From Ectothiorhodospiraceae bacterium 2226 (GTDB lineage Bacteria > Pseudomonadota > Gammaproteobacteria > GCA-013348725): DNA of 64,000 nt. Where the stretch lies: positions 1,786,501-1,850,500 of the forward strand of contig CP054689.1 in NCBI GenBank assembly GCA_013348725.1, written 5' to 3'. The notes below the pieces were generated by a model that was not told where the DNA came from, made no database searches, and worked only from the letters and a program-made list of their open reading frames with translations. The translations under genes and the position numbers were made by a program. Of the stretch, positions 1 through 64,000 are shown in pieces; within the stretch, counting starts at the first letter, position 1; each line of letters starts with the position of its first letter.

Positions 1-1
1 A

Positions 2-160
2 ATGAAAGCGACCTCTTGGATAATGGCCTCCGCTCTCGTGTTCCCAGTGTCGGTTCTAGTGGCCGCGGTTGTCGCAGTTGCTATCGCCGCAATTACGCTT
101 GCCATTTTGACGGTTCTTGTCGCTAGCAAAGGGAACCGTGATCGTTACGCGTTCGGGTAG
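2..160 (+). CDS. small single-pass membrane protein, unrecognised
   Basis: This is a 52-residue frame that begins with ATG at the second base of the window, so the true start may lie outside. Residues 8-42 are almost entirely A, V, I and L and would form one membrane helix. The tail is short and basic (SKGNRDRY). It ends 10 bases before another small membrane-protein frame on the same strand, which suggests a translationally linked pair. No family is recognised. Whether it is expressed is uncertain because it is short and its upstream context is missing. Confidence 0.4.
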   Translation: MKATSWIMASALVFPVSVLVAAVVAVAIAAITLAILTVLVASKGNRDRYAFG

Positions 161-170
161 CAGGTATAGC

Positions 171-440
171 ATGCGCTTTTTCATCGCGATAGTATTCTTC
201 CCCGCCGGCTTGTTAGTGGGCGCTGGCGTGTATGCCGCCGTAATCTGGCTCGGTCTGGTTGGCGCACACAACGCGCTGTATATCGCCGTCGCGTTGGTGG
301 CCGCCTTCGTCACCAACATGCTCGAAGCGCGATTTCTGTGGGGTACACGATTGCCTGATGTTGACGACCTCAGCCTCTGTCCAGTGTCAATCGGTTGGTT
401 CACAGGTTTCTCGTTACTTATGATGGTTGCTAACCATTGA
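171..440 (+). CDS. small membrane protein, unrecognised
   Basis: This is an 89-residue protein from ATG 171. The frame is open further up to a TTG at 117, but that would overlap the preceding small gene, so the ATG is preferred. It shows three hydrophobic stretches (about residues 3-25, 31-47 and 72-86), separated by a short charged loop containing RFLWGTRLPDVDD. The arrangement fits a small polytopic inner-membrane protein. No family is recognised. It belongs to a run of short membrane-protein genes on this strand between 0 and 2.7 kb. Confidence 0.5.
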   Translation: MRFFIAIVFFPAGLLVGAGVYAAVIWLGLVGAHNALYIAVALVAAFVTNMLEARFLWGTRLPDVDDLSLCPVSIGWFTGFSLLMMVANH

Positions 441-460
441 TGGTTCACAACGGATGGGCG

Positions 461-547
461 CTACATCGAGAGCTTGAGGGCGTCGGGCTTCCTTCCTCAG
501 CCCGCGTAGGTTGGGCTGACGAAAGGAAGCCCAACGTTGTTCCCGAT
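461..547. repeat. paired palindromic repeat (copies A and B)
   Basis: The stretch holds two inverted copies of a hairpin-forming unit, gggcttccttcctcagcccg and ttgggctgacgaaaggaagc, lying head to head and forming one long imperfect palindrome. The left flank (tacatcgagagcttgagg) recurs before copies C and E, and the right flank (gttcccgatc) recurs after copy D. The unit resembles the short dispersed GTTGGGC...GCCCAAC palindromes common in gammaproteobacterial genomes. Confidence 0.75.
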
Positions 548-623
548 CGCGGCGGATCGAACTACTAGGTATGATCAGCGTTTTGCATCGCTAAAGGCGA
601 CGAGCACGCGTACGAGGGGCATT

Positions 624-683
624 CACATCGAGAGATTGAGGGGTGTTGGGCTTCCTTCGGCAGCCCAACCTACGTGAACTGAC
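624..683 (+). repeat. palindromic repeat, left-type copy C
   Basis: This 60-base segment is closely similar to 1411-1469 along its whole length, and its first 40 bases match 461-504. Its core is gttgggcttccttcggcagc followed by ccaacctacg. It supplies the codons MLGFLRQPNLREL at the 5' end of the longest reading frame of the next gene. That N-terminus is therefore repeat-derived and not a credible start. Confidence 0.75.
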
Positions 684-747
684 GAGTGAGACGGCGCAGG
701 CAAGGATCCGCCAGGCGGCGGAGGGCTGGAAGGTACGCAGTGACTCT

Positions 748-1302
748 ATGATGACACGCTATTGGTCGTTGGTGCTTCTTTGGTTCGCAATGTACGTCGC
801 TCCGTACCTAGCCGTACTGATGGCGTTCATCGCCGTTTATGAGTGGCATGCCCTCGAGCGCGCGCTCGACGAGATGTTCTGGTCCATCCTTTTGTTTTTC
901 GTGTTTCTCATCGCTACCGTCATCATCGCTCTTTCGATGAAGAGACTCACGCTGTCTCCGGCCACCTTGGTCGCAATGCTCGAGCAACACGGCTTCCGAG
1001 TGACTACCACAGGACGGCGATTGCAAGGACGCTCAAGTAGAGGCGTCGTCGTCGAAGCGCGCTTCGACCATCCAGTGTGGGATGCGTGGCCCATTCCGTC
1101 GCGCCGGATGCTCTCCGGCTCAACGGTCCGTTTTGTAGCGAGGAGACCATCGCCGACTTTCCCCTTCTTGTCCGACCCCAAGGTGGCGATTGAACAAACG
1201 GCGGGCGGATGCGCCGTGACCGTCACTGGAGGGACCTGGGAGGGCGAGGAGTATGCACGGCGCATCGCACACGTGCTCGAAGCATTGGATGAGCCCATGT
1301 AG
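748..1302 (+). CDS. membrane protein with two TM segments, unrecognised
   Basis: This is a protein of about 184 residues. The frame is open from 643, but the first 13 codons lie inside a dispersed repeat, so ATG 748 (MMTRYWSLVLL) is chosen. Two transmembrane helices are visible at about residues 5-27 and 43-62. They are followed by a cytosolic domain of about 120 residues with no recognised motif. The gene sits between inverted copies C and D of the palindromic repeat. The layout (two N-terminal helices plus a soluble domain) resembles the protein at 2802-3260, but I see no sequence similarity. Confidence 0.55.
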   Translation: MMTRYWSLVLLWFAMYVAPYLAVLMAFIAVYEWHALERALDEMFWSILLFFVFLIATVIIALSMKRLTLSPATLVAMLEQHGFRVTTTGRRLQGRSSRGVVVEARFDHPVWDAWPIPSRRMLSGSTVRFVARRPSPTFPFLSDPKVAIEQTAGGCAVTVTGGTWEGEEYARRIAHVLEALDEPM

Positions 1303-1305
1303 GCG

Positions 1306-1342
1306 GCGGGTTGACGAAGGAAGCCCAACGATGTTCCCGATC
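1306..1342 (-). repeat. palindromic repeat, right-type copy D
   Basis: The sequence gggttgacgaaggaagccca, followed by acgatgttcccgatc, matches copy B (505-547) and is the inverted partner of copy C. It starts 4 bases after the stop codon of the preceding gene, so copies C and D flank that gene as inverted repeats about 0.66 kb apart. Confidence 0.65.
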
Positions 1343-1410
1343 ACGTTCCATCAGATGGGCTTGCTCGGGCCCGGCAGCCTCTTGCAGCGAGCGCATGTGC
1401 GAGAGGCGTC

Positions 1411-1469
1411 CACGTCGAGAGCTTCAGGGGCGTCGGCCTTCCTTCGTCAGCCCAACCTACGTGAACTGA
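1411..1469 (+). repeat. palindromic repeat, left-type copy E
   Basis: This segment matches 624-683 along its length, including the shared tail cagcccaacctacgtgaact. No right-type partner was found downstream. The 1303-1716 gap (about 410 bases) otherwise holds no convincing gene. Its 3' end, 1654-1713, contains a hairpin just before the next gene. Confidence 0.7.
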
Positions 1470-1653
1470 AAATCGTTGCATCGCACGGTCACCGGAGGAC
1501 CATTCCCTGAGCCAGCATCATCAGGTAGATTCTAATGGCGCCCCTTTTGCATCGATAAGCGATATCGGTAGTGCCTGTCGGAATCATGAGAAGTACACGA
1601 GAGAAGATGCCGAATGGCGTGCATTCCGCGGCTATCGAGGGACGCTCATAAGA

Positions 1654-1713
1654 GCGGAGTGGGCCAGCGGGAACACGCAAGCGCTGGGCGCCGCACATGG
1701 AAGAAGGTTAACC
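1654..1713 (+). other. hairpin with terminal GTTAACC, weak attC-like candidate
   Basis: Outer arms GCGG (1654-1657) and CCGC (1691-1694) enclose inner arms CCAGCG (1664-1669) and CGCTGG (1682-1687). The sequence GTTAACC (1707-1713) follows, 3 bases before an ATG. This is how an integron attC site looks at its right-hand end. No matching left core (RYYYAAC) is visible, so it may simply be a chance hairpin ahead of a ribosome binding site. Confidence 0.25.
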
Positions 1714-1716
1714 GTC

Positions 1717-1974
1717 ATGAACGCTCCCTTGATTCTGTCATTGCTTGTTTGCGTGACCACAGCGGCAATGGTTACGTTTGCATCAAAGGACCTACGCAAC
1801 GTGGATGGCGCTGTATATGCGGTGTTTGCGGGGTTCGTGTCATTCCTGCTTGCGTTGTTGGTCAATGCGGCAGGTATCGAGTACTGGATGTTAGAGGAGA
1901 TCGTAGTGACCGCTGCATACTCACTAGCGATGAAGGGTTGGTGGACTCGTGTGTACGTAAGAGAAGCCAAGTGA
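1717..1974 (+). CDS. small membrane protein, unrecognised
   Basis: This is an 85-residue protein from ATG 1717, preceded by gaagaagg as a plausible ribosome binding site. Hydrophobic segments at about residues 4-22 and 33-52 suggest two membrane helices. Residues 55-74 are moderately hydrophobic and the end is basic (WWTRVYVREAK). No family is recognised. It lies in the series of small membrane-protein genes at the start of the window. Confidence 0.55.
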   Translation: MNAPLILSLLVCVTTAAMVTFASKDLRNVDGAVYAVFAGFVSFLLALLVNAAGIEYWMLEEIVVTAAYSLAMKGWWTRVYVREAK

Positions 1975-2046
1975 AGGGCTGGACAGGGAGTCTTGAGAGG
2001 GTGCTTGGCGCGAGCGTCGGCTTCGTGAGCGGCGTGGTTGCACAGC

Positions 2047-2253
2047 ATGTCACTCGGTAGAGCTCTCCGGCTCGGAATCGCGTTCGGCATCGCCCTAGGA
2101 TCGGGTAGGGCGGCGCGGTGGCTGGTCGAGGTCACTGGTTGTGAACTCAGGCCATGCTTCTTTGCGGCCTTGATCGGCATATACTTCTTCGTCGCGTTCC
2201 TGATCGTCTGGCCGTTCGACGAGAGCAAGAGCAAAGGTGCAGCGAGCCGGTGA
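2047..2253 (+). CDS. small membrane protein, unrecognised
   Basis: This is a 68-residue frame from ATG 2047 (a TTG at 2038 is in frame). It carries a basic start (MSLGRALRLG), a short hydrophobic stretch, and a strong helix at about residues 40-57 (AALIGIYFFVAFLIVW), then a charged tail (DESKSKGAASR). The pattern fits a one- or two-pass membrane peptide. No convincing ribosome binding site or family was seen, so expression is uncertain. Confidence 0.45.
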   Translation: MSLGRALRLGIAFGIALGSGRAARWLVEVTGCELRPCFFAALIGIYFFVAFLIVWPFDESKSKGAASR

Positions 2254-2347
2254 GCGTGTGCTCCAGGTCTTAAGAGAAGTCGCGCCAGAAAGGCAGTGCA
2301 TGTTCGCCAACCGCGTGCACGTCTTTGGCACAACAGGGCGGCGCCGG

Positions 2348-2479
2348 ATGGGATTCGTATGGGCGAACGTGTGTGCCTTCTGCCTAGGAGCTAAGCTGGC
2401 CGGCCGACCGGCCACCCAAGCGTTGTGCCTTGTCGCGGGTTCCATCGGCGCGCAGGCTGCGGGGGACGCCCGGTGTTGA
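2348..2479 (+). CDS. very small hydrophobic protein, uncertain
   Basis: This is a 43-residue frame from ATG 2348 (MGFVWANVCAF); the frame is open upstream to GTG 2237. It is moderately hydrophobic, with three cysteines. Its stop overlaps the GTG start of the next frame (GTGTTGA at 2473-2479). That kind of overlap suggests translational coupling and is the main reason to list it. Function is unknown. Confidence 0.3.
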   Translation: MGFVWANVCAFCLGAKLAGRPATQALCLVAGSIGAQAAGDARC

Positions 2480-2673
2480 TCGGGCCGCTGCTGTCGCCGC
2501 GCCTTCCGGCAGCCGTCGCATGGGGATGGCTGGCGGCGTGGACCGCCATGGTCGCGCTGACCTACGCCTCGTGGAGTGAGTTGTCGTTTGCTCTTAAGGT
2601 GGGTCTAACCGCGTTGGTAGCGGTGACTGTGCCGGACTTGCGCGACTTACGTCGTAGGGGGCAGAAACGTTAG
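2473..2673 (+). CDS. small membrane protein, unrecognised
   Basis: This is a 66-residue frame from GTG 2473, chosen because gggggacgccc lies just upstream and because the GTG overlaps the previous stop. Residues 12-31 and 38-52 form two hydrophobic segments, and the C-terminus is strongly basic (DLRDLRRRGQKR), as expected for a cytosolic tail. No family is recognised. It may act together with the preceding peptide if that one is real. Confidence 0.45.
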   Translation: MLIGPLLSPRLPAAVAWGWLAAWTAMVALTYASWSELSFALKVGLTALVAVTVPDLRDLRRRGQKR

Positions 2674-2801
2674 CTACGTCCCTGTGCGGTTTTGCTGCGT
2701 CTTGATCAAATCAATGCGACGGCCCCGTTTCTTTAAGCGAAGGGCGCTAGCGTGAGGCATCGGGCGCGACCGTATCTCACCGATGGGAAACGGAGCAGCG
2801 A

Positions 2802-3260
2802 ATGATCGAGGCTGCTATGGTGAAAGCCGACTTTCGTCGCCAGCGGCTTTTCTACCTGCTGGCGCTGGTCGGGGCAGCGCTATTGCTCCTACTTCTGGTC
2901 GAGCACCCTCCTTCGCTGTTCTACGCGCTGGAGGCAGTGCTATTGCTGCTAGGCACCGCCCAGTTGGGCCTCTATTGGAAGGGCGCGCGCTCCGACGTCT
3001 TCCTGTTGGCGCAAGACGGCCTCATTCACGTCCACATCCCCGCGCGGGCCCGGCGTCCGCGGTTCACCTTCTCGCGGGCGGCCGTCGAGCGTGTGGTCGC
3101 CGGCGCAGACGGGGCGCGCTTCGACGTGCTGCTAGAGGGCGGGGCGCGGGTCACGATCTCACCGGAGCGACTTCTCGGCTTCTCGTACGAAAGTGCGGTG
3201 CGCGACGCGACCGTCGCGTTCATGCGCGCACAATTCGGAGACCGCTACGTGCGGGAATAG
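2802..3260 (+). CDS. membrane-anchored protein, two TM segments, unrecognised
   Basis: This is a 152-residue protein from ATG 2802, preceded by cggagcagcga. Residues 18-33 and 39-57 are strongly hydrophobic (LALVGAALLLLLLVE and LEAVLLLLGTAQLGLYW). The remaining 95 residues form a soluble beta-rich domain (DVFLLAQDGLIHVHIP; DVLLEGGARVTISPERLLGF). Such two-helix plus beta-domain layouts occur in PH-like YdbT/DUF304-type proteins, but the assignment is only suggestive. It stands alone between the small-gene region and the convergent glycosyltransferase genes. Confidence 0.6.
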   Translation: MIEAAMVKADFRRQRLFYLLALVGAALLLLLLVEHPPSLFYALEAVLLLLGTAQLGLYWKGARSDVFLLAQDGLIHVHIPARARRPRFTFSRAAVERVVAGADGARFDVLLEGGARVTISPERLLGFSYESAVRDATVAFMRAQFGDRYVRE

Positions 3261-3484
3261 GTCGGGGTGGCGCACTGCGGCCGCGGCGCATCTGGCCGCA
3301 GCACCATTCCCCTGAGGGGGCGCTGTATCAGGCGCTCAACACACCCCTGCGTCTGGCGCTACGCAAGCCGATCAATCGGGCCACGCGCGCTCACGGACTT
3401 CCGATGGCCTCGACAAGGTGCTCGATACGGTGCCCTAGCCCAGGGTGTACGACAATGAACGGCCGCGCCTGGATTCGGCGCCCA

Positions 3485-4792
3485 TCACTCCAGGGGCACT
3501 CGCTCAGGCGCCGCGGTCGTACCCGGACCCTTCTTCGCCGTTTTGCCGCGCGAGTTCGATGATCCCACGCAGAGTAGGTATTTCTCCTCGACGAAGTCGG
3601 CGATGTGCGCGTAGGTGCGGTGGCGGCGGACAAACTGCTGACCCTTGGCGCCCATTTCTTCCGCCTCTTGCGGATGGTCCAATAGATACTCGATGGCTTG
3701 GGCGAACTCGTCCTCGTCGTAGCGCACGCACAGCCCACCGCCGCTCTGCTGGATGACCAGACGCTGCTCCGGATGATCGTTCGCAACGACCGGTCGTCCG
3801 AGCGCCATGTACTCCATGAGCTTGGTCGGCGATGTGGAGTTCAGAATCGGCGTCGGATAGAACGGGGAGACACATACTTTTGCCGTCGCCGTCAGGCGAA
3901 GCGCCTCGTCCTGCGGCAGACGCCCCGTGAACACCACGCGGTCCTCGAGCCCCATGCGTTTTGCCTCCTCTTCGAGCGCGTGCCGGTCCTCCGGCGCATC
4001 ACCCTCTCCGATGAAGTACAACTTGACCTCCGGAACGGACCTAGCCACCCGTTCGAGCACACGCAGCAGAAACTCCAGGCGCCGCACGCGCACCAGCGTA
4101 CCGAGATACACAATTCGGGGCTCCGCGCTCGCCGTGGCGCCGGCGGGCTGATCCGGAAACATCTCCAGCGAGATTCCCATCGGCACCGGGCTTACCTTCT
4201 TCGGATCGATGCCGTTCTGGCACACGTCGACCTTCATTTGCTCGCTTTGCACGAACACATGGTCGGCGACTGGAAGGATGATCCGATAAAGGAGCACTTT
4301 TTGTATCCATCCCCGCAGCAAGTAGAGCAAGGGATAGCGGGCCGTGCCGTCTCGCACCGCGTGGATGGATGCCTCGGGGTAGGGATAGGCTAGCCAGTAC
4401 ACGAAGCGGCTTCCCCGACGCCTCGCGGCCCACCAAGCAGGCAGGGCGGAAATAAACTTGTCCTTCACCTGGATGATGTCGTAATGCTGCGAACGAACGC
4501 GCCACAGCGTGCGCATATCGTGCAGAATCCCCTGGCAGTGTTTCATGAGCCGGGCAAAGCGTGACGTGCCCGAATTAGCCGGAGCGACCCACGCCGTTCC
4601 ACCGCCCCATTGGGTACGCTGTGCGCGCTCACAAGGAGCTCCCGATTGCAGTATCCAGTCGATGGTGTGGCCGCGCGACGCTAGCTCGCGGCCGAAGAGA
4701 ACGGAAACATCCACCCGGAACGGCGGGTACTTGTCCGCCGAGATAATCAGCAGTCGGAGTCCGTGCCTCTTGTCATCGCTTCCAATTTCCAT
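3485..4792 (-). CDS. glycosyltransferase, GT4 family
   Basis: This is a 435-residue GT-B fold glycosyltransferase expected to move a sugar from a nucleotide-sugar donor during extracellular polysaccharide or glycan assembly, on the cytosolic face of the membrane. The N-terminal domain starts with LRLLIISADKYPP and a GRELASRGHTIDW acceptor-side segment. The C-terminal donor domain has IVYLGTLVRVRRLEFLL, then VVFTGRLP, and the family hallmark SPTKLMEYMALGRPVVAND. Length and architecture are normal for GT4. A second GT4 gene lies 293 bases upstream on the same strand, so they probably share a polysaccharide pathway. Donor and acceptor cannot be read from sequence. Confidence 0.9.
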   Translation of the reverse strand: MEIGSDDKRHGLRLLIISADKYPPFRVDVSVLFGRELASRGHTIDWILQSGAPCERAQRTQWGGGTAWVAPANSGTSRFARLMKHCQGILHDMRTLWRVRSQHYDIIQVKDKFISALPAWWAARRRGSRFVYWLAYPYPEASIHAVRDGTARYPLLYLLRGWIQKVLLYRIILPVADHVFVQSEQMKVDVCQNGIDPKKVSPVPMGISLEMFPDQPAGATASAEPRIVYLGTLVRVRRLEFLLRVLERVARSVPEVKLYFIGEGDAPEDRHALEEEAKRMGLEDRVVFTGRLPQDEALRLTATAKVCVSPFYPTPILNSTSPTKLMEYMALGRPVVANDHPEQRLVIQQSGGGLCVRYDEDEFAQAIEYLLDHPQEAEEMGAKGQQFVRRHRTYAHIADFVEEKYLLCVGSSNSRGKTAKKGPGTTAAPERVPLE

Positions 4793-5085
4793 GTCGTCCC
4801 TTTCACGTTATTCGCTGTGCCATCCTGTCGGGTTCATGGCCCGCGGCCGGGGGCCGCAAACTGCCTTGCGCCCTCGAAGTGCCGAGCGGGCCCGCGTCCG
4901 CCCCATTTCCGCGGCGGGAAGGCCAAGAACCCCATGCCATCATTCAGCGCAGTCGCTCGCTCCGGCGCGACAGCCTTCCGCGCGCGCGATCAAGACTGCT
5001 TGCGAGGGTGCGGCGATGTGCCGCACGGTCTTTGGCCAGGGCGCCTTGGCATCGTCGTTCTGCGCGCGGCCGCGTATCGCTTACA

Positions 5086-6198
5086 TCACGCCTTGCTCGG
5101 CTCCCGCTGATAGATCTGCAACAACTCCTGCAACAACACGCCGACGGCATACTCGGCCTCGACCTTTTCCCGGTTCGCTGCGCCGAACCGCTGCCGGGCG
5201 GTGGGATCGGCAAGCAGCCGCTCGATCGCCGCGGCCAATTCGGAAGGCTCTCCCGGTGGCACGAGTAGGCCGTTTCTACCCTCTTCAACGAGATCCGGTA
5301 TACCGCCTATGCGCGTCGAAACGACCGGGTGGCCCCACGCCATGCCCTGCACGAGGGCCAGCGGCAGCCCTTCCCGATGCGACGGCAAGACGACGATCGA
5401 CGGCCTACCCAGGGCGTGTTCCAGCTCCTCCTGCGAGAGCCATCCCGCGACTTCCACCCGATCCGCTAGGCCCAGCGCGGACAGCTTCTCCCGTACTGCA
5501 TCGAGTTCCCCGTCGCCGGCCAGGTACGCGTACCAGTCGTCCCGGTCGCGGAGGCGGTCCAACGCGTTCAACAGGTCCCAAATCCCCTTGCGCGCCCCCA
5601 GCCGCCCCATGAAGAGGATCTGCATCTTCTCCAGCCCGCCGTGGCGCACCGGTGCGGGTGGCAGCCTCGCCGGATTCCCCAGCACGTGTACGCCGCGCGA
5701 GTCGCCGCGTAGCCGAGCGTAGAAGTCGGCCCATTTGGGGCTTAGGGCCACCACTTCCGCCCGGGCGAGCGTGGCCCGTACGTAGCTCAGTGCCCATTTT
5801 GGGAGGTCCGCGGTGAACTCTTGAAAGCTCGAGGCCTGCATGTGGCACAGACTCCGGCGGCCGAACAGCCACGCCATCCACACGTATATGGACTTGCGGA
5901 AAAAACTCCCTTTCGCCGCCACCATCAGGTGCACCACATCCGGTCGCCACAGCGCCAAGTCGACGCTCACTCTCAGCGTCGCCCAGAGCGCGACCATCAA
6001 GCGATAGCCCAGGCTGCCTTCCGCGTGGCTGGCGCGGTAGCGCAGCGCGACGCGTTGATCAAGGCCCGCATCGCGATACAACTCATAGGCGGTGGCCATG
6101 CCGCCAGGGGTCTTCTGCGGATGGACGCCGATCATCAGAATCCTAAGCGGTACGGCTGGTGCAGCCGGTCGCTCGGCGAGCGTGACATTCTCGTTCAT
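5086..6198 (-). CDS. glycosyltransferase, GT4 family
   Basis: This is a 370-residue GT-B glycosyltransferase. The start ILMIGVHPQKTPGGMATA is the usual glycine-rich N-terminal loop. The donor-binding half shows ILFMGRLGARKGIWDLL, VEVAGWLSQEELEHAL, and the conserved SHREGLPLALVQGMAWGHPV region with GGIPDLVEEGRNGLLVPPGE. It probably contributes to exopolysaccharide or cell-surface glycan synthesis, like its neighbour at 3485-4792. The 293-base gap between the two has no gene I can support. Start ATG 6198 fits the family N-terminus. Confidence 0.9.
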   Translation of the reverse strand: MNENVTLAERPAAPAVPLRILMIGVHPQKTPGGMATAYELYRDAGLDQRVALRYRASHAEGSLGYRLMVALWATLRVSVDLALWRPDVVHLMVAAKGSFFRKSIYVWMAWLFGRRSLCHMQASSFQEFTADLPKWALSYVRATLARAEVVALSPKWADFYARLRGDSRGVHVLGNPARLPPAPVRHGGLEKMQILFMGRLGARKGIWDLLNALDRLRDRDDWYAYLAGDGELDAVREKLSALGLADRVEVAGWLSQEELEHALGRPSIVVLPSHREGLPLALVQGMAWGHPVVSTRIGGIPDLVEEGRNGLLVPPGEPSELAAAIERLLADPTARQRFGAANREKVEAEYAVGVLLQELLQIYQREPSKA

Positions 6199-6701
6199 TA
6201 TCTGCGTTCTCCCCGACGCTTACGCTTGCTTGTCTGTCTGCAAGGAATTGAACGACCCACCCGTCCCTGGGCTGGGGCCGACCGCCAGTGGACGCACGCA
6301 GCACGGCGGCTGCCGCAGCTATCCCTCGCGAACTCTTGACGACGACGATAGGCAGAGAATAGTCGAAATCTTCCGACTTTCTTCCTCTGGCATTAGGCGT
6401 GAGAACTCGCCGGGCGTTGCCAACGCGCGCGCTTTGTTCCGGAGCGGAGCCTGAACGTGTATGGCCGCGGCAGGAAACGTTTCTCTTCAGGAGACGCAGC
6501 CGGCGCGATGGCCGTCGGCGCCGTGGGTGGTCCATCACTCGTGTACGAGACATCCTTCCGCCCCGGTTCCTCGCCGGACTGGGGGAGGACGTATGACCAT
6601 CGACCATGCGGGATGGAAATGCCGATCGTAGGCAGCGCCCGTGACGGCGCCGCTGTTCGCACGGGCGTCAGCCCGCGTCGCAGGCGCGGAATGGGCGCGG
6701 A
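6199..6701. other. about 500 bases without a supported gene
   Basis: No frame here resembles a protein. It presumably contains the promoter of the minus-strand glycosyltransferase gene. Near 6660 there is a short hairpin of the cgggcgtcagcccg type, which recurs in inverted sense near 34912, so it is another dispersed repeat. Confidence 0.5.
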
Positions 6702-6938
6702 CTATCGCGTGTCGTGCGAGTCGCAGGCGTTGTTGACGCAGCGGCCGCTGAGAATGGAGAAGTAGCGCAGGTAGAAGCCGACCAGCACGGGCAGGGCGAG
6801 CACCCAGAACCAATCGAAGCCGCTCACCGAGCCGGGGTCCTCCCACCAGGCGACCGCCGTCACCACGGACTTGAACAGCAGCATGGCGAAGGCCATCCAG
6901 ATGAGGAACCAGATGATGAGTTGGTTGCGGCGGGTCAT
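6702..6938 (-). CDS. small two-helix membrane protein, unrecognised
   Basis: This is a 78-residue protein with membrane helices at about residues 7-29 and 43-63 (WFLIWMAFAMLLFKSVVTAV and WFWVLALPVLVGFYLRYFSI). A short cysteine-containing tail (CVNNACDSHDTR) follows. The topology is that of a small inner-membrane protein. No family is recognised. It is followed on both sides by non-coding sequence with repeats. Confidence 0.6.
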   Translation of the reverse strand: MTRRNQLIIWFLIWMAFAMLLFKSVVTAVAWWEDPGSVSGFDWFWVLALPVLVGFYLRYFSILSGRCVNNACDSHDTR

Positions 6939-7059
6939 GCGTCAAGTGTAATCGTCGATGCCACACCGCGCGCGCCTGCGCGCGGCCCTCTAACCCTCCC
7001 GCACGCGGGAGGGGGGACTCGTATGCGGCGGCGTTGCGCGCACGGAATCCTGAAAGCTC

Positions 7060-7210
7060 GTAGGGCGCACTAAGCGCAGCGCATTGCGCCGGCAGCGGGC
7101 CGGCTCTCGCACGAGCGAAAAGTGACATCCACTTATCGCATCGAACGCGCGTGGGGGTAGTCCTCCTCGGTGTCGTTCTACGCAGATGGCGCAATGCGCG
7201 GCGCTTATTG
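7060..7210. mobile_element. MITE-like palindromic element, copy 1
   Basis: The element starts gtagggcgcactaagcgcag and ends with the inverted counterpart ggcgcaatgcgcggcgctta, the last bases being degraded. The interior (about 90 bases) is similar to that of copy 2, for example cgcgcgtgggggta and gtcgttctacgcagatggcg. It has no coding capacity, so it would be non-autonomous. Confidence 0.65.
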
Positions 7211-7302
7211 GATTGAACCCCCGTCACCCCGGTCCTCTCCCGAAGGGAGAGGGGGATGAAGCGTGCCCGCTACATCCGTTCAACGTACCAGAGCACAGCC
7301 TT

Positions 7303-7462
7303 GTAGGGCGCAATAAGCGCAGCGCATTGCGCCGGCAGCGGGTGGGGGTGCGCCGTGCGAGAAGTGACGTCCGCTCATCCCAGGATACGCGCGTGGGGGT
7401 ATCCGAGTCCCCCGTGTCGTTCTACGCAGATGGCGCAATGCGCGGCGCTTATTGCGCCCTAC
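7303..7462. mobile_element. MITE-like palindromic element, copy 2 (intact ends)
   Basis: This 160-base element has about 31-base terminal inverted repeats, gtagggcgcaataagcgcag at the left and the complement of it at the right (gcgcttattgcgccctac). It closely resembles copy 1, 93 bases away. Short GTAGGGCGCAATAAGCG repeats are widespread in gammaproteobacterial genomes; here two arms plus an interior form a repeated unit. Confidence 0.7.
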
Positions 7463-7480
7463 GGGGCTACGGTACTGGCG

Positions 7481-12976
<5,496 letters not shown>

Positions 12977-13423
12977 GGGGGCCTCGGTTCAGTGGGTTGC
13001 TGGACGGCGGTTGTTGCGCGTGCGCGGGGGGAATTGTAGCGGGTGGCGCTAGTTTGAGTGCCTCACGCAGCAAACGAGGTGCAGGCTCCGCCCGCACGTG
13101 GGTGGGTGTGGAGCGGGGGGCTCGGCGACCTAGCAGCCCCGCGGGGCGCTGCCCCCTCGCGGCTCCGTTCCTTCCCCTTCTCGACCCCGGCGCCGCCATG
13201 CGGTACGGTAGGTTCAGTCGGCTGTGCCGACACCAAACAACCATAAGTTCGGGCGATCCAACTCGGTTCCACCATTCCGCGGAGGCCCGCCCCAGACGCC
13301 GCGCCGTTCAGTACCGCGCTGACCGGCAGCATTACCCTTTCACCGCCTGTTACCAGTATGGTGGCGAAATCGTGTTTGAACCCGGGATTATTTGGTCTAG
13401 TAACTGTCGGGCGTGAAAACGAA
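12977..13423. other. divergent intergenic region, 447 bases
   Basis: It separates the minus-strand UvrA-type gene from the plus-strand Abi_C-like gene and should hold promoters for both. The half near UvrA is very G-rich. I see no LexA-type CTG-N10-CAG box, no RNA gene and no credible small gene. Confidence 0.4.
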
Positions 13424-14173
13424 ATGCACCCATTGCCAAGAAATCTGGTCGACCGGTTCGCGGAATCTTTTGCTGGAAATCGCGTTGGTTTTTCTGCGAA
13501 AGAGATCACGAATTACTTCACGCGGTATTCCAATTTAGTGAAGCCATATGACCATTACGGTATGAATCCAACGAGGAAGCAGCTATTTATTGAAAGCGCA
13601 TACTCGCTAAATCCAAAACAGCAATACTACGCTTTAAATGACCTTACTTGGGACGAAAAACCGTCCCGGTATGACTACCCGAATAACGAATCTCGCATCG
13701 AATTGCGTCAGCAATTACATACCTTCATTTCTCCAGATCCGGTAGGAATCAGGTTTTCTCAAATCAGAGAAACGGCGTTCCGTGAGGATTGGGCTACCTG
13801 CATTACTAGGTTGCAACATGATCCAGCCTCAGCAATAACGGCCGCTAGAACTCTTCTAGAAACGCTATTAAAAACAATAGTTACCGAGCGTGGGTCAGTC
13901 CCCGACGGATCTGGTGATCTCGGTCGGCTGATGAAGCAAGCTCAAGACGCAGTAGGCTTTGACCGGGGGCAGGAGCAACCAACACATCAAATAATTAGCG
14001 GGTTGGTTAGCGTCGTCAATGGCTTGGCCACCATTAGCAACAAAGCGGGCGATCGTCATGGGTTGGTTGCAGGGCAAAGCATTGATGATCCCGGTTTAGC
14101 TCAATTGGCGGTGCATGCAGCGGGAACGGTTGGCGTCGCGTTTATTGAGCTTCATTTACTGGGTGCGGCGTGA
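13424..14173 (+). CDS. abortive-infection (Abi_C-like) HEPN-type protein
   Basis: This is a 249-residue protein from ATG 13424; the frame is open to GTG 13358. The C-terminal half has the layout of the Abi_C domain: AARTLLETLLKTIVTERG, then GDLGRLMKQAQDAVGF, and the end QIISGLVSVVNGLATI followed by SNKAGDRHG. Abi_C proteins usually have RNK-x-G-D-x-HG at that point, a HEPN-type RNase motif; here serine replaces the arginine. The N-terminal half is unrecognised. The likely role is phage defence by toxicity on infection. It leads a run of plus-strand genes of visibly lower GC than the surroundings, a sign of horizontal acquisition. Confidence 0.7.
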   Translation: MHPLPRNLVDRFAESFAGNRVGFSAKEITNYFTRYSNLVKPYDHYGMNPTRKQLFIESAYSLNPKQQYYALNDLTWDEKPSRYDYPNNESRIELRQQLHTFISPDPVGIRFSQIRETAFREDWATCITRLQHDPASAITAARTLLETLLKTIVTERGSVPDGSGDLGRLMKQAQDAVGFDRGQEQPTHQIISGLVSVVNGLATISNKAGDRHGLVAGQSIDDPGLAQLAVHAAGTVGVAFIELHLLGAA

Positions 14174-14179
14174 AGTCAC

Positions 14180-14245
14180 GCCCGACCAGGCCCTCCAGCG
14201 GACGCAGTCGCTAACGCGTCTGCTCCGCTGAAGACAACGCTAGAT
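14180..14245 (+). other. attC-like recombination site (degenerate), 66 bases
   Basis: The site runs from GCCCGAC (one mismatch from RYYYAAC) to GCTAGAT (one mismatch from GTTRRRY). Between them are arms CAGCGGA (14196-14202) and TCCGCTG (14224-14230). An inner stem GCAG/CTGC follows, with one unpaired C at 14203, like the extrahelical base of attC hairpins. It starts 7 bases after one stop and ends 9 bases before the next GTG start, which is where a cassette boundary would lie. No integrase gene is in the window. Confidence 0.4.
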
Positions 14246-14254
14246 CTACCGAAA

Positions 14255-14788
14255 GTGCACTCCGAGTCTTTCTACTGGAAGGAGCCACTACTTCAAGCGG
14301 CCGAGTACTTGCGCCGCTTCCGGATTACGGAGCAAACGCGTGAGTCCACTTTCGTGCGTCTTGAGAAGGAGCTTTTCTTAGGCTTCTACTCAGTACGGCG
14401 GGCGCTTGAGTCCATCACCATATCGGACAAGACTCGGAACCTCGTCTACCCATTAATTTGGCACCCCGCGATCAGAGCCGTTGATGCGTGGAACAGCCAT
14501 AGAGTCGAGAAGAACTACGACCTCGAACAGTCGCATCGAGAGATCAGAGACATCGGGTTCATCTGCAATCAATTCATTCATAGTCTCGCGTTCGCTCCGG
14601 TCGCGGGGGGCTGCGATAAGCTTGCAGGATTCTATGTTGCATCCGATCGAGCGAGCCGGAAGCGCTGCTACTTCGTAACCATTGAACATGTCATCAGTAT
14701 CTTTCGCACAGTGGGTCGCGATTATCCCTCCTCGATGAGGATGAGACGGGACCGTTTAACAGGAGCACCGGACGTCTCGGCATGGTAA
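14255..14788 (+). CDS. hypothetical protein with degenerate HEPN-like motif
   Basis: This is a 177-residue soluble, mostly helical protein from GTG 14255, the first start after the attC-like site. No family is named with confidence. A HEPN-like position can be seen at CNQFIHS (about residues 106-112), matching RNKMAHA of the next gene except that the arginine is cysteine. The later part reads AGFYVASDRASRKRCYFVTI, then VISIFRTVGRDYP. It sits between the Abi_C-like gene and a HEPN gene, so a defence-related role is inferred from context only. Confidence 0.55.
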   Translation: MHSESFYWKEPLLQAAEYLRRFRITEQTRESTFVRLEKELFLGFYSVRRALESITISDKTRNLVYPLIWHPAIRAVDAWNSHRVEKNYDLEQSHREIRDIGFICNQFIHSLAFAPVAGGCDKLAGFYVASDRASRKRCYFVTIEHVISIFRTVGRDYPSSMRMRRDRLTGAPDVSAW

Positions 14789-14879
14789 ACAAACCAAAAA
14801 ATCCAAGCGGACTCCGGGGGGAAACTCCAGGGCGTCCTAAAGGTAGATCGGCCCGCAGCCGCTCGATGTATCGTTAGCC
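14784..14879 (+). other. second attC-like gap, weak
   Basis: This 96-base gap ends in GTTAGCC (14873-14879), one base before the ATG of the next gene. Arms AGCGG (14806-14810) and CCGCT (14859-14863), plus CGGG/CCCG inside them, form a hairpin. The left core, GGTAAAC overlapping the TAA stop, has two mismatches to the complement of GTTAGCC. Placement is right for a gene-cassette boundary; the sequence match is weak. Confidence 0.3.
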
Positions 14880-14880
14880 T

Positions 14881-15381
14881 ATGCAAAGCGCACGAGCAAG
14901 CGATTTATACGAGCGATACAAGACTCTGCTTCCGCGGACAAAGGATCTGACGCTCGTTCTGCTGAAAGGGCATCTACTCATAGAGGAGCAGCTAATCGCC
15001 TTCATTAGGGTCAGCTGCGAGCGCCCAAGCGAGCTAGAAGGCTTACGGCTTAACTTCGCGCAAAAAGTGGGGCTAGCCCGCGCATTGGGTGCGCACTCAC
15101 TGCCTGCGCATGTCTGGCAGTTTACAAAGAGCATCAATGCACTTCGGAATAAAATGGCTCACGCGCTAGAAGTGCCAAATATTTCCGCAGATGTTGATGC
15201 GGTACTGAAGAGTTACTACCAAGAGGAGTTCGAGCCTCTAGAAAGCCAACAAAGACGGTCAACCATCCTTCGTCAAACCATTGGTATCACATGTGCGCTC
15301 ATATCCGGGTACACGAGAGAGCGCGCACGTACGAAATCATATGCGAAGGCGGAAAAAGTTCGATTTGGCGGACGCTCTTGA
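14881..15381 (+). CDS. HEPN-domain protein
   Basis: This is a 166-residue helical protein from ATG 14881. The first 125 residues look like a compact HEPN four-helix unit: LKGHLLIEEQLIAFI, FAQKVGLARALG, and the motif ALRNKMAHALE, giving R-x4-H. HEPN proteins with this motif are typically metal-independent RNases acting as toxins or defence effectors. The C-terminus is basic. The next gene starts only 30 bases downstream, so the two are probably one operon or one cassette. No antitoxin of the MNT type is adjacent. Confidence 0.65.
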   Translation: MQSARASDLYERYKTLLPRTKDLTLVLLKGHLLIEEQLIAFIRVSCERPSELEGLRLNFAQKVGLARALGAHSLPAHVWQFTKSINALRNKMAHALEVPNISADVDAVLKSYYQEEFEPLESQQRRSTILRQTIGITCALISGYTRERARTKSYAKAEKVRFGGRS

Positions 15382-15411
15382 ATCGCGCTTTGAAGCGGAC
15401 AGGAAGTGTGG

Positions 15412-16401
15412 ATGAGCATAGATCTGTTTCTAAGGTGTAAGCGTTCTCCTAGGATAGGAGAAATTGAAAGAGTCATCCTTCCTCTCGGGTGGGTTAAGCA
15501 ACAACATTGCTCTGATCGTGAAGAGCGTATCTATCGGTGGTTTCATACCGAAAATTACGAATCTATTAGAGGGTGTTGGCTGTTTATTCGGAGGGCGGGC
15601 GAATCGGACCCAAAGTTCACTAAGCTCGTATTTCATGCTTATTCAAATGCGGGCAGGAGTCATGAAGACTACGCTGCGCAGAATGGCGTCATAAAGGCGC
15701 TCCGGAAGGCATTCGGTGGCGGTATCTACAACCCTCAGGAAGGAAAGCAATCATATTTGGTGAACGACATTCCCAAGCTCTCCCCGGCGGAAAAAGCTTG
15801 CGGATTTAAATATATCGATTTCCAGCACAATCTTAACAGAGCGTCGTTGGCGCTGTCTGATATATCGGAGAAGCTGGGCTGGGATCCAACTCTGAATATT
15901 GGGCTTATAAGGAACAATACGCTCCTCCCATTCGTAGTGGCTAGCTTGGAATCATTTTTTAAAGAATTTTTCATTGCGTACGTAGAGACACATCCAAATG
16001 TTCAAGAAAAGATTTATGAAAAGAAAAGCAAAATTGAATATGCTGAGCTTAAAAAGCTGTTAAGCGGTGAAAAAACGATAGCGCAGCATGAAGCAGACAA
16101 TTATACATTTCAGAATCTTTACTCCGCCAGTAATGCGTACAAGACCTATGTCGGGGTAGATATCTTTAAGGTCCTAGACAGAAGAAAAAAATCTGGCACT
16201 AAAGTGCGAGTGGTAAGGGACGTAATAATGGAAATGCTGGATCTGCGGCATCGGATCATCCATGCGGCGCACCTCGAGACTAGCTTAGATAGAGAAAGGA
16301 TGCTGATCTACATTTCTTATACTAGGAAGGCTGGTCAGTTGTTTGTTGATGCCTTCTTGAGCGAACGACAGTTCAGGATAGATTTAGATGAATGGGTCTA
16401 G
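15412..16401 (+). CDS. large HEPN-motif protein
   Basis: This is a 329-residue protein from ATG 15412, chosen over GTG 15406 because aggaag lies 6 bases upstream of it. The first 120 residues are an unrecognised domain. Residues about 160-320 are helical, with LPFVVASLESFFKEFFIAYV and then VIMEMLDLRHRIIHAAHLE, an R-x4-H HEPN RNase motif in the form common in RiboL-PSP-type HEPN proteins. It is the most AT-rich gene of the window. Pairing with the preceding HEPN gene suggests a two-component defence or toxin module; function is inferred. Confidence 0.65.
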   Translation: MSIDLFLRCKRSPRIGEIERVILPLGWVKQQHCSDREERIYRWFHTENYESIRGCWLFIRRAGESDPKFTKLVFHAYSNAGRSHEDYAAQNGVIKALRKAFGGGIYNPQEGKQSYLVNDIPKLSPAEKACGFKYIDFQHNLNRASLALSDISEKLGWDPTLNIGLIRNNTLLPFVVASLESFFKEFFIAYVETHPNVQEKIYEKKSKIEYAELKKLLSGEKTIAQHEADNYTFQNLYSASNAYKTYVGVDIFKVLDRRKKSGTKVRVVRDVIMEMLDLRHRIIHAAHLETSLDRERMLIYISYTRKAGQLFVDAFLSERQFRIDLDEWV

Positions 16402-16551
16402 AAATCGCGAACAGTCGTGTAAAAACGAGAAAAAAGCAGACGCTACCCTTTTCCTCTAGCGTAGGTCGGTGAGAACCGGGCAGCTGCCGTGTCGAGGCTA
16501 GCCTAATTGAGCATGAGCCTTTGACTTCACGCGTAAGTGTGAGGCAGCCAT

Positions 16552-16599
16552 AAGAGAACAGGCCAGCCCGAATCAAAGAGAACAGGCCGGCCCGAATTT
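16552..16599 (+). repeat. two 24-base tandem repeats
   Basis: Two adjacent copies of aagagaacaggccrgcccga plus four bases lie just downstream of the minus-strand HTH gene's stop. They differ at few positions. Their role is unknown; they may only be a local duplication. Confidence 0.7.
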
Positions 16600-17236
16600 A
16601 TTCGGCTCTCTCTGCTTTTCGAGTAGCGGTGCGTTTCTTTACCGCCCTTGAGTCAGGCGCGTTCGTTGTCTTGACAACTGCGGCAGCCAACTTTTTGGCT
16701 TTTTTGGCTCCAATGATATTGAGCGCCAACCGTTCCTGCCGTAGCTGTTGAAGCTCAAAATTCAGCTTGAATGCTGCGGCCGATACCTCCTTCAACGGTC
16801 TGAGCAGAAGGTCCTTCTTCATTACCGCTGTCTTGGTGTATGTCTCTGCCCAATCGACAACCTCGACCAAGTGCCAGAGCGCTACTGCCTCGCTGGCATG
16901 TACAGGCCTCGGAAACTCTGCTTTTGACAAGACATATTTGCGCACCATTTGGCGTGACACTCCAAGCACGTCAGCAATCTCCCCCATGCCGACAAGGTCG
17001 GGACTTACTTCAGCAATGTTCGCTTGGGGAATTGCCTTCCTGACATCTTCAATGGCAGAACCGATCGCCTCGACTGCGTCGGAAGCTTCCCGGTCAAACG
17101 CAAGAGAAATCAGGCCGATTTGGCCAACTCCTATCAGCGCATCACTGCACCCAGCCTCATACAATGCATCCAGAAACTGCTCTGGGTTCTTTCCGGGTTT
17201 CGGAAGCGAGAAGGTGATCGTAAATTGATAGTTCAT
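16598..17236 (-). CDS. HTH-domain antitoxin-like protein
   Basis: This is a 212-residue protein with a helix-turn-helix at about residues 81-104 (LVGMGEIADVLGVSRQMVRK), of the kind that binds DNA as an autorepressor. The N-terminal part begins YQFTITFSLP and probably forms a small alpha/beta domain. The C-terminus is a lysine/arginine-rich, coiled-coil-like tail. ATG 17236 overlaps the stop of the upstream 84-residue HicA-like gene (ATGA), so the two are co-translated. I interpret it as the antitoxin and repressor of that pair. Confidence 0.65.
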   Translation of the reverse strand: MNYQFTITFSLPKPGKNPEQFLDALYEAGCSDALIGVGQIGLISLAFDREASDAVEAIGSAIEDVRKAIPQANIAEVSPDLVGMGEIADVLGVSRQMVRKYVLSKAEFPRPVHASEAVALWHLVEVVDWAETYTKTAVMKKDLLLRPLKEVSAAAFKLNFELQQLRQERLALNIIGAKKAKKLAAAVVKTTNAPDSRAVKKRTATRKAERAE

Positions 17237-17487
17237 TTCTCTTCGCCTCTATTGGCGTGAAGGCACCCGTCGACGACGCGGCACATCTGCTTGGCGAAAC
17301 TCGAAGGGTTCTTGGGGGTCGACCAGATCGACAGCTGGCAAAAGGTCCCGCAGCGACAAGCGGAATCATTTCTGGGGCATCGAAGGATGCCCCAGGCATG
17401 CCCCCGGCGTTTGGTGAATTTCCATCCCACCGACTCTGCGTGCTGCACGGCGCGCTCGATGTCCTTGTCTGGATGCTTCGGCCTCAA
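17233..17487 (-). CDS. HicA-like toxin
   Basis: This is an 84-residue protein read from TTG 17487, supported by GGAGG eight bases upstream and the absence of another start. It begins RPKHPDKDIERAVQHAESVG and continues with the RGHAWGILRCP segment, resembling the GSHH/GH strand of HicA toxins (dsRBD-like mRNA interferases). A cysteine group follows (ACRCGTFC), then SIWSTPKNP. It is typically found with an HTH partner, as here. The toxin assignment is by family resemblance and gene order. Confidence 0.6.
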   Translation of the reverse strand: MRPKHPDKDIERAVQHAESVGWKFTKRRGHAWGILRCPRNDSACRCGTFCQLSIWSTPKNPSSFAKQMCRVVDGCLHANRGEEK

Positions 17488-17628
17488 CGCGCTTTCCTCC
17501 AGACTAGGTGGCGCCTACAGGGGTTGTCAAATGACAACTCATTCTAGCCTGCTAGGGCCACCTCGCTCAACCCCGGCGGCGCAATACGGGATATCTCGCT
17601 GCCCAGTCAATAGGTTAGGCAGGCGGAA

Positions 17629-17767
17629 TAATCGGGGACAGACCCTGAGGTTTCCCCACATCTTTTCGCTTCTAAGCCGCGTTAACAAGCAGATTCCGTA
17701 ACCGGCGCGCTGCATCCGGGATCTCATAATCGGGGACACATAATCGGGGACAGACCCCGGTTTTTCC
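17629..17767. repeat. REP-type repeats left of the RAYT gene
   Basis: Copies of taatcggggacagacccc occur at 17629-17660 (degenerate end), 17726-17740 (short) and 17741-17767 (followed by ggtttttcc). They match, inverted, the right-hand sequence at 18548-18559 joined to 19841-19875. Such repeats flank REP-associated tyrosine transposase genes. Nothing else is seen in 17488-17769. Confidence 0.7.
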
Positions 17768-17769
17768 TT

Positions 17770-18462
17770 CTACGCCCCTTCCTTCCTCGGCCGCCCTGGC
17801 TTTCCCGGGGCGACGCGCCGCTTCACCATCCGGGCGATCTCTGCTTTGAACTGCTCGTTGCCGAGCACGTAGCCGCTGTTTGTGGCGGCGCGGATCTGGT
17901 CGATTAGCGTCGGCTCCATGTGGGCGCGGAACAGCTCTCGGTAGGCCGCCAAGCGCCTCGGCTTGGTTCTGCCAAGGCGCGTGTAGTCGGGGTGCGGGGA
18001 GATGAGGGGGGAGGGCTCTCCCTGGCCATTGGTCCGATAGCTGGACCACGGATAGTCGGCGGGATGATCGACCATGCAGGCCCGGACCGGGTTGAGCTCG
18101 ATGTAGCGTTGGCAGGTCAGCAGGTATTGATCACTCTGGGCGAGACAGGAGCGGAAGCGGCCTTCCCACAGGGTGCCGCTGCGCCGATAGGTCCGATTGA
18201 CGTACTGGACGTAACGCTGCCCCAGGTGCTTCATCAGCAGCGCGACGCTGTCGGCCCGCTCGGGCGTTAGCAGCAGGTGTACGTGGTTGGTCATGAGGAC
18301 GTAGGCGTGGACCTGGCAACCCTGCTTCAGAGCCTGCTCCTTCAGCACGTCCAGATAGACGCGGTAATCGGCGTCGGCGTAGAAGCAGGGCGTGCGGTTG
18401 TTTCCCCGCTGGATGATGTGCCAGGGGATGCCTGGTATGGCGATTCGGGCTTGACGGGGCAT
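17770..18462 (-). CDS. REP-associated tyrosine transposase (Y1_Tnp, IS200-like)
   Basis: This is a 230-residue single-strand DNA transposase. The frame runs further upstream into the IS3 element, so the family start MPRQARIAIPGIPWHI at 18462 is used. The HUH pair is in MTNHVHLLLTPE, and the candidate catalytic tyrosine is in the LGQRYVQYVNRTY region. GTLWEGRFRS and YIELNPVRA follow, both characteristic of RAYT proteins. It would mobilise or maintain the flanking REP-type repeats. The coding region is intact, but the insertion 97 bases upstream may have changed its promoter. Confidence 0.88.
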   Translation of the reverse strand: MPRQARIAIPGIPWHIIQRGNNRTPCFYADADYRVYLDVLKEQALKQGCQVHAYVLMTNHVHLLLTPERADSVALLMKHLGQRYVQYVNRTYRRSGTLWEGRFRSCLAQSDQYLLTCQRYIELNPVRACMVDHPADYPWSSYRTNGQGEPSPLISPHPDYTRLGRTKPRRLAAYRELFRAHMEPTLIDQIRAATNSGYVLGNEQFKAEIARMVKRRVAPGKPGRPRKEGA

Positions 18463-18590
18463 TGAGTGCCCTCTTGTCGTTCGGGTTGCGTACGAAATCC
18501 TACCAGAGGCGGTACCCGTTTGGGCGCGCGAGCGCGGTGAACGATCGGAAACCGGGGTCTGAGCTAACCCGGATTCCTCGGACAGGTTAA

Positions 18591-19454
18591 TTAAGCATTT
18601 CGCCATTCGCCATCAACTTCCTCCGGCGTGCGATAGCCCAGAGTCTGGTGCAATCGCTGCCGGTTATAGTACACCTCGATGTAGTCGAAGATCGCGGCCT
18701 TGGCATAGTCCCGCGTCGGGAAGTCGCGGTGGTGCACGAGCTCGTTCTTTAGGCTCGAGAAGAAACTCTCCGCGACCGCATTGTCGTAAGCGCTCTTGCG
18801 ACCACTCATGCTGGGAAGGGCGCCCGCTGCTTGTAAGCGATCCCGATACATAGCGGCGCTGTAGGTGGCTCCGCGGTCCGTGTGGTGGATGAGGCCCGGT
18901 GGGGGCGCCCGGTGCGCGAGCGCCATGTTCAACGCAGCTAGAGCGAGATCTTTGTCCGGACGCGTTCCCATCGCCCAGCCCACCACTTTGCGGGAGTAGA
19001 GGTCGAGCAGCACCGCGAGGTTGAGCCACCCCTCCCGGGTGCGGATGAAGGTGATATCCCCGACCCACGCACGATTGGGCGCCGACGCGAGGAAACGACG
19101 CTCCAGTCTATCGGGCGCCGCCAGAGGTGTCTGGTGGTGCTCGATGATCACCCGAAAGCGGCGCTTGCGGTTGGCTTCGATGCCATCGCGCTTCCTCAGC
19201 CGCGCCACACGGTGCTTGCCACAGGGGACGCCTTCGCGGCGTAGAACATGCCAAGTCTTGAGCGCGCCGCACGCCTGTCGGTGTTCACGGTGGATGCGGC
19301 GGATCTCGATCAGGAGGGCGGCATCAGACTGCGCGCGGGCGCTAGTCCCGCGCCCCTGCCAAGCATAAAAGCCGCTGCGCGAGACCTGTAGGGCACGGCA
19401 CAATGAGGCCAAGGAGTACTGCGAGCGCGACACTGCGATGTAGGCGTACTTCAC
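18591..19454 (-). CDS. IS3-family transposase OrfB (DDE integrase core)
   Basis: This is a 287-residue rve-type catalytic half from GTG 19454, probably made mainly as an OrfAB fusion by -1 frameshifting. The acidic triad is in WVGDITFIRTREG, HHTDRGATYSA and NAVAESFFSSLKNE. An HTH_21-type segment (EIRRIHREHRQACGALKTWH) precedes it. The end YNRQRLHQTLGYRTPEEV is the standard IS3 tail. The gene looks intact, so the element may still be active. Confidence 0.92.
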   Translation of the reverse strand: MKYAYIAVSRSQYSLASLCRALQVSRSGFYAWQGRGTSARAQSDAALLIEIRRIHREHRQACGALKTWHVLRREGVPCGKHRVARLRKRDGIEANRKRRFRVIIEHHQTPLAAPDRLERRFLASAPNRAWVGDITFIRTREGWLNLAVLLDLYSRKVVGWAMGTRPDKDLALAALNMALAHRAPPPGLIHHTDRGATYSAAMYRDRLQAAGALPSMSGRKSAYDNAVAESFFSSLKNELVHHRDFPTRDYAKAAIFDYIEVYYNRQRLHQTLGYRTPEEVDGEWRNA

Positions 19455-19780
19455 GTCAGATCCTTCGCGAAGTACGCCGCAGCTTTTTTTAAGATGTCGC
19501 GCTCCTCGGTGACCCGCTTGAGCTCTCGGCGCAGGCGTTCGATTTCGCTCTGCTCGTCAAGGGGCTTGCGGCCTGGTCCACGGAAAGCGCGATCTGTTCC
19601 AGCGACGTCGAGCTGCTCCCTCCATTTATAAAGCTGGTTGCGCGCGACTCCCAGTTCCAGCGCGAGCTGGGTCGCTGGCTTCTGGCCAAGCTCCAATAGG
19701 CGTACTGCTTCGAGCTTGAACTCTTTCGTATACCGGGTGCGCAGGCGCTCCGGATTCACCTTATTCTTCTTCGTTCCCAT
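19451..19780 (-). CDS. IS3-family transposase OrfA (HTH)
   Basis: This is a 109-residue DNA-binding subunit with an HTH_Tnp_1 segment (RYTKEFKLEAVRLLELGQ; ELGVARNQLYKWREQL) that recognises the element ends. A leucine-zipper-like stretch (IERLRRELKRVTEERDILKK) for multimerisation with OrfAB follows. A run of seven A then G (19493-19500 on the complement) lies in the ILKKA codons and is the usual IS3 -1 slippery site. The OrfB frame is open from there. Confidence 0.92.
   Translation of the reverse strand: MGTKKNKVNPERLRTRYTKEFKLEAVRLLELGQKPATQLALELGVARNQLYKWREQLDVAGTDRAFRGPGRKPLDEQSEIERLRRELKRVTEERDILKKAAAYFAKDLT
19493..19500 (-). promoter_or_regulatory. programmed -1 frameshift site (A7G) of the IS3 element
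   Basis: On the coding strand the sequence reads TTAAAAAAAGC. Slipping back one base at A-AAA-AAG puts the ribosome into the OrfB frame, which has no stop between here and the OrfB start. This is the standard way the active OrfAB transposase is made in this family. Confidence 0.7.
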
Positions 19781-19890
19781 CGGACACCTCCTGAGGTATT
19801 GTCTACCTTCAAAAGTGTCCGAGAAAAGCGGGTTAGCTCAGTCTGTCCCCGGTTTTGTGTCCCCGGTTTTGCGGCAATGTGCGGGACGCC

Positions 19891-19917
19891 TGTCGATTTC
19901 CGATCCACCGGTTCGTC
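19891..19917 (+). promoter_or_regulatory. ECF42-type promoter candidate
   Basis: TGTCGA at 19891-19896 and CGTC at 19914-19917 are separated by 17 bases and lie about 70 bases upstream of the first DGPF gene. From memory, ECF42 sigma factors recognise TGTCGA (-35) and CGA/TC (-10) ahead of DGPF genes. Both elements fit, and the cognate sigma gene closes the cluster. Confidence 0.6.
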
Positions 19918-19987
19918 GTAGGCGTAGGAGCACGTAAATCGGCAGCGCGTAAGGCGCTGACGCGGCGACTCAAGAGGAGTATCGGAC

Positions 19988-20416
19988 ATGCGCTTCATCA
20001 TCATGGTCAAGGCCACCGCGGACTCAGAGGCGGGGGTGATGCCGCCCGAGGCGCTGATCGCCGACATGGCCCGCTATCACGAGGCGCTGGCGCGCGCCGG
20101 GGTGCTGCTGGACGGCTCGGGCCTGCGGCCCAGCGCGCAGGGTTGGCGGGTGCGCTACGCGGGCGAGCGGCGTACCGTAGTCGATGGGCCATTCACCGAG
20201 ATCAAGGAGCTGATCGCGGGCTACACGCTAATCGAAGTGGGCTCGCGCGAGGAGGCCCTGGAGTGGTCGCGGCGCTTCCCCAACCCCGCGATCGACGGCG
20301 GCGCGGCGGAGATCGAGGTGCGGCGGCTGTACGAACTGGAGGATTTCGGCGACAGCGCGGCGGTGGAGCGCCACCGGGCGCTGGCGCGCGAACTGGAACA
20401 AGGAGGTGCGGCATGA
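19988..20416 (+). CDS. DGPF/YCII-family protein (ECF42-associated)
   Basis: This is a 142-residue dimeric alpha+beta-barrel type protein. It opens MRFIIMVKATADSEAG and carries the signature VVDGPFTEIKELIAGYTLIE, which defines the DGPF subset of the YCII family. Biochemical function is unknown for the family. DGPF genes are conserved targets of ECF42 sigma factors, and the sigma gene ends this cluster. The stop overlaps the ATG of the next gene (ATGA), so they are co-translated. The start is preceded by aagaggagt. Confidence 0.88.
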   Translation: MRFIIMVKATADSEAGVMPPEALIADMARYHEALARAGVLLDGSGLRPSAQGWRVRYAGERRTVVDGPFTEIKELIAGYTLIEVGSREEALEWSRRFPNPAIDGGAAEIEVRRLYELEDFGDSAAVERHRALARELEQGGAA

Positions 20417-20832
20417 ATCTGGAGGCCTATCTGTTCCTCGACGGGCGCTGCGAGGAGGCGCTCGCCTTCTATCAGCAGGCGCTGGGCGCGGAGTTGCTCG
20501 CCAAGATGCGCTTCAGCGAGTCGCCCGAGCCGCCGCCGCCCGATCAGGTGCCGCCCGGATCGGACGAGAAGATCATGCACGCCGCAGTGCGCGTGGGCGA
20601 CAGCGTCCTCATGCTGTCCGATGGCAACTGCACGGGGCGCCCGAGCTTCAACGGCTTCGCGCTGACGCTCAACGCCGACGACGAGGCCGCCGCCGAGCGG
20701 CTGTTCGGGGCGCTGGGCGAGGGCGGCGCGGTGCAGATGCCTCTGGCGAAGACCTTCTTCGCGCGCCGCTTCGGCATGGTCGCGGACCGCTTCGGGGTGC
20801 CGTGGATGGTTATCGCCGGGGCGCGCGAATGA
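20413..20832 (+). CDS. VOC-family (PhnB-like glyoxalase fold) protein
   Basis: This is a 139-residue protein from ATG 20413, overlapping the previous stop. MNLEAYLFLDGRCEEALAFY is the usual start of PhnB/3-demethylubiquinone-like VOC proteins. It is followed by IMHAAVRVGDSVLMLSDG and the end FGMVADRFGVPWMV. VOC proteins bind a metal between two beta-alpha-beta-beta-beta modules, but the substrate is unknown for this subgroup. ECF42 clusters often include such genes. The longest open frame starts at 19855 but has no family N-terminus there. Confidence 0.85.
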   Translation: MNLEAYLFLDGRCEEALAFYQQALGAELLAKMRFSESPEPPPPDQVPPGSDEKIMHAAVRVGDSVLMLSDGNCTGRPSFNGFALTLNADDEAAAERLFGALGEGGAVQMPLAKTFFARRFGMVADRFGVPWMVIAGARE

Positions 20833-20895
20833 ACGCCTCCGTTCGTGTCGCGCAGGCGCCGCGACCGCCGTCGGCCGAGACGTGAGGGGTGGCCC

Positions 20896-21285
20896 ATGCA
20901 CCCGGACACGCGGCGCTACCACGAGGCGCAGGCACCCACCGAGCGCGCGATCTGCGAGGCGCTCGCGGGACACATCGACCGCGCGCTGCCGGAGGCGGAG
21001 AACAAGGTCTGGCACCGCCATCCGGTCTGGTTCATCGACGGCAATCCGATCGTGGGATACAGCAAGCTCAAGGATTGCATACGCTTACTGTTCTGGAGCG
21101 GTCAGTCCTTCGTCGCGCCGGGACTGAAACCGGAGGGCAGCTTCAAGGCGGCGGAAGCCCGCTATACGCACGCGGATCAGGTGGATGCGGACCGGCTGGC
21201 GCGCTGGCTGGCCGAGGCGCGCGACGTCCAGTGGGACTACAAGCGGCTGGTGCAACGCAGGGGTAGGCTGGAGCGCTTGAAGTAG
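20896..21285 (+). CDS. DUF1801-family protein
   Basis: This is a 129-residue protein from ATG 20896, preceded by gaggggtgg. Recognisable segments are ICEALAGHIDRALPEAENKV, WHRHPVWFIDGNPIVGYSKL and IRLLFWSGQSFV, typical of the DUF1801/YdhG fold. The family has no established activity. The gene continues the sigma-factor cluster on the plus strand, 63 bases after the VOC gene. Confidence 0.75.
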   Translation: MHPDTRRYHEAQAPTERAICEALAGHIDRALPEAENKVWHRHPVWFIDGNPIVGYSKLKDCIRLLFWSGQSFVAPGLKPEGSFKAAEARYTHADQVDADRLARWLAEARDVQWDYKRLVQRRGRLERLK

Positions 21286-21372
21286 CGCGGCACGCTCGGG
21301 CCGGGTTGGCTGCGCAGCGTTATCACGGCGCGGAGCGACGTAATGAACGGCGGATGGCATAGGGAGTTGCGG

Positions 21373-21750
21373 ATGCACAAGAGCAGGTTGGGAAATATCG
21401 TCATCGACTGTCCCACGGAGGATCTGGCGTCGGCCGCGGCGTTCTGGAGCGCCGCGCTGGGTTTTCCGATGCCGCGGGAAGTGGACCCAGCGAGCGACTT
21501 CATCCAGCTCGTGACGCCCCCCGGCGAGGTGCAGGTCATCCTCCAGCGCGTGCACCACGAGGCGCGCGCGCACCTCGATATCGAGACGGACGCGATCGGA
21601 GCCGAGGTGGCACGCTTGGAAAGGCTGGGGGCGGGGGTGGTATCTCACGAGGCGGGTTGGGTCGTCATGCACGCGCCGAGCGGCCAGCGGTTTTGTGTTG
21701 GCAGCCCGTATCGCGGCGGCTTCGCGCAGGGCGCGAACGTTTGGCGATGA
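21373..21750 (+). CDS. VOC-family protein (glyoxalase-like)
   Basis: This is a 125-residue protein from ATG 21373, chosen because agggag lies 7 bases upstream; ATG 21343 is also in frame. The start LGNIVIDCPTEDLASAAAFW, then SAALGFPM, and the end MHAPSGQRFCVGSP are standard for the Glyoxalase_6-like VOC group. The histidine in ARAHLDIETD is a candidate metal ligand. It is probably a small-molecule-binding or modifying enzyme of unknown substrate, and a member of the ECF42 cluster. Confidence 0.82.
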   Translation: MHKSRLGNIVIDCPTEDLASAAAFWSAALGFPMPREVDPASDFIQLVTPPGEVQVILQRVHHEARAHLDIETDAIGAEVARLERLGAGVVSHEAGWVVMHAPSGQRFCVGSPYRGGFAQGANVWR

Positions 21751-21824
21751 TGCCGCACGCATCCGACCGGATGGGGCTGAGCGGCAAGGAAGAATTAGAG
21801 TGTCGGACCGTGGAGGGTTATTCG

Positions 21825-22181
21825 ATGGCGTACATGTTGTTGATCGTCGAGCCGCGCGGGCAGCGCGCGCAGCGCACGGAGGACGAGGGGCGCGCCGCCT
21901 ACGACGCCATGGTGCGCTTTGGCCAGGGTCTGGCGGAGCGCGGCCTGCTGATGGGCTCGAACTCGCTGCGCTCGGATGCGCAGGGCGTGCGCGTGAGCGT
22001 ACGCGAGGGCCGGCGCAGCGTGGTGGACGGACCGTTCAGCGAGTCGAAGGAGATGGTGGGCGGCTACTTCCTGCTCGACACGGATGACCGGGAGGTGGCC
22101 CTCGCGGCGGCGGCCGAGTGCCCCGCGGCGCAGTGGGCCACAGTGGAGGTGCGCGAGGTCGCACCCTGTTACAGCGGCTAG
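21825..22181 (+). CDS. DGPF/YCII-family protein, second copy
   Basis: This is a 118-residue protein from ATG 21825 with ggaggg 7 bases upstream; the open frame extends to 21657 without a better start. It shows MLLIVEPRGQRAQRTEDEGR and the hallmark VVDGPFSESKEMVGGYFLLD. It is a paralogue of 19988-20416. Having two DGPF genes before one ECF42 gene is a common arrangement. The function of the fold here is unknown. Confidence 0.87.
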   Translation: MAYMLLIVEPRGQRAQRTEDEGRAAYDAMVRFGQGLAERGLLMGSNSLRSDAQGVRVSVREGRRSVVDGPFSESKEMVGGYFLLDTDDREVALAAAAECPAAQWATVEVREVAPCYSG

Positions 22182-22191
22182 GAGGTGCGCG

Positions 22192-22569
22192 ATGTACGTG
22201 GACGGATTCGTGTTGCCGGTGCCCAAGGACAAACTCGACGCCTACCGCAAGCTGGCGCAAACGGCGGGCACGGTGTGGCGCGAGCATGGCGCGCTGGAGT
22301 ACGTGGAGTGCGTGGCCGATGACGTGCAGCCGGGCGAGCAGACCTCGTTTCCGCAGAGCGTCAAGCTCGCGCCGGGCGAGACCGTGGTGTTCGCCTGGAT
22401 CCGCTACGCCTCACGCGCCGAGCGAGACCGCGTCAATGCCGCGGTGATGGCGGACCCGCGCATCGCCGGCATGGAGGGCGAGGCGATGCCCTTCGACGGC
22501 ATGCGCATGTTCTGGGGCGGCTTCGAGGTGATGGTGGAGCTGCCCGGCGGGGAGCCGCGCGGCGGGTGA
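22192..22569 (+). CDS. DUF1428-family protein (YbaA-like)
   Basis: This is a 125-residue protein from ATG 22192 with aggagg just upstream. It opens MYVDGFVLPVPKDKLDAYRK and contains HGALEYVECVADDV, FAWIRYASRAERD and the end MPFDGMRMFWGGFEVMV, all typical of DUF1428. The fold is a ferredoxin-like barrel related to YCII, but no reaction is known. Its last codons overlap the sigma factor start (GTGA), so translation of the sigma factor is coupled to it. Confidence 0.88.
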   Translation: MYVDGFVLPVPKDKLDAYRKLAQTAGTVWREHGALEYVECVADDVQPGEQTSFPQSVKLAPGETVVFAWIRYASRAERDRVNAAVMADPRIAGMEGEAMPFDGMRMFWGGFEVMVELPGGEPRGG

Positions 22570-23822
22570 GCGCCGAGGTCAACGCCCGCGTGGCCGCCGT
22601 GTGGCGCCTCGAGGCGGGGCGCATCATCGCCGCGCTCACGCGCTTGGTGCGCGACGTGGGTCTGGGCGAGGAACTGGCGCAGGACGCGCTGGTGGCGGCG
22701 CTCGAGAGCTGGCCCCGGCACGGCGTGCCCGACAATCCGGGCGGGTGGTTGATGGTGGTGGCCAAGCGCCGGGCGCTCGACCACCTGCGGCGCGACAAGC
22801 TGCTCGCGCGCAAACACGCGGAACTCGCCGGCGAGTTGGAGCTCGCGCAGCAGAGCGCCGACGGCGCCGCTTTCGACGAGGAGATCGGCGACGACCTGCT
22901 GCGTCTGATGTTCACCGCCTGCCATCCGTTGTTATCGATCGACGCGCGTGTGGGGCTGACGCTGCGCCTGCTCGGCGGGCTCACCACCGAGGAGATCGCG
23001 CGCGCCTTTCTGAGCGCCCCCGCCACCGTGGCGCAGCGCATCGTGCGCGCCAAGCGCACGCTCGCCGAGGCGCGTGTGCCTTTCGAGGTGCCGCAGGGCG
23101 CGGCGTTGGCCGAGCGCCTCGGCTCGGTGCTGGAGGTCATCTATCTCATCTTCAACGAGGGCTACGCCGCCACAGCGGGTGAGCACTGGACGCGCCCCGC
23201 GCTGTGCGCGGAGGCGCAGCGCCTGGGGCGGGTGTTGGCCGAACTCGCGCCGCTGGAGCCCGAAGTGCACGGCCTGCTGGCGCTGATGGAGGTCCAGGCC
23301 TCGCGCCTGCCCGCGCGGGTCGACGCGCAGGGCGCGCCCGTGCTGCTGCTGGACCAGGACCGCACGCGCTGGGATCGCCTGCTGATCCGCCGCGGCTTGG
23401 CGGCACTGGAGCGCGCCGAGGCCTGCGCGCAGGCGCTGGGCGTCCCGCTGGGTCCGTATGTGCTGCAGGCCGCCATCGCCGCCTGCCACGCGCGGGCGCC
23501 CACGCCGCAGGCTACGGAGTGGCCGCGCATCGTCGCGCTCTACGACGCGCTGGCGCAGCTCGCGCGCTCACCGGTGGTGGAGCTGAACCGCGCGGTGGCG
23601 GTGGCCATGGCCTACGGGCCCGCCGAGGGCCTGCGGATCGTGGATGCCCTGCGCGCGGAGCCCTCACTCGCCGACTATCACCTGCTGCCCAGCGTGCGCG
23701 GTGACCTGCTCGCCAAGCTGGGGCGCGCCGACGAAGCCCGCGAGGAGTTCAAGCGCGCGGCCGGGCTCACCCGCAATGATCGCGAGCGCGCACTGCTGCT
23801 GCAGCGCGCGCGGCTACCTTGA
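22566..23822 (+). CDS. ECF42-type RNA polymerase sigma factor with TPR-like C-terminal extension
   Basis: This is a 418-residue protein from GTG 22566, overlapping the DUF1428 stop. The sigma-2 region is near residues 15-75 (LGEELAQDALVAALESWPRH; NPGGWLMVVAKRRALDHLRR). The sigma-4 region follows near 118-165 (LRLLGGLTTEEIARAFL; VAQRIVRAKRTL). The remaining 250 residues are the helical extension of this group (VLEVIYLIFNEGY; VVELNRAVAVAMAYGPAEGL; AREEFKRAAGLTRND). ECF42 factors lack an anti-sigma gene, and the extension is thought to control activity. It probably transcribes this cluster from the motif at 19891-19917. Confidence 0.92.
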   Translation: MSAEVNARVAAVWRLEAGRIIAALTRLVRDVGLGEELAQDALVAALESWPRHGVPDNPGGWLMVVAKRRALDHLRRDKLLARKHAELAGELELAQQSADGAAFDEEIGDDLLRLMFTACHPLLSIDARVGLTLRLLGGLTTEEIARAFLSAPATVAQRIVRAKRTLAEARVPFEVPQGAALAERLGSVLEVIYLIFNEGYAATAGEHWTRPALCAEAQRLGRVLAELAPLEPEVHGLLALMEVQASRLPARVDAQGAPVLLLDQDRTRWDRLLIRRGLAALERAEACAQALGVPLGPYVLQAAIAACHARAPTPQATEWPRIVALYDALAQLARSPVVELNRAVAVAMAYGPAEGLRIVDALRAEPSLADYHLLPSVRGDLLAKLGRADEAREEFKRAAGLTRNDRERALLLQRARLP

Positions 23823-23915
23823 GCGCGGCAACCGGGAGCTCGTTCTCGACACCAGGAACACGGGGCCTGCCCCGGTTCCGGCGGGCGTACCTACCGGAGC
23901 TACTGCGTGGCCGCC

Positions 23916-24263
23916 TCAGGCGACGCTTCCAAAGCCCCGATCGAGCGCGCCCGCGGGGGGATGCAGGCCGGCGAGTCGGCAGCCCTGGGCGATAGGCCCG
24001 CCTGGAAAGAGCAGGTATAGGTACTTGATGCCGCCCTGGGGGTGGAACCGCTCGTCGAGCGCATCGTGCAACTCACGCATGTTGATGCCTCCGTCGACGT
24101 GGCGAGCGTAGTATTCCTGCATCGCGCGCACAGCGTCCCAATGATCCGCCCCCAACGCCAACCCCTCAGCGCGGGCCTGCGCGGCTGCGTCCTGCTGGCG
24201 CCAGTGCACCGGCGCGTTCGGAAACAGCGGATCGTCGCCAAACTCATTCCCGAAGATGTCCAT
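23916..24263 (-). CDS. DsrC/TusE-family protein lacking the C-terminal cysteine
   Basis: This is a 115-residue protein from ATG 24263; the frame runs further upstream without family sequence. LALGADHWDAVRAMQEYYAR corresponds to the HW-x-V segment of DsrC/TusE, and GGIKYLYLLFPGGPIAQGC to its C-terminal region. In DsrC, two cysteines ten residues apart (CysB, then the terminal CysA) carry sulfur. Here Cys95 occupies the CysB position, but the CysA position is Ala105 (PPAGA), and nine extra residues follow. It may be a regulatory or single-cysteine sulfur carrier. It stands alone, antisense to its neighbours. Confidence 0.8.
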   Translation of the reverse strand: MDIFGNEFGDDPLFPNAPVHWRQQDAAAQARAEGLALGADHWDAVRAMQEYYARHVDGGINMRELHDALDERFHPQGGIKYLYLLFPGGPIAQGCRLAGLHPPAGALDRGFGSVA

Positions 24264-24760
24264 TGCAGCACCCCCTACGCGACTTGGTTGCCGATTCAAG
24301 TGTAGAAGAATCTGCCCACGCCAACGCGGCGCAGGCGGGGGGCGGGCGGCCGATAACGAGTGCCCCTGGGGGGCTCCAAGCGGCGCCGGACGGCAGTCCT
24401 GTGCGCGCGCGCCCACGAACGAGTCGAAGTAGATCAGCGGGGAGACGGGGCATGTCTGGCTCTTTGCCGTTACGAGCAGGGAAAGCGGGTGTGACGTGCG
24501 TATGGCGGGCGTCTCCTTCGCGACCTCGGCGTGGGCCATGCGCGTCGCGCGCGCCAGCGGCTGAGCCCTCTCAGGGGCCGACCCACGCGCCATCACCGCC
24601 GCTGGCGGACCTCTGTGGAGGCAGGTCCGCTGGCCGCCTATCATCAATAGGCCGGCGTGCGTCCCGGGTTCGAATACGGAGTCACTTCGCCTAGTAACTG
24701 CTAGTTGGGGCACGATGGCTGGCCGCATCTGCTGCCTGCGACGAACACAGGAGACCCACC
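24264..24760. other. divergent intergenic region, about 500 bases
   Basis: It lies between the minus-strand DsrC-like gene and the plus-strand CBS gene. No frame resembles a protein. A gggttcgaata stretch near 24668 recalls a tRNA T-loop, but no cloverleaf can be built around it. Confidence 0.4.
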
Positions 24761-25180
24761 ATGGTGTCAATGAGTGTGCCGGTAGAGGAATTCACCACCC
24801 CGGATCCGATCACCGCGAAGGAGGACATGGCCGTCGACGATCTACGGGATCTGATGGAGACACACGGCATCCGCCATCTCCCCGTGGTCCGCGGCGAAAC
24901 CGTCGTGGGGGTGATCAGCGATAGAGACGTACGCATCGTGGCGGGTTTGCGGCTTGAGGAGAAGCACCAAGTGCGGGCCGCCGACATCATGGTGGCCGAC
25001 CCCCTGACGGTGCTTGCCACCACGCCGCTGGATGAAGTGGCGTACGTCATGTCCGAAAAGAAGATTGGCAGCGTGATCGTCAATGATGAGGATGGTCGGT
25101 TTCTGGGCATCTTCACGGTCAGCGACGCATTGAATGCGCTGATCGAGATCGTCCGCGGGGGCGGCACGCCCGCGGCGTGA
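24761..25180 (+). CDS. CBS-domain pair protein
   Basis: This is a 139-residue protein with aggaga upstream of ATG 24761. Two CBS repeats are visible: DPITAKEDMAVDDLRDLMET with GVISDRDVRIV, and DPLTVLATTPLDEVAYVMSE with GIFTVSDALNALI. Such Bateman modules bind adenosine nucleotides and act as stand-alone energy or redox sensors. The partner is unknown. The neighbouring GGDEF/EAL gene converges on it from the other strand. Confidence 0.88.
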   Translation: MVSMSVPVEEFTTPDPITAKEDMAVDDLRDLMETHGIRHLPVVRGETVVGVISDRDVRIVAGLRLEEKHQVRAADIMVADPLTVLATTPLDEVAYVMSEKKIGSVIVNDEDGRFLGIFTVSDALNALIEIVRGGGTPAA

Positions 25181-25283
25181 TCGAGGTACCCCTCGTCACG
25201 CACGAGCTGCGGTGCCTCACGCGACCGGCGCCCGGCGCCCGACGTCCCAGGACGCGTGCGTGGTCCGGCATCGGAACCCGGTT

Positions 25284-27695
25284 CTACATTCCTTGGAGGG
25301 CCCTTTCTTTCCCGGAGCTGCGCAGCTCTACCAATAATTGGTTGAGCGGGCATGGACGCGCGATGCCGTAGCCCTGCGCGTAGTCAACGCCGATTTCCCG
25401 CAAGGCGGCGATCACTGCGTCGTTCTCGGCGAACTCGGCGATGGTGCGAAGCCCCATGATATGCCCGACCTCGTTGATCGAGCGCACCATTGCGCGATGG
25501 ATAGGGTCGGAGACGATGTCGGCGACGAAGCTGCCGTCGATCTTCAGGTAGTTGACCGGCAGGTCGCGCAGGTAGGCGAAGGAGCTCAGGCCGCTGCCGA
25601 AATCGTCGAGGGAAAAGCAGCAACCCACGCCGCGCAGGACTGTGATGGCGCGCCTGGCCCGGCTTAGGTTGGCCACCGCCGCGGTCTCGGTGATCTCGAA
25701 GCAGATGCCTTCCGGGTCTACGCCGGAGCGTTCCAGTTCGGTCAGGACGAAGTCGAGAAAGTCGTCGTCACAGATGGACGCGCCGGACACATTGATCGCG
25801 CAGACCAGGCCGTCCGGTCTCCCGCCCTCGATCATCGAGAAGGTGGAGCGAATTACCCAGCGATCGATTTCCGGCATCAGGTCATAGCGCTCGGCCGCGG
25901 GAATGAAGGCCATCGGCGGCACCGTGGCGCCTTCCTCGTCCAGCATGCGCACAAGCACTTCCACATGAGGGGAGTGGCCCGCGCGGTCGGGGTCGAGGGC
26001 GGCAATGGGCTGTGCGTGGAGCACGAAGCGATCCTCGTCGATGGCCTTGCGTATCGCCGGCACGCGGCGCATCTCCCCGCGCCGCTCGCCGAGCTGGGCG
26101 TCGTCAGGCGTATAGACGTGCACCTTGTTGCGCCCGCTATCCTTGGCTGCGTAGCACGCGACGTCGGCGAGGCTGAGCAGTTCGGCGACCGTGCCGCTGT
26201 CCTCCACGATGGGCACTAAGCCGATGCTCGCGCCGTTCAGGAAGCTGTGGTCTTTCCAGACGAAACGAAACGCGCGAATCGCCCGGCACACCTTGTCCGC
26301 CACCCGTTCGGCATCGGACAGCGCGCAACCCCGAAGTAGCAGCCCGAACTCGTCGCCGCCCAGGCGCGCGATGATGTCCGATTCCCGTAGGTGTTCGCGG
26401 ATGAGTTGCGCGATCTGGCGTAGCAGCTCGTCCCCTGCGACGTGGCCGCACGTGTCGTTGACCAGCTTGAACTGATCGAGATCCAGGTAGCACAAGGCAT
26501 GGTGCTGCTGGCCGTTTCGGGCCTCATCCACCGCTTGGCGCAGCGCGCGCTCGAAGCTCTGACGGTTGAGCAGCCCGGTCAGGCCGTCGTGGCTCGCCTG
26601 ATAGGTAAGCTGGCGTGCGAGCTCGCGGGCGCGGCCTACGTCGCGGAACACCATCGCGGCGCCGACTGCCGCTCCCGACGCGTTCCGGATGGGCGCCGCC
26701 ACCATGGAGATGTGCACTTCCCTTCCGTCGGCGCATACCAACAGAGTCTCCTCGGCGCGCCGCAGGGGTGCCCCGTCGCGCATGCACTGCTTGACCGCAC
26801 TCGGCTGTGGGTCGCCTGTGTGCTCGTTCACTACGCGCATCACGTCGTCCAGGTCGCGGCCGACGACCTGCTCGACGCTAACGCCGAGGATTTCCTGCGC
26901 GACCGGATTGAGGAACTCCACGCGTCCTGCGACGTCGGTGCGGACCACGGCATCCGCGATCGCATCGAGCGTCACCTCGGCGCGCTCCTTCTCCGCGAAC
27001 AGCTCGGCTTGCGATCGGCGCACCTGATCCAGGGCGTCGCTCAACTCCTTCTGATGCAATCGCATCTGGTCGAGCATCCGGTTCATGAAACCCGCCAGAT
27101 ACCCGAACTCATCCCGGCGCGCGGTATCGAAGCGCACCTCGCCGCTGCCCGCGGAGATCGCCCGCGCCGTATCGACCATCGCCTGAAAAGGCGCGCTCAG
27201 CACCCGGCGCAGGATCCACACCAGACCGAGTCCGAACACGAGCAGCGAAAAGGCCATCCCGAGTAGCAGTCGCTTGCGCTGCTCGCCGATCGCCTTCTGG
27301 GCGGGCGGCTGGAAAACCCGCAGCTCTAGCATCGGCCTCTCGGCCCGGGGAATTTGCCGCACGGCAAGCGTCAGGGTCGCGCCACGCTCGCCGATGCCGA
27401 GCGACTCCTCGCCGCGGCTGACCTCGAGGCCGGCCAAACTCAGCCGGCCGATTTCGTCCTCCAGCAGGGGGGCGAGTTCGCCAAGCTGAGCATCCGGATG
27501 GCTGCCCAGCCACTGGCTCACCGCAAAGGCCGCGCGATCGGCGTTGGTGTCGTAGCGCTCGAGCAGGTGGCGTTCGGCGTTGTTCAGCAGCACGGTCGAG
27601 ACGAGCACACCGGTGAGCACCAGCACCCAGAAGACGATGACCGTGATGCGGACCGGCAGCCCGACCTGCCCGTCCGCCTGCTCGACTGCCGTCAT
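25284..27695 (-). CDS. HAMP-PAS-GGDEF-EAL cyclic-di-GMP protein
   Basis: This is an 803-residue inner-membrane protein from ATG 27695, overlapping the upstream stop. An N-terminal helix (VIVFWVLVLTGVLVSTVLL), a periplasmic segment of about 120 residues and a second helix (LLLGMAFSLLVFGLGLVWIL) lead into HAMP. Then come PAS (VTLDAIADAVVRTDVAGRVE), GGDEF (intact RLGGDEFG) and EAL. The EAL motif is EVLVR, and the DDFGSG and KIDGSFV elements are present, so both cyclase and phosphodiesterase activity are possible. It probably links a periplasmic signal to biofilm or motility decisions. The upstream DUF2892-like gene is co-translated. Confidence 0.92.
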   Translation of the reverse strand: MTAVEQADGQVGLPVRITVIVFWVLVLTGVLVSTVLLNNAERHLLERYDTNADRAAFAVSQWLGSHPDAQLGELAPLLEDEIGRLSLAGLEVSRGEESLGIGERGATLTLAVRQIPRAERPMLELRVFQPPAQKAIGEQRKRLLLGMAFSLLVFGLGLVWILRRVLSAPFQAMVDTARAISAGSGEVRFDTARRDEFGYLAGFMNRMLDQMRLHQKELSDALDQVRRSQAELFAEKERAEVTLDAIADAVVRTDVAGRVEFLNPVAQEILGVSVEQVVGRDLDDVMRVVNEHTGDPQPSAVKQCMRDGAPLRRAEETLLVCADGREVHISMVAAPIRNASGAAVGAAMVFRDVGRARELARQLTYQASHDGLTGLLNRQSFERALRQAVDEARNGQQHHALCYLDLDQFKLVNDTCGHVAGDELLRQIAQLIREHLRESDIIARLGGDEFGLLLRGCALSDAERVADKVCRAIRAFRFVWKDHSFLNGASIGLVPIVEDSGTVAELLSLADVACYAAKDSGRNKVHVYTPDDAQLGERRGEMRRVPAIRKAIDEDRFVLHAQPIAALDPDRAGHSPHVEVLVRMLDEEGATVPPMAFIPAAERYDLMPEIDRWVIRSTFSMIEGGRPDGLVCAINVSGASICDDDFLDFVLTELERSGVDPEGICFEITETAAVANLSRARRAITVLRGVGCCFSLDDFGSGLSSFAYLRDLPVNYLKIDGSFVADIVSDPIHRAMVRSINEVGHIMGLRTIAEFAENDAVIAALREIGVDYAQGYGIARPCPLNQLLVELRSSGKERALQGM

Positions 27696-28063
27696 CGGAA
27701 TCCGATCCCGCGCAGCGCGAGCACCATCGGGCAAATGCCGCTCATGCCGGCGCCGACGAGCGCGAATCCCACCAACCAGGTCAGGCCCCATGCATGCTGC
27801 GGATACAGCACGTAACCGACGAACAGGAACAGAGCGACGAGCAGGCGCAGGGCACGCTCCGCGTCAAAGGGAATCCGCGCGGCATACGCGCCAGCCCCTT
27901 CGGTGAGGGGATCGCGCGGGCAGAACGCACGACACAACCGCAGATTGGTGAGCCCCTCGAAGGCGAGCAGGACAATTAGCAAAAGTACCAGCGCGGCGAG
28001 CTCAAAGTACAAGCCGATGAGCAGCGCCAGCCCGAGCGCAAGTCGGAAATAGCGGTCGTTCAC
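27692..28063 (-). CDS. DUF2892-like inner membrane protein
   Basis: This is a 123-residue protein from GTG 28063, chosen for the aggaggcgcc just before it; ATG 28084 is in frame. Two similar halves each contain a hydrophobic helix pair and a cysteine-proline motif (LRLCRAFCPRDPL and GMSGICPMVLAL), resembling the DUF2892 membrane hairpin found in YgaP-type proteins. The stop overlaps the ATG of the c-di-GMP gene (ATGA), so the pair is expressed together. Function is unknown. Confidence 0.6.
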   Translation of the reverse strand: MNDRYFRLALGLALLIGLYFELAALVLLLIVLLAFEGLTNLRLCRAFCPRDPLTEGAGAYAARIPFDAERALRLLVALFLFVGYVLYPQHAWGLTWLVGFALVGAGMSGICPMVLALRGIGFR

Positions 28064-28762
28064 GGCGCCTCCTGAGGCAAGCATCCAGGGCCGGATCGGC
28101 TGCCTCTGTATTAAGATCGGCCGCTAGCGGAGCGACTTTAATCTCGCCCAGGGAAGTCGGCGAGGGGGCGGGGACGCCGCGCGTATTCGCGCCGCTCGTG
28201 TTGGATTCCCAGCATGCACCCTGGCCCGCATGCCTCATGCATCGGCGGTGACTCCGGAGAGCGCCGCCTGCCGGTCCTCTTGTAGCCCGCGCGCCGAGCG
28301 TCTCCCCCACTCCGGATGTTCCGCCGAGACCGTTGACGCCTATATGCTCGAATGCACCTCGCCCGGCGTGACTAGGGCGTCCCGCCCGCTCTCTATGCTA
28401 CGGTGGCAGTCCCGCGAGCGCAGGCGGTGGCAGGAGGCGCCGTCACTGACGTGACGGGGCGGGTGGAGACTCTCGGAGGTTCCGTGGCGCTACTTGGAGT
28501 GCCTGGAATGGAACCGAGCTTACGGAACGTGCTCTCCGGCGCTTACTATCGACCATTCGCGGCACGATCACGATCGAGGGATCCCGCAAAAGGACGGGGC
28601 CAGTGGTCCGTAAGGAGCGCTAGTCGCTGCGCTCAGCGCGGACGCGCGACGACAGCAAAGGGGTTCTAGTTTCAATCTCGCGCAACTACAGGGGGCGGCG
28701 ACAAACCAGCAGATCTCATAGCCGCCTTCTTTCGTGTTCTCCACGCATAAGGTGTTTGGGCA
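28064..28762. other. about 700 bases without a supported gene
   Basis: This divergent region separates the DUF2892-like gene (minus) and a membrane protein gene (plus). Several short open frames exist but none has a family resemblance or a good ribosome binding site. No repeats or RNA structures were recognised. Confidence 0.4.
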
Positions 28763-29773
28763 ATGAATTGGTTGGCGTATCTGTTCGCCGGACTCTTGAT
28801 GCTACTGGGAGTGATCAGTTTCATCCCTTTGCCAGGTGGTGTCCCTGATACGGGCGTGGCTGGCACGGAGATGGTTCTCGGGGGCGTTCTGGTCCTCTGG
28901 GGCGGTGCGCTCTTCTTGGCTCGTAGGGCGCAATATCGGGGTGGTCTAGCGACCGTGACGGGCGCGTTTCTCTTTGGAATCGGTGTTTATGTCACTCTTG
29001 CCCCGTTCACGGATCCGTTGAAGTTCCAGGCGACCGCGGGGGTGAAACTTACGGCGTCCCTGCTCTTTCTCGGGCCGGCGTTGGCGCTACTGGCCCTGGG
29101 GCATAGGAACCACGCGCGGCGGCGGGTTGCAGCCAGGGAGGCGCGATTGTCGATGGCGTCGGAGCGTCTTGTCCATGAGGGGGCTGAGCCCGACGAGGCT
29201 AAGGCTGTCGCCGGTCCCGGTCGTGTTCCCGGAACGTTACTGGATACCCTGGCGGAAATATCCTTTACGAAGGGGCCGCGCGGTGAAGACCTCTACCATC
29301 CCTATGGGTTGTTGTTCAGGGGGCGGGTAGTCGCCGACCCTGAACTCAAGGACCGGATCGTCAAGCAACACAAGGATTTCATCAGGTACGTCTTGCCGGT
29401 GGCTGTGATTTATGGGGCGTGGATGGGGCTGCGAGGGCCTCTGCTGATTGACCTGTTCGTGCTGCTTCTCGTTGCCTCCTTGTTGCAATGGCGCGTGGAA
29501 CGCCTGGTGCAGGGCTTGCCTGTTTGGGGGCAACTACCCGGTGGACGGGATGTGATTCGTCGCATGGGGCGTCTCTATCCAAGCTGGTTGAAGCGGGCAA
29601 TGATCCTGAACGGCCTGCTTTTGATGGTCATCGCAGCGGCGATGCCGTGGTTAATGCGGCGACCCCTCGTGGAGATTGCGGACCTCGTTGCTATCGGCGC
29701 CGGCGTGGGCATTGCCTGTGTCTTGCTCGGGATCTTACTGCTTCGGGCAGGCAAGTCAGGTGAAGGTGCTTAG
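28763..29773 (+). CDS. polytopic membrane protein, unrecognised
   Basis: This is a 336-residue protein with about seven hydrophobic segments: near residues 4-22, 34-52, 61-81, 91-111, 212-245 (two close segments), 275-294 and 301-325. Between segments four and five lies a soluble loop of about 95 residues (ARLSMASERLVHEGAEPDEA and beyond, containing PELKDRIVKQHKDFIRYV). No family is recognised. It precedes the histidine kinase gene by 135 bases on the same strand, so an accessory or sensory role there is possible but unsupported. Confidence 0.7.
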   Translation: MNWLAYLFAGLLMLLGVISFIPLPGGVPDTGVAGTEMVLGGVLVLWGGALFLARRAQYRGGLATVTGAFLFGIGVYVTLAPFTDPLKFQATAGVKLTASLLFLGPALALLALGHRNHARRRVAAREARLSMASERLVHEGAEPDEAKAVAGPGRVPGTLLDTLAEISFTKGPRGEDLYHPYGLLFRGRVVADPELKDRIVKQHKDFIRYVLPVAVIYGAWMGLRGPLLIDLFVLLLVASLLQWRVERLVQGLPVWGQLPGGRDVIRRMGRLYPSWLKRAMILNGLLLMVIAAAMPWLMRRPLVEIADLVAIGAGVGIACVLLGILLLRAGKSGEGA

Positions 29774-29908
29774 CACCTCGCAATCCTTGTCGTCGTCGGC
29801 CTTCCGGCGGTATGTTATCGATCCACAGAGAAAAGTGGTCGGGGTGGTTTGCGCCTGCAGTATCGCGCGGCCGGGCCGGCCGCGCATAATAAGAAAATGG
29901 TGGCCTGA

Positions 29909-31633
29909 GTGTCTGATTCCACCGATTCGGTCCTGCTGGCCGACCGCGTGCGTCTGCTGTACAAGCAGATTCCAACCCTGCATTACGGTGCGCTCATCGT
30001 AGCGGTCGTAACCGTTATCGTCCTATGGGGCACCGTCCCCCGGCATTTGCTGATCGGCTGGGCCGCTTTATTCCTGCTTCTCTCCGGCATGCGGCTGCTC
30101 CTCGTGCGGCGTTTCTTCAGTCGCGAACGCGACGACGCCGATGTGCTCAGATGGCGTCACCAGACGACACTGGTCGGGGTGTTCTCGGGGAGCCTGTTCG
30201 GCTTCGGCGGGGCGCTGTTCGTGTCGTACGCGGATCCCTACCAGGTCATTTTCATCATAGTGCTGATCTTCGGTGCGGTGGGCAGCGCCATCGTCGCCCA
30301 ATCCGCCTACCCGCCCGCCTACGCCACTTTCGCGTTCTTCGCGGTGGTCCCGTTCGGCGTCAGCCTGATGCTGCGCTCCGAGACGGCGTTGATGTGGATC
30401 GGCGCGCTCACGCTGGTCTACCTCTTGTCACAGTTCGGTCACGGGCGCCACTTGTCGCGCATGGTTTCAGAGTGGGTACGGGTGCGTTCGGAAAACGCCG
30501 ACCTGGTCGAGCGGCTGCGCGAGGAGAACCAGCGTGCCGAGCAGGCGGTCGTGGCCAAGTCCCGTTTTCTCGCCTCGGCAAGCCATGACCTGCGCCAGCC
30601 GCTGCACGCGTTGGAGTTGTTCGTCGAGGCGCAGGGCCAGGAGCAGCTGGCGCCGCCCGCGGAGCAATTGCGTCGGCGCATGGGGGCGTCGGTCAGCGCG
30701 CTCGGCGAGCTCATCAACGGTCTGCTTGACGTCTCGAAGCTCGAGGCCGACACCGTGGAGGCGGCGCCGCGCCCACTGGCGCTTGCGCCGCTGTTCGAGA
30801 GGCTGAAGGCGGAGCTCGGGCCGCGCGCCGAGGCCGCGGGCCTGCGCCTGCGGCTCGGCGCGGGCCGCTACTGGGTCGTGAGTGACCCGCAGCACCTGGA
30901 ACGCATCCTGCGCAATCTGCTCGACAATGCGTTGAAGTACACGCGCCAGGGGGCAATTCTGGTGGTTTGCCGGCGCCGCGGCGACCGGCTCGCCATCGAG
31001 GTCCGGGATACGGGCGTGGGGATCGACCCCGCCGCGCAAGCGAATATTTTTCAAGAGTTCTTTCAGGCGCACAATCCGGAGCGCGACAGCGCGAAGGGGC
31101 TCGGCCTCGGCCTGGCCATCGTCAAGGGCCTGGCGGACAGGCTCGGGCACGAGCTGGAGGTCGATTCGCGGCCGGGCGCCGGTTCGGTGTTCCGCTTGCT
31201 GCTGCCGCGCAGCGCGCCCGGCGATGTGCCGCAAAGTGCCCCCCTGGTTTCCACCGGGCCGCGAGGGTTGCGGGTGGTCGTCGTCGACGACGACGCGGCG
31301 ATTCGGGCCGGGCTCGAGTCGGTCCTGAGCGGTTGGGGGTGTCGGGTGGCGGGTTACGAGTCTGCGCGCGAGTGCATCGAGGATGCAGCGCGCGGGTGGT
31401 CTCCGGATGTCCTGCTGGTGGACTTTCGGCTGCGCGAGGGCCGCACCGGGGACGCCGACGTTTCCGCGCTTCGCGCCTTCTTCAAACGTCCGCTACCCGC
31501 CTTCGTGATTACCGGCGAAACGGCTCCCGAACCCTTGAGACGTATCGCCGCCGCCGGTCTGAGGGTCCTGCACAAGCCCCTGCAGCCGGCGCGTCTGCGC
31601 GCCGCACTCGCCACCGTCGCCGCTCCGCACTGA
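29909..31633 (+). CDS. hybrid sensor histidine kinase/response regulator
   Basis: This is a 574-residue protein from GTG 29909. Six or so N-terminal helices (residues 24-175) form a membrane sensor, followed by a coiled coil. The HisKA H-box is ASHDLRQPLHALELF. The ATPase has LRNLLDNALKYT, VRDTGVGIDP and GLGLGLAIVKGLA. A C-terminal receiver has VVVVDDDAAIRAGLE, phospho-acceptor Asp in LLVDFRLREG and Lys in LHKPLQP. The phosphoryl group probably passes to the LuxR-type regulator at 34036-34671. The signal is unknown. Confidence 0.92.
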   Translation: MSDSTDSVLLADRVRLLYKQIPTLHYGALIVAVVTVIVLWGTVPRHLLIGWAALFLLLSGMRLLLVRRFFSRERDDADVLRWRHQTTLVGVFSGSLFGFGGALFVSYADPYQVIFIIVLIFGAVGSAIVAQSAYPPAYATFAFFAVVPFGVSLMLRSETALMWIGALTLVYLLSQFGHGRHLSRMVSEWVRVRSENADLVERLREENQRAEQAVVAKSRFLASASHDLRQPLHALELFVEAQGQEQLAPPAEQLRRRMGASVSALGELINGLLDVSKLEADTVEAAPRPLALAPLFERLKAELGPRAEAAGLRLRLGAGRYWVVSDPQHLERILRNLLDNALKYTRQGAILVVCRRRGDRLAIEVRDTGVGIDPAAQANIFQEFFQAHNPERDSAKGLGLGLAIVKGLADRLGHELEVDSRPGAGSVFRLLLPRSAPGDVPQSAPLVSTGPRGLRVVVVDDDAAIRAGLESVLSGWGCRVAGYESARECIEDAARGWSPDVLLVDFRLREGRTGDADVSALRAFFKRPLPAFVITGETAPEPLRRIAAAGLRVLHKPLQPARLRAALATVAAPH

Positions 31634-31774
31634 TTCCTGTGTCGGCCATGCCTGGGTCAACAATGATCCCGGGCGACACGGCCCGCCTATGCGGATCCGC
31701 ATAGGCGCTAGGCAATCCAGCCGATTTACGATGCATGCCGGCGCCGTGCACCATCCCCGGGCGATTCGCGGGCA

Positions 31775-33976
31775 ATGGGCCGGACGACGACAATGACCAT
31801 GCAAACCCCTACTAGCATTCCTTCGGTGCGGGCGCAGTACCGCATTCTGCTGTGGGCGGCGGTTCTCGTCGTCCTCACTCTCGGCCTGAGCGCCTGCGGC
31901 GGAGGCGGCGGTAACCCGCCAGGGAACGGCGCCGAGGTAGGGGACGGCGCGGAGACAGGAGACGGCGGAGGCGATCCGGTAACCCCCGTCGCTCCCCGGT
32001 TCGCCTACGTCGCCAACGAGAGCGCCGATACCGTCTCCACCTACATGGTCGATGCGGACTCGGGGCGTCTCGCGTGGATAGGCAGGGTTGACGCCGGAAA
32101 CGGCCCGCGCGGCGTTGCCGTCGATCCCTCGGCCCGGTGGGCCTATGTCGCCAACTACGGGAGCGACACGATCTCGCAGTACTCGATCGGCAGCGACGGC
32201 CGTCTCAGCCCGATGGCGCCTGCCGCCGTCGCGGCCGAAGCGGGCCCGGTCACCGTCGCCATCGATCCCGCCGGCCAGTTTGCCTACGCGGTTAACTTCG
32301 ATGCGAACACCGTCTCGCAGTACGCCATCGACGAGGAAGGCAGCCTCGCGCCACTGTGGGCGGCCACAGTGGAAACCGGCGCGGGGCCCATCGCGCTCAG
32401 CCTGGATCCCTCAGGACGCTACGCCTACGTGGTGAACAACGGCGACGGTAGCGTTTCTCAGTACACCGTCGGGAGCGACGGGACGCTCACACCCATGGCG
32501 TTGGCAGCCGTGTCGGCGGGTTTGCAGCCGCGTGCCATCGCTCTCGACGCGGCGGGTCATGTCTACGTGGCCAATGTCGGTGACAACAGCGTGTCCCAGT
32601 ATCGCATCGGCAGCGACGGCAGCCTGACTGAGATCGCCGGCGCAGTGCTCGCGGGCACCTCGCCCCACGCCGTCAGCGTCGACCCCGAGGGGCGCTACGT
32701 CTACGTTGCCAATAGCGGCGACGACACGGTGTCGCAGTACACCATCGACAGCGACGGCACACTTGCCCCGATGGCCGCCGGCAGCGTGGCAACGGGCGCG
32801 CAGCCCCGTGCGGTCACGGTGGATCCTTCCGGGCAGTACGTCTATGTGAGTAACTACGCTGACAGCAGCGTCGCGCAATACGTCATTACCGACGACGGAT
32901 CGCTCGCCGCGATAACGCCGGGCACCGTCCCCGCACATGGCGGCCCAATCGGCGTGGCCGTGAGCGGCGGTGCCGCGGTAGAGAGCGTGCCACAACATGC
33001 ATACGTGGCGAACGAGGGTGCCGATTTATCCCAGTACGACGTCGACAGCGATGGCACCCTCGCCCCCATGTCGCCCCACGGCGTGGCGGCCGAGTCGGCG
33101 CCGTCGGCTGTCGCCCTCCATCCTTCGGGCGCGTACGCGTACGCAGCCAACCTCGGCAGCGCCAGCATCTCCCAGTATCGGGTCGCCGCCGACGGAAGCC
33201 TCAGCCCACTGACTCCGGCGAGCGTGAGCGCCGCCGCGGGGCCCAGCGACATTGTCGTCGATCCGAGTGGCCGCTATGCCTACGCGACGGGTTATTACGG
33301 GGTCGTCGCCCAGTTCACCATCGGCAGCGACGGCACCTTGAGCCCGATGGCAACCGCCTACGCCCTTGCCGGTTCCCAGCCCCGGGCGCTTGCGGTGGAC
33401 CCGTCCGGGCGCTACGTGTACGTCGCCAACTATACGGGGGCCAACATCTCCCAATATGCCATAGGCGCGGATGGCAGCCTGAGCGCGCTGACCACCCCGA
33501 GCGTCGCGACGGGCGTTAATCCGACCGCCATCGTCGTCGATCCTACGGGTCGCTATGTCTACGTGCCGAGCTATGGCTACATCGTCTCCCAGTACGCCAT
33601 CGGCAGCGATGGGAGCCTTCACCCCATGGCCACACCGACCGTGGCCACCGGCCTTTGGGCCAGCGATATCGCCATAGACCCGACCGGCCGTTACGCCTAC
33701 GTGACAAGCAGCGGGGAAGACAGCGTCTGGCAGTACAGGATCGACGTCGACGGCAGCTTGACGGCGATGGCAAACGCCACGGTGGCTGCCGGCGCCCGAC
33801 CGACCGGCGTTGCGCTCGACCCTTCAGGCCGCTACGCCTACGTCACGAACTACAACGGGGGCGATGTCTCGCAATACCGGCTTGCCTCCGATGGCAGCCT
33901 GGACCCCATGACAACCGCCGCGGTGGCAGCGGGTTCGGGTCCGGTCGCGGTGACCGTCGGCGGGACGTATCGCTAG
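31775..33976 (+). CDS. beta-propeller lipoprotein (YVTN/lactonase-like repeats)
   Basis: This is a 733-residue exported protein. The N-terminus has a membrane helix ending in the lipobox LSACGGGG, followed by a Gly/Asp-rich linker. The rest is some 14-15 tandem repeats of about 45 residues of the form YAYVANYGSDTISQYSIGSD, then G-x-LSPM, then VAIDPAGQ. This is the pattern of YVTN or 6-phosphogluconolactonase-like beta-propellers, enough for two propellers. It is likely to sit on the outer membrane as a binding or scaffold protein. It is flanked by a hybrid kinase and its probable regulator. Start could be ATG 31775 or 31793. Confidence 0.85.
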   Translation: MGRTTTMTMQTPTSIPSVRAQYRILLWAAVLVVLTLGLSACGGGGGNPPGNGAEVGDGAETGDGGGDPVTPVAPRFAYVANESADTVSTYMVDADSGRLAWIGRVDAGNGPRGVAVDPSARWAYVANYGSDTISQYSIGSDGRLSPMAPAAVAAEAGPVTVAIDPAGQFAYAVNFDANTVSQYAIDEEGSLAPLWAATVETGAGPIALSLDPSGRYAYVVNNGDGSVSQYTVGSDGTLTPMALAAVSAGLQPRAIALDAAGHVYVANVGDNSVSQYRIGSDGSLTEIAGAVLAGTSPHAVSVDPEGRYVYVANSGDDTVSQYTIDSDGTLAPMAAGSVATGAQPRAVTVDPSGQYVYVSNYADSSVAQYVITDDGSLAAITPGTVPAHGGPIGVAVSGGAAVESVPQHAYVANEGADLSQYDVDSDGTLAPMSPHGVAAESAPSAVALHPSGAYAYAANLGSASISQYRVAADGSLSPLTPASVSAAAGPSDIVVDPSGRYAYATGYYGVVAQFTIGSDGTLSPMATAYALAGSQPRALAVDPSGRYVYVANYTGANISQYAIGADGSLSALTTPSVATGVNPTAIVVDPTGRYVYVPSYGYIVSQYAIGSDGSLHPMATPTVATGLWASDIAIDPTGRYAYVTSSGEDSVWQYRIDVDGSLTAMANATVAAGARPTGVALDPSGRYAYVTNYNGGDVSQYRLASDGSLDPMTTAAVAAGSGPVAVTVGGTYR

Positions 33977-34035
33977 GGCGTGCCGGGGGTGTGTGGCGTG
34001 ACAGGGCGCACTCAGCAGAGATCCCCGCGCAGCGA

Positions 34036-34671
34036 TCAGTCCTCCTCGAGGGTCGCCACGTAGCCGAGCCGAATGGCCTTGGCGAGGGCTTCCGTGCGGT
34101 TGCTTGCGTGCAGGTGCTTGATGATGGCGGTGACGTGTATGCGAACCGTGCCTTCGGCCATCCCGAGACGGCGGGCGATGGCCTTGTTGGGCAGGCCCTC
34201 CGCAAGTAGTGCCAGCACCTCCTGCTGACGCGGGGTGAGCCCCGTCGGCGGCCTCTGCGCGGATGGAGCGGAGCCGGCGATGAGCGCCGGCGGCAGATAG
34301 ATGCCCCCGGCAAGGACCAGTCGCAGTGCCTCGATGAGCAGCGCGCTGTCCGAGGACTTCGGGATATACCCGCTTGCCCCGGCGTTGACGGCTGCGGCGA
34401 TGGTGTCGCGCGACTCATGCGCGGAGACGATCACGATCGGGAGCGTCGGATCGGCCTGTCGGAAACGCCGCAGGCAGTGCAGCCGGTCCTTCCCATCGCC
34501 GAGGCCCAGGTCGAGCAGGACCAAGTCCGCGTCCGGCGCCTCGCGAAGCCGCTGCAGGCCCTCCTCGCAACTGCCGGCCTCGGCGAGCGTGAGTGAACCA
34601 TCGAGCCGGGGAAGCACCGACTTCAGGCCTGCGCGAAAAAGGGCGTGGTCGTCGACCAGTAGCAGCTTCAT
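34036..34671 (-). CDS. LuxR/NarL-type response regulator
   Basis: This is a 211-residue regulator. The receiver starts MKLLLVDDHALFRAGLKSVL, with phospho-acceptor Asp in DLVLLDLGLGDG, Ser/Lys in GYIPKSSDS and a conserved hydrophobic core. The C-terminal LuxR HTH reads LTPRQQEVLALLAEGLPNKA, then IARRLGMAEGTVRIHVTAI. DNA binding depends on phosphorylation. The only kinase nearby is the hybrid one at 29909-31633, convergent with it, so they probably form one system; targets are unknown. Confidence 0.92.
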   Translation of the reverse strand: MKLLLVDDHALFRAGLKSVLPRLDGSLTLAEAGSCEEGLQRLREAPDADLVLLDLGLGDGKDRLHCLRRFRQADPTLPIVIVSAHESRDTIAAAVNAGASGYIPKSSDSALLIEALRLVLAGGIYLPPALIAGSAPSAQRPPTGLTPRQQEVLALLAEGLPNKAIARRLGMAEGTVRIHVTAIIKHLHASNRTEALAKAIRLGYVATLEED

Positions 34672-35044
34672 TGTGTTTGGAAATCACGCGAGAGTTCCCG
34701 GGATACTCCCGAAAGGGGGGAGGCCCGTCAATACCTGGCCCCCCCGCGCCACAATAGCTGTCACTTCTCTCGAGTGGGATGTTGTAAGAGACCGAGGAGA
34801 GCCTATGGCGGCTCCGTCGCCGCCAAGCTATACAGGAGCAGGACTTGCGCGGCCTTGAGCAGAGCGAGGACGTTCAGTGCTCCCGGCGCGTCGATCGTCT
34901 TCATGGGCAAGAACGCGGGCTGACGCCCGCCTCAGAGGGCGCGGGGGTAGCGGGAATGCGAGTCAGGCCTGGCCTGGCTCTATATCACTGGTCTCCCTCA
35001 AACTGCTTCCTCGCACGCGCGCTCGCGGCCGAGAGGCGGGCGCA
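34672..35044. other. intergenic region, 373 bases
   Basis: Upstream of the response regulator gene and downstream of the HxlR gene. A short cgggctgacgcccg hairpin near 34917 belongs to the same dispersed type as one near 6660. No gene is supported. Confidence 0.4.
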
Positions 35045-35752
35045 TCACGTCGCGCCGGCCCTCACGTCCAGACGGTCGGCGCGCGCCGCCTGCTCCGCTA
35101 TCGCCGACAGCTTCAGCCAGCGCCCCACGCTGCGCGCCAGATCGTGCCGGCCATGGACCCGGATCTCGTCGCGTTGGATCGCCGGGGCTAACGGTCGCTG
35201 GCCGATCCAGATAGGGCCCATCACCCGCACGCTGGTGGTGATGTAAAGGTCCACCTCGAATCCGGGGTCCGACTGGCACAGGTCGACGTCGCCGTCCTCG
35301 ATGAGCAGCCACCAGCGCCGCAGCTCCGGCGGCGCGTCGCTGTAGTCGAACTGCACCACCGTGCGCCCCGGCGGCAGAACCCCGGTATCGATGCGCCGGC
35401 GCATATCCCACATGAGCACGCCCGCGTCCCAGTCCGGGCCGTCGGCGGCGCTTTCCACCCAGCGCCGGCCCCACAGGCCCATGGCGATGATGATCGGGCC
35501 GAGCGCCTCGCCGGCCTCCGTCAGGCGGTAGGCGCCGCCGCCACCGCGCTCCACGATGCCGTGGGTGACGAGTTCCCGCAGGCGCCGAGCGAGGAGGGGG
35601 CGCGACATCAGCGGCACGCCGCGGTGGATCTCATTGAAGCCGGAGGACCCGCTGATCAATTCGCGCAGGATCAGCGGCGTCCAGCGCCTGGTCAGCACCT
35701 CCGAGGCCTTGGCCACGGGGCAGAACTGACCGTATCCGGTTCGGTCCGTCAT
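35045..35752 (-). CDS. HxlR-family transcriptional regulator with C-terminal SCP2-like domain
   Basis: This is a 235-residue protein from ATG 35752. The winged helix of the HxlR family covers about residues 10-100: FCPVAKASEVLTRRWTPLIL, with the nearby cysteine, LISGSSGFNEIHRGVPLMS and RPLLARRLRELVTHGIVER. The second half (VVQFDYSDAPPELRRWWLLI; EVDLYITTSVRVMGPIWIG) is the sterol-carrier-like domain often attached in this subgroup and probably binds a ligand. It is divergent from the small gene and cupin at 35.9-36.7 kb and may control them. Confidence 0.88.
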   Translation of the reverse strand: MTDRTGYGQFCPVAKASEVLTRRWTPLILRELISGSSGFNEIHRGVPLMSRPLLARRLRELVTHGIVERGGGGAYRLTEAGEALGPIIIAMGLWGRRWVESAADGPDWDAGVLMWDMRRRIDTGVLPPGRTVVQFDYSDAPPELRRWWLLIEDGDVDLCQSDPGFEVDLYITTSVRVMGPIWIGQRPLAPAIQRDEIRVHGRHDLARSVGRWLKLSAIAEQAARADRLDVRAGAT

Positions 35753-35907
35753 GGTGCTTCTCCCTTGCCGCGTCCGCACAGTCGTGCCCGACGCGGGGCG
35801 GCTGTCCGGTTCAGTTATTGAACTAGGCGGACGGCAGACGCTTTGGGATGCTGAATTGCCGGCGCGCTGCCGCGCCCGGCCCCTTCAGACCATGAAGGAG
35901 ACTAGCC

Positions 35908-36123
35908 ATGACAGTAGCACGCCGATCCATCGACAGCCGAATCCGCCCGCACCACGCCGGGGGCGGGCACAGGCTGCGCCGCCTGGCGCCGCGCCGGGCG
36001 CGCGCGATTCGGAGCGGCACACGCTTCCAGGCCGATTTCCCGGCCTTCCACGAGCGCTACGCCGAGGGGCGCGCCACCACCGTACCGCGCGACCACGGGA
36101 TCGTGCACGGCACGCGGTACTGA
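35908..36123 (+). CDS. small basic protein, unrecognised
   Basis: This is a 71-residue protein with a clear aaggaga ribosome binding site 7 bases before ATG 35908. The first 40 residues are very arginine-rich (RRSIDSRIRPHH; RLRRLAPRRARAIR). The rest ends ERYAEGRATTVPRDHGIVHG. It lies 47 bases before the cupin gene, so both are probably one transcript divergent from the HxlR gene. Function is unknown; strong translation signals are the main support. Confidence 0.55.
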   Translation: MTVARRSIDSRIRPHHAGGGHRLRRLAPRRARAIRSGTRFQADFPAFHERYAEGRATTVPRDHGIVHGTRY

Positions 36124-36170
36124 CGGTGCGGCGACAGCGCGATTACCACACCGATCCATAGGAGGATGCC

Positions 36171-36743
36171 ATGCAGAATCAGCACTCCCTCGCTCGGACG
36201 GCAGGCGCTTTCTCCCTAGCCGTCCTGATGTTGCTCCTGCTCGGAGTGGCGACGGCGGTACACGCGGCACCCGATCCGATCGCATCGAAGCCGCTGACTC
36301 AGCGCCATGTGTTCGTCGGCGACGTCTCGATTCAGATCACCCAGGAGCTCGAAGGGCTGCCGGCGCAGACCGTGAACATCGATGACGGCTCGCACGTGGC
36401 CGTGATGGAGTTCACCATCCAGCCCGGTGCCGTGTTTCCCTGGCACACCCATCCCGGCACCGTGCTGATCAACATCACGGAGGGTGACTTCGTGTTCTTG
36501 TTTGCGGAGGACTGTATGGAGCGCGAGTACGGGCCGGGCATGGCGCTGGTCGATCCCGGCAACACCGTGCACACGTCCTTCAATCCCAGCCGTGATGAAC
36601 CGACCGTGGTCATCGCGACGTTCCTCGGCGTACCGGAGGAGGGTCCGCTCATGAGCCCGGTGGAGGAGGGCCAGGGCGCCGACCTTGATGCGCGATGCGG
36701 CATCGAGCGCGGCCCCGACGGCAACATGCTGTCCGGATACTGA
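36171..36743 (+). CDS. exported cupin-domain protein
   Basis: This is a 190-residue protein with aggaggatgcc upstream of ATG 36171. Residues 10-32 form a signal peptide ending VHAA. The cupin core contains metal-ligand candidates in FPWHTHPGTVLI and VDPGNTVHTSFNP, with an acidic residue in ITEGDFVF. It probably acts in the periplasm, binding a metal and a small ligand. Cupins next to HxlR regulators are common, so regulation by 35045-35752 is plausible. Confidence 0.85.
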   Translation: MQNQHSLARTAGAFSLAVLMLLLLGVATAVHAAPDPIASKPLTQRHVFVGDVSIQITQELEGLPAQTVNIDDGSHVAVMEFTIQPGAVFPWHTHPGTVLINITEGDFVFLFAEDCMEREYGPGMALVDPGNTVHTSFNPSRDEPTVVIATFLGVPEEGPLMSPVEEGQGADLDARCGIERGPDGNMLSGY

Positions 36744-37055
36744 ACCCCTTGCGCGGTATCGGCGGGATGCGCGGCGGCTGAAGCGCCGTCATCCCGCCTC
36801 CCGCGCCCGGCACTCCCACTCCGCGGCCCGTTCCGGCCCGCTGTCGAGCGCCTTGGCGGGTTGATCCAGCTATGCGCGCCGAGCATCAAGGTCTGCCGCA
36901 GTGCCAGGCTGCACTGCTCCGTGAGCCGTCCCGCCAGATGCTCCACCGGTTCCCCATCCGGCGCGGTGCCAGCCTCTGCTCTCGCCGAGAGCCCCACGCC
37001 ATACAAAGACCGCGGCCGGTACCGGCCGGTGCCCTGTCCTGGGCACCCGCTCACA
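36744..37055. other. intergenic region between convergent genes, about 310 bases
   Basis: No gene or repeat is supported. The cupin gene and the MAPEG gene converge here. Confidence 0.4.
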
Positions 37056-37478
37056 CTACATCTGCAGCACCCGCGCAGCTAGGAGCACCCATAGCGAGAC
37101 GAGTACGAGCATACTCAGGAAGAAGGTATTTCGACGCATCAGGACGTTTCGATCGCGCATATGCACCGTCCCGTGCAGGAGGCGGGTGGCGACGTAAGCC
37201 CACGCCAGAGTGACCAACAGCGCGTCGACCACCCCCGCGACGTAGCTGATCAGCGCGGCGGTATAGAACAAGACCGGCATCTCGAAAAGATTCGAATAGT
37301 GCTGGTAGGCGGCGCGCATGTATCCCGGCGGTTCGGCCCCCGCGCCGTACCGAAAGTACTCCACACTCAGACCCGCGCCCACGGCTTTGAATGCGCGCGC
37401 TAACATCACCCCCGTCACCACGAAGCTCCAGCCCACCAGGGCGAGCACGGGGTATAAGATCATTTTCTGTTCCATCAT
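37056..37478 (-). CDS. MAPEG-family membrane protein
   Basis: This is a 140-residue four-helix membrane protein from ATG 37478 (a second ATG follows at 37475). Segments at about residues 7-28, 65-84, 85-102 and 118-138 match MAPEG topology. The conserved AAYQHYSNLFEMPVLFYTAA segment contains the glutathione-site-like N-x-x-E motif. MAPEG proteins act on lipophilic electrophiles or peroxides using glutathione. It is divergent from a TetR gene with a palindrome between them, which suggests control by that repressor. Confidence 0.88.
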   Translation of the reverse strand: MMEQKMILYPVLALVGWSFVVTGVMLARAFKAVGAGLSVEYFRYGAGAEPPGYMRAAYQHYSNLFEMPVLFYTAALISYVAGVVDALLVTLAWAYVATRLLHGTVHMRDRNVLMRRNTFFLSMLVLVSLWVLLAARVLQM

Positions 37479-37532
37479 CGCCCCTCGGTCGTTCCGGCGC
37501 GTGCCGACACGACGAGGATGGTATGCATTTAA

Positions 37533-37552
37533 TTTATGTTCAACGACATAAA
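37533..37552. promoter_or_regulatory. candidate TetR operator
   Basis: A perfect inverted repeat, TTTATGT-N6-ACATAAA, lies in the 87-base gap between the divergent MAPEG and TetR genes, ending 13 bases before the TetR start codon. Position and symmetry fit an autoregulatory operator shared by both genes. Confidence 0.55.
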
Positions 37553-37565
37553 AAGGAGGGGGGGA

Positions 37566-38153
37566 ATGTTCTACACCAAGGCGCACAAGCAGAAGAGTCG
37601 GGAGCGCATACTCGAAAGCGCCAGCCGCCTGTTCGCGCACCGCGGCTACGATTCGGTGTCGATTGACGAGCTGATGCACGATGCCGGTATGACACGCGGG
37701 GCGTTCTACAACCATTTCGAGGATAAGGCCGAACTTTACGCAGATGCCATCATGTACGCCGCCACGCGGAGCCCGCGGGCGGCGGAGCAGGCCGGTGCGA
37801 CCTCCTCGGCCGCGTCCCTTGGCGCCTTCCTGAATACCTATCTCTCCCGTGCGCACGTCGAAGACGTCGAAACGCCCTGTCCGCTCGCGTTTCTCGTTAC
37901 CGACGTCGGCGCGCGCAATGGCAAGGTTCGAAGGGCCTACACCAGGGTCTACCGTAGCCTGGTGCGGCTTATCAGCAAGCGACTAGGCGACATGCGGGCG
38001 CATGACCGACGCGACACCGTTATGGCGGTTACCGCATTGATGATCGGCGGGGTTGCGGTTGGGCGCGCTTTGGACGATGCACAAGTCACAGAGAGGCTGT
38101 TGCGCAGCTGTCGCGTTACCGCACGGCGCCTTCTTGAAGAGATACGCGAGTAA
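37566..38153 (+). CDS. TetR-family repressor
   Basis: This is a 195-residue protein from ATG 37566, chosen because ggagggggg precedes it. The HTH occupies about residues 11-57: RILESASRLFAHRGYDSVSI, DELMHDAGMTRGAFYNHF and KAELYADAI. The ligand-binding half is helical, with AFLNTYLSRAHVED and CPLAFLVTDVG, a cysteine that recurs in this subgroup. It probably represses the divergent MAPEG gene in response to a toxic or electrophilic compound. The link is inferred from gene order and the palindrome. Confidence 0.88.
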   Translation: MFYTKAHKQKSRERILESASRLFAHRGYDSVSIDELMHDAGMTRGAFYNHFEDKAELYADAIMYAATRSPRAAEQAGATSSAASLGAFLNTYLSRAHVEDVETPCPLAFLVTDVGARNGKVRRAYTRVYRSLVRLISKRLGDMRAHDRRDTVMAVTALMIGGVAVGRALDDAQVTERLLRSCRVTARRLLEEIRE

Positions 38154-38332
38154 CCGTGGCATACGCCTGCAGTCCCCGCCAGCCGGCCCGGGCGGCGGCA
38201 GGGCAGCGGCATCGCGTTCGGCCGTCTGATACGGGGTAGCAGTCGGATGCGGTTTTCTGCGCACGGGCTGCGGCCGCGGCCGCCGGGGCCGTCTACGCAC
38301 CCTCATGTCCACCCTCATATCCGCCGGTGTTG

Positions 38333-39244
38333 CTAGCGTGAGAAGACCGCCATGCCTGTGGGCGCGAAGATCTGCCCGCTGTAGTAGCGGGAATCGGCGG
38401 ACGCGAGAAAGACGTAGCTCGGCGCCATCTCGATCGGCTGGGCGGGGCGGCCCCAGAGCGTGTCCTTGCCGAACTCGCCGACGAACTGTTCGTCGCGGGT
38501 CGAGGGGATGAGCGGCGTCCACACGGGTCCGGGTGTCACGCAGTTGATGCGGATGCCCCGCTTGGCGAGCGTGGGGGCGAGTGACTTGGTGAGGTTGTCG
38601 ATGGCCGCTTTGGTCCCAGCGTAGTCGGTCAGGTAGGGGTTGCCGGTGGCTCCCACCACCGAGCCGGTGTTGATTATGCTGTCGCCCTCGTGCAGGTGCT
38701 CCAGCGCGGCCTGTGTCACCCAGAAGTACGAGAAGATGTTGGTGCGGAACGTTCGCTCGAGCTGCTCGGGCGAGATATCGGCGAACTCGCTCGTCTCGAC
38801 GTGATAGGCGGCGTTGTTGACCACGATGTTCAGCCCGCCGAACGCCTCGACCGTGCGCGCCACTAGGCTGCGGCAGTGCGCCGGGTCTTGAAGGTCTCCG
38901 TCCATCGCGAGCGCGCGGCGCCCGGCCTTCTCGATCCACCCGGTCGTGTCGCGGGCGTCCTCGTGCTCGTTGAAGTAGGAGATGGCTACGTCGGCACCTT
39001 CGCGCGCGAATGCGATCGCCACGGCGCGCCCGATGCCGCTGTCGCCGCCGGTAATGAGCGCCTTCTTGCCCTTCAGCTTGTTGCCGCCCTGGTAGGACAC
39101 CTCGCCGTGATCGGCCTGCGGGTCCATGCGTGAATCGAGCCCGGGCCACTCTTGAACCTGGGCGCGTGGCGGACCGGGAAGGCGCTCGTCCGTGAGCGGA
39201 TTCATGTTCAGGTTTGCCCCGTGGTGCTGTCCTTTGCTGGTCAT
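38333..39244 (-). CDS. short-chain dehydrogenase/reductase (YghA/GSP39-like)
   Basis: This is a 303-residue NAD(P)-dependent oxidoreductase. The extended N-terminus (PGLDSRMDPQADHGEVSYQG) is typical of the YghA/general-stress-protein 39 subgroup. The Rossmann motif is ALITGGDSGIGRAVAIAF, and the structural motif is VVNNAAYH. The catalytic Ser and Tyr-Lys are in IINTGSVVG and YAGTKAAID. The C-terminal end GQIFAPTGMAVFSR is normal. A stress-related carbonyl reductase role is expected; the substrate is unknown. Confidence 0.92.
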   Translation of the reverse strand: MTSKGQHHGANLNMNPLTDERLPGPPRAQVQEWPGLDSRMDPQADHGEVSYQGGNKLKGKKALITGGDSGIGRAVAIAFAREGADVAISYFNEHEDARDTTGWIEKAGRRALAMDGDLQDPAHCRSLVARTVEAFGGLNIVVNNAAYHVETSEFADISPEQLERTFRTNIFSYFWVTQAALEHLHEGDSIINTGSVVGATGNPYLTDYAGTKAAIDNLTKSLAPTLAKRGIRINCVTPGPVWTPLIPSTRDEQFVGEFGKDTLWGRPAQPIEMAPSYVFLASADSRYYSGQIFAPTGMAVFSR

Positions 39245-39670
39245 CGCTGGGTCTCCCTCCAGAGAGCGTCTTGCTCAAGCGGAAGCGCTGGATCAGGGGT
39301 ATATCCTGCCGCGCCGGGGATCGCGAAATCCCTTCACCATAGCGCCGAGCGGCGTATTTGCAATGAACCCTTGGCAAGCTCGCTGATTCGCTTCCGCACG
39401 GCCGGTTGATCTGAATCGCCCGAGCGCCCGCAGCTAGCGGAGCCATAACTCGAGCGGCGCCGCGCATTACGTGAGATGAAGAATGAGCCGCCTCACGGAG
39501 GGAGCGTAGCTGTAGCTGCTTACTGGAGAGAGGGGCGCTGAACGAGTGCGGGACTACTTTCCACCTGCGAATTAATGGTTTAGGGAAGACGTATGGCAGC
39601 CAAGAAGGGGGCCATGATCCGCATCGGAGTGCCCCCACCTTGTAGGCCGCCCCGCGCCCGGATGCGGGGC
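39245..39670. other. intergenic region, 426 bases
   Basis: Upstream of the dehydrogenase gene and downstream of the MEDS kinase gene, both on the minus strand. No gene or repeat recognised. Confidence 0.4.
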
Positions 39671-41101
39671 CTAGGGAGCGGTGCTCGCCGCGGGCTGTGC
39701 CGGCGCTAACGGCAGGCGGATGACGAAGCGCGTGCCTCGCCCGTCTTCGGGCGTGTGCACCGCGATGTCGCCCCCGTGCATGCGGATCGCCGCCCGGCAT
39801 AAGTGCAGGCCGAGCCCCAGGCCGGACTTCTCGGGGTGGAGACGCTTGTACCGCTCGAATACCTGCTCGCGGGCGGCAGGCGGAATGCCCGGGCCGTAGT
39901 CCCGCACGCTGATGAGTACGTAATCCTGCTCGCCGACCAAGTCGACCTCGATGGCGGTGCCGGAGGGGCTGAACTTAATGGCGTTGTCCAGGAGGTTGGT
40001 CATCGCCTGCTCGATCCGCAGGCGGTCCACCAGGGTAGGCGGCGCGGCATGAGCGCGCAGGCGTATGCGGTGGGTCGGTGCAGCGGCCTGCGCGGCGTCG
40101 ACGCAGTCGCGCACGAGTGCCTCGAGGTCGCACGGCTCGGGATCGATCGGGAGCGCGCCCTCCGCGAGGCGCGCTGCATCGAGGAGGTGCTCGATCAACC
40201 GCGCCTGCTTGTCGCTCTGGCGGAGAATCCCCTGAAGCGCGCTGTGAAGCTGATCATCCTGGGCAGCGGCGCTGCGGCGGAGGGTCACGAGCGCGGCCTC
40301 CGCGAAGCCCATCACGCCCGCGAGCGGCCCGCGCAGCTCATGCCCCAGCATCTGCAGCATCTCGTCCTTGGCGGCGAGTGCTGCCTCGGCCTCGGCGCGC
40401 GCCGCGCGCTCCTCGGCAAGTGCCGCGCGCTCTCGTTCGAGCTCGCCCTGTCGGCGCAACTGGCTCACCATCCACTGGACGCGTTCTGCGGCCTCGGTGC
40501 CTTCGATAACGGCCTGCGGCGGCTCGTAATAGAGATTCGGGTAGGTCTGGTCCTCGAGCGCCACCACCGGGTGGACGCGTAGCGCGTCATGGCACACGCC
40601 CGCCGGAAAACGCGTTTGGTCGTAAAGGCACACGGCCACCAATGGCTCGCCGGGGTAGAGGTCGTTGCCGAGCGCCTCGTAGTGGATGAGCTTGTTATGG
40701 CCGACCCCCATTTGCAGCGCCCAGGTCATCTCGGCGACCACCCTCAGGCCGTCGTAACCCGCGTGCAGCGCGTCGTTTATCGCCTGACGCACGTAGCCGA
40801 TCATCGCCACGGGGTCGAAGCTGCCGTTGGGGAACGAAACCTCCCAGCGGTCGACCAGCACGAGCGCGCCGCGCGCTTCTGCACCCCGCACATCGATGCC
40901 CAGTTCGGTGAGGCGTGCGCGTACAGGGTCCGCGCCGTGCTCGCCCACCACGAACACGCTGCGCTCGTTGGTGCGATGCAGGCCGGCGGCGAGAAACGGC
41001 GCGACCATTTGGATCGGATCGTCACCCTCGCCATACAGCAGGCAGGCATGCTGTCCTCGGTGGAGATCCTCAATCCTTCGGCTGTCGCTGCATCCGCCCA
41101 T
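39671..41101 (-). CDS. MEDS-domain sensor histidine kinase
   Basis: This is a 476-residue cytosolic kinase from ATG 41101, preceded by gggaggag; the frame upstream has no family sequence. Residues 10-190 form a MEDS (DcmR-type sensory) domain: HRGQHACLLYGEGDDPIQMV and LRVVAEMTWALQMG. A coiled coil (ERERAALAEERAARAEAEAA) joins it to HisKA (MLGHELRGPLAGVMGFAEA) and HATPase (MTNLLDNAIKFSPSG; RDYGPGIP; GLGLGLHLCRAAI). MEDS domains occur with one-carbon or redox sensing. No cognate regulator is adjacent. Confidence 0.9.
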   Translation of the reverse strand: MGGCSDSRRIEDLHRGQHACLLYGEGDDPIQMVAPFLAAGLHRTNERSVFVVGEHGADPVRARLTELGIDVRGAEARGALVLVDRWEVSFPNGSFDPVAMIGYVRQAINDALHAGYDGLRVVAEMTWALQMGVGHNKLIHYEALGNDLYPGEPLVAVCLYDQTRFPAGVCHDALRVHPVVALEDQTYPNLYYEPPQAVIEGTEAAERVQWMVSQLRRQGELERERAALAEERAARAEAEAALAAKDEMLQMLGHELRGPLAGVMGFAEAALVTLRRSAAAQDDQLHSALQGILRQSDKQARLIEHLLDAARLAEGALPIDPEPCDLEALVRDCVDAAQAAAPTHRIRLRAHAAPPTLVDRLRIEQAMTNLLDNAIKFSPSGTAIEVDLVGEQDYVLISVRDYGPGIPPAAREQVFERYKRLHPEKSGLGLGLHLCRAAIRMHGGDIAVHTPEDGRGTRFVIRLPLAPAQPAASTAP

Positions 41102-41438
41102 GCGCTCCTCCCATTGTGTCGACGCCGCCGCGCGTTGGCTGTGGGGGCTGAGGCTCGGTAGGGTATGACGTCCCTTCCGGAAGGGTATGAGGGTACCAGG
41201 AATTTTGCGCTTCGGCCCGTCACGGGCGGGGCCCCTTGCCTGAGCCGTGAGCGGTGGGATCCGACCGTTGACAGGGCGCACGACATTTGCGGCATTTCCT
41301 TCCCGCGCTAGCCGCCGAGCGGCACAGCCGGGGGCTGCTCGGTCGCGCGGGCGCGGAGCCATCCCCTTGTTGTAGGTGACATGACGTGATATCTGAGGGT
41401 TGCACGGCGCAGCCGCGACACGTCGCATCGGGGGGGTC
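41102..41438. other. divergent intergenic region, 337 bases
   Basis: Separates the MEDS kinase (minus) and a secreted protein gene (plus). No gene supported; it should contain both promoters. Confidence 0.4.
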
Positions 41439-42947
41439 ATGAGCAGCCGGCGATCATCGTACGCATTCATGTTGGTGTGGCCCCTCGTCACGTGCTGCGC
41501 GTGGGCGGCTGAGCATGGGCTGGATTTCTCCGGCGGGCGTACCTACTTTGAGCAGGCCTACATCCAGCCGAGCATCACGCGCATCGCCTTCGACGATGGC
41601 GAGGTGGTGCTGAACGACCGCTACCGGGCGCCGGCCGCTGCCTTCGAACGTGGCGTGTGGCCCGTCCCGCCGCCCTTGGACGATACCGCGCCGTGGGTGC
41701 GTCCGCTGTATCCCGATCCCGCCAGTCCGCCGCCGTCCTGCGTCGCCACACGCGTCAAGGTGCCCGAGGCGCTGCCGCAGCCGCCCCGCGCGCTGGCCTG
41801 TGCACAAGACCGCTGGCTGCTGTTCACGGGCGGCTATTGCCCGGAGGGCGAGAATATCACCGGGCGCATCTGGTTCTCGCGAGCTGGCGTGCTCGAGGAG
41901 CTGAACGTCATACCCCGATGTCATTCGCCGAACGCCGGGCTGATCCACGGCGACACGCTGTGGGTGGGGACCGACGAGCCGGTGGAGAAGTACGGCCCGG
42001 ACACCGGGGTGCTGCTGGAGATGGTGCGGGTGCCGGGCGAGCCGCTCCAGGTGCGTCATCACCTCAGCGGCGGCGCGATTACGGCGCTGGCGCTGGCACC
42101 GGACGAGCGCACGCTGTGGGCGGTCTCGCCGGTCGGGGTGCACCGCCTGGACCTCGAGACCCGCCGCTGGCGGCATCACTACTGGCGCTATCGTCTGGGT
42201 GACGATGGTCAGCAGATCGAACTCCACATGAGCGATGCGCCGATGTCCGCGGAAGACTACGACCTCTGGTCGCCGCTGCTGGCGCTACCCATCCTGGACC
42301 GCGGCGCCTTCATCGCCGGCTTTCACGCGGCGCCGCGCCTGCGTGAGTGGCACATTCACGTCAACTCGGTGGCCTTGTGGCCACACTACCGCGACGCGCT
42401 GCTGGCTGCTTTGTCGCGTCCAGCGGAGGAGCGTCCCCGCCAGTTCATGCACACGCACGACCGGCTGCTCATGCTGGTGCTGGACGCGCGGGTGGTGGAC
42501 GCGCAGGCGCAGATCAGCGCACTGGACCGTATGCTGCTCGCGGCCGCAAACGCCGATGATCGTCGCTTGATCGTCTCGCGCCTCAACGCCGACACGGCGG
42601 ATCGGCTGCGCGCGCACGGTTCCGTGATCGACGGTCTCGATGCCGCGGGCCTCGACGGCGAGCGCGCGTTCTACCGCGCGCTAGACGCCCGGGACGCCGG
42701 TGTGTGCGACATGCTGGCGCGCGACGCCCATGTGCGCGCCGTCGCCGAGGGCATCGTCAGGGACCAGGGCCGCGACGCGCGGACCATCGAGCGGTGCGGG
42801 GCGCCTCCCGAGCCGCCGCCGCCGAGTCCGGAGCCGCGCCCGGCTGCCCTGCCGAGGATCATGATGGGAACCGAGGTGGGTCCTCCACCCGATGGAACAA
42901 AACCTTGTGCGCATTCGAGGACCTTTGAAACCACTTGTAAGGAATGA
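41439..42947 (+). CDS. secreted protein of unknown function
   Basis: This is a 502-residue protein from ATG 41439 with a ggggggt ribosome binding site. Residues 1-24 look like a signal peptide cleaved after CCAWA. The middle (about 110-260) has propeller-like strands such as DRWLLFTGGYCPEGENITGR and ITALALAPDERTLWAVSPVG. The C-terminal third is helical and the end is proline-rich (EPPPPSPEPRPAALPR). No family is recognised. The last 56 bases overlap the following GNAT frame. A periplasmic or extracellular location is likely. Confidence 0.65.
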   Translation: MSSRRSSYAFMLVWPLVTCCAWAAEHGLDFSGGRTYFEQAYIQPSITRIAFDDGEVVLNDRYRAPAAAFERGVWPVPPPLDDTAPWVRPLYPDPASPPPSCVATRVKVPEALPQPPRALACAQDRWLLFTGGYCPEGENITGRIWFSRAGVLEELNVIPRCHSPNAGLIHGDTLWVGTDEPVEKYGPDTGVLLEMVRVPGEPLQVRHHLSGGAITALALAPDERTLWAVSPVGVHRLDLETRRWRHHYWRYRLGDDGQQIELHMSDAPMSAEDYDLWSPLLALPILDRGAFIAGFHAAPRLREWHIHVNSVALWPHYRDALLAALSRPAEERPRQFMHTHDRLLMLVLDARVVDAQAQISALDRMLLAAANADDRRLIVSRLNADTADRLRAHGSVIDGLDAAGLDGERAFYRALDARDAGVCDMLARDAHVRAVAEGIVRDQGRDARTIERCGAPPEPPPPSPEPRPAALPRIMMGTEVGPPPDGTKPCAHSRTFETTCKE

Positions 42948-43440
42948 GACTGCCGCTGACATCGCCGCGATCCGCGACGTGACCGTCGCCGCGTTCGCGA
43001 CGCTGGAGATCAGCGACCAAACCGAGCATTACATCATCGCGGCACTGCGCGCGGCCGGGGCGCTGGCGGTATCGCTGGTCGCGGAGGTGGAGGGCCGAGT
43101 GGTGGGGCACATCGCGTTCTCGCCCGTGACCGTCTCGGACGGGGCGCGCGCCTGGTACGGGCTGGGGCCGCTTTCCGTACTGCCGGATTACCAGCGGCAG
43201 GGCATCGGGACGGCGCTGGTGCAGGCCGGGCTCGTGCGCCTGAAGACCTTGGGCGCGCGCGGCTGTTGCCTGGTCGGGCACCCTGAGTACTACCGCAAGT
43301 TCGGGTTCCATAACCTGCCGGGGCTCGTGTACGAAGGCGTGCCGTCGGAGGTGTTTCTCGCGCTCTCGTTCGATGGGCGGGTGCCGCAGGGTAGGGTCAC
43401 GTTCCACCCGGCCTTCGGCGCCCGCGGCGACTCGGCCCGC
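42892..43440 (+). CDS. GNAT-family N-acetyltransferase (reading frame continues without stop to 44328)
   Basis: The recognisable domain ends near residue 180. It has RNETAADIAAIRDVTVAAF, GHIAFSPVTVSDG, the acetyl-CoA loop LSVLPDYQRQGIGTALVQAG and the end GHPEYYRKFGFHN, as in YhbS-type acetyltransferases. The given end is the domain boundary, not a stop codon. The frame stays open for another 296 codons, antisense to the DsrE gene. A frameshift just before the hairpin at 43441-43465 would give a normal-length protein. The frame starts inside the preceding gene. Substrate unknown. Confidence 0.8.
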
Positions 43441-43465
43441 GGGCGCGCGCAGGGTGCGCGCGCCC
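43441..43465. terminator. strong hairpin between convergent genes
   Basis: Arms GGGCGCGCGCA and TGCGCGCGCCC form an 11-bp perfect stem with a GGG loop. It lies 12 bases beyond the stop of the DsrE gene and at the natural end of the GNAT domain. There is no T-run on either side, so its terminator role is inferred from position. Confidence 0.5.
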
Positions 43466-43476
43466 GCACGCCTGAC

Positions 43477-43851
43477 TCAGAAGATCATCACCTGATAACC
43501 CTCGGCGGCGAGGGCACGCAGGCTGGGCAGCCCGGCGGTGCCGGGGGCGGCGTTGTCTTCCAGGCGCTTGAAGCCGGCCTGCTGGGCATCGGCGGCGGCG
43601 CCGAAGAAATCCGAGCAGGTGGCCGACACGCCGGCGACCTTATCCTGCACGGAGGTGTAGAGGCCGTTCAGCGGGTGGTCGCCCTTGGCGATGCGCGCCG
43701 CCCAGCGGGTGCCGGCGCCGAGGAAGATCAGCGTCACGTCGTCGCCTGCCTGCTTGAAGTCGTAGGTCACGCCCAAGGCGTTAAAGACGCGCCCGAGCGA
43801 TTCGTCGTTGTTGGCGTCCGGGTCGGACATCACCACGATGGCAGCCTTCAT
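43477..43851 (-). CDS. DsrE-family protein
   Basis: This is a 124-residue protein with gaggaggag upstream of ATG 43851. MKAAIVVMSDPDANNDESLG and DDVTLIFLGAGTRWAARIAK are typical of the DsrE/DsrF-like fold. The single cysteine in VSATCSDFFGAA is at the position used for sulfur binding in related proteins. It may take part in cytoplasmic sulfur transfer, fitting the apr operon nearby. It is not in a tusBCD or dsrEFH cluster, so the partner is unknown. Confidence 0.82.
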   Translation of the reverse strand: MKAAIVVMSDPDANNDESLGRVFNALGVTYDFKQAGDDVTLIFLGAGTRWAARIAKGDHPLNGLYTSVQDKVAGVSATCSDFFGAAADAQQAGFKRLEDNAAPGTAGLPSLRALAAEGYQVMIF

Positions 43852-43958
43852 GTTCTCCTCCTCCTTGGCCGGGAATGCAAAATCCGGTTAAGCATAAACA
43901 GTGTGCCGCCGGTTTGCGACCGGCGACCGCTCAGCTACCCAGCGCGGGCGCGGGGACG

Positions 43959-44948
43959 TTACTCGGGGGATCGATCGTCCGGCGCCGCCTCGTTCGCCCG
44001 GCGCAGGCGGGCTTCCACTCGCGCGGCGGTCAGCAGGCGGTCGTCGACCACCTCGGGGTACAGCGGGTGGAACCGCTCGACCTCCAGGGCATGCGCGCGG
44101 GCGGCGTGTTCCAGCCGCTCGCGCACGGGCCGGGGCAGACCGTGCATCATCAGCAGCCGCGGTGCGAGGCGCCGGATGTACAGGTCGCAAAGACGTTGCT
44201 CCTCCTCGCTTCCCCAGTCCTCGCGGATCAAGCAGGGTGGAAACGCGTCCGCGTCGTCCTGGCGCTCGAACCACGCGCCGCGCGGCTTGGACCCCGCGCG
44301 TTCCTCGATGAGCTGCTGCAGGCGGTAGTTTACGGGCGGTACGTACACGTCCTGCACCGGCTCGGGCTCAGGGACATCGAGCTGCGCGGCGGGCATGGCG
44401 ATCCACGAGGGGCGCGGGGGCGGCAGCGCCATGTCCTCGGGCTCGACGCAGGACTGCAGCAGCGCGAGGGGGCGCGCGTCCGCGCTGTCCAGCAGCCAGT
44501 ACTCGTAGCGGTCGGCCGCGGGAAAGGGCGGCGTGGCGCCGTTTATCGCCTCGAACAGGCGGTCGGTGGCGGTGTGCACGGCGATGGGAATGGGATGCGC
44601 GGCCCGGCGCGTGAGGTGTCCGCCCGTGATGGTTGCGACCAACGAATAGCGCACGTCGGGGTGGGCCCCGTTCGCGTGGCTGGGGAAGCGTCCGTCCTCG
44701 GCCAGGGAGTACTGGATGGCCCAGTTTCGGCCGTCCAGGCTCAGGGCGCGCGCCCAGGGGATCTCGGCGACCTGGACTAGGCCCACGAACGGTGACAGCA
44801 GGCGCCTGGAGTACAGACGCACCGTGTCGGTGACGAGGCGCGGCGGCCCAAGCTGCGGTTCCGCGCGTTCGTCGCGCGCGGGCGATGGTGGCGCGGCCCC
44901 GCGCCGGAGTCGGCGCAGCCAGCGGCGCGTGCTGTCGAAGAGAGGCAT
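43959..44948 (-). CDS. hypothetical soluble protein, unrecognised
   Basis: This is a 329-residue protein without membrane segments. The N-terminus is basic (STRRWLRRLRRG). The middle is mixed alpha/beta (VQVAEIPWARALSLDGRNWA; YEYWLLDSADARPLALLQSC). The C-terminal 90 residues are helical and Arg/Glu-rich (LPRPVRERLEHAARAHALEV). No domain is recognised. It is 107 bases upstream of the DsrE gene on the same strand, so they could be co-transcribed. Confidence 0.6.
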   Translation of the reverse strand: MPLFDSTRRWLRRLRRGAAPPSPARDERAEPQLGPPRLVTDTVRLYSRRLLSPFVGLVQVAEIPWARALSLDGRNWAIQYSLAEDGRFPSHANGAHPDVRYSLVATITGGHLTRRAAHPIPIAVHTATDRLFEAINGATPPFPAADRYEYWLLDSADARPLALLQSCVEPEDMALPPPRPSWIAMPAAQLDVPEPEPVQDVYVPPVNYRLQQLIEERAGSKPRGAWFERQDDADAFPPCLIREDWGSEEEQRLCDLYIRRLAPRLLMMHGLPRPVRERLEHAARAHALEVERFHPLYPEVVDDRLLTAARVEARLRRANEAAPDDRSPE

Positions 44949-45183
44949 AGGCTCGTCGATGTCCGTTCCGTTCCGGGCGGGTCCGGGCGGCGCCGCGCGG
45001 CGCCGTACGCCACCTGTCCCCCAGTCAGATCGTAGTCCTGTGTGCGGCGCGCGTCATCGACTACCTGGACCGCCGCCTTGACGGTGTCGAGCGTCGGGAG
45101 ACCGGACTGTGCGGGGACTTTTCCCGCCTTGCCGATGCTACAATCTCACGTTTCCAGCGGCATTTGTTGATGAGGACCGTATC

Positions 45184-45609
45184 GTGACACCCAATAAAGG
45201 CCGGGCCTATTTCGCGCTTGTGGGGTATCACTTCGACCCCGCCGATATCACACGCCTGCTCGAGATAACGCCGACCACGTACAACGATGCCGGCGCGCGC
45301 AGCGGCCTGGATAAGCCCGTGATCAGTTCCTGGGAGCTATCCACGGAGACCGTCACCAGTGACGAGGGCGAGGTGGATGTCTATAAGCTGACGGAGAATA
45401 TTCTGAAGCAGCTGGAGCCGGTCAAAGACAAGATCAACGCCGTGTGCAAGAGCCATAACCTGTCCCCCAGGCTGGGCGTCGTGCTGACCTTGTCCATCGA
45501 TAAGGACGAGAAAGCCCCGGAGGTCGGCTTCGGCACGCGGGTGATCCGCTTCCTGGCGGAGACCGGCGCCTTCATCAATGTGGATTATGAGCTTGCCGAG
45601 AGAAAATAA
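45184..45609 (+). CDS. DUF4279-like protein
   Basis: This is a 141-residue protein from GTG 45184, preceded by gaggac. The opening KGRAYFALVGYHFDPADITR, the segment LEITPTTYNDAGARSGLDKP and the end TRVIRFLAETGAFINVDYEL resemble DUF4279 proteins, a family without known activity often found as immunity or accessory proteins. A TACAAT hexamer at 45139-45144 could be its -10 box. A strong hairpin follows the stop. Confidence 0.7.
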   Translation: MTPNKGRAYFALVGYHFDPADITRLLEITPTTYNDAGARSGLDKPVISSWELSTETVTSDEGEVDVYKLTENILKQLEPVKDKINAVCKSHNLSPRLGVVLTLSIDKDEKAPEVGFGTRVIRFLAETGAFINVDYELAERK

Positions 45610-45622
45610 GCGTCCACAGAAG

Positions 45623-45646
45623 AAAGCACGCCCGGAGGCGTGCTTT
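45623..45646. terminator. bidirectional hairpin terminator
   Basis: A 10-bp perfect stem, AAAGCACGCC/GGCGTGCTTT, with a CGGA loop stands between the convergent DUF4279 gene and a 55-residue gene. The A and T bases at the stem base serve as a short T-tract in both directions. Confidence 0.65.
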
Positions 45647-45697
45647 CCGAAGTCTGCTTGAGTAACCGCGCGAGTTTGGGTTCGCGCAGTGATAGCC

Positions 45698-45865
45698 TCA
45701 AGGCTTCTTGGGGGTCTGGTACGGCACCTCTTTCTGAAACGGTTCCCAGGTGGTCGTGTAACCGACAAAAAACGCCCCCGGGGTAATCTCTTTCTGCGTG
45801 GTGGTCACAAAACGCGTCTTACCCTCGGGTACTTTCGGTCGAGTCTTCTGACCTTCTCCACTCAT
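45698..45865 (-). CDS. small protein (55 aa), unrecognised
   Basis: The protein begins MSGEGQKTRPKVPEGKTRFV and ends QKEVPYQTPKKP. It has a strong gaggagg ribosome binding site 7 bases before ATG 45865 and a hairpin terminator downstream, so it is very likely expressed as a single gene. It is hydrophilic and proline/lysine-rich. No family is recognised. It lies downstream of the TPR and FKBP genes on the same strand but 154 bases away. Confidence 0.6.
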   Translation of the reverse strand: MSGEGQKTRPKVPEGKTRFVTTTQKEITPGAFFVGYTTTWEPFQKEVPYQTPKKP

Positions 45866-46019
45866 GGTTAACCTCCTCTTGACTGGGATCGCTGCCAGCA
45901 TCTATAGCTGAAATGTTATTCTTGCCAAGATTTTAACGCAATTGAAGCCGGCGCATAGCGGCCGATAGATTAATTGTTTTTAGCCGCGCATTCCTGTTGC
46001 TAATACGCAAGCAATGCCG

Positions 46020-47042
46020 TTATTCAGACCTACCTAGTGCTAAGCGCGCTTTACCTAACTCCGCCGAACAGTGCTGCGCGCACAACGGCTGCAAAGCGTG
46101 CGGGAAGCATTCGAGAATCAAATCGAACTCGTCGGCGACTTCCTCTGCCAGCGCAACATCCGCGGTGAGTGCCGCCAGGACATTCTGCGCGGTCGCCTTG
46201 TTCACCCGGCAGATGACCGCCAGATGGAAGGGCAGCTGCTGCTCCATGCTGACCGTGAGTGCCTTCTCATAGGCCTTGATGGCCTCTTTCACGCGCTCCG
46301 GATTCTCCTCCGACTCACCGAGGTGCAGTAGCGCAGAACCCCGGTTGTTGTGCGTCGCCGTCAGCTCCAGGGCGTAATTGTCAGCATCGAGGACGGCGAG
46401 GGCGTTCTTGAACGCAACGACAGACTTCTGGAACGTCCGGTTCCCCTTGAGGTACCTGCCGTGCTCATGGAGCGTCAGGCCGAGCTGCTGCATGGTGCGC
46501 ATCCACTGTTCCGGCGAGGCGTCCCGCGTCCACACCATGAGCGCCTTGGTGTAAGCATCCACGGCGATCTTCAATGACTTTGCGTCCCGGGCCAGGCGAC
46601 CCAGCGCTTGGCTAGCCGTGCCGAGGTTATAGAGGGTCGTTGCCCATTCTGTCGGCAAGGCGCCCTGGCTTAACTCGCCGAGGGCACTGTTGAACGCCGC
46701 GATGGCCCTCTTATAGAGATCCTCATCGCGCTGTTGCTGTCCGATCGCCGCCAGCACGTTGCCCAGATCGTTCTGGAGCGCGACCCAAGCCACTACGTCC
46801 TGCTCCTTGAGTTGGTCGGTCAGGGCGGCTTCAAATGCTTCGGTCGCCTCAGCGTAAACATTGGCATTGAAGCGATGCTGCTCGTAGTTCCCCCGCGTGT
46901 GGCGGAAGTTGTCCATCACCGTGAGGTCGCTATCCGCCAGCGACGTTTCCGCGACATCAGGAATGAGCGAGAGGTAACGTTCGACGGCTTGCTCCAAGCG
47001 CTCATTGCCTGGATAGATGGTATAGACGTTGGAGAGCTTCAT
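46020..47042 (-). CDS. tetratricopeptide-repeat protein
   Basis: This is a 340-residue soluble helical protein with about five TPR-like units between residues 65 and 310. Examples are ALQNDLGNVLAAIGQQQRDE, WATTLYNLGTASQALGRLAR, and NNRGSALLHLGESEENPERV followed by KEAIKAYEKALTV. TPR arrays bind partner proteins. ATG 47042 overlaps the stop of the FKBP gene (ATGA), so the chaperone and this scaffold are co-translated. The cluster follows the apr operon on the same strand, but separated by a terminator. Confidence 0.8.
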   Translation of the reverse strand: MKLSNVYTIYPGNERLEQAVERYLSLIPDVAETSLADSDLTVMDNFRHTRGNYEQHRFNANVYAEATEAFEAALTDQLKEQDVVAWVALQNDLGNVLAAIGQQQRDEDLYKRAIAAFNSALGELSQGALPTEWATTLYNLGTASQALGRLARDAKSLKIAVDAYTKALMVWTRDASPEQWMRTMQQLGLTLHEHGRYLKGNRTFQKSVVAFKNALAVLDADNYALELTATHNNRGSALLHLGESEENPERVKEAIKAYEKALTVSMEQQLPFHLAVICRVNKATAQNVLAALTADVALAEEVADEFDLILECFPHALQPLCAQHCSAELGKARLALGRSE

Positions 47043-47548
47043 CGCGCGCGGTCGAGAATGTCGTTCAAATCGGGGTCGCCGTCCACAGGCCCGCCGCGGG
47101 CGATTTCTTCCTCGCTGGCATCGCGTATGGATAGGACCTCCAGCATGAAGGTGACTTCTCGGCCGCAGAGGGGATTGTTCCCGTCGACAGTCAAGGTCTT
47201 GTCGTCGAACCGGGTGACGATGAAGTTGCGCGTCTCACCCTTCTCGTTCTCCATGGTGATGGTCATCCCGATTTCTCGATACTCCTCGGGAACGTTCTCG
47301 ATGCGGTCGGTGAACACCAGCGACTCGTCTCTCTCGCCGTAGAGGATCTTCGTGTCCACCGGGACCTCGATGACATCGCCGACCTTCTTGCCGTCGAGCG
47401 CCTTAGTCACGTCTTCCGACAGGACGTCGTTCACCCCGTGCACATAACCCAGGGGATAATCCACGGTAACGAGCACGGCGCCGCTCTTGTTGTCGACGAC
47501 CTTATACTTCAGCTCGACGAACTTCTCGTGTTGTATCGTATCTGACAT
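47039..47548 (-). CDS. SlyD-like FKBP-type peptidyl-prolyl isomerase
   Basis: This is a 169-residue protein from ATG 47548; an in-frame ATG at 47605 gives an unlikely leader. FVELKYKVVDNKSGAVLVTV and the YPLGYVHGVNDVLSEDV segment match the FKBP core, followed by ALDGKKVGDVIEVPV and YGERDESLVF. An inserted flap domain (TMENEKGETRNFIVTRFDDK) and the return NNPLCGREVTFMLEVLSI are typical of SlyD. It lacks the His/Cys-rich metal-binding tail of enterobacterial SlyD. It probably assists folding in the cytosol; the partner may be encoded nearby. Confidence 0.85.
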   Translation of the reverse strand: MSDTIQHEKFVELKYKVVDNKSGAVLVTVDYPLGYVHGVNDVLSEDVTKALDGKKVGDVIEVPVDTKILYGERDESLVFTDRIENVPEEYREIGMTITMENEKGETRNFIVTRFDDKTLTVDGNNPLCGREVTFMLEVLSIRDASEEEIARGGPVDGDPDLNDILDRAR

Positions 47549-47634
47549 CGCAAGCGCCCTGTGTTGGCAATAACCACGCTTTTCGCTGTGGGTAGTCTGA
47601 GCCATCCCGGATGGATGGATTCAGACCTTCCCAA

Positions 47635-48000
47635 TCAAAACAGCGTACAGCCAAAGATTTTCACCTTGTCCTTCTCGTAGCCGAGCACCAGTCGGCCCAG
47701 CCACTCGCCGTTATCCTTGGTGTTCTTCACCTTATACAGCACGGTGACGTACTCGCCACGTCGGATCATGCCCAAGTACTGGTAATCGTCCGAGAGGTTC
47801 TTTGCTAGGTTGCTGCGCGCGAACTGCTTTCCCATCTCGATTTCGTTCGCGCCTCTGATCAAGGTGCTGGAGAAGTTGCGCGTGAAGGCGCCGTAATTCT
47901 GTTCGTTCGAGTACTTGATGAGGTCGGCCCACATCGGGTGCGCTAATGCCAAAATCTCTTCATCCGTCTTTTCAACAATGGTCATCGGGAACTCATTCAC
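47635..48000 (-). CDS. hypothetical protein, possibly NTF2-like
   Basis: This is a 121-residue soluble protein. ATG 48000 and ATG 47985 (MTIVEKTDEEIL) are both possible starts. A helical first half (MWADLIKYSNEQNYGAFTRN) precedes strands (GEYVTVLYKVKNTKDNGEWL; GRLVLGYEKDKVKIFGCTLF), as in small NTF2-like/DUF3887-type domains. The assignment is tentative. It lies between the apr terminator and the FKBP gene, 86 bases from the latter, and is likely to be the first gene of that small cluster. Confidence 0.6.
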   Translation of the reverse strand: MNEFPMTIVEKTDEEILALAHPMWADLIKYSNEQNYGAFTRNFSSTLIRGANEIEMGKQFARSNLAKNLSDDYQYLGMIRRGEYVTVLYKVKNTKDNGEWLGRLVLGYEKDKVKIFGCTLF

Positions 48001-48048
48001 TCTCTAAGGCCATCGAGCAGCCGGGGAAGGAACATTTCCCCAGGGGGG

Positions 48049-48081
48049 AAAAAAAGGACCGACACACGAGGTGTCGGTCCT
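48049..48081 (-). terminator. rho-independent terminator of the apr operon
   Basis: On the minus strand an 11-bp perfect stem (AGGACCGACAC/GTGTCGGTCCT) is followed directly by seven T residues. It begins 51 bases after the aprA stop and separates the operon from the three downstream genes. Confidence 0.9.
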
Positions 48082-48131
48082 CTATTAAAGCTAAAATGTC
48101 AGGCGGCTTGCAACATCAAGCCGCCGGCTTC

Positions 48132-50021
48132 TTAGCTCGCTACAGCGGTCGGTTCCGGTTCGTCCGCCACCAGGTGGTAGAGCGGTGCCTTCTCCATGGT
48201 GTACTCGCCCGTTTCCGGGTCACGACGCGAAACCGTCAGCACGTGCCAGTTCTCATCATCGAGCTTCATGGCATCACCGCGGTAGTAATACCCAGGCCAA
48301 CGGGTTTCCTTGCGGAACAGGGTATGGTGGAACACGGCCTCCGAGGTCAGGAAGCGATGCTTCAACTCCCATGCGCGCAGCAGCTCATGGATGTCCTCGG
48401 CGGCGACCTTCTCCAAGTCCTCGCCCAACACCGCCATCTTCTTGAGGCCGATGTTAAGGAGCTTGTCGTTGGTCATGTAGTTCACCCCGAAACCGCCACA
48501 GTACTCGTCCATGAGCTTCTGCAGGCGATCAAGCCCTTGTCTGGGATTGATGTAGTTGGGGTTAACTGTGCCGGCGACCACCTCGTTGCGGTAAACCTTG
48601 TAGGTTTCCATCGGCTTGTAGATCTCTTCCCGGCGGCGATTGATCTGCGCCTCCGACACGCGGATGCCTTCCGCCTTGCCGTCGTCGATGTACTTGCAGG
48701 CGGCTTTCGCGGCCAGGCGGCCTTCGGTGAAGGAGCCGGACGAGAACGCGTGCGGCGTGCCGCCTACGGCATCGCCGGCACCGAACAGGCCTTCGACGGT
48801 GGTCATGCGGTTGTAGCCCCAGAAGTACTCCGGCGGAGACACATCCTCCGGACCCGAGCACCAGGCACCACAGCCAGTCGCGTGTGAACCCATGACGTAG
48901 GGCTCGGAAGTGGTCAGCTCGGGGTTTTCGTACTTGGGGTCGACGTCGGTCGAAGCCCAAAGAACCGCCTGACCAACCGTCATGCCCAGGAAGTTGTGCC
49001 AGCCGATCTCCTCGAGATGCGGATCCTGGAACGCCTCCATGGTGACCATGTGGATCGGGCCGCGACCGGCATTCACCTCGTTGATCAACGCATGGTTACG
49101 CAGGCAGGTGGGAATCGGGCGGTGCGTCCGATGCGACGCCTCCGGGTCCAGGTACTCCTTACCCACCATCTTCTGAAGCTCCGGGAACCACTTGGACTCG
49201 TACTCTTCGCCGTAGGCGTTCTGCGTGTAGGTCTTGAGGTGCAGGAAGTAGGCGCCGACGGGGCCGTAACCGTCCTTGAAGCGGGCAAGAACGATACGGT
49301 TCTCCATCTGCGTCATCTTCGCGCCCGCCTGGATCATCAGACCGTAGGCAGAACCCGAGGACCAGGGGGCGTACCAGACGCGACCCGCGCCTTCGCCGAC
49401 CGAGCGCGGCTTGAAGATATTGGACGCGCCGCCCGCACCGCAGATCACCGTCTTGGACTTGAAGACGTGGTAGTTACCGGTGCGCACGTTGAAGCCAACC
49501 GCGCCGGCGACGCGATTCTCCTTGGCTTCGTCCATCAGCAAGTGGGTCACGCAGATGCGGTTGAAAACCTTGTCCGCAGATTTCTTCGCGGCTTCGGCAA
49601 CAATCGGCTTGTAGGATTCACCGTGAATCATGATCTGCCAACGACCTTCGCGCTGATAGGCGCCGGTCTTGGGGTTCCTCATCAAGGGCAGGCCCCATTC
49701 CTCGAACTGGTGCACAGCCGAGTCCACGTGACGCGCCATATCAAAGGCCAGATCTTCACGCACCATGCCCATCAGGTCGATGCGGGCGTAGCGCACGTGG
49801 TCTTCGGGATTGTTCTCGCCGAATCGCGTGCCCATGTAGCAGTTGATGGCGTACAAGCCCTGGGCTACCGCACCCGAACGATCGATATTGGCTTTCTCCG
49901 CAATGACAATCTTCTTGTCCTTGCCCCAATACCGCGCTTCGAACGCTGCCCCGGTGCCGCCCAAACCCGCGCCAACAACCAAGACGTCGATATCGTCTTC
50001 AATAATTGTCTTGTAGGCCAT
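48132..50021 (-). CDS. aprA: adenylylsulfate (APS) reductase alpha subunit
   Basis: This is a 629-residue FAD enzyme that, with AprB, interconverts sulfite + AMP and APS; in sulfur oxidisers it runs towards APS in the cytosol. The FAD-binding start is DVLVVGAGLGGTGAAFEARY, followed by RSGAVAQGLYAINCYMG. Other conserved stretches include MIQAGAKMTQMENRIVLARF, GSHATGCGAWCSG and GDAVGGTPHAFSSGSFTEGR. Length is normal. Its ATG overlaps the aprB stop (TGATG), so translation is coupled. The order aprM-aprB-aprA and the terminator behind it define a complete operon. Confidence 0.97.
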   Translation of the reverse strand: MAYKTIIEDDIDVLVVGAGLGGTGAAFEARYWGKDKKIVIAEKANIDRSGAVAQGLYAINCYMGTRFGENNPEDHVRYARIDLMGMVREDLAFDMARHVDSAVHQFEEWGLPLMRNPKTGAYQREGRWQIMIHGESYKPIVAEAAKKSADKVFNRICVTHLLMDEAKENRVAGAVGFNVRTGNYHVFKSKTVICGAGGASNIFKPRSVGEGAGRVWYAPWSSGSAYGLMIQAGAKMTQMENRIVLARFKDGYGPVGAYFLHLKTYTQNAYGEEYESKWFPELQKMVGKEYLDPEASHRTHRPIPTCLRNHALINEVNAGRGPIHMVTMEAFQDPHLEEIGWHNFLGMTVGQAVLWASTDVDPKYENPELTTSEPYVMGSHATGCGAWCSGPEDVSPPEYFWGYNRMTTVEGLFGAGDAVGGTPHAFSSGSFTEGRLAAKAACKYIDDGKAEGIRVSEAQINRRREEIYKPMETYKVYRNEVVAGTVNPNYINPRQGLDRLQKLMDEYCGGFGVNYMTNDKLLNIGLKKMAVLGEDLEKVAAEDIHELLRAWELKHRFLTSEAVFHHTLFRKETRWPGYYYRGDAMKLDDENWHVLTVSRRDPETGEYTMEKAPLYHLVADEPEPTAVAS

Positions 50022-50503
50022 CAGTAGTACACTCCTGCCTTCAGTTTCAAGCCGCCGGCTTTCAGGCTGCGTAAACCGCCCTCATCCATGCGGATGTACT
50101 TAGGCTCGTTAAACAACAGCTCACCGTCACGCATTTCCTTGTTGGGCTCTGCTGCATCGGCCAACTTGGGAATCGCCGTGCCCCAAGGCTTGGTGGTGAT
50201 GGGCGCCACCAGGTCCATGTCCTTCTTGCCGTTACGGAACTTGATGCGCCACGCAATGATGCCTTTCTCTTCATCGCGATGTACACGCACCGAGTGGCCC
50301 AACGGGGCGAAATCAGCGTAACCGCGTACGTCAATGGCGTGCTGAGGGCAAGCCTTTACACAGGAATAGCACTCCCAGCACATGTTGGGTTCGATGTTGT
50401 ATGCACGCCGCAGCGATTTGTCGATGTGCATGATGTCCGACGGGCAGATATCTACGCACTGACCACAACCATCGCAGCGAGTCATATATACAAAGGTAGG
50501 CAT
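50021..50503 (-). CDS. aprB: adenylylsulfate reductase beta (iron-sulfur) subunit
   Basis: This is a 160-residue electron-transfer subunit. Two [4Fe-4S] motifs are visible: CDGCGQCVDICPSDIM and CWECYSCVKACPQHAI. A C-terminal arm of about 90 residues that wraps around AprA in known structures follows (RVHRDEEKGIIAWRIKFRNG). It passes electrons between the AprA flavin and the membrane partner AprM. It sits 38 bases after aprM and overlaps aprA. Confidence 0.97.
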   Translation of the reverse strand: MPTFVYMTRCDGCGQCVDICPSDIMHIDKSLRRAYNIEPNMCWECYSCVKACPQHAIDVRGYADFAPLGHSVRVHRDEEKGIIAWRIKFRNGKKDMDLVAPITTKPWGTAIPKLADAAEPNKEMRDGELLFNEPKYIRMDEGGLRSLKAGGLKLKAGVYY

Positions 50504-50541
50504 AGTGTCCTCTCTTCACTCTACTGATGCGTTCGTTATTG

Positions 50542-51363
50542 TTAGTAGTGGCTCGCAGGTTCACGTCGGATGCCAGGCCCCATGTTCGGGGGATTCTTAC
50601 CCATATACTCCGGAATATCGGGGAATCGCGCCTGCACCGCCGGGTCCGTCAGGTCGTAGTCGGCAGGCAGATTCAGATTGGAACCATCCGCTTCAGCCAC
50701 GCGCTTCTGATACGCGGCGGCCGGCTTGAAGAACATGTGCGCGAACTTCGACCAGGGTACGCCGCCAAACAGCACCACCGCGGAGATCATGAAGAGCCAG
50801 AAGAACAGATGCGCCAACCAGCCGCCGCCGGCGGTCGCGAAGATGCCCCACAGGATCGCGAAGCTCGTCGTCGCCAACAGCGACAGGATGAACAAGTCGG
50901 CGCGGACGATGCGGTACCAGGGATTCCCCCCGGAGGCGACGTTCACGCGAATCTTGAACCAGAACCAAAAGCCGCCGACGACCACCATCGCCGCGCCGAC
51001 GTACCAAAGCAGCGGCCAAATGGCGGGAGCGGCGGCTTCGGCGTAGCCGAACACCAGAACGGCCGTGGCCACCACGAACAGAACGAAGCCATACATGGTG
51101 AGCAGATGGGCGACCCGGCGCTGCGGGTTGCAGAACTCGCCCGAGGCGAGCACGTCGTGGGCGAGGGTCTTCATGGCGATGGCGCCTTTGTTGACGTCCC
51201 GCTTGCGCGCCGCGCGGCTTCTCTCTCCGGCGGCGAAGAAGTACTCCGCGCTCCGCTTGTGAATGACGTCGAATATCGTGCCGGCTATCACAAGCACGAC
51301 CATGGCCACGATAAATATCTGCATGGCAAGTGCAGGGATAGGGAGGTCAGCGAAGGGATTCAT
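50542..51363 (-). CDS. aprM: APS reductase membrane anchor
   Basis: This is a 273-residue inner-membrane protein with about five helices, near residues 13-34, 84-108, 115-136, 155-175 and 181-200. The cytosolic loop between the first two (VIHKRSAEYFFAAGERSRAA) and the end (DIPEYMGKNPPNMGPGIRRE) are characteristic of AprM, a distant relative of HdrE/QmoC-type subunits. It is thought to link APS reductase to the quinone pool in sulfur oxidisers without Qmo. It is the first gene of the operon. Confidence 0.92.
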   Translation of the reverse strand: MNPFADLPIPALAMQIFIVAMVVLVIAGTIFDVIHKRSAEYFFAAGERSRAARKRDVNKGAIAMKTLAHDVLASGEFCNPQRRVAHLLTMYGFVLFVVATAVLVFGYAEAAAPAIWPLLWYVGAAMVVVGGFWFWFKIRVNVASGGNPWYRIVRADLFILSLLATTSFAILWGIFATAGGGWLAHLFFWLFMISAVVLFGGVPWSKFAHMFFKPAAAYQKRVAEADGSNLNLPADYDLTDPAVQARFPDIPEYMGKNPPNMGPGIRREPASHY

Positions 51364-52412
51364 AGGCCACTTCCTCTGGTGTAGTCAGTATGAGACGACG
51401 GGCGGCTTGTAATGCAGCCCTGGGTCTGCGTTCTTTTTTTCAATCCGGGGCCGATGAAGGTGCGGCATTTCGCTCCGTGGTGATGCGCGTACATTCAGGG
51501 GCTGACCGGCAATAGCTTGAGGCGATCCGTACCACACGCCCGAGGGTAGTGGAAAAACAAGAGGCGGACAATGGGTTAGTGGTCTCGCGAGGGGGGAGTC
51601 TGTATGGAAAGAATCCAATGAGGGGATAGAAGGAACGAATGACCGGCAAAAATCATCGCCCTGCAGTGTGGTGCGGATGTTGTATTAGCGCATGGTAATT
51701 TATTAATGCAGGGCCGCCGTGGCGGAAGAAACCCGGTGCGGGCAGCTCGCGCGCGGCGGAGCGGCTGCGGCCCACGCGCATCGGCGCAGTTTGGTTTCGC
51801 TTCCCACGGTGCCCGCTTTTGCTGCGGCGGCGTAGCGGCTTCCTCGCCGCTGCAAGGCGGCAGCCTTCTTTCCGAAGGCCGCATGACGCACGCGGCTCTG
51901 AATGCATGCGCGCACTGCACTTAGGCGTCCGACCTAAGCGTGGCTTTTCGAATGTTTGCGCGTGACAGGGTCATGAGATCGGTGCGGGCGAAGCCCTTAT
52001 CGGGTTGCTCGCGTTACTTCAGCGTAAGCAGGCGCAGGACCTTCTCGGCATCGGCCCGTTACTCCACCGCATGGGCGCGCGCCGGCATGGACAGGTCGGT
52101 GATGGCCATGTCCGGCGTGTCGTGAGGATGGTCTGCGTTACCCGGTCGTTGCGGGCGAGGTTCTGAGCCTTCTGACTGTCCGCAGAAGAAGTACGGGGTG
52201 AGGCCTTCGTTCACGTGGCCGACGGTGGTCGCCTGCCGGCCAGCCGTCGGCCTGAGCGTCGCGATGGTCATGATCCGGGGCTCGTACAGCACCGCCAGAA
52301 AAACCAAGGAGTCTAGGCGATTCCGCCGCGCGCCGACCGGCGCATTGCCTCAAGCCGCCGCGCCCGCAATGCAGGTTTGACCTTGGCGGGCGATCACGCC
52401 ACCCTCTCCGCC
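51364..52412. other. about 1 kb without a supported gene, upstream of aprM
   Basis: It must include the apr promoter, but no clear -35/-10 pair was found. A minus-strand frame at 52059-52307 (an internal ATG gives MTIATLRPTAGRQATTVGHV) has no ribosome binding site and no family. The stretch around 51700-51930 looks like decayed coding sequence in several frames. I call no gene. Confidence 0.4.
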
Positions 52413-53504
52413 ATGTACGACCAACGCTATGTCCAACGGGAGAAGAACCGCGCCGTGCGCACGGGCAGAGCGCTGCGCTGGTTGATGGGGCTGGCGGCCG
52501 CCTTGCTCGCACCGCCGCTCTTCGCCGCCGAACGGGAGCCGGCGGTGCAGGCCTGTCCGGCGGAGCAATTGGAGCAGCGGCTTGGAAGCTATGCAGCGCT
52601 GTATCCGGACATGCGCTTCGTCAACCTGACCGGCGGCGACGCGACCTGGGCGGACCTCACGCGCCTGCGCACTCTGCTCGGGCCGGAGCCCGTCAATCTC
52701 GACTACGAGCACCCGGAGGACCTGCGTGAGACCTTGATGCGCGCGAGCCTGGGGCGAATACACCTGATGTTGACGCACCAAGTACCGTCCGCGGCGCTGT
52801 TCCAGGCCGATCGACCGCGCGATCCTCCGGACTTGGTCTGCGTGCTCACTATCGATCCCTGTCAGGCCGGAGCGGACGATCTGGCGGCTACCCGGCAGCT
52901 GCTCAACCTGCCGGACGGCGAGTTCGGCAATGTCCCCGAGGCCGCCTATCTCCGCAAGGAGGATTTCCTCGAGTTCGTGGTGGACCACGAGGTCTACCAT
53001 TGCCTGAAGGCGCACACCGTCGGTCCGCAGCCCATGTCGGGCAAGCCGCTGTGGGCCGGTTATCACCACCACCTGGACGAGAAGGGCGCCGATGCCTACG
53101 CGCTCGCGCGCCACATCAAGGAGCGTGGGCGCATCACCGCCTTTGCGGAGAATGTCCAGCGCATCCGCAACCTCGCCTTGTACACCCTGGACCCGGACCA
53201 TTTCACCTGTGATGCCATCGAGCGCGTGCTGGCCCTACCCGTCGACGAACTGGCGGCGCGCAACGAGCATGAGCTGCTCGAGCTCGCCAACGACCTGCGC
53301 GCCGAGCTCGATCCGGGTTACCCGGGCTATCTCGCCTATATCGCTTCGGCGATCGAGGCCATCGACCGTCTCGGCCTGGGCGATCAACTGGACCCCGCGC
53401 TGCGCGCACGGGTGCAGGGCCTGAGCGCCGATGAGGCGATGGTGCAGCGGCTGGTGCAGCGCACCGAGCGGTGCATGCAGATGATGCAGCTCGCGCCGGA
53501 GTGA
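52413..53504 (+). CDS. exported protein with HExxH zinc-peptidase motif
   Basis: This is a 363-residue protein from ATG 52413 (TTG 52377 also in frame; no clear ribosome binding site). Residues about 20-40 are a signal or anchor segment ending LFAAERE. The key feature is FVVDHEVYHCLKAH, an HExxH motif as in zincin peptidases. HHHLDEKGADAYALARH follows about 45 residues later and could supply the third ligand. No peptidase family is recognised over the whole length. It is probably periplasmic. It converges with the AAA gene. Confidence 0.6.
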   Translation: MYDQRYVQREKNRAVRTGRALRWLMGLAAALLAPPLFAAEREPAVQACPAEQLEQRLGSYAALYPDMRFVNLTGGDATWADLTRLRTLLGPEPVNLDYEHPEDLRETLMRASLGRIHLMLTHQVPSAALFQADRPRDPPDLVCVLTIDPCQAGADDLAATRQLLNLPDGEFGNVPEAAYLRKEDFLEFVVDHEVYHCLKAHTVGPQPMSGKPLWAGYHHHLDEKGADAYALARHIKERGRITAFAENVQRIRNLALYTLDPDHFTCDAIERVLALPVDELAARNEHELLELANDLRAELDPGYPGYLAYIASAIEAIDRLGLGDQLDPALRARVQGLSADEAMVQRLVQRTERCMQMMQLAPE

Positions 53505-53552
53505 AGTCAGAGTCGCCGGGTGGGCGGATAGGCGCGGCGTCGAGTAGGGCGC

Positions 53553-55067
53553 TCAGTGGGCCGGCACGGTGCGCGCGGCGGCCCAAGCGCGCAGGCCGTC
53601 GATCTGTTCGGCCATCACCACCGCCAGCGGGCGCGTGTTGCGGAGCTCGTCGAGCACGTGCTCGGTGGTGACCGCGGTTTGCTCGGCGTGGGCGGTATAG
53701 CAGGCGGACACCACCGCCTGCTCCAGTTCCGCGCCGGAGAAACTCGCGCTGTGCGCCGCGATGGCGTCGAGGTCGAAGCGCTCGGGATCGAGATCGCGCT
53801 TGCGCAGGTGAATGGCGACGATCAGGCGGCGCACGGGGGCATCGGGCAGGTCGACGAAGAAGATCTCGTCCAGCCGGCCCTTGCGCACCAGTTCGGGCGG
53901 CAGCGCCTGGATGTCGTTGGCGGTGGCGACGGTGAACACCCGCGCCTGCTTCTCGGCCATCCAGGTGAGCAGGGTGCCGAGGACGCGCTGGGAGGTCCCG
54001 CCGTCGCTTTCGGTCTGGATGCCCTTCTCGATTTCGTCGATCCACAACACGCAGGGCGCGAGCAGTTCCGCCGACTTGAGCGCCTCGCGCATGTTGCGCT
54101 CGGTCTCGCCGATGTACTTGTTGTAGACCCCGCCTAGGTCGAGTCGCAGCAGCGGCACGCCCCACACGCCCGCCACCGCTTTCGCGGCGAGGCTCTTGCC
54201 GCCCCCCTGCACGCCGAGCAGCAGTATCCCTTTCGGCGTGTCGGGCAGGCCGCGGCCGGTGCCGACGAAGTGAGAGTGGCGCACCTGCAGCCAGCGTTTG
54301 AGCCGGTCGAAACCGCCCACGTCCGCGAAGCTCGCGGTGTCGTACTCGTAGGACAGCATGCCGCCCTGCGCGACCAGCCGGTACTTGGCCTGCATCACCT
54401 CCTGCACGTCGCTCTGGGTGATGGCGCCGTCCTGCTGAATGGCATTGCGTACCAAGCGCCGCACGTCGCTCTTGGTCATGCCCAGCAGATTCCGCACCAG
54501 CATGCCCGCCGCGCGTCGGTCGACGGCGAGGCGCTGGTCCGGGTTCTTCATCTGCCACAGCTGCGCCTCTTCGCGCACGATCGCCTTGATGCGCTCCTCG
54601 TCCGGCAGCGAGAGCTCGAAGCGCGCGCAAAGCGAACGCAACTCGGGCGGGACCTCCAGCGCATGGCTGATCAGCACCAGGGTGACCTGGTTGAGCTCGC
54701 GGTTCTGGGCGATCTCGCGCACCAGGCGCACGATGCGCGGGTTGGTGAGGTAGGGGTGAAAGTCGAGCAGGACGACCACCGCGTTCTTCACGTGCCGCTT
54801 CACGGTGGCGAGCATCGCGTCGGGCTCGAGCGACGCATCGGCTTGTTCGCTATCGCCCTGCAGGCGCAGGGTCTCGGCCGTCGCGTAGGGGCGGCCCGTC
54901 TGGGCGTCGGTGAGCCCGATCGCCGCCGACCAGCTCAACAAGCGGCCCGGGCGCGAGGCGGCGATGGTCTTGAGCAGGCCGAGGCCGCGCGCTTCCTCGT
55001 GCGTCTCGATGACCACGATCGGGAAATGCGAGTCGAGCAGGAGTTCGAGGTTGCGTTTGTCGAGCAT
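53553..55067 (-). CDS. Ycf46-like AAA+ ATPase
   Basis: This is a 504-residue cytosolic ATPase from ATG 55067. The first 230 residues are the Ycf46-type N-terminal region ([33 protein letters not shown]). The AAA+ core has Walker [16 protein letters not shown] (GxxGxGK form), Walker [11 protein letters not shown], sensor 1 in [17 protein letters not shown] and an arginine finger in [14 protein letters not shown]. Ycf46-like proteins have been linked to carbon-uptake or photosynthesis control in cyanobacteria; in proteobacteria the role is unknown. The start is 123 bases from the DUF5996 gene on the same strand. Confidence 0.9.
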
Positions 55068-55190
55068 GCGCGCACGGTTATTATTCGGCGCCGCCAGTAT
55101 GCGAAACCGCAGGGGTAGCTGCAAGCAGGGATCGAGTGGGCTCGCCGGGCGCGCTGGTCGACCTCGGTCGTCGGAGGACCGGAAGACGCG

Positions 55191-56147
55191 CTACACCGGC
55201 CGCGGGACCCTGGGTCGACCGAATGGGCACTCGAGCAGCGGGCGCTCCCAGTTCCCGGCGTCCGCAGCCGCTTGGTAGGTGCTCTGCAAGAATGCCATCA
55301 GCAACTCGTCGGGCGCCGAGGCCGCGCGCACGGCGTCGTAAGGCAGGATGAACTCGCTGAGCGCCTCGTCGAAGAACGCGGCCTGCGGCTGCACCGTCGC
55401 TTGTCGAAAGCCGGGCGGCTCCGGGTAGGCGTAGGAGAGAAACGCGGGATAGTCGAGCCCCCCGCCACCCGGCCAAAAGCCGGCGCTACTCACCTCGTGG
55501 GAGTACGCTTCGCGCGTTACGGCATCCGGCAGCCCGGGGATGCCGCCGGGATGCGGCGGCGCCGCGCGCCCCGAGAAACGCGTCACCGCCAGATCGAAAC
55601 TGCCCCAGAAGAAGTGCACCGGGCTGACCTTGCCGACAAAGCCGGAGCGAAACCGCTTGAACACCCGGTCGACCTGCAGCAGTGCGCGCCAGAAGCTCAG
55701 CGCCTGTTCGGGGTCGTAGGCGCGGGGTGCGCGGTCTTCGCTGAAGGGGACGGCGTCGGGGATCTCGTTGGGAGTGCCGTGGATGCGCACCGGCACGCCG
55801 AGTTCGTCGAGCGCGTGCAGCACCGCGGCGTAGAAGTCGGCGACCGAGCCGGGCTGCAGGGGCACTTTGGCGGTGCCGCCGTCGCTGACCTGGAGCACCA
55901 GCGTTTGGTCCTGGAAGTCGAAGGTGAGTTCGAAGGCCCGGTCCCCGTGCGGGATCGGCGAGGTGGTCAGCCCGCGCGCGTTGAGGTACAGCGTGACGTG
56001 CCAGGAGTGATTGACCCAGGGCGTCTGCGCGAGGCGCACCTTACCGACGATCTGCATCCAGAGATGGAGCGTGGTGCAGGTCTCGCGCCACGCCTCGTAG
56101 GGCAGCGCCGGCCAGTCCGGCGTCGCTTCATCGGGAGCTTGAGGCAT
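55191..56147 (-). CDS. DUF5996-family protein
   Basis: This is a 318-residue soluble protein. WPALPYEAWRETCTTLHLWM, QTPWVNHSWHVTLYLNARGL and SPVHFFWGSFDLAVTRFSGR are characteristic of DUF5996, a widespread family without known activity. Tryptophan and histidine content is high, suggesting a ligand or metal pocket. It is upstream of the AAA ATPase gene on the same strand and may share its transcript. Confidence 0.85.
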   Translation of the reverse strand: MPQAPDEATPDWPALPYEAWRETCTTLHLWMQIVGKVRLAQTPWVNHSWHVTLYLNARGLTTSPIPHGDRAFELTFDFQDQTLVLQVSDGGTAKVPLQPGSVADFYAAVLHALDELGVPVRIHGTPNEIPDAVPFSEDRAPRAYDPEQALSFWRALLQVDRVFKRFRSGFVGKVSPVHFFWGSFDLAVTRFSGRAAPPHPGGIPGLPDAVTREAYSHEVSSAGFWPGGGGLDYPAFLSYAYPEPPGFRQATVQPQAAFFDEALSEFILPYDAVRAASAPDELLMAFLQSTYQAAADAGNWERPLLECPFGRPRVPRPV

Positions 56148-56365
56148 CGCGGGATTCCTCGGATGGTGAGCGATGAGCGGTAGTGCGCGCGCGGACGCGA
56201 TGGCATCCGTAGCCGTTCAGTATAGGTGCCGCGTGGCGCGCTCGCGGGAGCCGCTGCATCAGTAGGCGGGCGCTTCCAAGTGCCTATATAGTTGGCAGGC
56301 TCGCGCTCGCGCGGCATTGATCAAGGCAGGGCCGTCGGGCTCGAACAAGCAATAAGGAGAACAGG

Positions 56366-57034
56366 ATGAAAACGTTAAGGGTGGTGGCAGCCGGTATTGC
56401 TGTTTCGCTCGCCGGTTTCGGCGCGCTGGGTACGCTGCAGGCACAGGAATCGGAGATGACGTTCTTCATTACCAGCGTGGGCAAGGGCGACGGCGCCAAT
56501 CTCGGCGGGCTCGAGGGCGCCGACGCGCACTGCCAGGCGCTGGCGGAGGCGGCCGGCTCGAAACAGGAAAACTGGCGCGCCTACCTCAGCACCACCGCGC
56601 CCGGCGGCGCGGCGGGGGTGAACGCGCGCGAGCGCATCGGCAGCGGCCCCTGGCACAACGCCAAGGGCGCGTTGATCGCCGAGGACGTGGACCAGTTGCA
56701 CTCGGACGACAACAACATCACCAAAGAGACCGCCCTGAACGAGAAGGGCGAGGTGGTGATGGGCCGCGGCGACGCGGTGAACCTGCACGACATTCTCACC
56801 GGCTCGGACCCGCAGGGCATGTACTCCACCGCCGGCGGCGATACGACCTGCAGCAACTGGACCAGCAACGGCGAGGGTTCGGCCATCGTCGGCCATCATG
56901 ACCGGGTGGGGCTGAAGGACACCCGCCACATGACCTCGTGGAACTCCTCGCACGGCACCCGCGGTTGCAGCCAGGAGGCCCTGCAGGGCACCGGCGGCGC
57001 AGGGCTGTTCTACTGCTTCGCCGCCAACGACTGA
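56366..57034 (+). CDS. exported lectin-like/endostatin-like protein
   Basis: This is a 222-residue protein with aaggaga upstream of ATG 56366. Residues 1-27 are a signal peptide ending LQAQ. The mature part begins MTFFITSVGKGDGANLGGLE, then GADAHCQALAEAAG, with WRAYLSTTAPGG, VNARERIGSGPWHNAKG and a C-terminal CSQEALQGTGGAGLFYCFAA. This is the C-type-lectin/collagen NC10-like fold seen in many bacterial exported proteins. Paired cysteines suggest disulfides. The ligand is unknown. A terminator hairpin follows. Confidence 0.78.
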   Translation: MKTLRVVAAGIAVSLAGFGALGTLQAQESEMTFFITSVGKGDGANLGGLEGADAHCQALAEAAGSKQENWRAYLSTTAPGGAAGVNARERIGSGPWHNAKGALIAEDVDQLHSDDNNITKETALNEKGEVVMGRGDAVNLHDILTGSDPQGMYSTAGGDTTCSNWTSNGEGSAIVGHHDRVGLKDTRHMTSWNSSHGTRGCSQEALQGTGGAGLFYCFAAND

Positions 57035-57046
57035 CGGCGTGCCAGC

Positions 57047-57080
57047 GGCCCGGAGGCAGCACGCCCTCCGGGCCATTCTT
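57047..57080 (+). terminator. hairpin terminator
   Basis: A 10-bp stem, GGCCCGGAGG/CCTCCGGGCC, with an 8-base loop is followed by attctt. It lies 12 bases after the stop of the lectin-like gene. Confidence 0.7.
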
Positions 57081-57270
57081 ACTTCTAGCGACGCGTCGGC
57101 ATGGCACATGCCCCCCGTGCGTTACACCAGATCCGATCAATCTTGAGGCGATGTCACGCGACCGTGTCGCGGCGCGTTTTGGAACGTCGTTGGGCGAGGC
57201 AAGCGTGCCCTCGTAGTCCCCTGTCAGTGCGCGGTAGCCCACGCTACCCGCTACGCCATCGCCATAAGCT

Positions 57271-57936
57271 CTACGTGCTGCCTGCCGGCGCAGAGCGCCG
57301 TTGACGGCGCTGGTACAGGCGCACGCCGACGAAGCCGGTGGTGAAGGCGATGAAGTGGAACGCGAACGTGTAGTCGTTGGTCACCAGCAGCCAGAAGGTC
57401 GGCTCCCAGAGGGCGAACAGCCCGATCCACAACCAGGGTCGGGGGCTGAGCGCGGCGTAGGCTGCCATCAGCCCGAAGCCGCCGGCGCTCGCGCCGTTGA
57501 ACACGCGGTACCAGCCGCCCTCGCCGAAGGTGTGCACGTCGGGGAACAGGGGATACAGCAGGTGCAGCAGCACGCCCGCCCCCAGCGCGGCCGCGGCCGA
57601 AGTGCCCCAGAAGATCGCCAGCGCGGCGAGCGCGCCCAGGCGTCGCTCCACCAGCACGCCGAATGTGCCGATCAGGATCGTGATCAGGATGACCTGGTCG
57701 ACCTGGGTGTTCACCAGCGGCGTGACGAACAGATTGGGCAGGATGCGCAGCGGCGCTTCCGTCAGATCCGGAATGTGGTAGTACAGGAGGTGGTCGGTGG
57801 CGAACTCGTCGCGGTCCATGATCAGCGCGGTGACCCACGAGGGCACCAGCAGCACCCACACCACGACCGGCGTGCGGCGCAGCGCGCGCCCGACGCGCGT
57901 CTCGGCGAGCCGCTTCATCCAGAGGGTGCGTGGCAT
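57271..57936 (-). CDS. rhomboid-like membrane protein, atypical
   Basis: This is a 221-residue protein with six or so helices. The fourth carries NGASAGGFGLMAAYAAL, resembling the rhomboid serine motif GxSG but reading G-A-S-A-G. The last helix has FHFIAFTTGFVGVRLYQ, matching the catalytic-histidine helix in position. The N-terminal region has a long periplasmic loop (DEFATDHLLYYHIPDLTEAP). It may be an active intramembrane protease or a non-catalytic relative. Neighbours give no hint of a substrate. Confidence 0.6.
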   Translation of the reverse strand: MPRTLWMKRLAETRVGRALRRTPVVVWVLLVPSWVTALIMDRDEFATDHLLYYHIPDLTEAPLRILPNLFVTPLVNTQVDQVILITILIGTFGVLVERRLGALAALAIFWGTSAAAALGAGVLLHLLYPLFPDVHTFGEGGWYRVFNGASAGGFGLMAAYAALSPRPWLWIGLFALWEPTFWLLVTNDYTFAFHFIAFTTGFVGVRLYQRRQRRSAPAGST

Positions 57937-58061
57937 GCTGCGCAGTATAGGAAGGACCCGACCACGGCACCCTGCTCGCTCAATCGCCCATCATCGCCTT
58001 GATGGGCGCCTTCACGCGCTACCCGGTCGCGGAGGACGAGACCGGTAGCGCGTGCGGCGGC

Positions 58062-59042
58062 CTAGCAGCCGCTGACACAGCGGCCGCTCGCGTCGAAGGC
58101 CATGGTGCGCCCGCTGAGCGGCAGGTGCACCGGTACCTTGACGGCCTCCATGAAGCGCGCCGTGCGCGTGCCCGCGATTACCCTGCCGTTCTTGGTCGCC
58201 GCCTCGTTGGCATGCGAGGGGATGACCGCCGCGGGCTGCACCAGCTCGTTGATGACGTAGGCCGCCTCGGTCGGGCCGGTGGTGAAGGTGTCGCCGATAT
58301 TGATCACCGCAAGCCGGGCGCCGTAGTGTCCGCGCACCACGGTATCCTGCTCCGCGGTGATGCCGGTGTCGCCCGAGAGGTAGACCACCAGGCCGTTGGA
58401 GAAGGTGAGCACGAAGCCGGTGGCCGGGCCCGCGTAAGCCGTCAGCCCCGCGCTGTCCAACAGGTGGCCCAGGTCGCCGCCGACCATCGCGCCGGCGATA
58501 CCGTTGGAGTGCACCGCGGGCACGGTGGTGATCGCCACGCCGCCCACCTGACGCGAGGCCCCGAAACGCACCAACTGTGAGGCGCTCGGGTCGCCGCCGC
58601 GTGCCGCCAGCTTGCCGGCGAAGAACTGCGGCATCTCGCTGCCGGAAACGATCAGCGCCTTTTTCTCCAGCGCGATGTTCACCGCGTTGGTGTCCGGGGT
58701 GGCGGGGTGCGGGACCTCGACCTTGTCGCACGCACCCGCATTGACGCGCGCGATGTGGCGGTCGCCGACGTGATCGCCGTGCATGTGGGTGATCAGCACG
58801 GCGTCGACCTTGCCGAGGCGCTCGTCCCTGGGGCCGGCCACGGTGCGGCCGGGATCGTACAGCAGCCGGGTGCCGTCCGGGTCCTCGAAAATCATGGCGC
58901 GATCGAACTGACAGAACTCGCCGTCGTGGCTGCCGAGCGGGGTGATCTTCACGTTGGCCGCGGCGGCCGGTGCGGCGGCCGACAGGCCGAGGGTCAGCGC
59001 CCCGACGAGGATGCGCGCCATCCGGGAGGTGGTGGTGGACAT
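58062..59042 (-). CDS. exported MBL-fold metallohydrolase
   Basis: This is a 326-residue protein whose first 28 residues form a signal peptide (ending AAPAAAA). The metal-binding motif is ITHMHGDHVGDRH, with further ligand candidates in VPAVHSNGIAGA, YLSGDTGITAEQ and IPSHANEAATK. It resembles UlaG-type/metal-dependent hydrolases acting in the periplasm. The substrate is unknown. The C-terminus has two cysteines (GRCVSGC) that could form a disulfide. Confidence 0.88.
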   Translation of the reverse strand: MSTTTSRMARILVGALTLGLSAAAPAAAANVKITPLGSHDGEFCQFDRAMIFEDPDGTRLLYDPGRTVAGPRDERLGKVDAVLITHMHGDHVGDRHIARVNAGACDKVEVPHPATPDTNAVNIALEKKALIVSGSEMPQFFAGKLAARGGDPSASQLVRFGASRQVGGVAITTVPAVHSNGIAGAMVGGDLGHLLDSAGLTAYAGPATGFVLTFSNGLVVYLSGDTGITAEQDTVVRGHYGARLAVINIGDTFTTGPTEAAYVINELVQPAAVIPSHANEAATKNGRVIAGTRTARFMEAVKVPVHLPLSGRTMAFDASGRCVSGC

Positions 59043-59122
59043 TGTTGTGCTCCCCGCTCTCTGACATCGTGTATCCCACGGCGACTAACGACCCGCCGCC
59101 GTTCCCTTAGGAAGCTTATCAA

Positions 59123-59326
59123 GTGCACCGCTCGAATGTGATGGCGCTGACAGTCTGGCTGCTCGCCTTTGCCGCCGCGGTGGCGGCGAACGGGGCGTGC
59201 GTGCGTTTCGACAGCCCCGCCGAGGAACTGCGGTTGCGCCTTGCGGCCGCGGCCCACGCCGCGCTACACGATCCCCTGCGGGTTCCCTTGCCGGATTCGG
59301 CTTGGCATAGTGGCGGGCACCGGTAG
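59123..59326 (+). CDS. small putative exported protein, uncertain
   Basis: This is a 67-residue frame from GTG 59123 (ATG 59141 also possible). It has a signal-like hydrophobic start (MALTVWLLAFAAAVAANGAC), followed by a charged helix. No family and no clear ribosome binding site were found. It is listed because of the signal-like N-terminus and its place in an otherwise empty gap. Confidence 0.3.
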   Translation: MHRSNVMALTVWLLAFAAAVAANGACVRFDSPAEELRLRLAAAAHAALHDPLRVPLPDSAWHSGGHR

Positions 59327-59359
59327 CAGCAGTTTCTTTCTCCCGATAGGGGGTTTGCC

Positions 59360-59707
59360 GTGGACCGAGGCAGAGTGCTGGGCTGGGTGGGCGTCGCGAT
59401 CAGTCTCTGGATCGTGTTTCGCAGTGCACTCGGCAGCGTCGAGAGCGTGACGGCGCTGCTCGCATTGGCGGTGGCGTCTCACTTGGCGGTCGGAAGTATC
59501 GTCCTCTTCGTGATCGCCACCGGGGTGATCGCCACCGTGCGCAGCGATCTTGCCGCCGAGGATGCGTTGTACGCGCTCTATTTGCCGATGTACGTGATGT
59601 TCGCGGTGATTTACGTGCTGCTCTGGGTGTCGGTTCGGGCGCCGGAGCTCGCCCGCCGCGGCGATGGGCCGGACATTGGGGGCGGTGACGGCGGCAACGG
59701 CTGCTGA
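59360..59707 (+). CDS. small membrane protein, three TM segments
   Basis: This is a 115-residue protein from GTG 59360. Hydrophobic segments at about residues 7-24, 29-58 and 70-91 indicate three or four helices. The C-terminus is Gly/Asp-rich (RRGDGPDIGGGDGGNGC). No family is recognised. The GIY-YIG gene follows 18 bases later with its own ribosome binding site, so the two are probably co-transcribed. Confidence 0.6.
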   Translation: MDRGRVLGWVGVAISLWIVFRSALGSVESVTALLALAVASHLAVGSIVLFVIATGVIATVRSDLAAEDALYALYLPMYVMFAVIYVLLWVSVRAPELARRGDGPDIGGGDGGNGC

Positions 59708-59725
59708 GGAGACGAAGGAGAGCGG

Positions 59726-59992
59726 GTGGCGGATTCCTGGGTGTTGTACTGGTTGGCCTGCGAGCGCGGCAAGACCTACGTGGGTATTACCAACAACCTC
59801 GCGCAGCGTTTTCGGCAGCATCAGGCGGGCCTGGGCGGCAAGTTCACGCGGGCGTTTCGCCCCACCGACATCCTCGCCGTGCAACCGTTTCCGGATCGCG
59901 GCTCCGCCACGCGTGCCGAGCGCCTGCTGAAGGCGAAGTCCCTCGCCGCCAAGCAGGCATGGGCGCGGGACTGGCCCTACCCTCCCGCGTAG
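59726..59992 (+). CDS. GIY-YIG nuclease-domain protein (UPF0213-like)
   Basis: This is an 88-residue protein from GTG 59726 with gaaggagag upstream. The two motif strands read VLYWLACERGKTYVGITNNL, with YW-x-L in place of GIY and YVG for YIG. The conserved arginine/histidine are in AQRFRQHQAGLGGKFTRAF. The size matches the YhbQ/UPF0213 group, single-domain proteins with proposed roles in DNA repair. Activity is inferred from the fold only. Confidence 0.85.
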   Translation: MADSWVLYWLACERGKTYVGITNNLAQRFRQHQAGLGGKFTRAFRPTDILAVQPFPDRGSATRAERLLKAKSLAAKQAWARDWPYPPA

Positions 59993-60113
59993 TTCGTAAA
60001 AACCGACGACACACACGCCGTTTTGCGCTTGACCCTGCGCCGCGCGCGCTCTTACGCTTGGGCCGCCCCACCGCGGCGATGCCCGCGCGCACAAAAACGA
60101 TAAGGGGAGGGGC

Positions 60114-61568
60114 ATGGCCAAGCTCTACTGCAAATATCATCGCGACGTGCCGGGGCGTCACCGCTGCGGCCGCTGCGGCATCGTGTACTGCCGCCAGTGC
60201 GTTACCGGCGACGCGGCCGAGCCCCGCTGCCCGGTGTGCACCGATGCACTGGCCTCGCTCGGGATCGGCAACACCATCCAGCCGTTTTGGCAGCGCCTGC
60301 CGCGCATCTTCGCCTATCCCGCCACCCCCGGCGTGCTCGGCTATCTCGCCGTGCTGTCGCTGATCAGCATCTTCATGGGCCTGCCGCTGGTCGGTCTGGT
60401 CGTGGCGCTGGCGGTGACCTACGCCATCCTGAAGTACGGCTATGTAATCCTGGAGTCGACCGCGCAGGGCAACCTCACGCCCGAGCACGTGACCCTGAAG
60501 CACCTGGACTCGGGCAACCACCTGCCGCTGAAACAGATCGGGGTGTTCGCGGTGATGATTATGGCCGTGGTGGCGATCGCTCACTTCGTGCCGCCGCTCG
60601 CGCTCCCCGCGTGGCTGTTCTTCCTGTTGGCGATCCCGGCCTCGGTCATCGTGCTGGCCACTACCGAAAGCTTCGTCGAGGCGATCAACCCACTGCGTCT
60701 GGCCGCCGTCATGCACCAGATCGGCTGGTCCTACTTGGTGCTGTACGCCTTTCTCATCCTACTGTCGGTGAGCTCCGGCGTTGCCCAGGAGATACTGGCC
60801 AACGCCATCCCCGTATGGCTGTTCCTGATGGTCGGCACCTTCGTCGGCGGTTACTTCATGCTGATCATGTTTCACCTGATGGGCTACGTGGTGTACCAGT
60901 ACCATGAGCAACTGGGTTACGAAGGCGTGCGCGAGTTCGAGGCGGAGCCCGCGGGCGCAGGCGCGGCGCCCAGTACGCCGGCGGCGTCCCCTGCGGCGGC
61001 GCCGTCGCCCAGTGCGGCCCTGCTCCAGGCCGTCGACATCCTGCTCGCCGAGGGCAAGACGGCGGAGGCCAAGCAGCGGCTCGCGGCCGAGGTGCGCCGG
61101 TCCAACGAGCCCGCGCTGCACGCCCGCTACCACAAGCTGCTGTTGACGCTCGGCGACAAGGACGCGCTCGCCAAGCACGCGCGCCGTTATGTCGCGCTGC
61201 TGATGCAGCGCAAGGAGCGCGCCAAGGCGGTCGACGTGTATGCCGCCGTGGCGCGTCGCGTGCCCGGTTTCGCGGTGGAGGACCCGCAGGCCACCTTTGC
61301 GCTGGGCACTGCGGCGGCCGAGCTGGGGCGCCCCGACGTGGCGCTGCGGGCGCTGAGCGGCTATGCCGGCCGCTTTCCCGACAGCGAGCACATTCCGGCC
61401 GCGTACTTCCTGGCCGCCAAACTGCTCTGCGAACACAAGAACGACTGCCGCCAGGCCAGGCAAATCCTGCGTTCGCTGGCGGGCCGTTTCCCCGGCCACG
61501 CCATGGCCGAGCAATTCCGCCAGTACCTCGCCTTCGTCGAACGTCTGGAGGGCGCGCCGTCCCCCTAG
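60114..61568 (+). CDS. membrane protein with zinc-finger N-terminus and TPR-like C-terminus
   Basis: This is a 484-residue protein. Residues 6-42 form a B-box-like zinc finger (CKYHRDVPGRHRCGRC, then CRQCVTGDAAEPRCPVC). Six hydrophobic segments follow between about 75 and 265 (DUF4013-like layout). An Ala/Pro linker (APSTPAASPAAAPSPS) leads to a C-terminal helical domain with TPR-like repeats, for example LLQAVDILLAEGKTAEAKQR and AAELGRPDVALRALSGY. It may assemble protein complexes at the membrane. A rhomboid protein with a similar helical tail is convergent to it. Confidence 0.75.
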   Translation: MAKLYCKYHRDVPGRHRCGRCGIVYCRQCVTGDAAEPRCPVCTDALASLGIGNTIQPFWQRLPRIFAYPATPGVLGYLAVLSLISIFMGLPLVGLVVALAVTYAILKYGYVILESTAQGNLTPEHVTLKHLDSGNHLPLKQIGVFAVMIMAVVAIAHFVPPLALPAWLFFLLAIPASVIVLATTESFVEAINPLRLAAVMHQIGWSYLVLYAFLILLSVSSGVAQEILANAIPVWLFLMVGTFVGGYFMLIMFHLMGYVVYQYHEQLGYEGVREFEAEPAGAGAAPSTPAASPAAAPSPSAALLQAVDILLAEGKTAEAKQRLAAEVRRSNEPALHARYHKLLLTLGDKDALAKHARRYVALLMQRKERAKAVDVYAAVARRVPGFAVEDPQATFALGTAAAELGRPDVALRALSGYAGRFPDSEHIPAAYFLAAKLLCEHKNDCRQARQILRSLAGRFPGHAMAEQFRQYLAFVERLEGAPSP

Positions 61569-61699
61569 TTCATCTGTGCTTCCCGCGGCATAGGGATGGG
61601 GCTCCGTTGTCAGCGGGGCCGAGTTCGTAAGGAAGCAAAGCGACAATCACGCTTCGCCTGGCGTGGATCTAGCAGGCAAGTTCAGACCTTCCCAAAGGC

Positions 61700-63112
61700 C
61701 TACTGGAACTTGGTGGCCTGGTGCAGGCAGGCGGCCGATCGCTGTTCGTCCCCCTGTCGCCGCCAGGCCTCGCCCACGGCGAGGAAGGCCTCGGCAATGC
61801 CAGGCAGCGGCTCGCCGCGCCGCGTGAGCGCGCCCAGGATGCCCTGCGCGGTGCTCGGGAAGCCACCCTTGGCGTAACGCGTCGCCAGCCGCAGCAGCGC
61901 CGGTGCGGACAGTTTCACCTTGCCGCCGGTGGTTTGCAGATAGCGGCGGAACACGTCATGACTTTGGCCCACCGGCAGCCCCGCGCGCGCCAGCAGGCGC
62001 GTGGCGGCGTAATGTTGCAACGCGCTGCCCGGTTTCAGGCTGGCGGCGTTGAACAGCTGGGTCAGTACCTCCTCGTCCTCGGGCGCTTGGCGGTGCAAGT
62101 CCTCGAACACCGCGAGCGCCTGATCGATCTTCAGGTCCGCCTGCAGGCGCAGCCCCTCCGCGAAGGCCGTCTTGCGCCGCTCCTGTTCGGCGCCGGCATC
62201 GAGAAAGGCGACGTTCAAACCCGGCAGCCAGGCCTTGGCGCCCAGCGCGAGCAGCGCCCCCGCGAGCAGCCCGCCCACGTGCGCCAGGTAGGCGACATTG
62301 CTCGGTCCGCCGAACATGATCTGGTAGAACTCGTGGCCCAGCCACAGGATGAACATGATGTAGGCGGGCGCCTTCACGTAATTGAAGTAGAACAGCACCC
62401 AATAGAAGAAGCGGATGCGCCGGCGCCCATACAGGATGGCGTACAGGCCCATCACCGCGGAGATGGCGCCCGAGGCGCCGACCATCGGCACGGCGCTGCC
62501 GAGGTTGAAGGCGAAGAACAAGCCGGCCGCGGCCAGCCCGCCGATCAGATAGAACCCGGCGTACACCAACGAACCCAGCGCGAGCTCCACCGCGAGGCCG
62601 GCGAGAACCAGAAAGACCATGTTGCCGATCAGGTGGCCGAGGTCGCCGTGCAGAAACATGTGGGTGACGAAGGTGACCGGCTCGGCCTTTTGCGGCACCA
62701 GGCCGTAGCGGAAGTAGGACGCGGCGTGCAGGTGCTGCTCGAAGGCGGCGCGTTCGCCTTGCCACAGCGCGTACTGCGGGTGGTCGACCGTCACGATGCG
62801 CGACTCGCGCAGGGCCGCCATGAACTCGCGGTCGGACTCCATGGCGAACAGCAGCACGTACTCGTCTTCGGCGGTCGCGCGGCGCAGGCGGTCGAGGTGG
62901 GGGGCGCGCCGCCGCTCCAGGTCCTCGAGATACAGCGGCAGCTCGATCTCGGGCAGTTCGGAGGCGAAGTAGTAATCGGCCGCCCGCTCGAAGCGTTCCT
63001 CGTCGCCCGCCTGGTAGCCGAAGAACACGACCGCGTTGATGAGCACCAGCAGCACCGTGACGACCGGCGGCCGGCGCCAGTCGATGGCCCGCTCGAGCGG
63101 AATAATGAGCAT
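61700..63112 (-). CDS. rhomboid-family intramembrane serine protease with helical C-terminal domain
   Basis: This is a 470-residue protein from ATG 63112 (MLIIPLERAIDWRRPP), the usual rhomboid start; the frame is open to 63325. After one helix comes a cytosolic or periplasmic insert of about 120 residues. The core follows, with FVTHMFLHGDLGHLIGNMVF, the serine motif MVGASGAISAVMG and the histidine helix YLAHVGGLLAGALLA. The last 150 residues are helical, TPR-like (LQADLKIDQALAVFEDLHRQ). It cleaves transmembrane substrates that cannot be predicted here. Confidence 0.9.
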   Translation of the reverse strand: MLIIPLERAIDWRRPPVVTVLLVLINAVVFFGYQAGDEERFERAADYYFASELPEIELPLYLEDLERRRAPHLDRLRRATAEDEYVLLFAMESDREFMAALRESRIVTVDHPQYALWQGERAAFEQHLHAASYFRYGLVPQKAEPVTFVTHMFLHGDLGHLIGNMVFLVLAGLAVELALGSLVYAGFYLIGGLAAAGLFFAFNLGSAVPMVGASGAISAVMGLYAILYGRRRIRFFYWVLFYFNYVKAPAYIMFILWLGHEFYQIMFGGPSNVAYLAHVGGLLAGALLALGAKAWLPGLNVAFLDAGAEQERRKTAFAEGLRLQADLKIDQALAVFEDLHRQAPEDEEVLTQLFNAASLKPGSALQHYAATRLLARAGLPVGQSHDVFRRYLQTTGGKVKLSAPALLRLATRYAKGGFPSTAQGILGALTRRGEPLPGIAEAFLAVGEAWRRQGDEQRSAACLHQATKFQ

Positions 63113-63221
63113 CGTGTCCCCCCTTGGCGCTAAGTTACCGCGCGCGGCGGCCGAGGCCAAGCGCGGGAAACGGCGGCCGATCAGGAGGTTCGGTGCGGGC
63201 TCGCGGCGCCCGGGAGGGTGG

Positions 63222-63848
63222 TCAGTGCGCCGCGGCCCCTTCGCGCAGCGTCCAGTCGATGAGCGCCGCCGCCAAGCGGTCGCCGGCGCGCCCGAACGCC
63301 TCCACCACGGCGGGGACCTCGGCACTGCGGGTCGGCTCGATGACCTCGAAGCGCCGACCGGCGTGCAGGCGCCGCCCGGCGAGGTCCACCAGCTGCGCGT
63401 CGAGTCGGATCACGACGTGCGGCGCGCCGTCGCGATACTCGGTCTGGAAGGCGCGTAGCACGCCGCCGAGTTCCAGGTCGGCGCGCAACATGTCCGCGTC
63501 GGTGCTGAGCTGGCGCACGCGGCCGTCGTTCTGAAAGGCCTCCAGCAGGTGGTCGCGCCACAGGATCGGCACGGGCGAGGTCCAGCGTGCGCCCTCGTAC
63601 ACGCTCAGGCGGTGCCCCTCCGGCAGCACGGCGATGCTGGCCGTGCCGAGCAGGTCGTTGTGCGCCGGGCGGGTAATGCGCAGCGCCCAATCCACCGGCG
63701 GTTCGCCGGCATCGGCTACCGCGGACGGGGGCAGGCGATACAGATCGTAGGTGCGCGCCTCGGGCAGGATGTTGCACCCGACCAACGCCCCCGCGAGCGC
63801 GGCCGCGGCAAGCAGCCGCCACGGGCGGCTTGGGTATTGGACGCTCAT
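63222..63848 (-). CDS. ABC-type transport auxiliary lipoprotein (PqiC/DUF330-like)
   Basis: This is a 208-residue lipoprotein with lipobox LVGC at residues 22-25. The mature part reads ARTYDLYRLPPSAV, ITRPAHNDLLGTASIAVLPE, YEGARWTSPVPILWRDHLLE and FQNDGRVRQLSTDAD, the classic pattern of the outer-membrane lipoprotein partner of Mce/PqiB lipid transport systems. Its ATG overlaps the stop of the upstream Mce gene (ATGA). It is probably the last gene of the operon. Confidence 0.9.
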   Translation of the reverse strand: MSVQYPSRPWRLLAAAALAGALVGCNILPEARTYDLYRLPPSAVADAGEPPVDWALRITRPAHNDLLGTASIAVLPEGHRLSVYEGARWTSPVPILWRDHLLEAFQNDGRVRQLSTDADMLRADLELGGVLRAFQTEYRDGAPHVVIRLDAQLVDLAGRRLHAGRRFEVIEPTRSAEVPAVVEAFGRAGDRLAAALIDWTLREGAAAH

Positions 63849-64000
63849 GGCGAGAAGCCCCTGACGCTGTCGCGGCGCAGCAGCGCGCCGGACGGGTCTT
63901 CCTCGATGCGCCGAGTGAGGTCGCGCAGGGCCGCCAGCGTGCTGCGCAGGTCATGGATGGCGGGCGCCACCTCGCCCAGACCCTCCATGGCCCCGCCGAG
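63845..64000 (-). CDS. Mce/MlaD-family protein, C-terminal end only
   Basis: The last 51 codons of a gene that enters from beyond the right edge can be read: a helical stretch (LRSTLAALRDLTRRIEEDPS) ending GALLRRDSVRGFSP. Mce/MlaD proteins end in such coiled helices followed by D-P-x-x-LL. It overlaps the auxiliary lipoprotein gene. Identification rests on that partner and on the tail pattern. Confidence 0.65.
   Translation of the reverse strand, partial: LGGAMEGLGEVAPAIHDLRSTLAALRDLTRRIEEDPSGALLRRDSVRGFSP

Follow-up and report, generated by a model that had tools for sequence, protein, structure and literature searches.

Within the window, by which we mean the whole stretch of 64,000 nucleotides of the Ectothiorhodospiraceae bacterium 2226 chromosome that was analysed here, a double-length UvrA-like gene (1831 aa, positions 7481-12976, minus strand) adjoins a short array of genes on the plus strand. 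The first of these genes (13424..14173, plus strand) encodes a protein of 249 aa that matches Pfam Abi_C at 3.6e-10 and PADLOC AbiJ at 2e-10, in keeping with a preliminary description of this DNA that had noted an Abi_C-like gene at this place. Its likeness to the AbiJ and Abi_C abortive-infection proteins lies in the C-terminal Abi_C domain, whereas its N-terminal part contains no recognised domain. We infer a defence role for the protein, and the gene is likely to be a phage-defence gene. Homologues of the gene were found in 3 of 368 other genomes of the class, and none in the genome_contigs or viral_contigs collections; in genome G308 the homologue is directly followed by an attC site (locus L069, 64.1 bits).

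The gap downstream of this gene contains attC site 1 (14180..14245, plus strand), which begins 6 nt after the TGA of the Abi_C-like gene and ends 9 nt before the GTG of the next one. The latter distance is as described earlier; the former had been put at 7 bases. The boxes of the site are R'' (14180-14186), L'' (14190-14194), L' (14231-14235) and R' (14239-14245), all on the plus strand. R'' reads GCCCGAC, one mismatch from RYYYAAC, and R' reads GCTAGAT, one mismatch from GTTRRRY, so the claim that both end boxes lie one mismatch off the attC core consensus agrees with the sequence; among control attC sites GCCCGAC is also present, as is one R' that begins with GCT. The arms proposed earlier are likewise all present: CAGCGGA/TCCGCTG (14196-14202/14224-14230) and GCAG/CTGC (14204-14207/14220-14223) form two stems separated by a single unpaired C (14203), with a further unpaired C at 14195. 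Folding energies are -19.8 kcal/mol for the bottom strand (z -3.9, equalled by 0 of 200 shuffles) and a weaker -16.1 kcal/mol for the top strand. Since attC sites recombine through the bottom strand (PMC8352920), the stronger fold of that strand is what would be expected of an attC site. The pairing between the site's own boxes is poor (2 of 7 Watson-Crick for R''/R', 3 of 5 for L''/L'), and together with an R' that begins GCT instead of GTT it marks the site as atypical or decaying.

A crude structural score of the site (9.1) gave no separation from chance, and for that reason we trained covariance models of attC, which stand in for the model of IntegronFinder. Among 274 genomes of the same class that were searched, 103 contained an integron integrase over the curated cut-off, and training attC sites, chosen by their clear layout, were taken from 20 flanking regions and smaller intI loci. 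Model R1 was built from 28 attC sites, and a search with R1 gave the 113 sites from integrase-bearing relatives on which model R2 was built; neither training set included the window site. When R2 was run over both strands of the whole window at E <=10, it returned one match, 14180-14245 on the plus strand, at 30.5 bits (E = 5.4e-5) and over the full model length. The covariance-model check proposed in the preliminary description, run here with a custom-trained model, therefore recovered the site with its exact ends. R1 found the same locus alone in the window, at 17.9 bits. A 5'-half weight matrix from relatives' attC sites ranked position 14180 first of 127,952 (20.5 bits), and the next-best 5'-half score within 12.9-20 kb was 1.8. 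By these measures of sequence and fold, 14180-14245 is a genuine attC recombination site. Rfam at gathering thresholds gave no match in the window. A genome-wide R2 scan, which was not exhaustive, scored 150 of 2311 candidates, and the window site was not among them; the best genome-wide match of R1 fell within a queC-like coding sequence and was a false positive.

In an integrated array, the R'' of a cassette is expected to pair with the R' at the cassette's own left edge. At 13406..13412 (plus strand) we found GTCGGGC, which perfectly complements the R'' at 14180 (7 of 7) from 770 bp away, and the two partners share one unusual departure from consensus. A full 7/7 match of this kind was seen in 71% of 66 control cassettes, against 9% when R'' and R' were paired at random. 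The hairpin does not explain the agreement, because the boxes of the site itself match at only 2 of 7 positions. These matching R boxes at both ends delimit cassette 1, an 833-bp gene cassette (13407..14239, plus strand) of 50% G+C, compared with 67-73% in the surrounding chromosome. The cassettes as a group, at 50 to 54% G+C, look foreign beside uvrA (73%) and the 20-40 kb region (67%).

Directly before cassette 1 lies a degenerate attI-like site (13369..13407, plus strand) with a crossover expected at 13406/13407. A second array on the same chromosome, near glmS, has 40 bp in front of its first cassette that resemble the roughly 40 bp before 13406. At segment lengths of 30-50 nt, at most 1 in 4000 random segments reached the score of this resemblance, and a pattern derived from the two copies occurs twice in the genome, at those two places alone. 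(A first attI pattern had the wrong spacing and gave no matches.) Several relatives have the same motif upstream of intI, at a distance of roughly 260-285 bp, and on that ground we identified it as attI. Rankings of the window copy depended on the query: with the attI of L062, L032 and L020 it came first among 5114 window tiles, and with five other attI queries it ranked lower. When the attI sites of relatives were used as single queries, the window copy came first for 2 of 7 and lower for the rest. Eleven attI sites from relatives were aligned (alignment A4); they contain an inverted repeat of 6 bp in which each of the six pairs shows compensatory changes, and model R3 was built from them. 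R3 scored the window copy weakly, at 7.9 bits (E 2.6); with filters off it had no other match in 13 kb, and this one coincides exactly with the edge of cassette 1. Because of the R3 score and the low ranks with most relatives' queries, we term the window copy attI-like and not attI, an assignment that draws mainly on its position and its likeness to the glmS array attI.

Three independent lines of evidence show that the gene upstream of attC site 1 is a cassette gene: the R-box match across the cassette, the degenerate attI-like sequence before it, and distant homologues of genes 1 and 3 that are bounded by attC in other bacteria.

The genes further downstream carry fainter traces of the same organisation. 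Gene 2 (14255..14788, plus strand, GTG start) encodes 177 aa of no recognised family and would occupy a putative cassette 2; its distant homologues lie on unrelated plasmids. The 92-bp gap that separates it from gene 3 has an attC layout and a GTTAGCC end with an ATG right after it. This gap (14788..14879, plus strand; attC site 2) gave the second-best R2 match, at 5.8 bits and E 2.2 with filters off. Its half-sites ranked 31 (3' half) and 122 (5' half) of about 128,000 by weight matrix, its fold was no better than shuffles (z -1.0), and its R'' matches the left edge of cassette 2 at 4 of 7 positions. We consider it a probable decayed attC site. Gene 3 (14881..15381, plus strand), which starts right after GTTAGCC, encodes 166 aa with a HEPN-like RNKMAH motif and would form a putative cassette 3. 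One of its homologues, in Vibrio campbellii (L071), has an attC site on either side, within a cassette stretch that contains eight, and another lies upstream of four attC sites on an uncultured Pseudomonadales contig. No attC was found around two plasmid-borne gene 2 homologues or around two further homologues. It is probable that genes 2 and 3 represent additional cassettes in decay. The next gene (15406..16401, plus strand) is HEPN_RiboL-PSP-like (Pfam PF18735 at 1.3e-5, below the family cut-off); there was no R2 match near or after it, and with no attC following it the gene is not assignable to the array. Two candidates in this region were rejected: a half-site spotted by eye after gene 3 (15377-15402), which the weight matrix did not support, and a motif resembling an R box near 16452-16509, which had no covariance-model match. 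The earlier proposal that these genes arrived as integron cassettes gains from the R boxes, the attI-like edge and the attC-bounded homologues of genes 1 and 3. It would have been weakened had the same genes been kept at other loci free of such spacers; the homologues in G308 and V. campbellii are bounded by attC.

No integron integrase over the cut-off was found in the complete, single-contig 2.96-Mb chromosome, the window included, which extends to the whole chromosome the earlier remark that the window has an array and no integrase. Nothing matched the integrase model except a pair of ORFs (308 and 326 aa), far below the cut-off at a level also reached in 14 of 14 control genomes, and we read them as XerC/XerD. 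A tblastn search between uvrA and the attI-like site detected no intI remnant. This is the one genome of its order in the comparison set.

The same chromosome holds a second integrase-less array, of four small cassettes, downstream of glmS (L062, G000:C1:1470001-1490000, from 11248 to about 9460, minus strand). Its clear attI (11248-11189) scored 51.2 bits with R3. Three attC sites come after it on the same strand: one of 40.5 bits (10826-10752), one of 20.9 bits (10462-10387), and a short third (9919-9878) that is weak at 11.1 bits. The R boxes of its four cassettes agree at 7, 6, 6 and 7 of 7 positions. Between glmS and this array we noticed a ParE-like toxin gene, apparently frameshifted, adjoining an antitoxin-like gene (L062 11453-11737, minus strand). 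A third attI (L083, G000:C1:2472001-2492000, 9350-9291, minus strand; R3 56.7 bits) follows a gene of the sodium:alanine-symporter type. No attC was found at this third locus, and the ORF after its attI looks frameshifted. The chromosome thus has three attI-like sites (window, glmS and symporter), of which the first two have cassettes. The glmS and symporter sites share about 190 bp upstream that have no match in the intI-attI spacers of relatives. Another genome of the class, G054, has a locus (L084, G054:C36:1-15000) in which no intI was detectable in the 15 kb read and which carries an attI (5563-5533) and an attC (4924-4853), both on the minus strand.

Taken together, the evidence leads us to a probability of roughly nine in ten that attC 14180-14245 closes an AbiJ-like cassette (13407-14239) inserted at attI by an integron integrase. 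Because the complete chromosome has no integron integrase, the locus is an integrase-less integron remnant, made up of an attI-like site, the AbiJ-like cassette, which is certain, and another, probable cassette with a weak attC. Formerly it may have been a chromosomal integron itself, or else an attI platform on which such an integron acted in trans. The AbiJ-like cassette would have been inserted at attI by the integron integrase, which would later have been lost, and the cassettes are presumably now fixed in place. CALINs can be mobilised in trans (PMC12444791), and an incoming integrase on another element is predicted to be still able to recombine the folded attC through its bottom strand.

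If the spacer were an ordinary transcription terminator or a chance hairpin between co-directional genes, the strong hairpin in an intergenic gap would be accounted for. The gap, however, lacks a T run and is absent from the promoter/terminator scan list, it has the sequence and layout specific to attC with an R2 match at exact ends, and its R box is matched 770 bp away, which makes this explanation extremely improbable. Another possibility is that an integrase acting in trans placed the cassettes off target, at a site other than attI, and that the locus was never an integron. CALINs have been proposed to arise by off-target insertion, by intI loss and by rearrangement (PMC8618304), and the degeneracy of the window attI by the R3 model and the lack of an intI remnant beside it would suit the off-target route. 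Against this, an attI-like sequence of about 40 bp lies exactly at the left edge, and it resembles the glmS attI, which is itself like the intI-adjacent attI of relatives. We regard off-target insertion as unlikely; among the three origins, the attI-like edge favours intI loss.

The presence of three attI-like sites in one genome nevertheless keeps the trans-acting variant in play. In this variant the three platforms would have come from duplication or spread of the attI region, and one integrase, since lost, would have served them all in trans. The occurrence of three such sites at distant loci with no intI speaks for it, as do the 190 bp shared by the glmS and third attI and unlike the intI-attI spacers of relatives, yet the same picture would result if several integrons had each lost their integrase separately. 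We treat it as a tentative minority explanation. The broader proposition that the attI platform is a dispersed element, of which several copies founded arrays through one trans-acting integrase and are not each a dead integron, seems to us rather doubtful.

As an integrase-less remnant, the locus belongs among elements of a known type. Like the CALINs defined by IntegronFinder (PMC9024848), it has attC-bounded cassettes and no integrase nearby, in this case none chromosome-wide; it differs in having one significant attC in the window and an attI-like site still present. The CALIN-like reading given earlier is supported by the missing integrase and the attC match, with the other window attC weak at 5.8 bits. 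As IntegronFinder by default requires two attC sites for a CALIN (PMC9024848), the window locus, taken by itself, might be classed as a single-attC element. A chromosomal integron, with its intI-attI-attC array, resembles the locus in having attC-bounded cassettes lined up in one orientation behind an attI-like site, but has the integrase gene that is absent here. Closest in setting are the Xanthomonas CALINs without intI (PMC12444791), small cassette sets at fixed chromosomal loci after integrase loss, some carrying defence genes; they occupy loci other than uvrA and glmS, and the arrays described here have attI-like sites at their edges. CALINs are common, with 2961 detected in complete RefSeq genomes by IntegronFinder 2 (PMC9024848), and what is unusual here is the presence of three attI sites and no integrase. 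The existence of several attI sites in a genome that lacks the integrase bears on whether CALINs form by loss in place or by insertion in trans. The locus also illustrates how a single weak-looking attC can be confirmed through the R boxes at both cassette ends and the attI at the array edge. Chromosomal integron cassettes are already documented to carry defence genes (PMC12444791), and an AbiJ-like gene with HEPN-type neighbours may be added to that repertoire.

Further along the window, on the minus strand, two adjacent small genes (16598-17487) look HicB/HicA-like by eye, with no family match, and are followed by transposase genes of Y1 and IS3 type (17770-19780).

Follow-up and report, generated by a model that had tools for sequence, protein, structure and literature searches.

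The DsrC-like gene and its genome context

The window, that is, the whole stretch of 64,000 nucleotides analyzed here (G000:C1:1786501-1850500, on a single contig of 2.96 Mb), carries on its minus strand a gene for a small protein, P0001, in which the earlier note recognized a DsrC/TusE family region. This assignment is borne out by profile comparison, with 58.4 bits for the Pfam family DsrC (PF04358, cut-off 24.9) and 55.7 bits for TIGR03342, the latter barely above the cut-off of 53.5. The gene has the following features:

23916-24263, minus strand: gene of the FG-tail DsrC-like protein (P0001), translated into 115 amino acids plus a stop codon
24270-24276, minus strand: putative Shine-Dalgarno-like sequence AGGGGGT, 6 bases 5' of the ATG, as read from the sequence
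23979-23981, minus strand: codon of Cys95, the CysB position and the sole cysteine of the protein (translation and alignment)
23946-23948, minus strand: codon of Ala106, at the CysA position of DsrC (alignment)
23919-23945, minus strand: C-terminal tail, residues 107-115, including the FGSV motif (111-114) (alignment; low model confidence)
24051-24065, minus strand: residues 67-71 (DALDE), acidic where DsrC has Lys (alignment)

The gene stands alone, with a convergent sigma-factor gene (PF04542, PF08281, DUF6596) downstream and a divergent CBS-domain gene upstream. A terminator-like hairpin, of a kind of which ∼0.5 is expected by chance, lies upstream on the same strand (24314-24336, minus). 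Elsewhere in the window, the stretch GGGTTCGAATAC at 24633-24680 resembles a tRNA T-loop, with no tRNA detected by ARAGORN within the window, and the ORFs at 17770-19780 (minus strand) are presumably an IS3-type transposase pair and a REP-associated transposase.

Cytoplasmic sulfur oxidation is centered on DsrC, and dsrC is used as a marker gene. Canonical DsrC has two cysteines in its C-terminal arm, CysB and the penultimate CysA. In an alignment of 129 sequences, Cys95 of the window protein occupies the CysB position, as claimed from the sequence, and alanine is found in the column where all 8 canonical DsrC have Cys; the reported replacement of the terminal cysteine is therefore real, although the alanine is residue 106 rather than 105, which is glycine. 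Ala106 is followed by nine residues, LDRGFGSVA, compared with one in DsrC, so that the arm is indeed extended, by eight residues and not by about nine. TusE, whose penultimate cysteine accepts sulfur from TusBCD, belongs to the same Pfam family and has a homologous arm, but is a mirror image of the window protein: in the Escherichia coli protein, CysB is replaced by Thr and the penultimate Cys is kept, the opposite pattern that had been pointed out, whereas the window protein has Ala at the latter position. Allochromatium vinosum DsrC (1yx3) shares with the window protein PF04358 membership, the helical fold, the CysB position, a flexible arm and 36% identity over 89 residues; the window protein differs in the absence of CysA, the tail that is longer by eight residues and contains FG[ST]V, the absence of the N-terminal EGY motif, the presence of D67 and E71 in place of Lys and of Q49 in place of Arg, and the location of its gene outside the dsr operon.

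The contig encodes four PF04358 proteins. One is a canonical two-cysteine DsrC, with the arm ending CKYAGLPKPTGCV, and the ORFs around its gene we take to be dsrE, F, H, M and K; the gene for the window protein is ∼167 kb away from this dsr locus. Both dsrA and dsrB of the host exceed the curated cut-offs and, together with the two-cysteine DsrC, support the suggestion that the host is a sulfur oxidizer. A second CysB-only DsrC-like type (L003, positions 1489-1824, G000:C1:2629111-2629419) ends in PRAWSTG, with the arm ending ACKIAGLRRPRAWSTG, and has kin with near-identical arms in L032, L059, L068 and L098. The fourth protein (L002, positions 1492-1830, G000:C1:1983245-1983553) lacks cysteines and ends in KGGY, and its gene adjoins an ORF for a TauD-like dioxygenase, ∼2 kb from dsrA.

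A widespread clade of FG-tail proteins

When 56 genomes were searched with the window protein, four other genomes yielded close matches, with 54-60% identity. A scan of genome contigs confirmed 259 stretches, and the best 80 of the 259 were analyzed. The carriers among these best 80 include Thioalkalivibrio sulfidiphilus, Thioalkalivibrio denitrificans and Parasulfuritortus cantonensis, along with metagenome-assembled genomes titled Thiobacillus, Thiogranum, Tepidiphilus and Halorhodospira. The window protein is a member of a widespread clade of beta- and gammaproteobacterial proteins, hereinafter clade P, that is characterized by an FG[ST] tail, a replaced CysA, GG at positions 77-78 and a common placement in the tree, all of which were found in the window protein. 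A sister grade is denoted grade Q. The two groups were delineated by the best tblastn query and score (at least 100 bits for P), with the arm included, so that the tail counts given below are partly the product of selection.

For the tree, the arm was removed and only the body columns were used (94 columns, 127 sequences), with one in three of the best 80 loci retained; a fragment at L106 and a sequence with a truncated tail at L172 were left out of the tree and of the Q counts. All 64 P sequences fall on one side of a single branch (SH-aLRT 80), in a tree that leaves 51 of its 123 inner branches open. Outside P are DsrC, TusE and the other host paralogues, with the Q sequences on both sides between them. 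The phylogeny that had been proposed as a check accordingly places the window protein in clade P, apart from DsrC and TusE.

The CysA position is never occupied by cysteine among the 64 P sequences (Ala in 33, Ser in 27, Thr in three and Val in one), and the tail is nearly always kept (F111 in 61 of 64, G112 in all 64), which answers the proposed check of whether the terminal replacement and the extension are conserved in relatives. Because this arm is common to the relatives, a sequencing error or frameshift masking a terminal cysteine is rejected, and the possibility that all relatives have normal arms is likewise refuted. Within the body, the residues GG77-78 and D67 are present in 64 of 64 sequences and E71 in 63, these two acidic residues facing Lys in 8 of the 8 DsrC. 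The N-terminal EGY/EGF motif that is typical of canonical DsrC was found in none of the 64 P sequences, whereas a related motif is present in 8/8 DsrC, 6/6 L003-type and 3/3 L002-type sequences as well as in TusE; the corresponding count for Q still took in 31 sequences.

Cys95 is present in 61 of the 64 sampled P sequences, the others having Ser, Thr or Ala. The QGC motif at this position occurs in all of the best 80 of the 259 loci, a biased count because one of the two peptide patterns used in the contig scan contains QGC; in the tail of the same loci, FG occurs in 79 and YG in one. The less biased count, from whole-protein searches, is 34 of 37, four of these sequences (L006-L009) having been part of the profile used for one search. 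Exactly one cysteine is present in 42 of the 64 P sequences, and none at all in two. In grade Q (29 sequences), CysA is absent throughout, F111 is present in 28 and G112 in all 29, but Cys95 in only seven, and at least eight changes of Cys95 presence are required on the tree across P and Q. Thus, the family is defined by its tail to a greater degree than by the thiol; the extension, which the earlier note treated as a side detail, is real and is better conserved than the cysteine.

Predicted fold

The AlphaFold2 model, built from 49 sequences (pLDDT 86, pTM 0.77), predicts a DsrC fold for the window protein. The top structural matches of the model are a DsrC-family protein of Acinetobacter baumannii (7syb, Z 9.6), A. 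vinosum DsrC (1yx3, Z 9.3) and chain C of desulforubidin (2xsj_C, Z 8.4), followed by matches with Z of 4.0 and below. The mean pLDDT is 77 for residues 101-110 and drops to 44 for residues 111-115, which suggests that the FG tail is probably flexible, as would fit a peptide that becomes folded upon partner binding.

The weaker structural matches (Z 2.5-4.0) include the DNA-binding proteins PerR, Zur and AraC. A regulatory role has been proposed for non-canonical DsrC homologues, and binding to dsr promoter DNA for DsrC itself. The P proteins could, then, be transcription regulators of sulfur genes that act via the helix-turn-helix-like DsrC core, a role that appears quite unlikely, considering that these Z values are within the chance range according to the structure-search tool, that the helix around residues 67-71 is acidic where that of DsrC is basic, and that the median pI of the P sequences is 5.17. 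The RspA-type proteins, which are DsrC-like proteins lacking both arm cysteines and are possibly regulatory, resemble clade P in being non-canonical PF04358 paralogues of sulfur oxidizers; by this general definition, which is the basis of the comparison, P would differ in that only CysA is missing, with CysB kept in 61 of 64.

Distribution and gene neighborhood

Among the matches listed, P proteins (at least 120 bits) are encoded in 39 of the 369 class genomes, from 22 family codes by hand count, and dsrA is present in 37 of these 39 (two as fragments; 35 of 39 with fragments excluded) compared with 81 of the 330 genomes without P. The Fisher test value of 2e-18 is merely descriptive because the genomes are related to each other. 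The two remaining P carriers have neither dsrA nor dsrB in their assemblies, one of which is 81% complete. The P family is, therefore, almost restricted to reverse-Dsr sulfur oxidizers. Conversely, 81 of the 118 genomes with dsrA, among the matches listed, lack P, which implies that P is dispensable for the pathway. This patchiness and the solitary position of the gene in the window could be taken for signs of a decaying paralogue or a sequencing artefact, an explanation that is hardly credible in view of the ∼50-65% identity across many families and the invariance of tail and body residues. As a separate observation, DUF6866 (PF21739) is represented in 80 of the 369 class genomes, 72 of which have dsrA; the host copy is at G000:C1:1954660-1955112 (L189).

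Gene clusters around the best 80 of the 259 loci included no general partner of P, and among 40 P loci of class genomes, no recurrent neighbor was found, where, apart from P, the one cluster represented in more than four loci is mixed and occurs in nine; a conserved operon is accordingly rejected. In 11 of the best 80 of the 259 loci (L038, L042, L047, L049, L064, L069, L070, L072, L082, L085 and L101), a tandem TusA fusion is encoded just upstream of P on the same strand (in L085, it is cut by the contig end, with part visible), and the one fusion tested contains PF01206 twice. Five of these loci (L064, L072, L082, L085 and L101) have a TauD-like gene downstream, and in four (L064, L072, L082 and L101) a canonical dsrC is ∼6 kb away. 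This arrangement, which ties P to sulfur relay, was seen in loci that, judging by record titles, are mostly from betaproteobacteria and may represent few events. None of the 40 class-genome loci has a tandem TusA, with a single TusA in one, and the search of the host genome yielded no tandem TusA gene but three matches with the length of one domain. The combination seen at the host L002 locus, a gene for a Cys-less DsrC-like protein together with a TauD-like gene, is also present close to P in L064, L072, L082 and L101, and an ORF resembling DUF6866 is divergent from the tandem TusA in L047, L049 and L070 (family confirmed for L047).

Possible functions of the P proteins

According to passages of PMC3397948, Cys111 (CysA) is the only cysteine of A. 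vinosum DsrC that takes up sulfur, Cys100 (CysB) being unable to do so by itself, and the CysA-to-Ser variant loses sulfur binding and binds DsrEFH far less. Because the sulfur-accepting CysA is gone, the P proteins cannot perform the two-thiol chemistry of DsrC, and because CysB alone takes no sulfur in A. vinosum DsrC, loading in the manner of DsrC is unlikely. The good conservation of Cys95 indicates that this residue has a use. The P protein is a distinct DsrC paralogue that lacks the sulfur-carrying cysteine and probably assists or regulates sulfur relay. This bears on annotation: a widespread paralogue that is incapable of DsrC chemistry, yet scores above the NCBI family cut-off, will end up annotated as a sulfur relay protein.

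We tentatively favor a role of the P protein as a docking or regulatory adaptor, with a single thiol, of the cytoplasmic sulfur relay. The helical body and flexible arm of DsrC are kept in the P protein; binding to a partner from the TusA/DsrEFH/Dsr chain would be via this body and the conserved FG[ST]V tail, and the single thiol of Cys95 would become persulfidated or engage in a mixed disulfide and so tune partner binding. In favor of this role are the DsrC fold of the model, the grouping of P in the body tree, the missing CysA together with the conserved Cys95 and G112, the near confinement to dsr genomes, the tandem TusA loci, the failure of CysB-only DsrC to bind sulfur and the probable flexibility of the tail. 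Speaking against it are the lack of a recurrent neighbor, the isolated gene ∼167 kb from dsr in the host, the dsrA genomes without P, the two P carriers without dsrA and dsrB in their assemblies, and the possibly few events behind the TusA linkage. The tail is retained even where the Cys95 thiol is lost.

Ranking second, and possible but rather unlikely, is the proposal that a TusA-type donor supplies Cys95 with sulfane sulfur for onward transfer, in a side branch of the relay. Here, the earlier suggestion of a dedicated single-thiol carrier is upheld in its link to sulfur oxidation, given the presence of dsrA in 37 of the 39 carrier genomes and of the tandem TusA in 11 of the best 80 of the 259 loci, all 11 with Cys95 (the scan pattern partly selects QGC), and Cys95, found in 61 of 64 P sequences, is often the sole cysteine. 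Direct exchange of sulfur between TusA and DsrC in vitro, described in passages of PMC13293266, points in the same direction. The part of the suggestion that implies DsrC-like loading is weakened by the loss of sulfur binding in the CysB-only A. vinosum variant (PMC3397948, in part) and by the three P sequences without Cys95, two of them cysteine-free; furthermore, Cys is present in only seven of the 29 sequences of grade Q, which has the tail, and a carrier function leaves the tail unexplained.

The preservation of the DsrC body, the lack of CysA throughout the 64 P and the 29 Q sequences and the near confinement of P to dsr genomes would also befit a decoy, as suggested in the earlier note, or a brake that unreactively occupies the DsrC docking site on DsrEFH, DsrAB or DsrK and limits flux. 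This is improbable because D67 and E71 replace Lys residues that are invariant in the eight DsrC and the EGY motif is gone, so that DsrC surfaces are not simply mimicked, and because CysA is a strong determinant of the binding of DsrC to DsrEFH, as reported in the passages of PMC3397948.

A further, doubtful possibility is that the FG[ST]V tail is a previously undescribed docking peptide entering the channel of DsrAB, DsrK or DsrE that normally takes the arm of DsrC, with Cys95 persulfidation as a switch, which would amount to sulfane-sulfur sensing and direct gating of reverse-Dsr flux; the mostly Cys-less Q proteins would then be the unswitched form. Should the P proteins, as in the favored adaptor role, regulate the relay or, alternatively, branch it, they would offer a handle on the control of reverse-Dsr flux. 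Clean tests are possible, with separate changes of Cys95, of the tail and of D67/E71.

Related proteins in sulfur oxidizers, viruses and plasmids

Extra and single-cysteine DsrC homologues are already on record. In A. vinosum, four extra DsrC homologues with no assigned function are encoded outside the dsr operon (PMC3368242), and transcripts of four homologues change on pyrite (PMC11267869); the Solemya velum symbiont also has extra DsrC homologues with no assigned function (PMC4287430). As described in these papers, they are, like P, extra copies in sulfur oxidizers, the comparison being by description. In the literature searched, mostly open-access papers, no paper that names the FG-tail type came up.

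Like P, the viral dsrC_1 group reportedly has no second cysteine at the C-terminus (PMC4164917, in part), and one of 141 phage DsrC has the first cysteine motif alone (PMC8190135, in part). No P-type relatives were confirmed in viral contigs, and a single record among the 50,697 in INPHARED gave a match, with 37% identity and 56% of the query covered; a phage-borne gene is therefore rejected. Plasmid matches comprise 14 records, all partial and with <60% identity, and, where annotated, the gene under the match is tusE.
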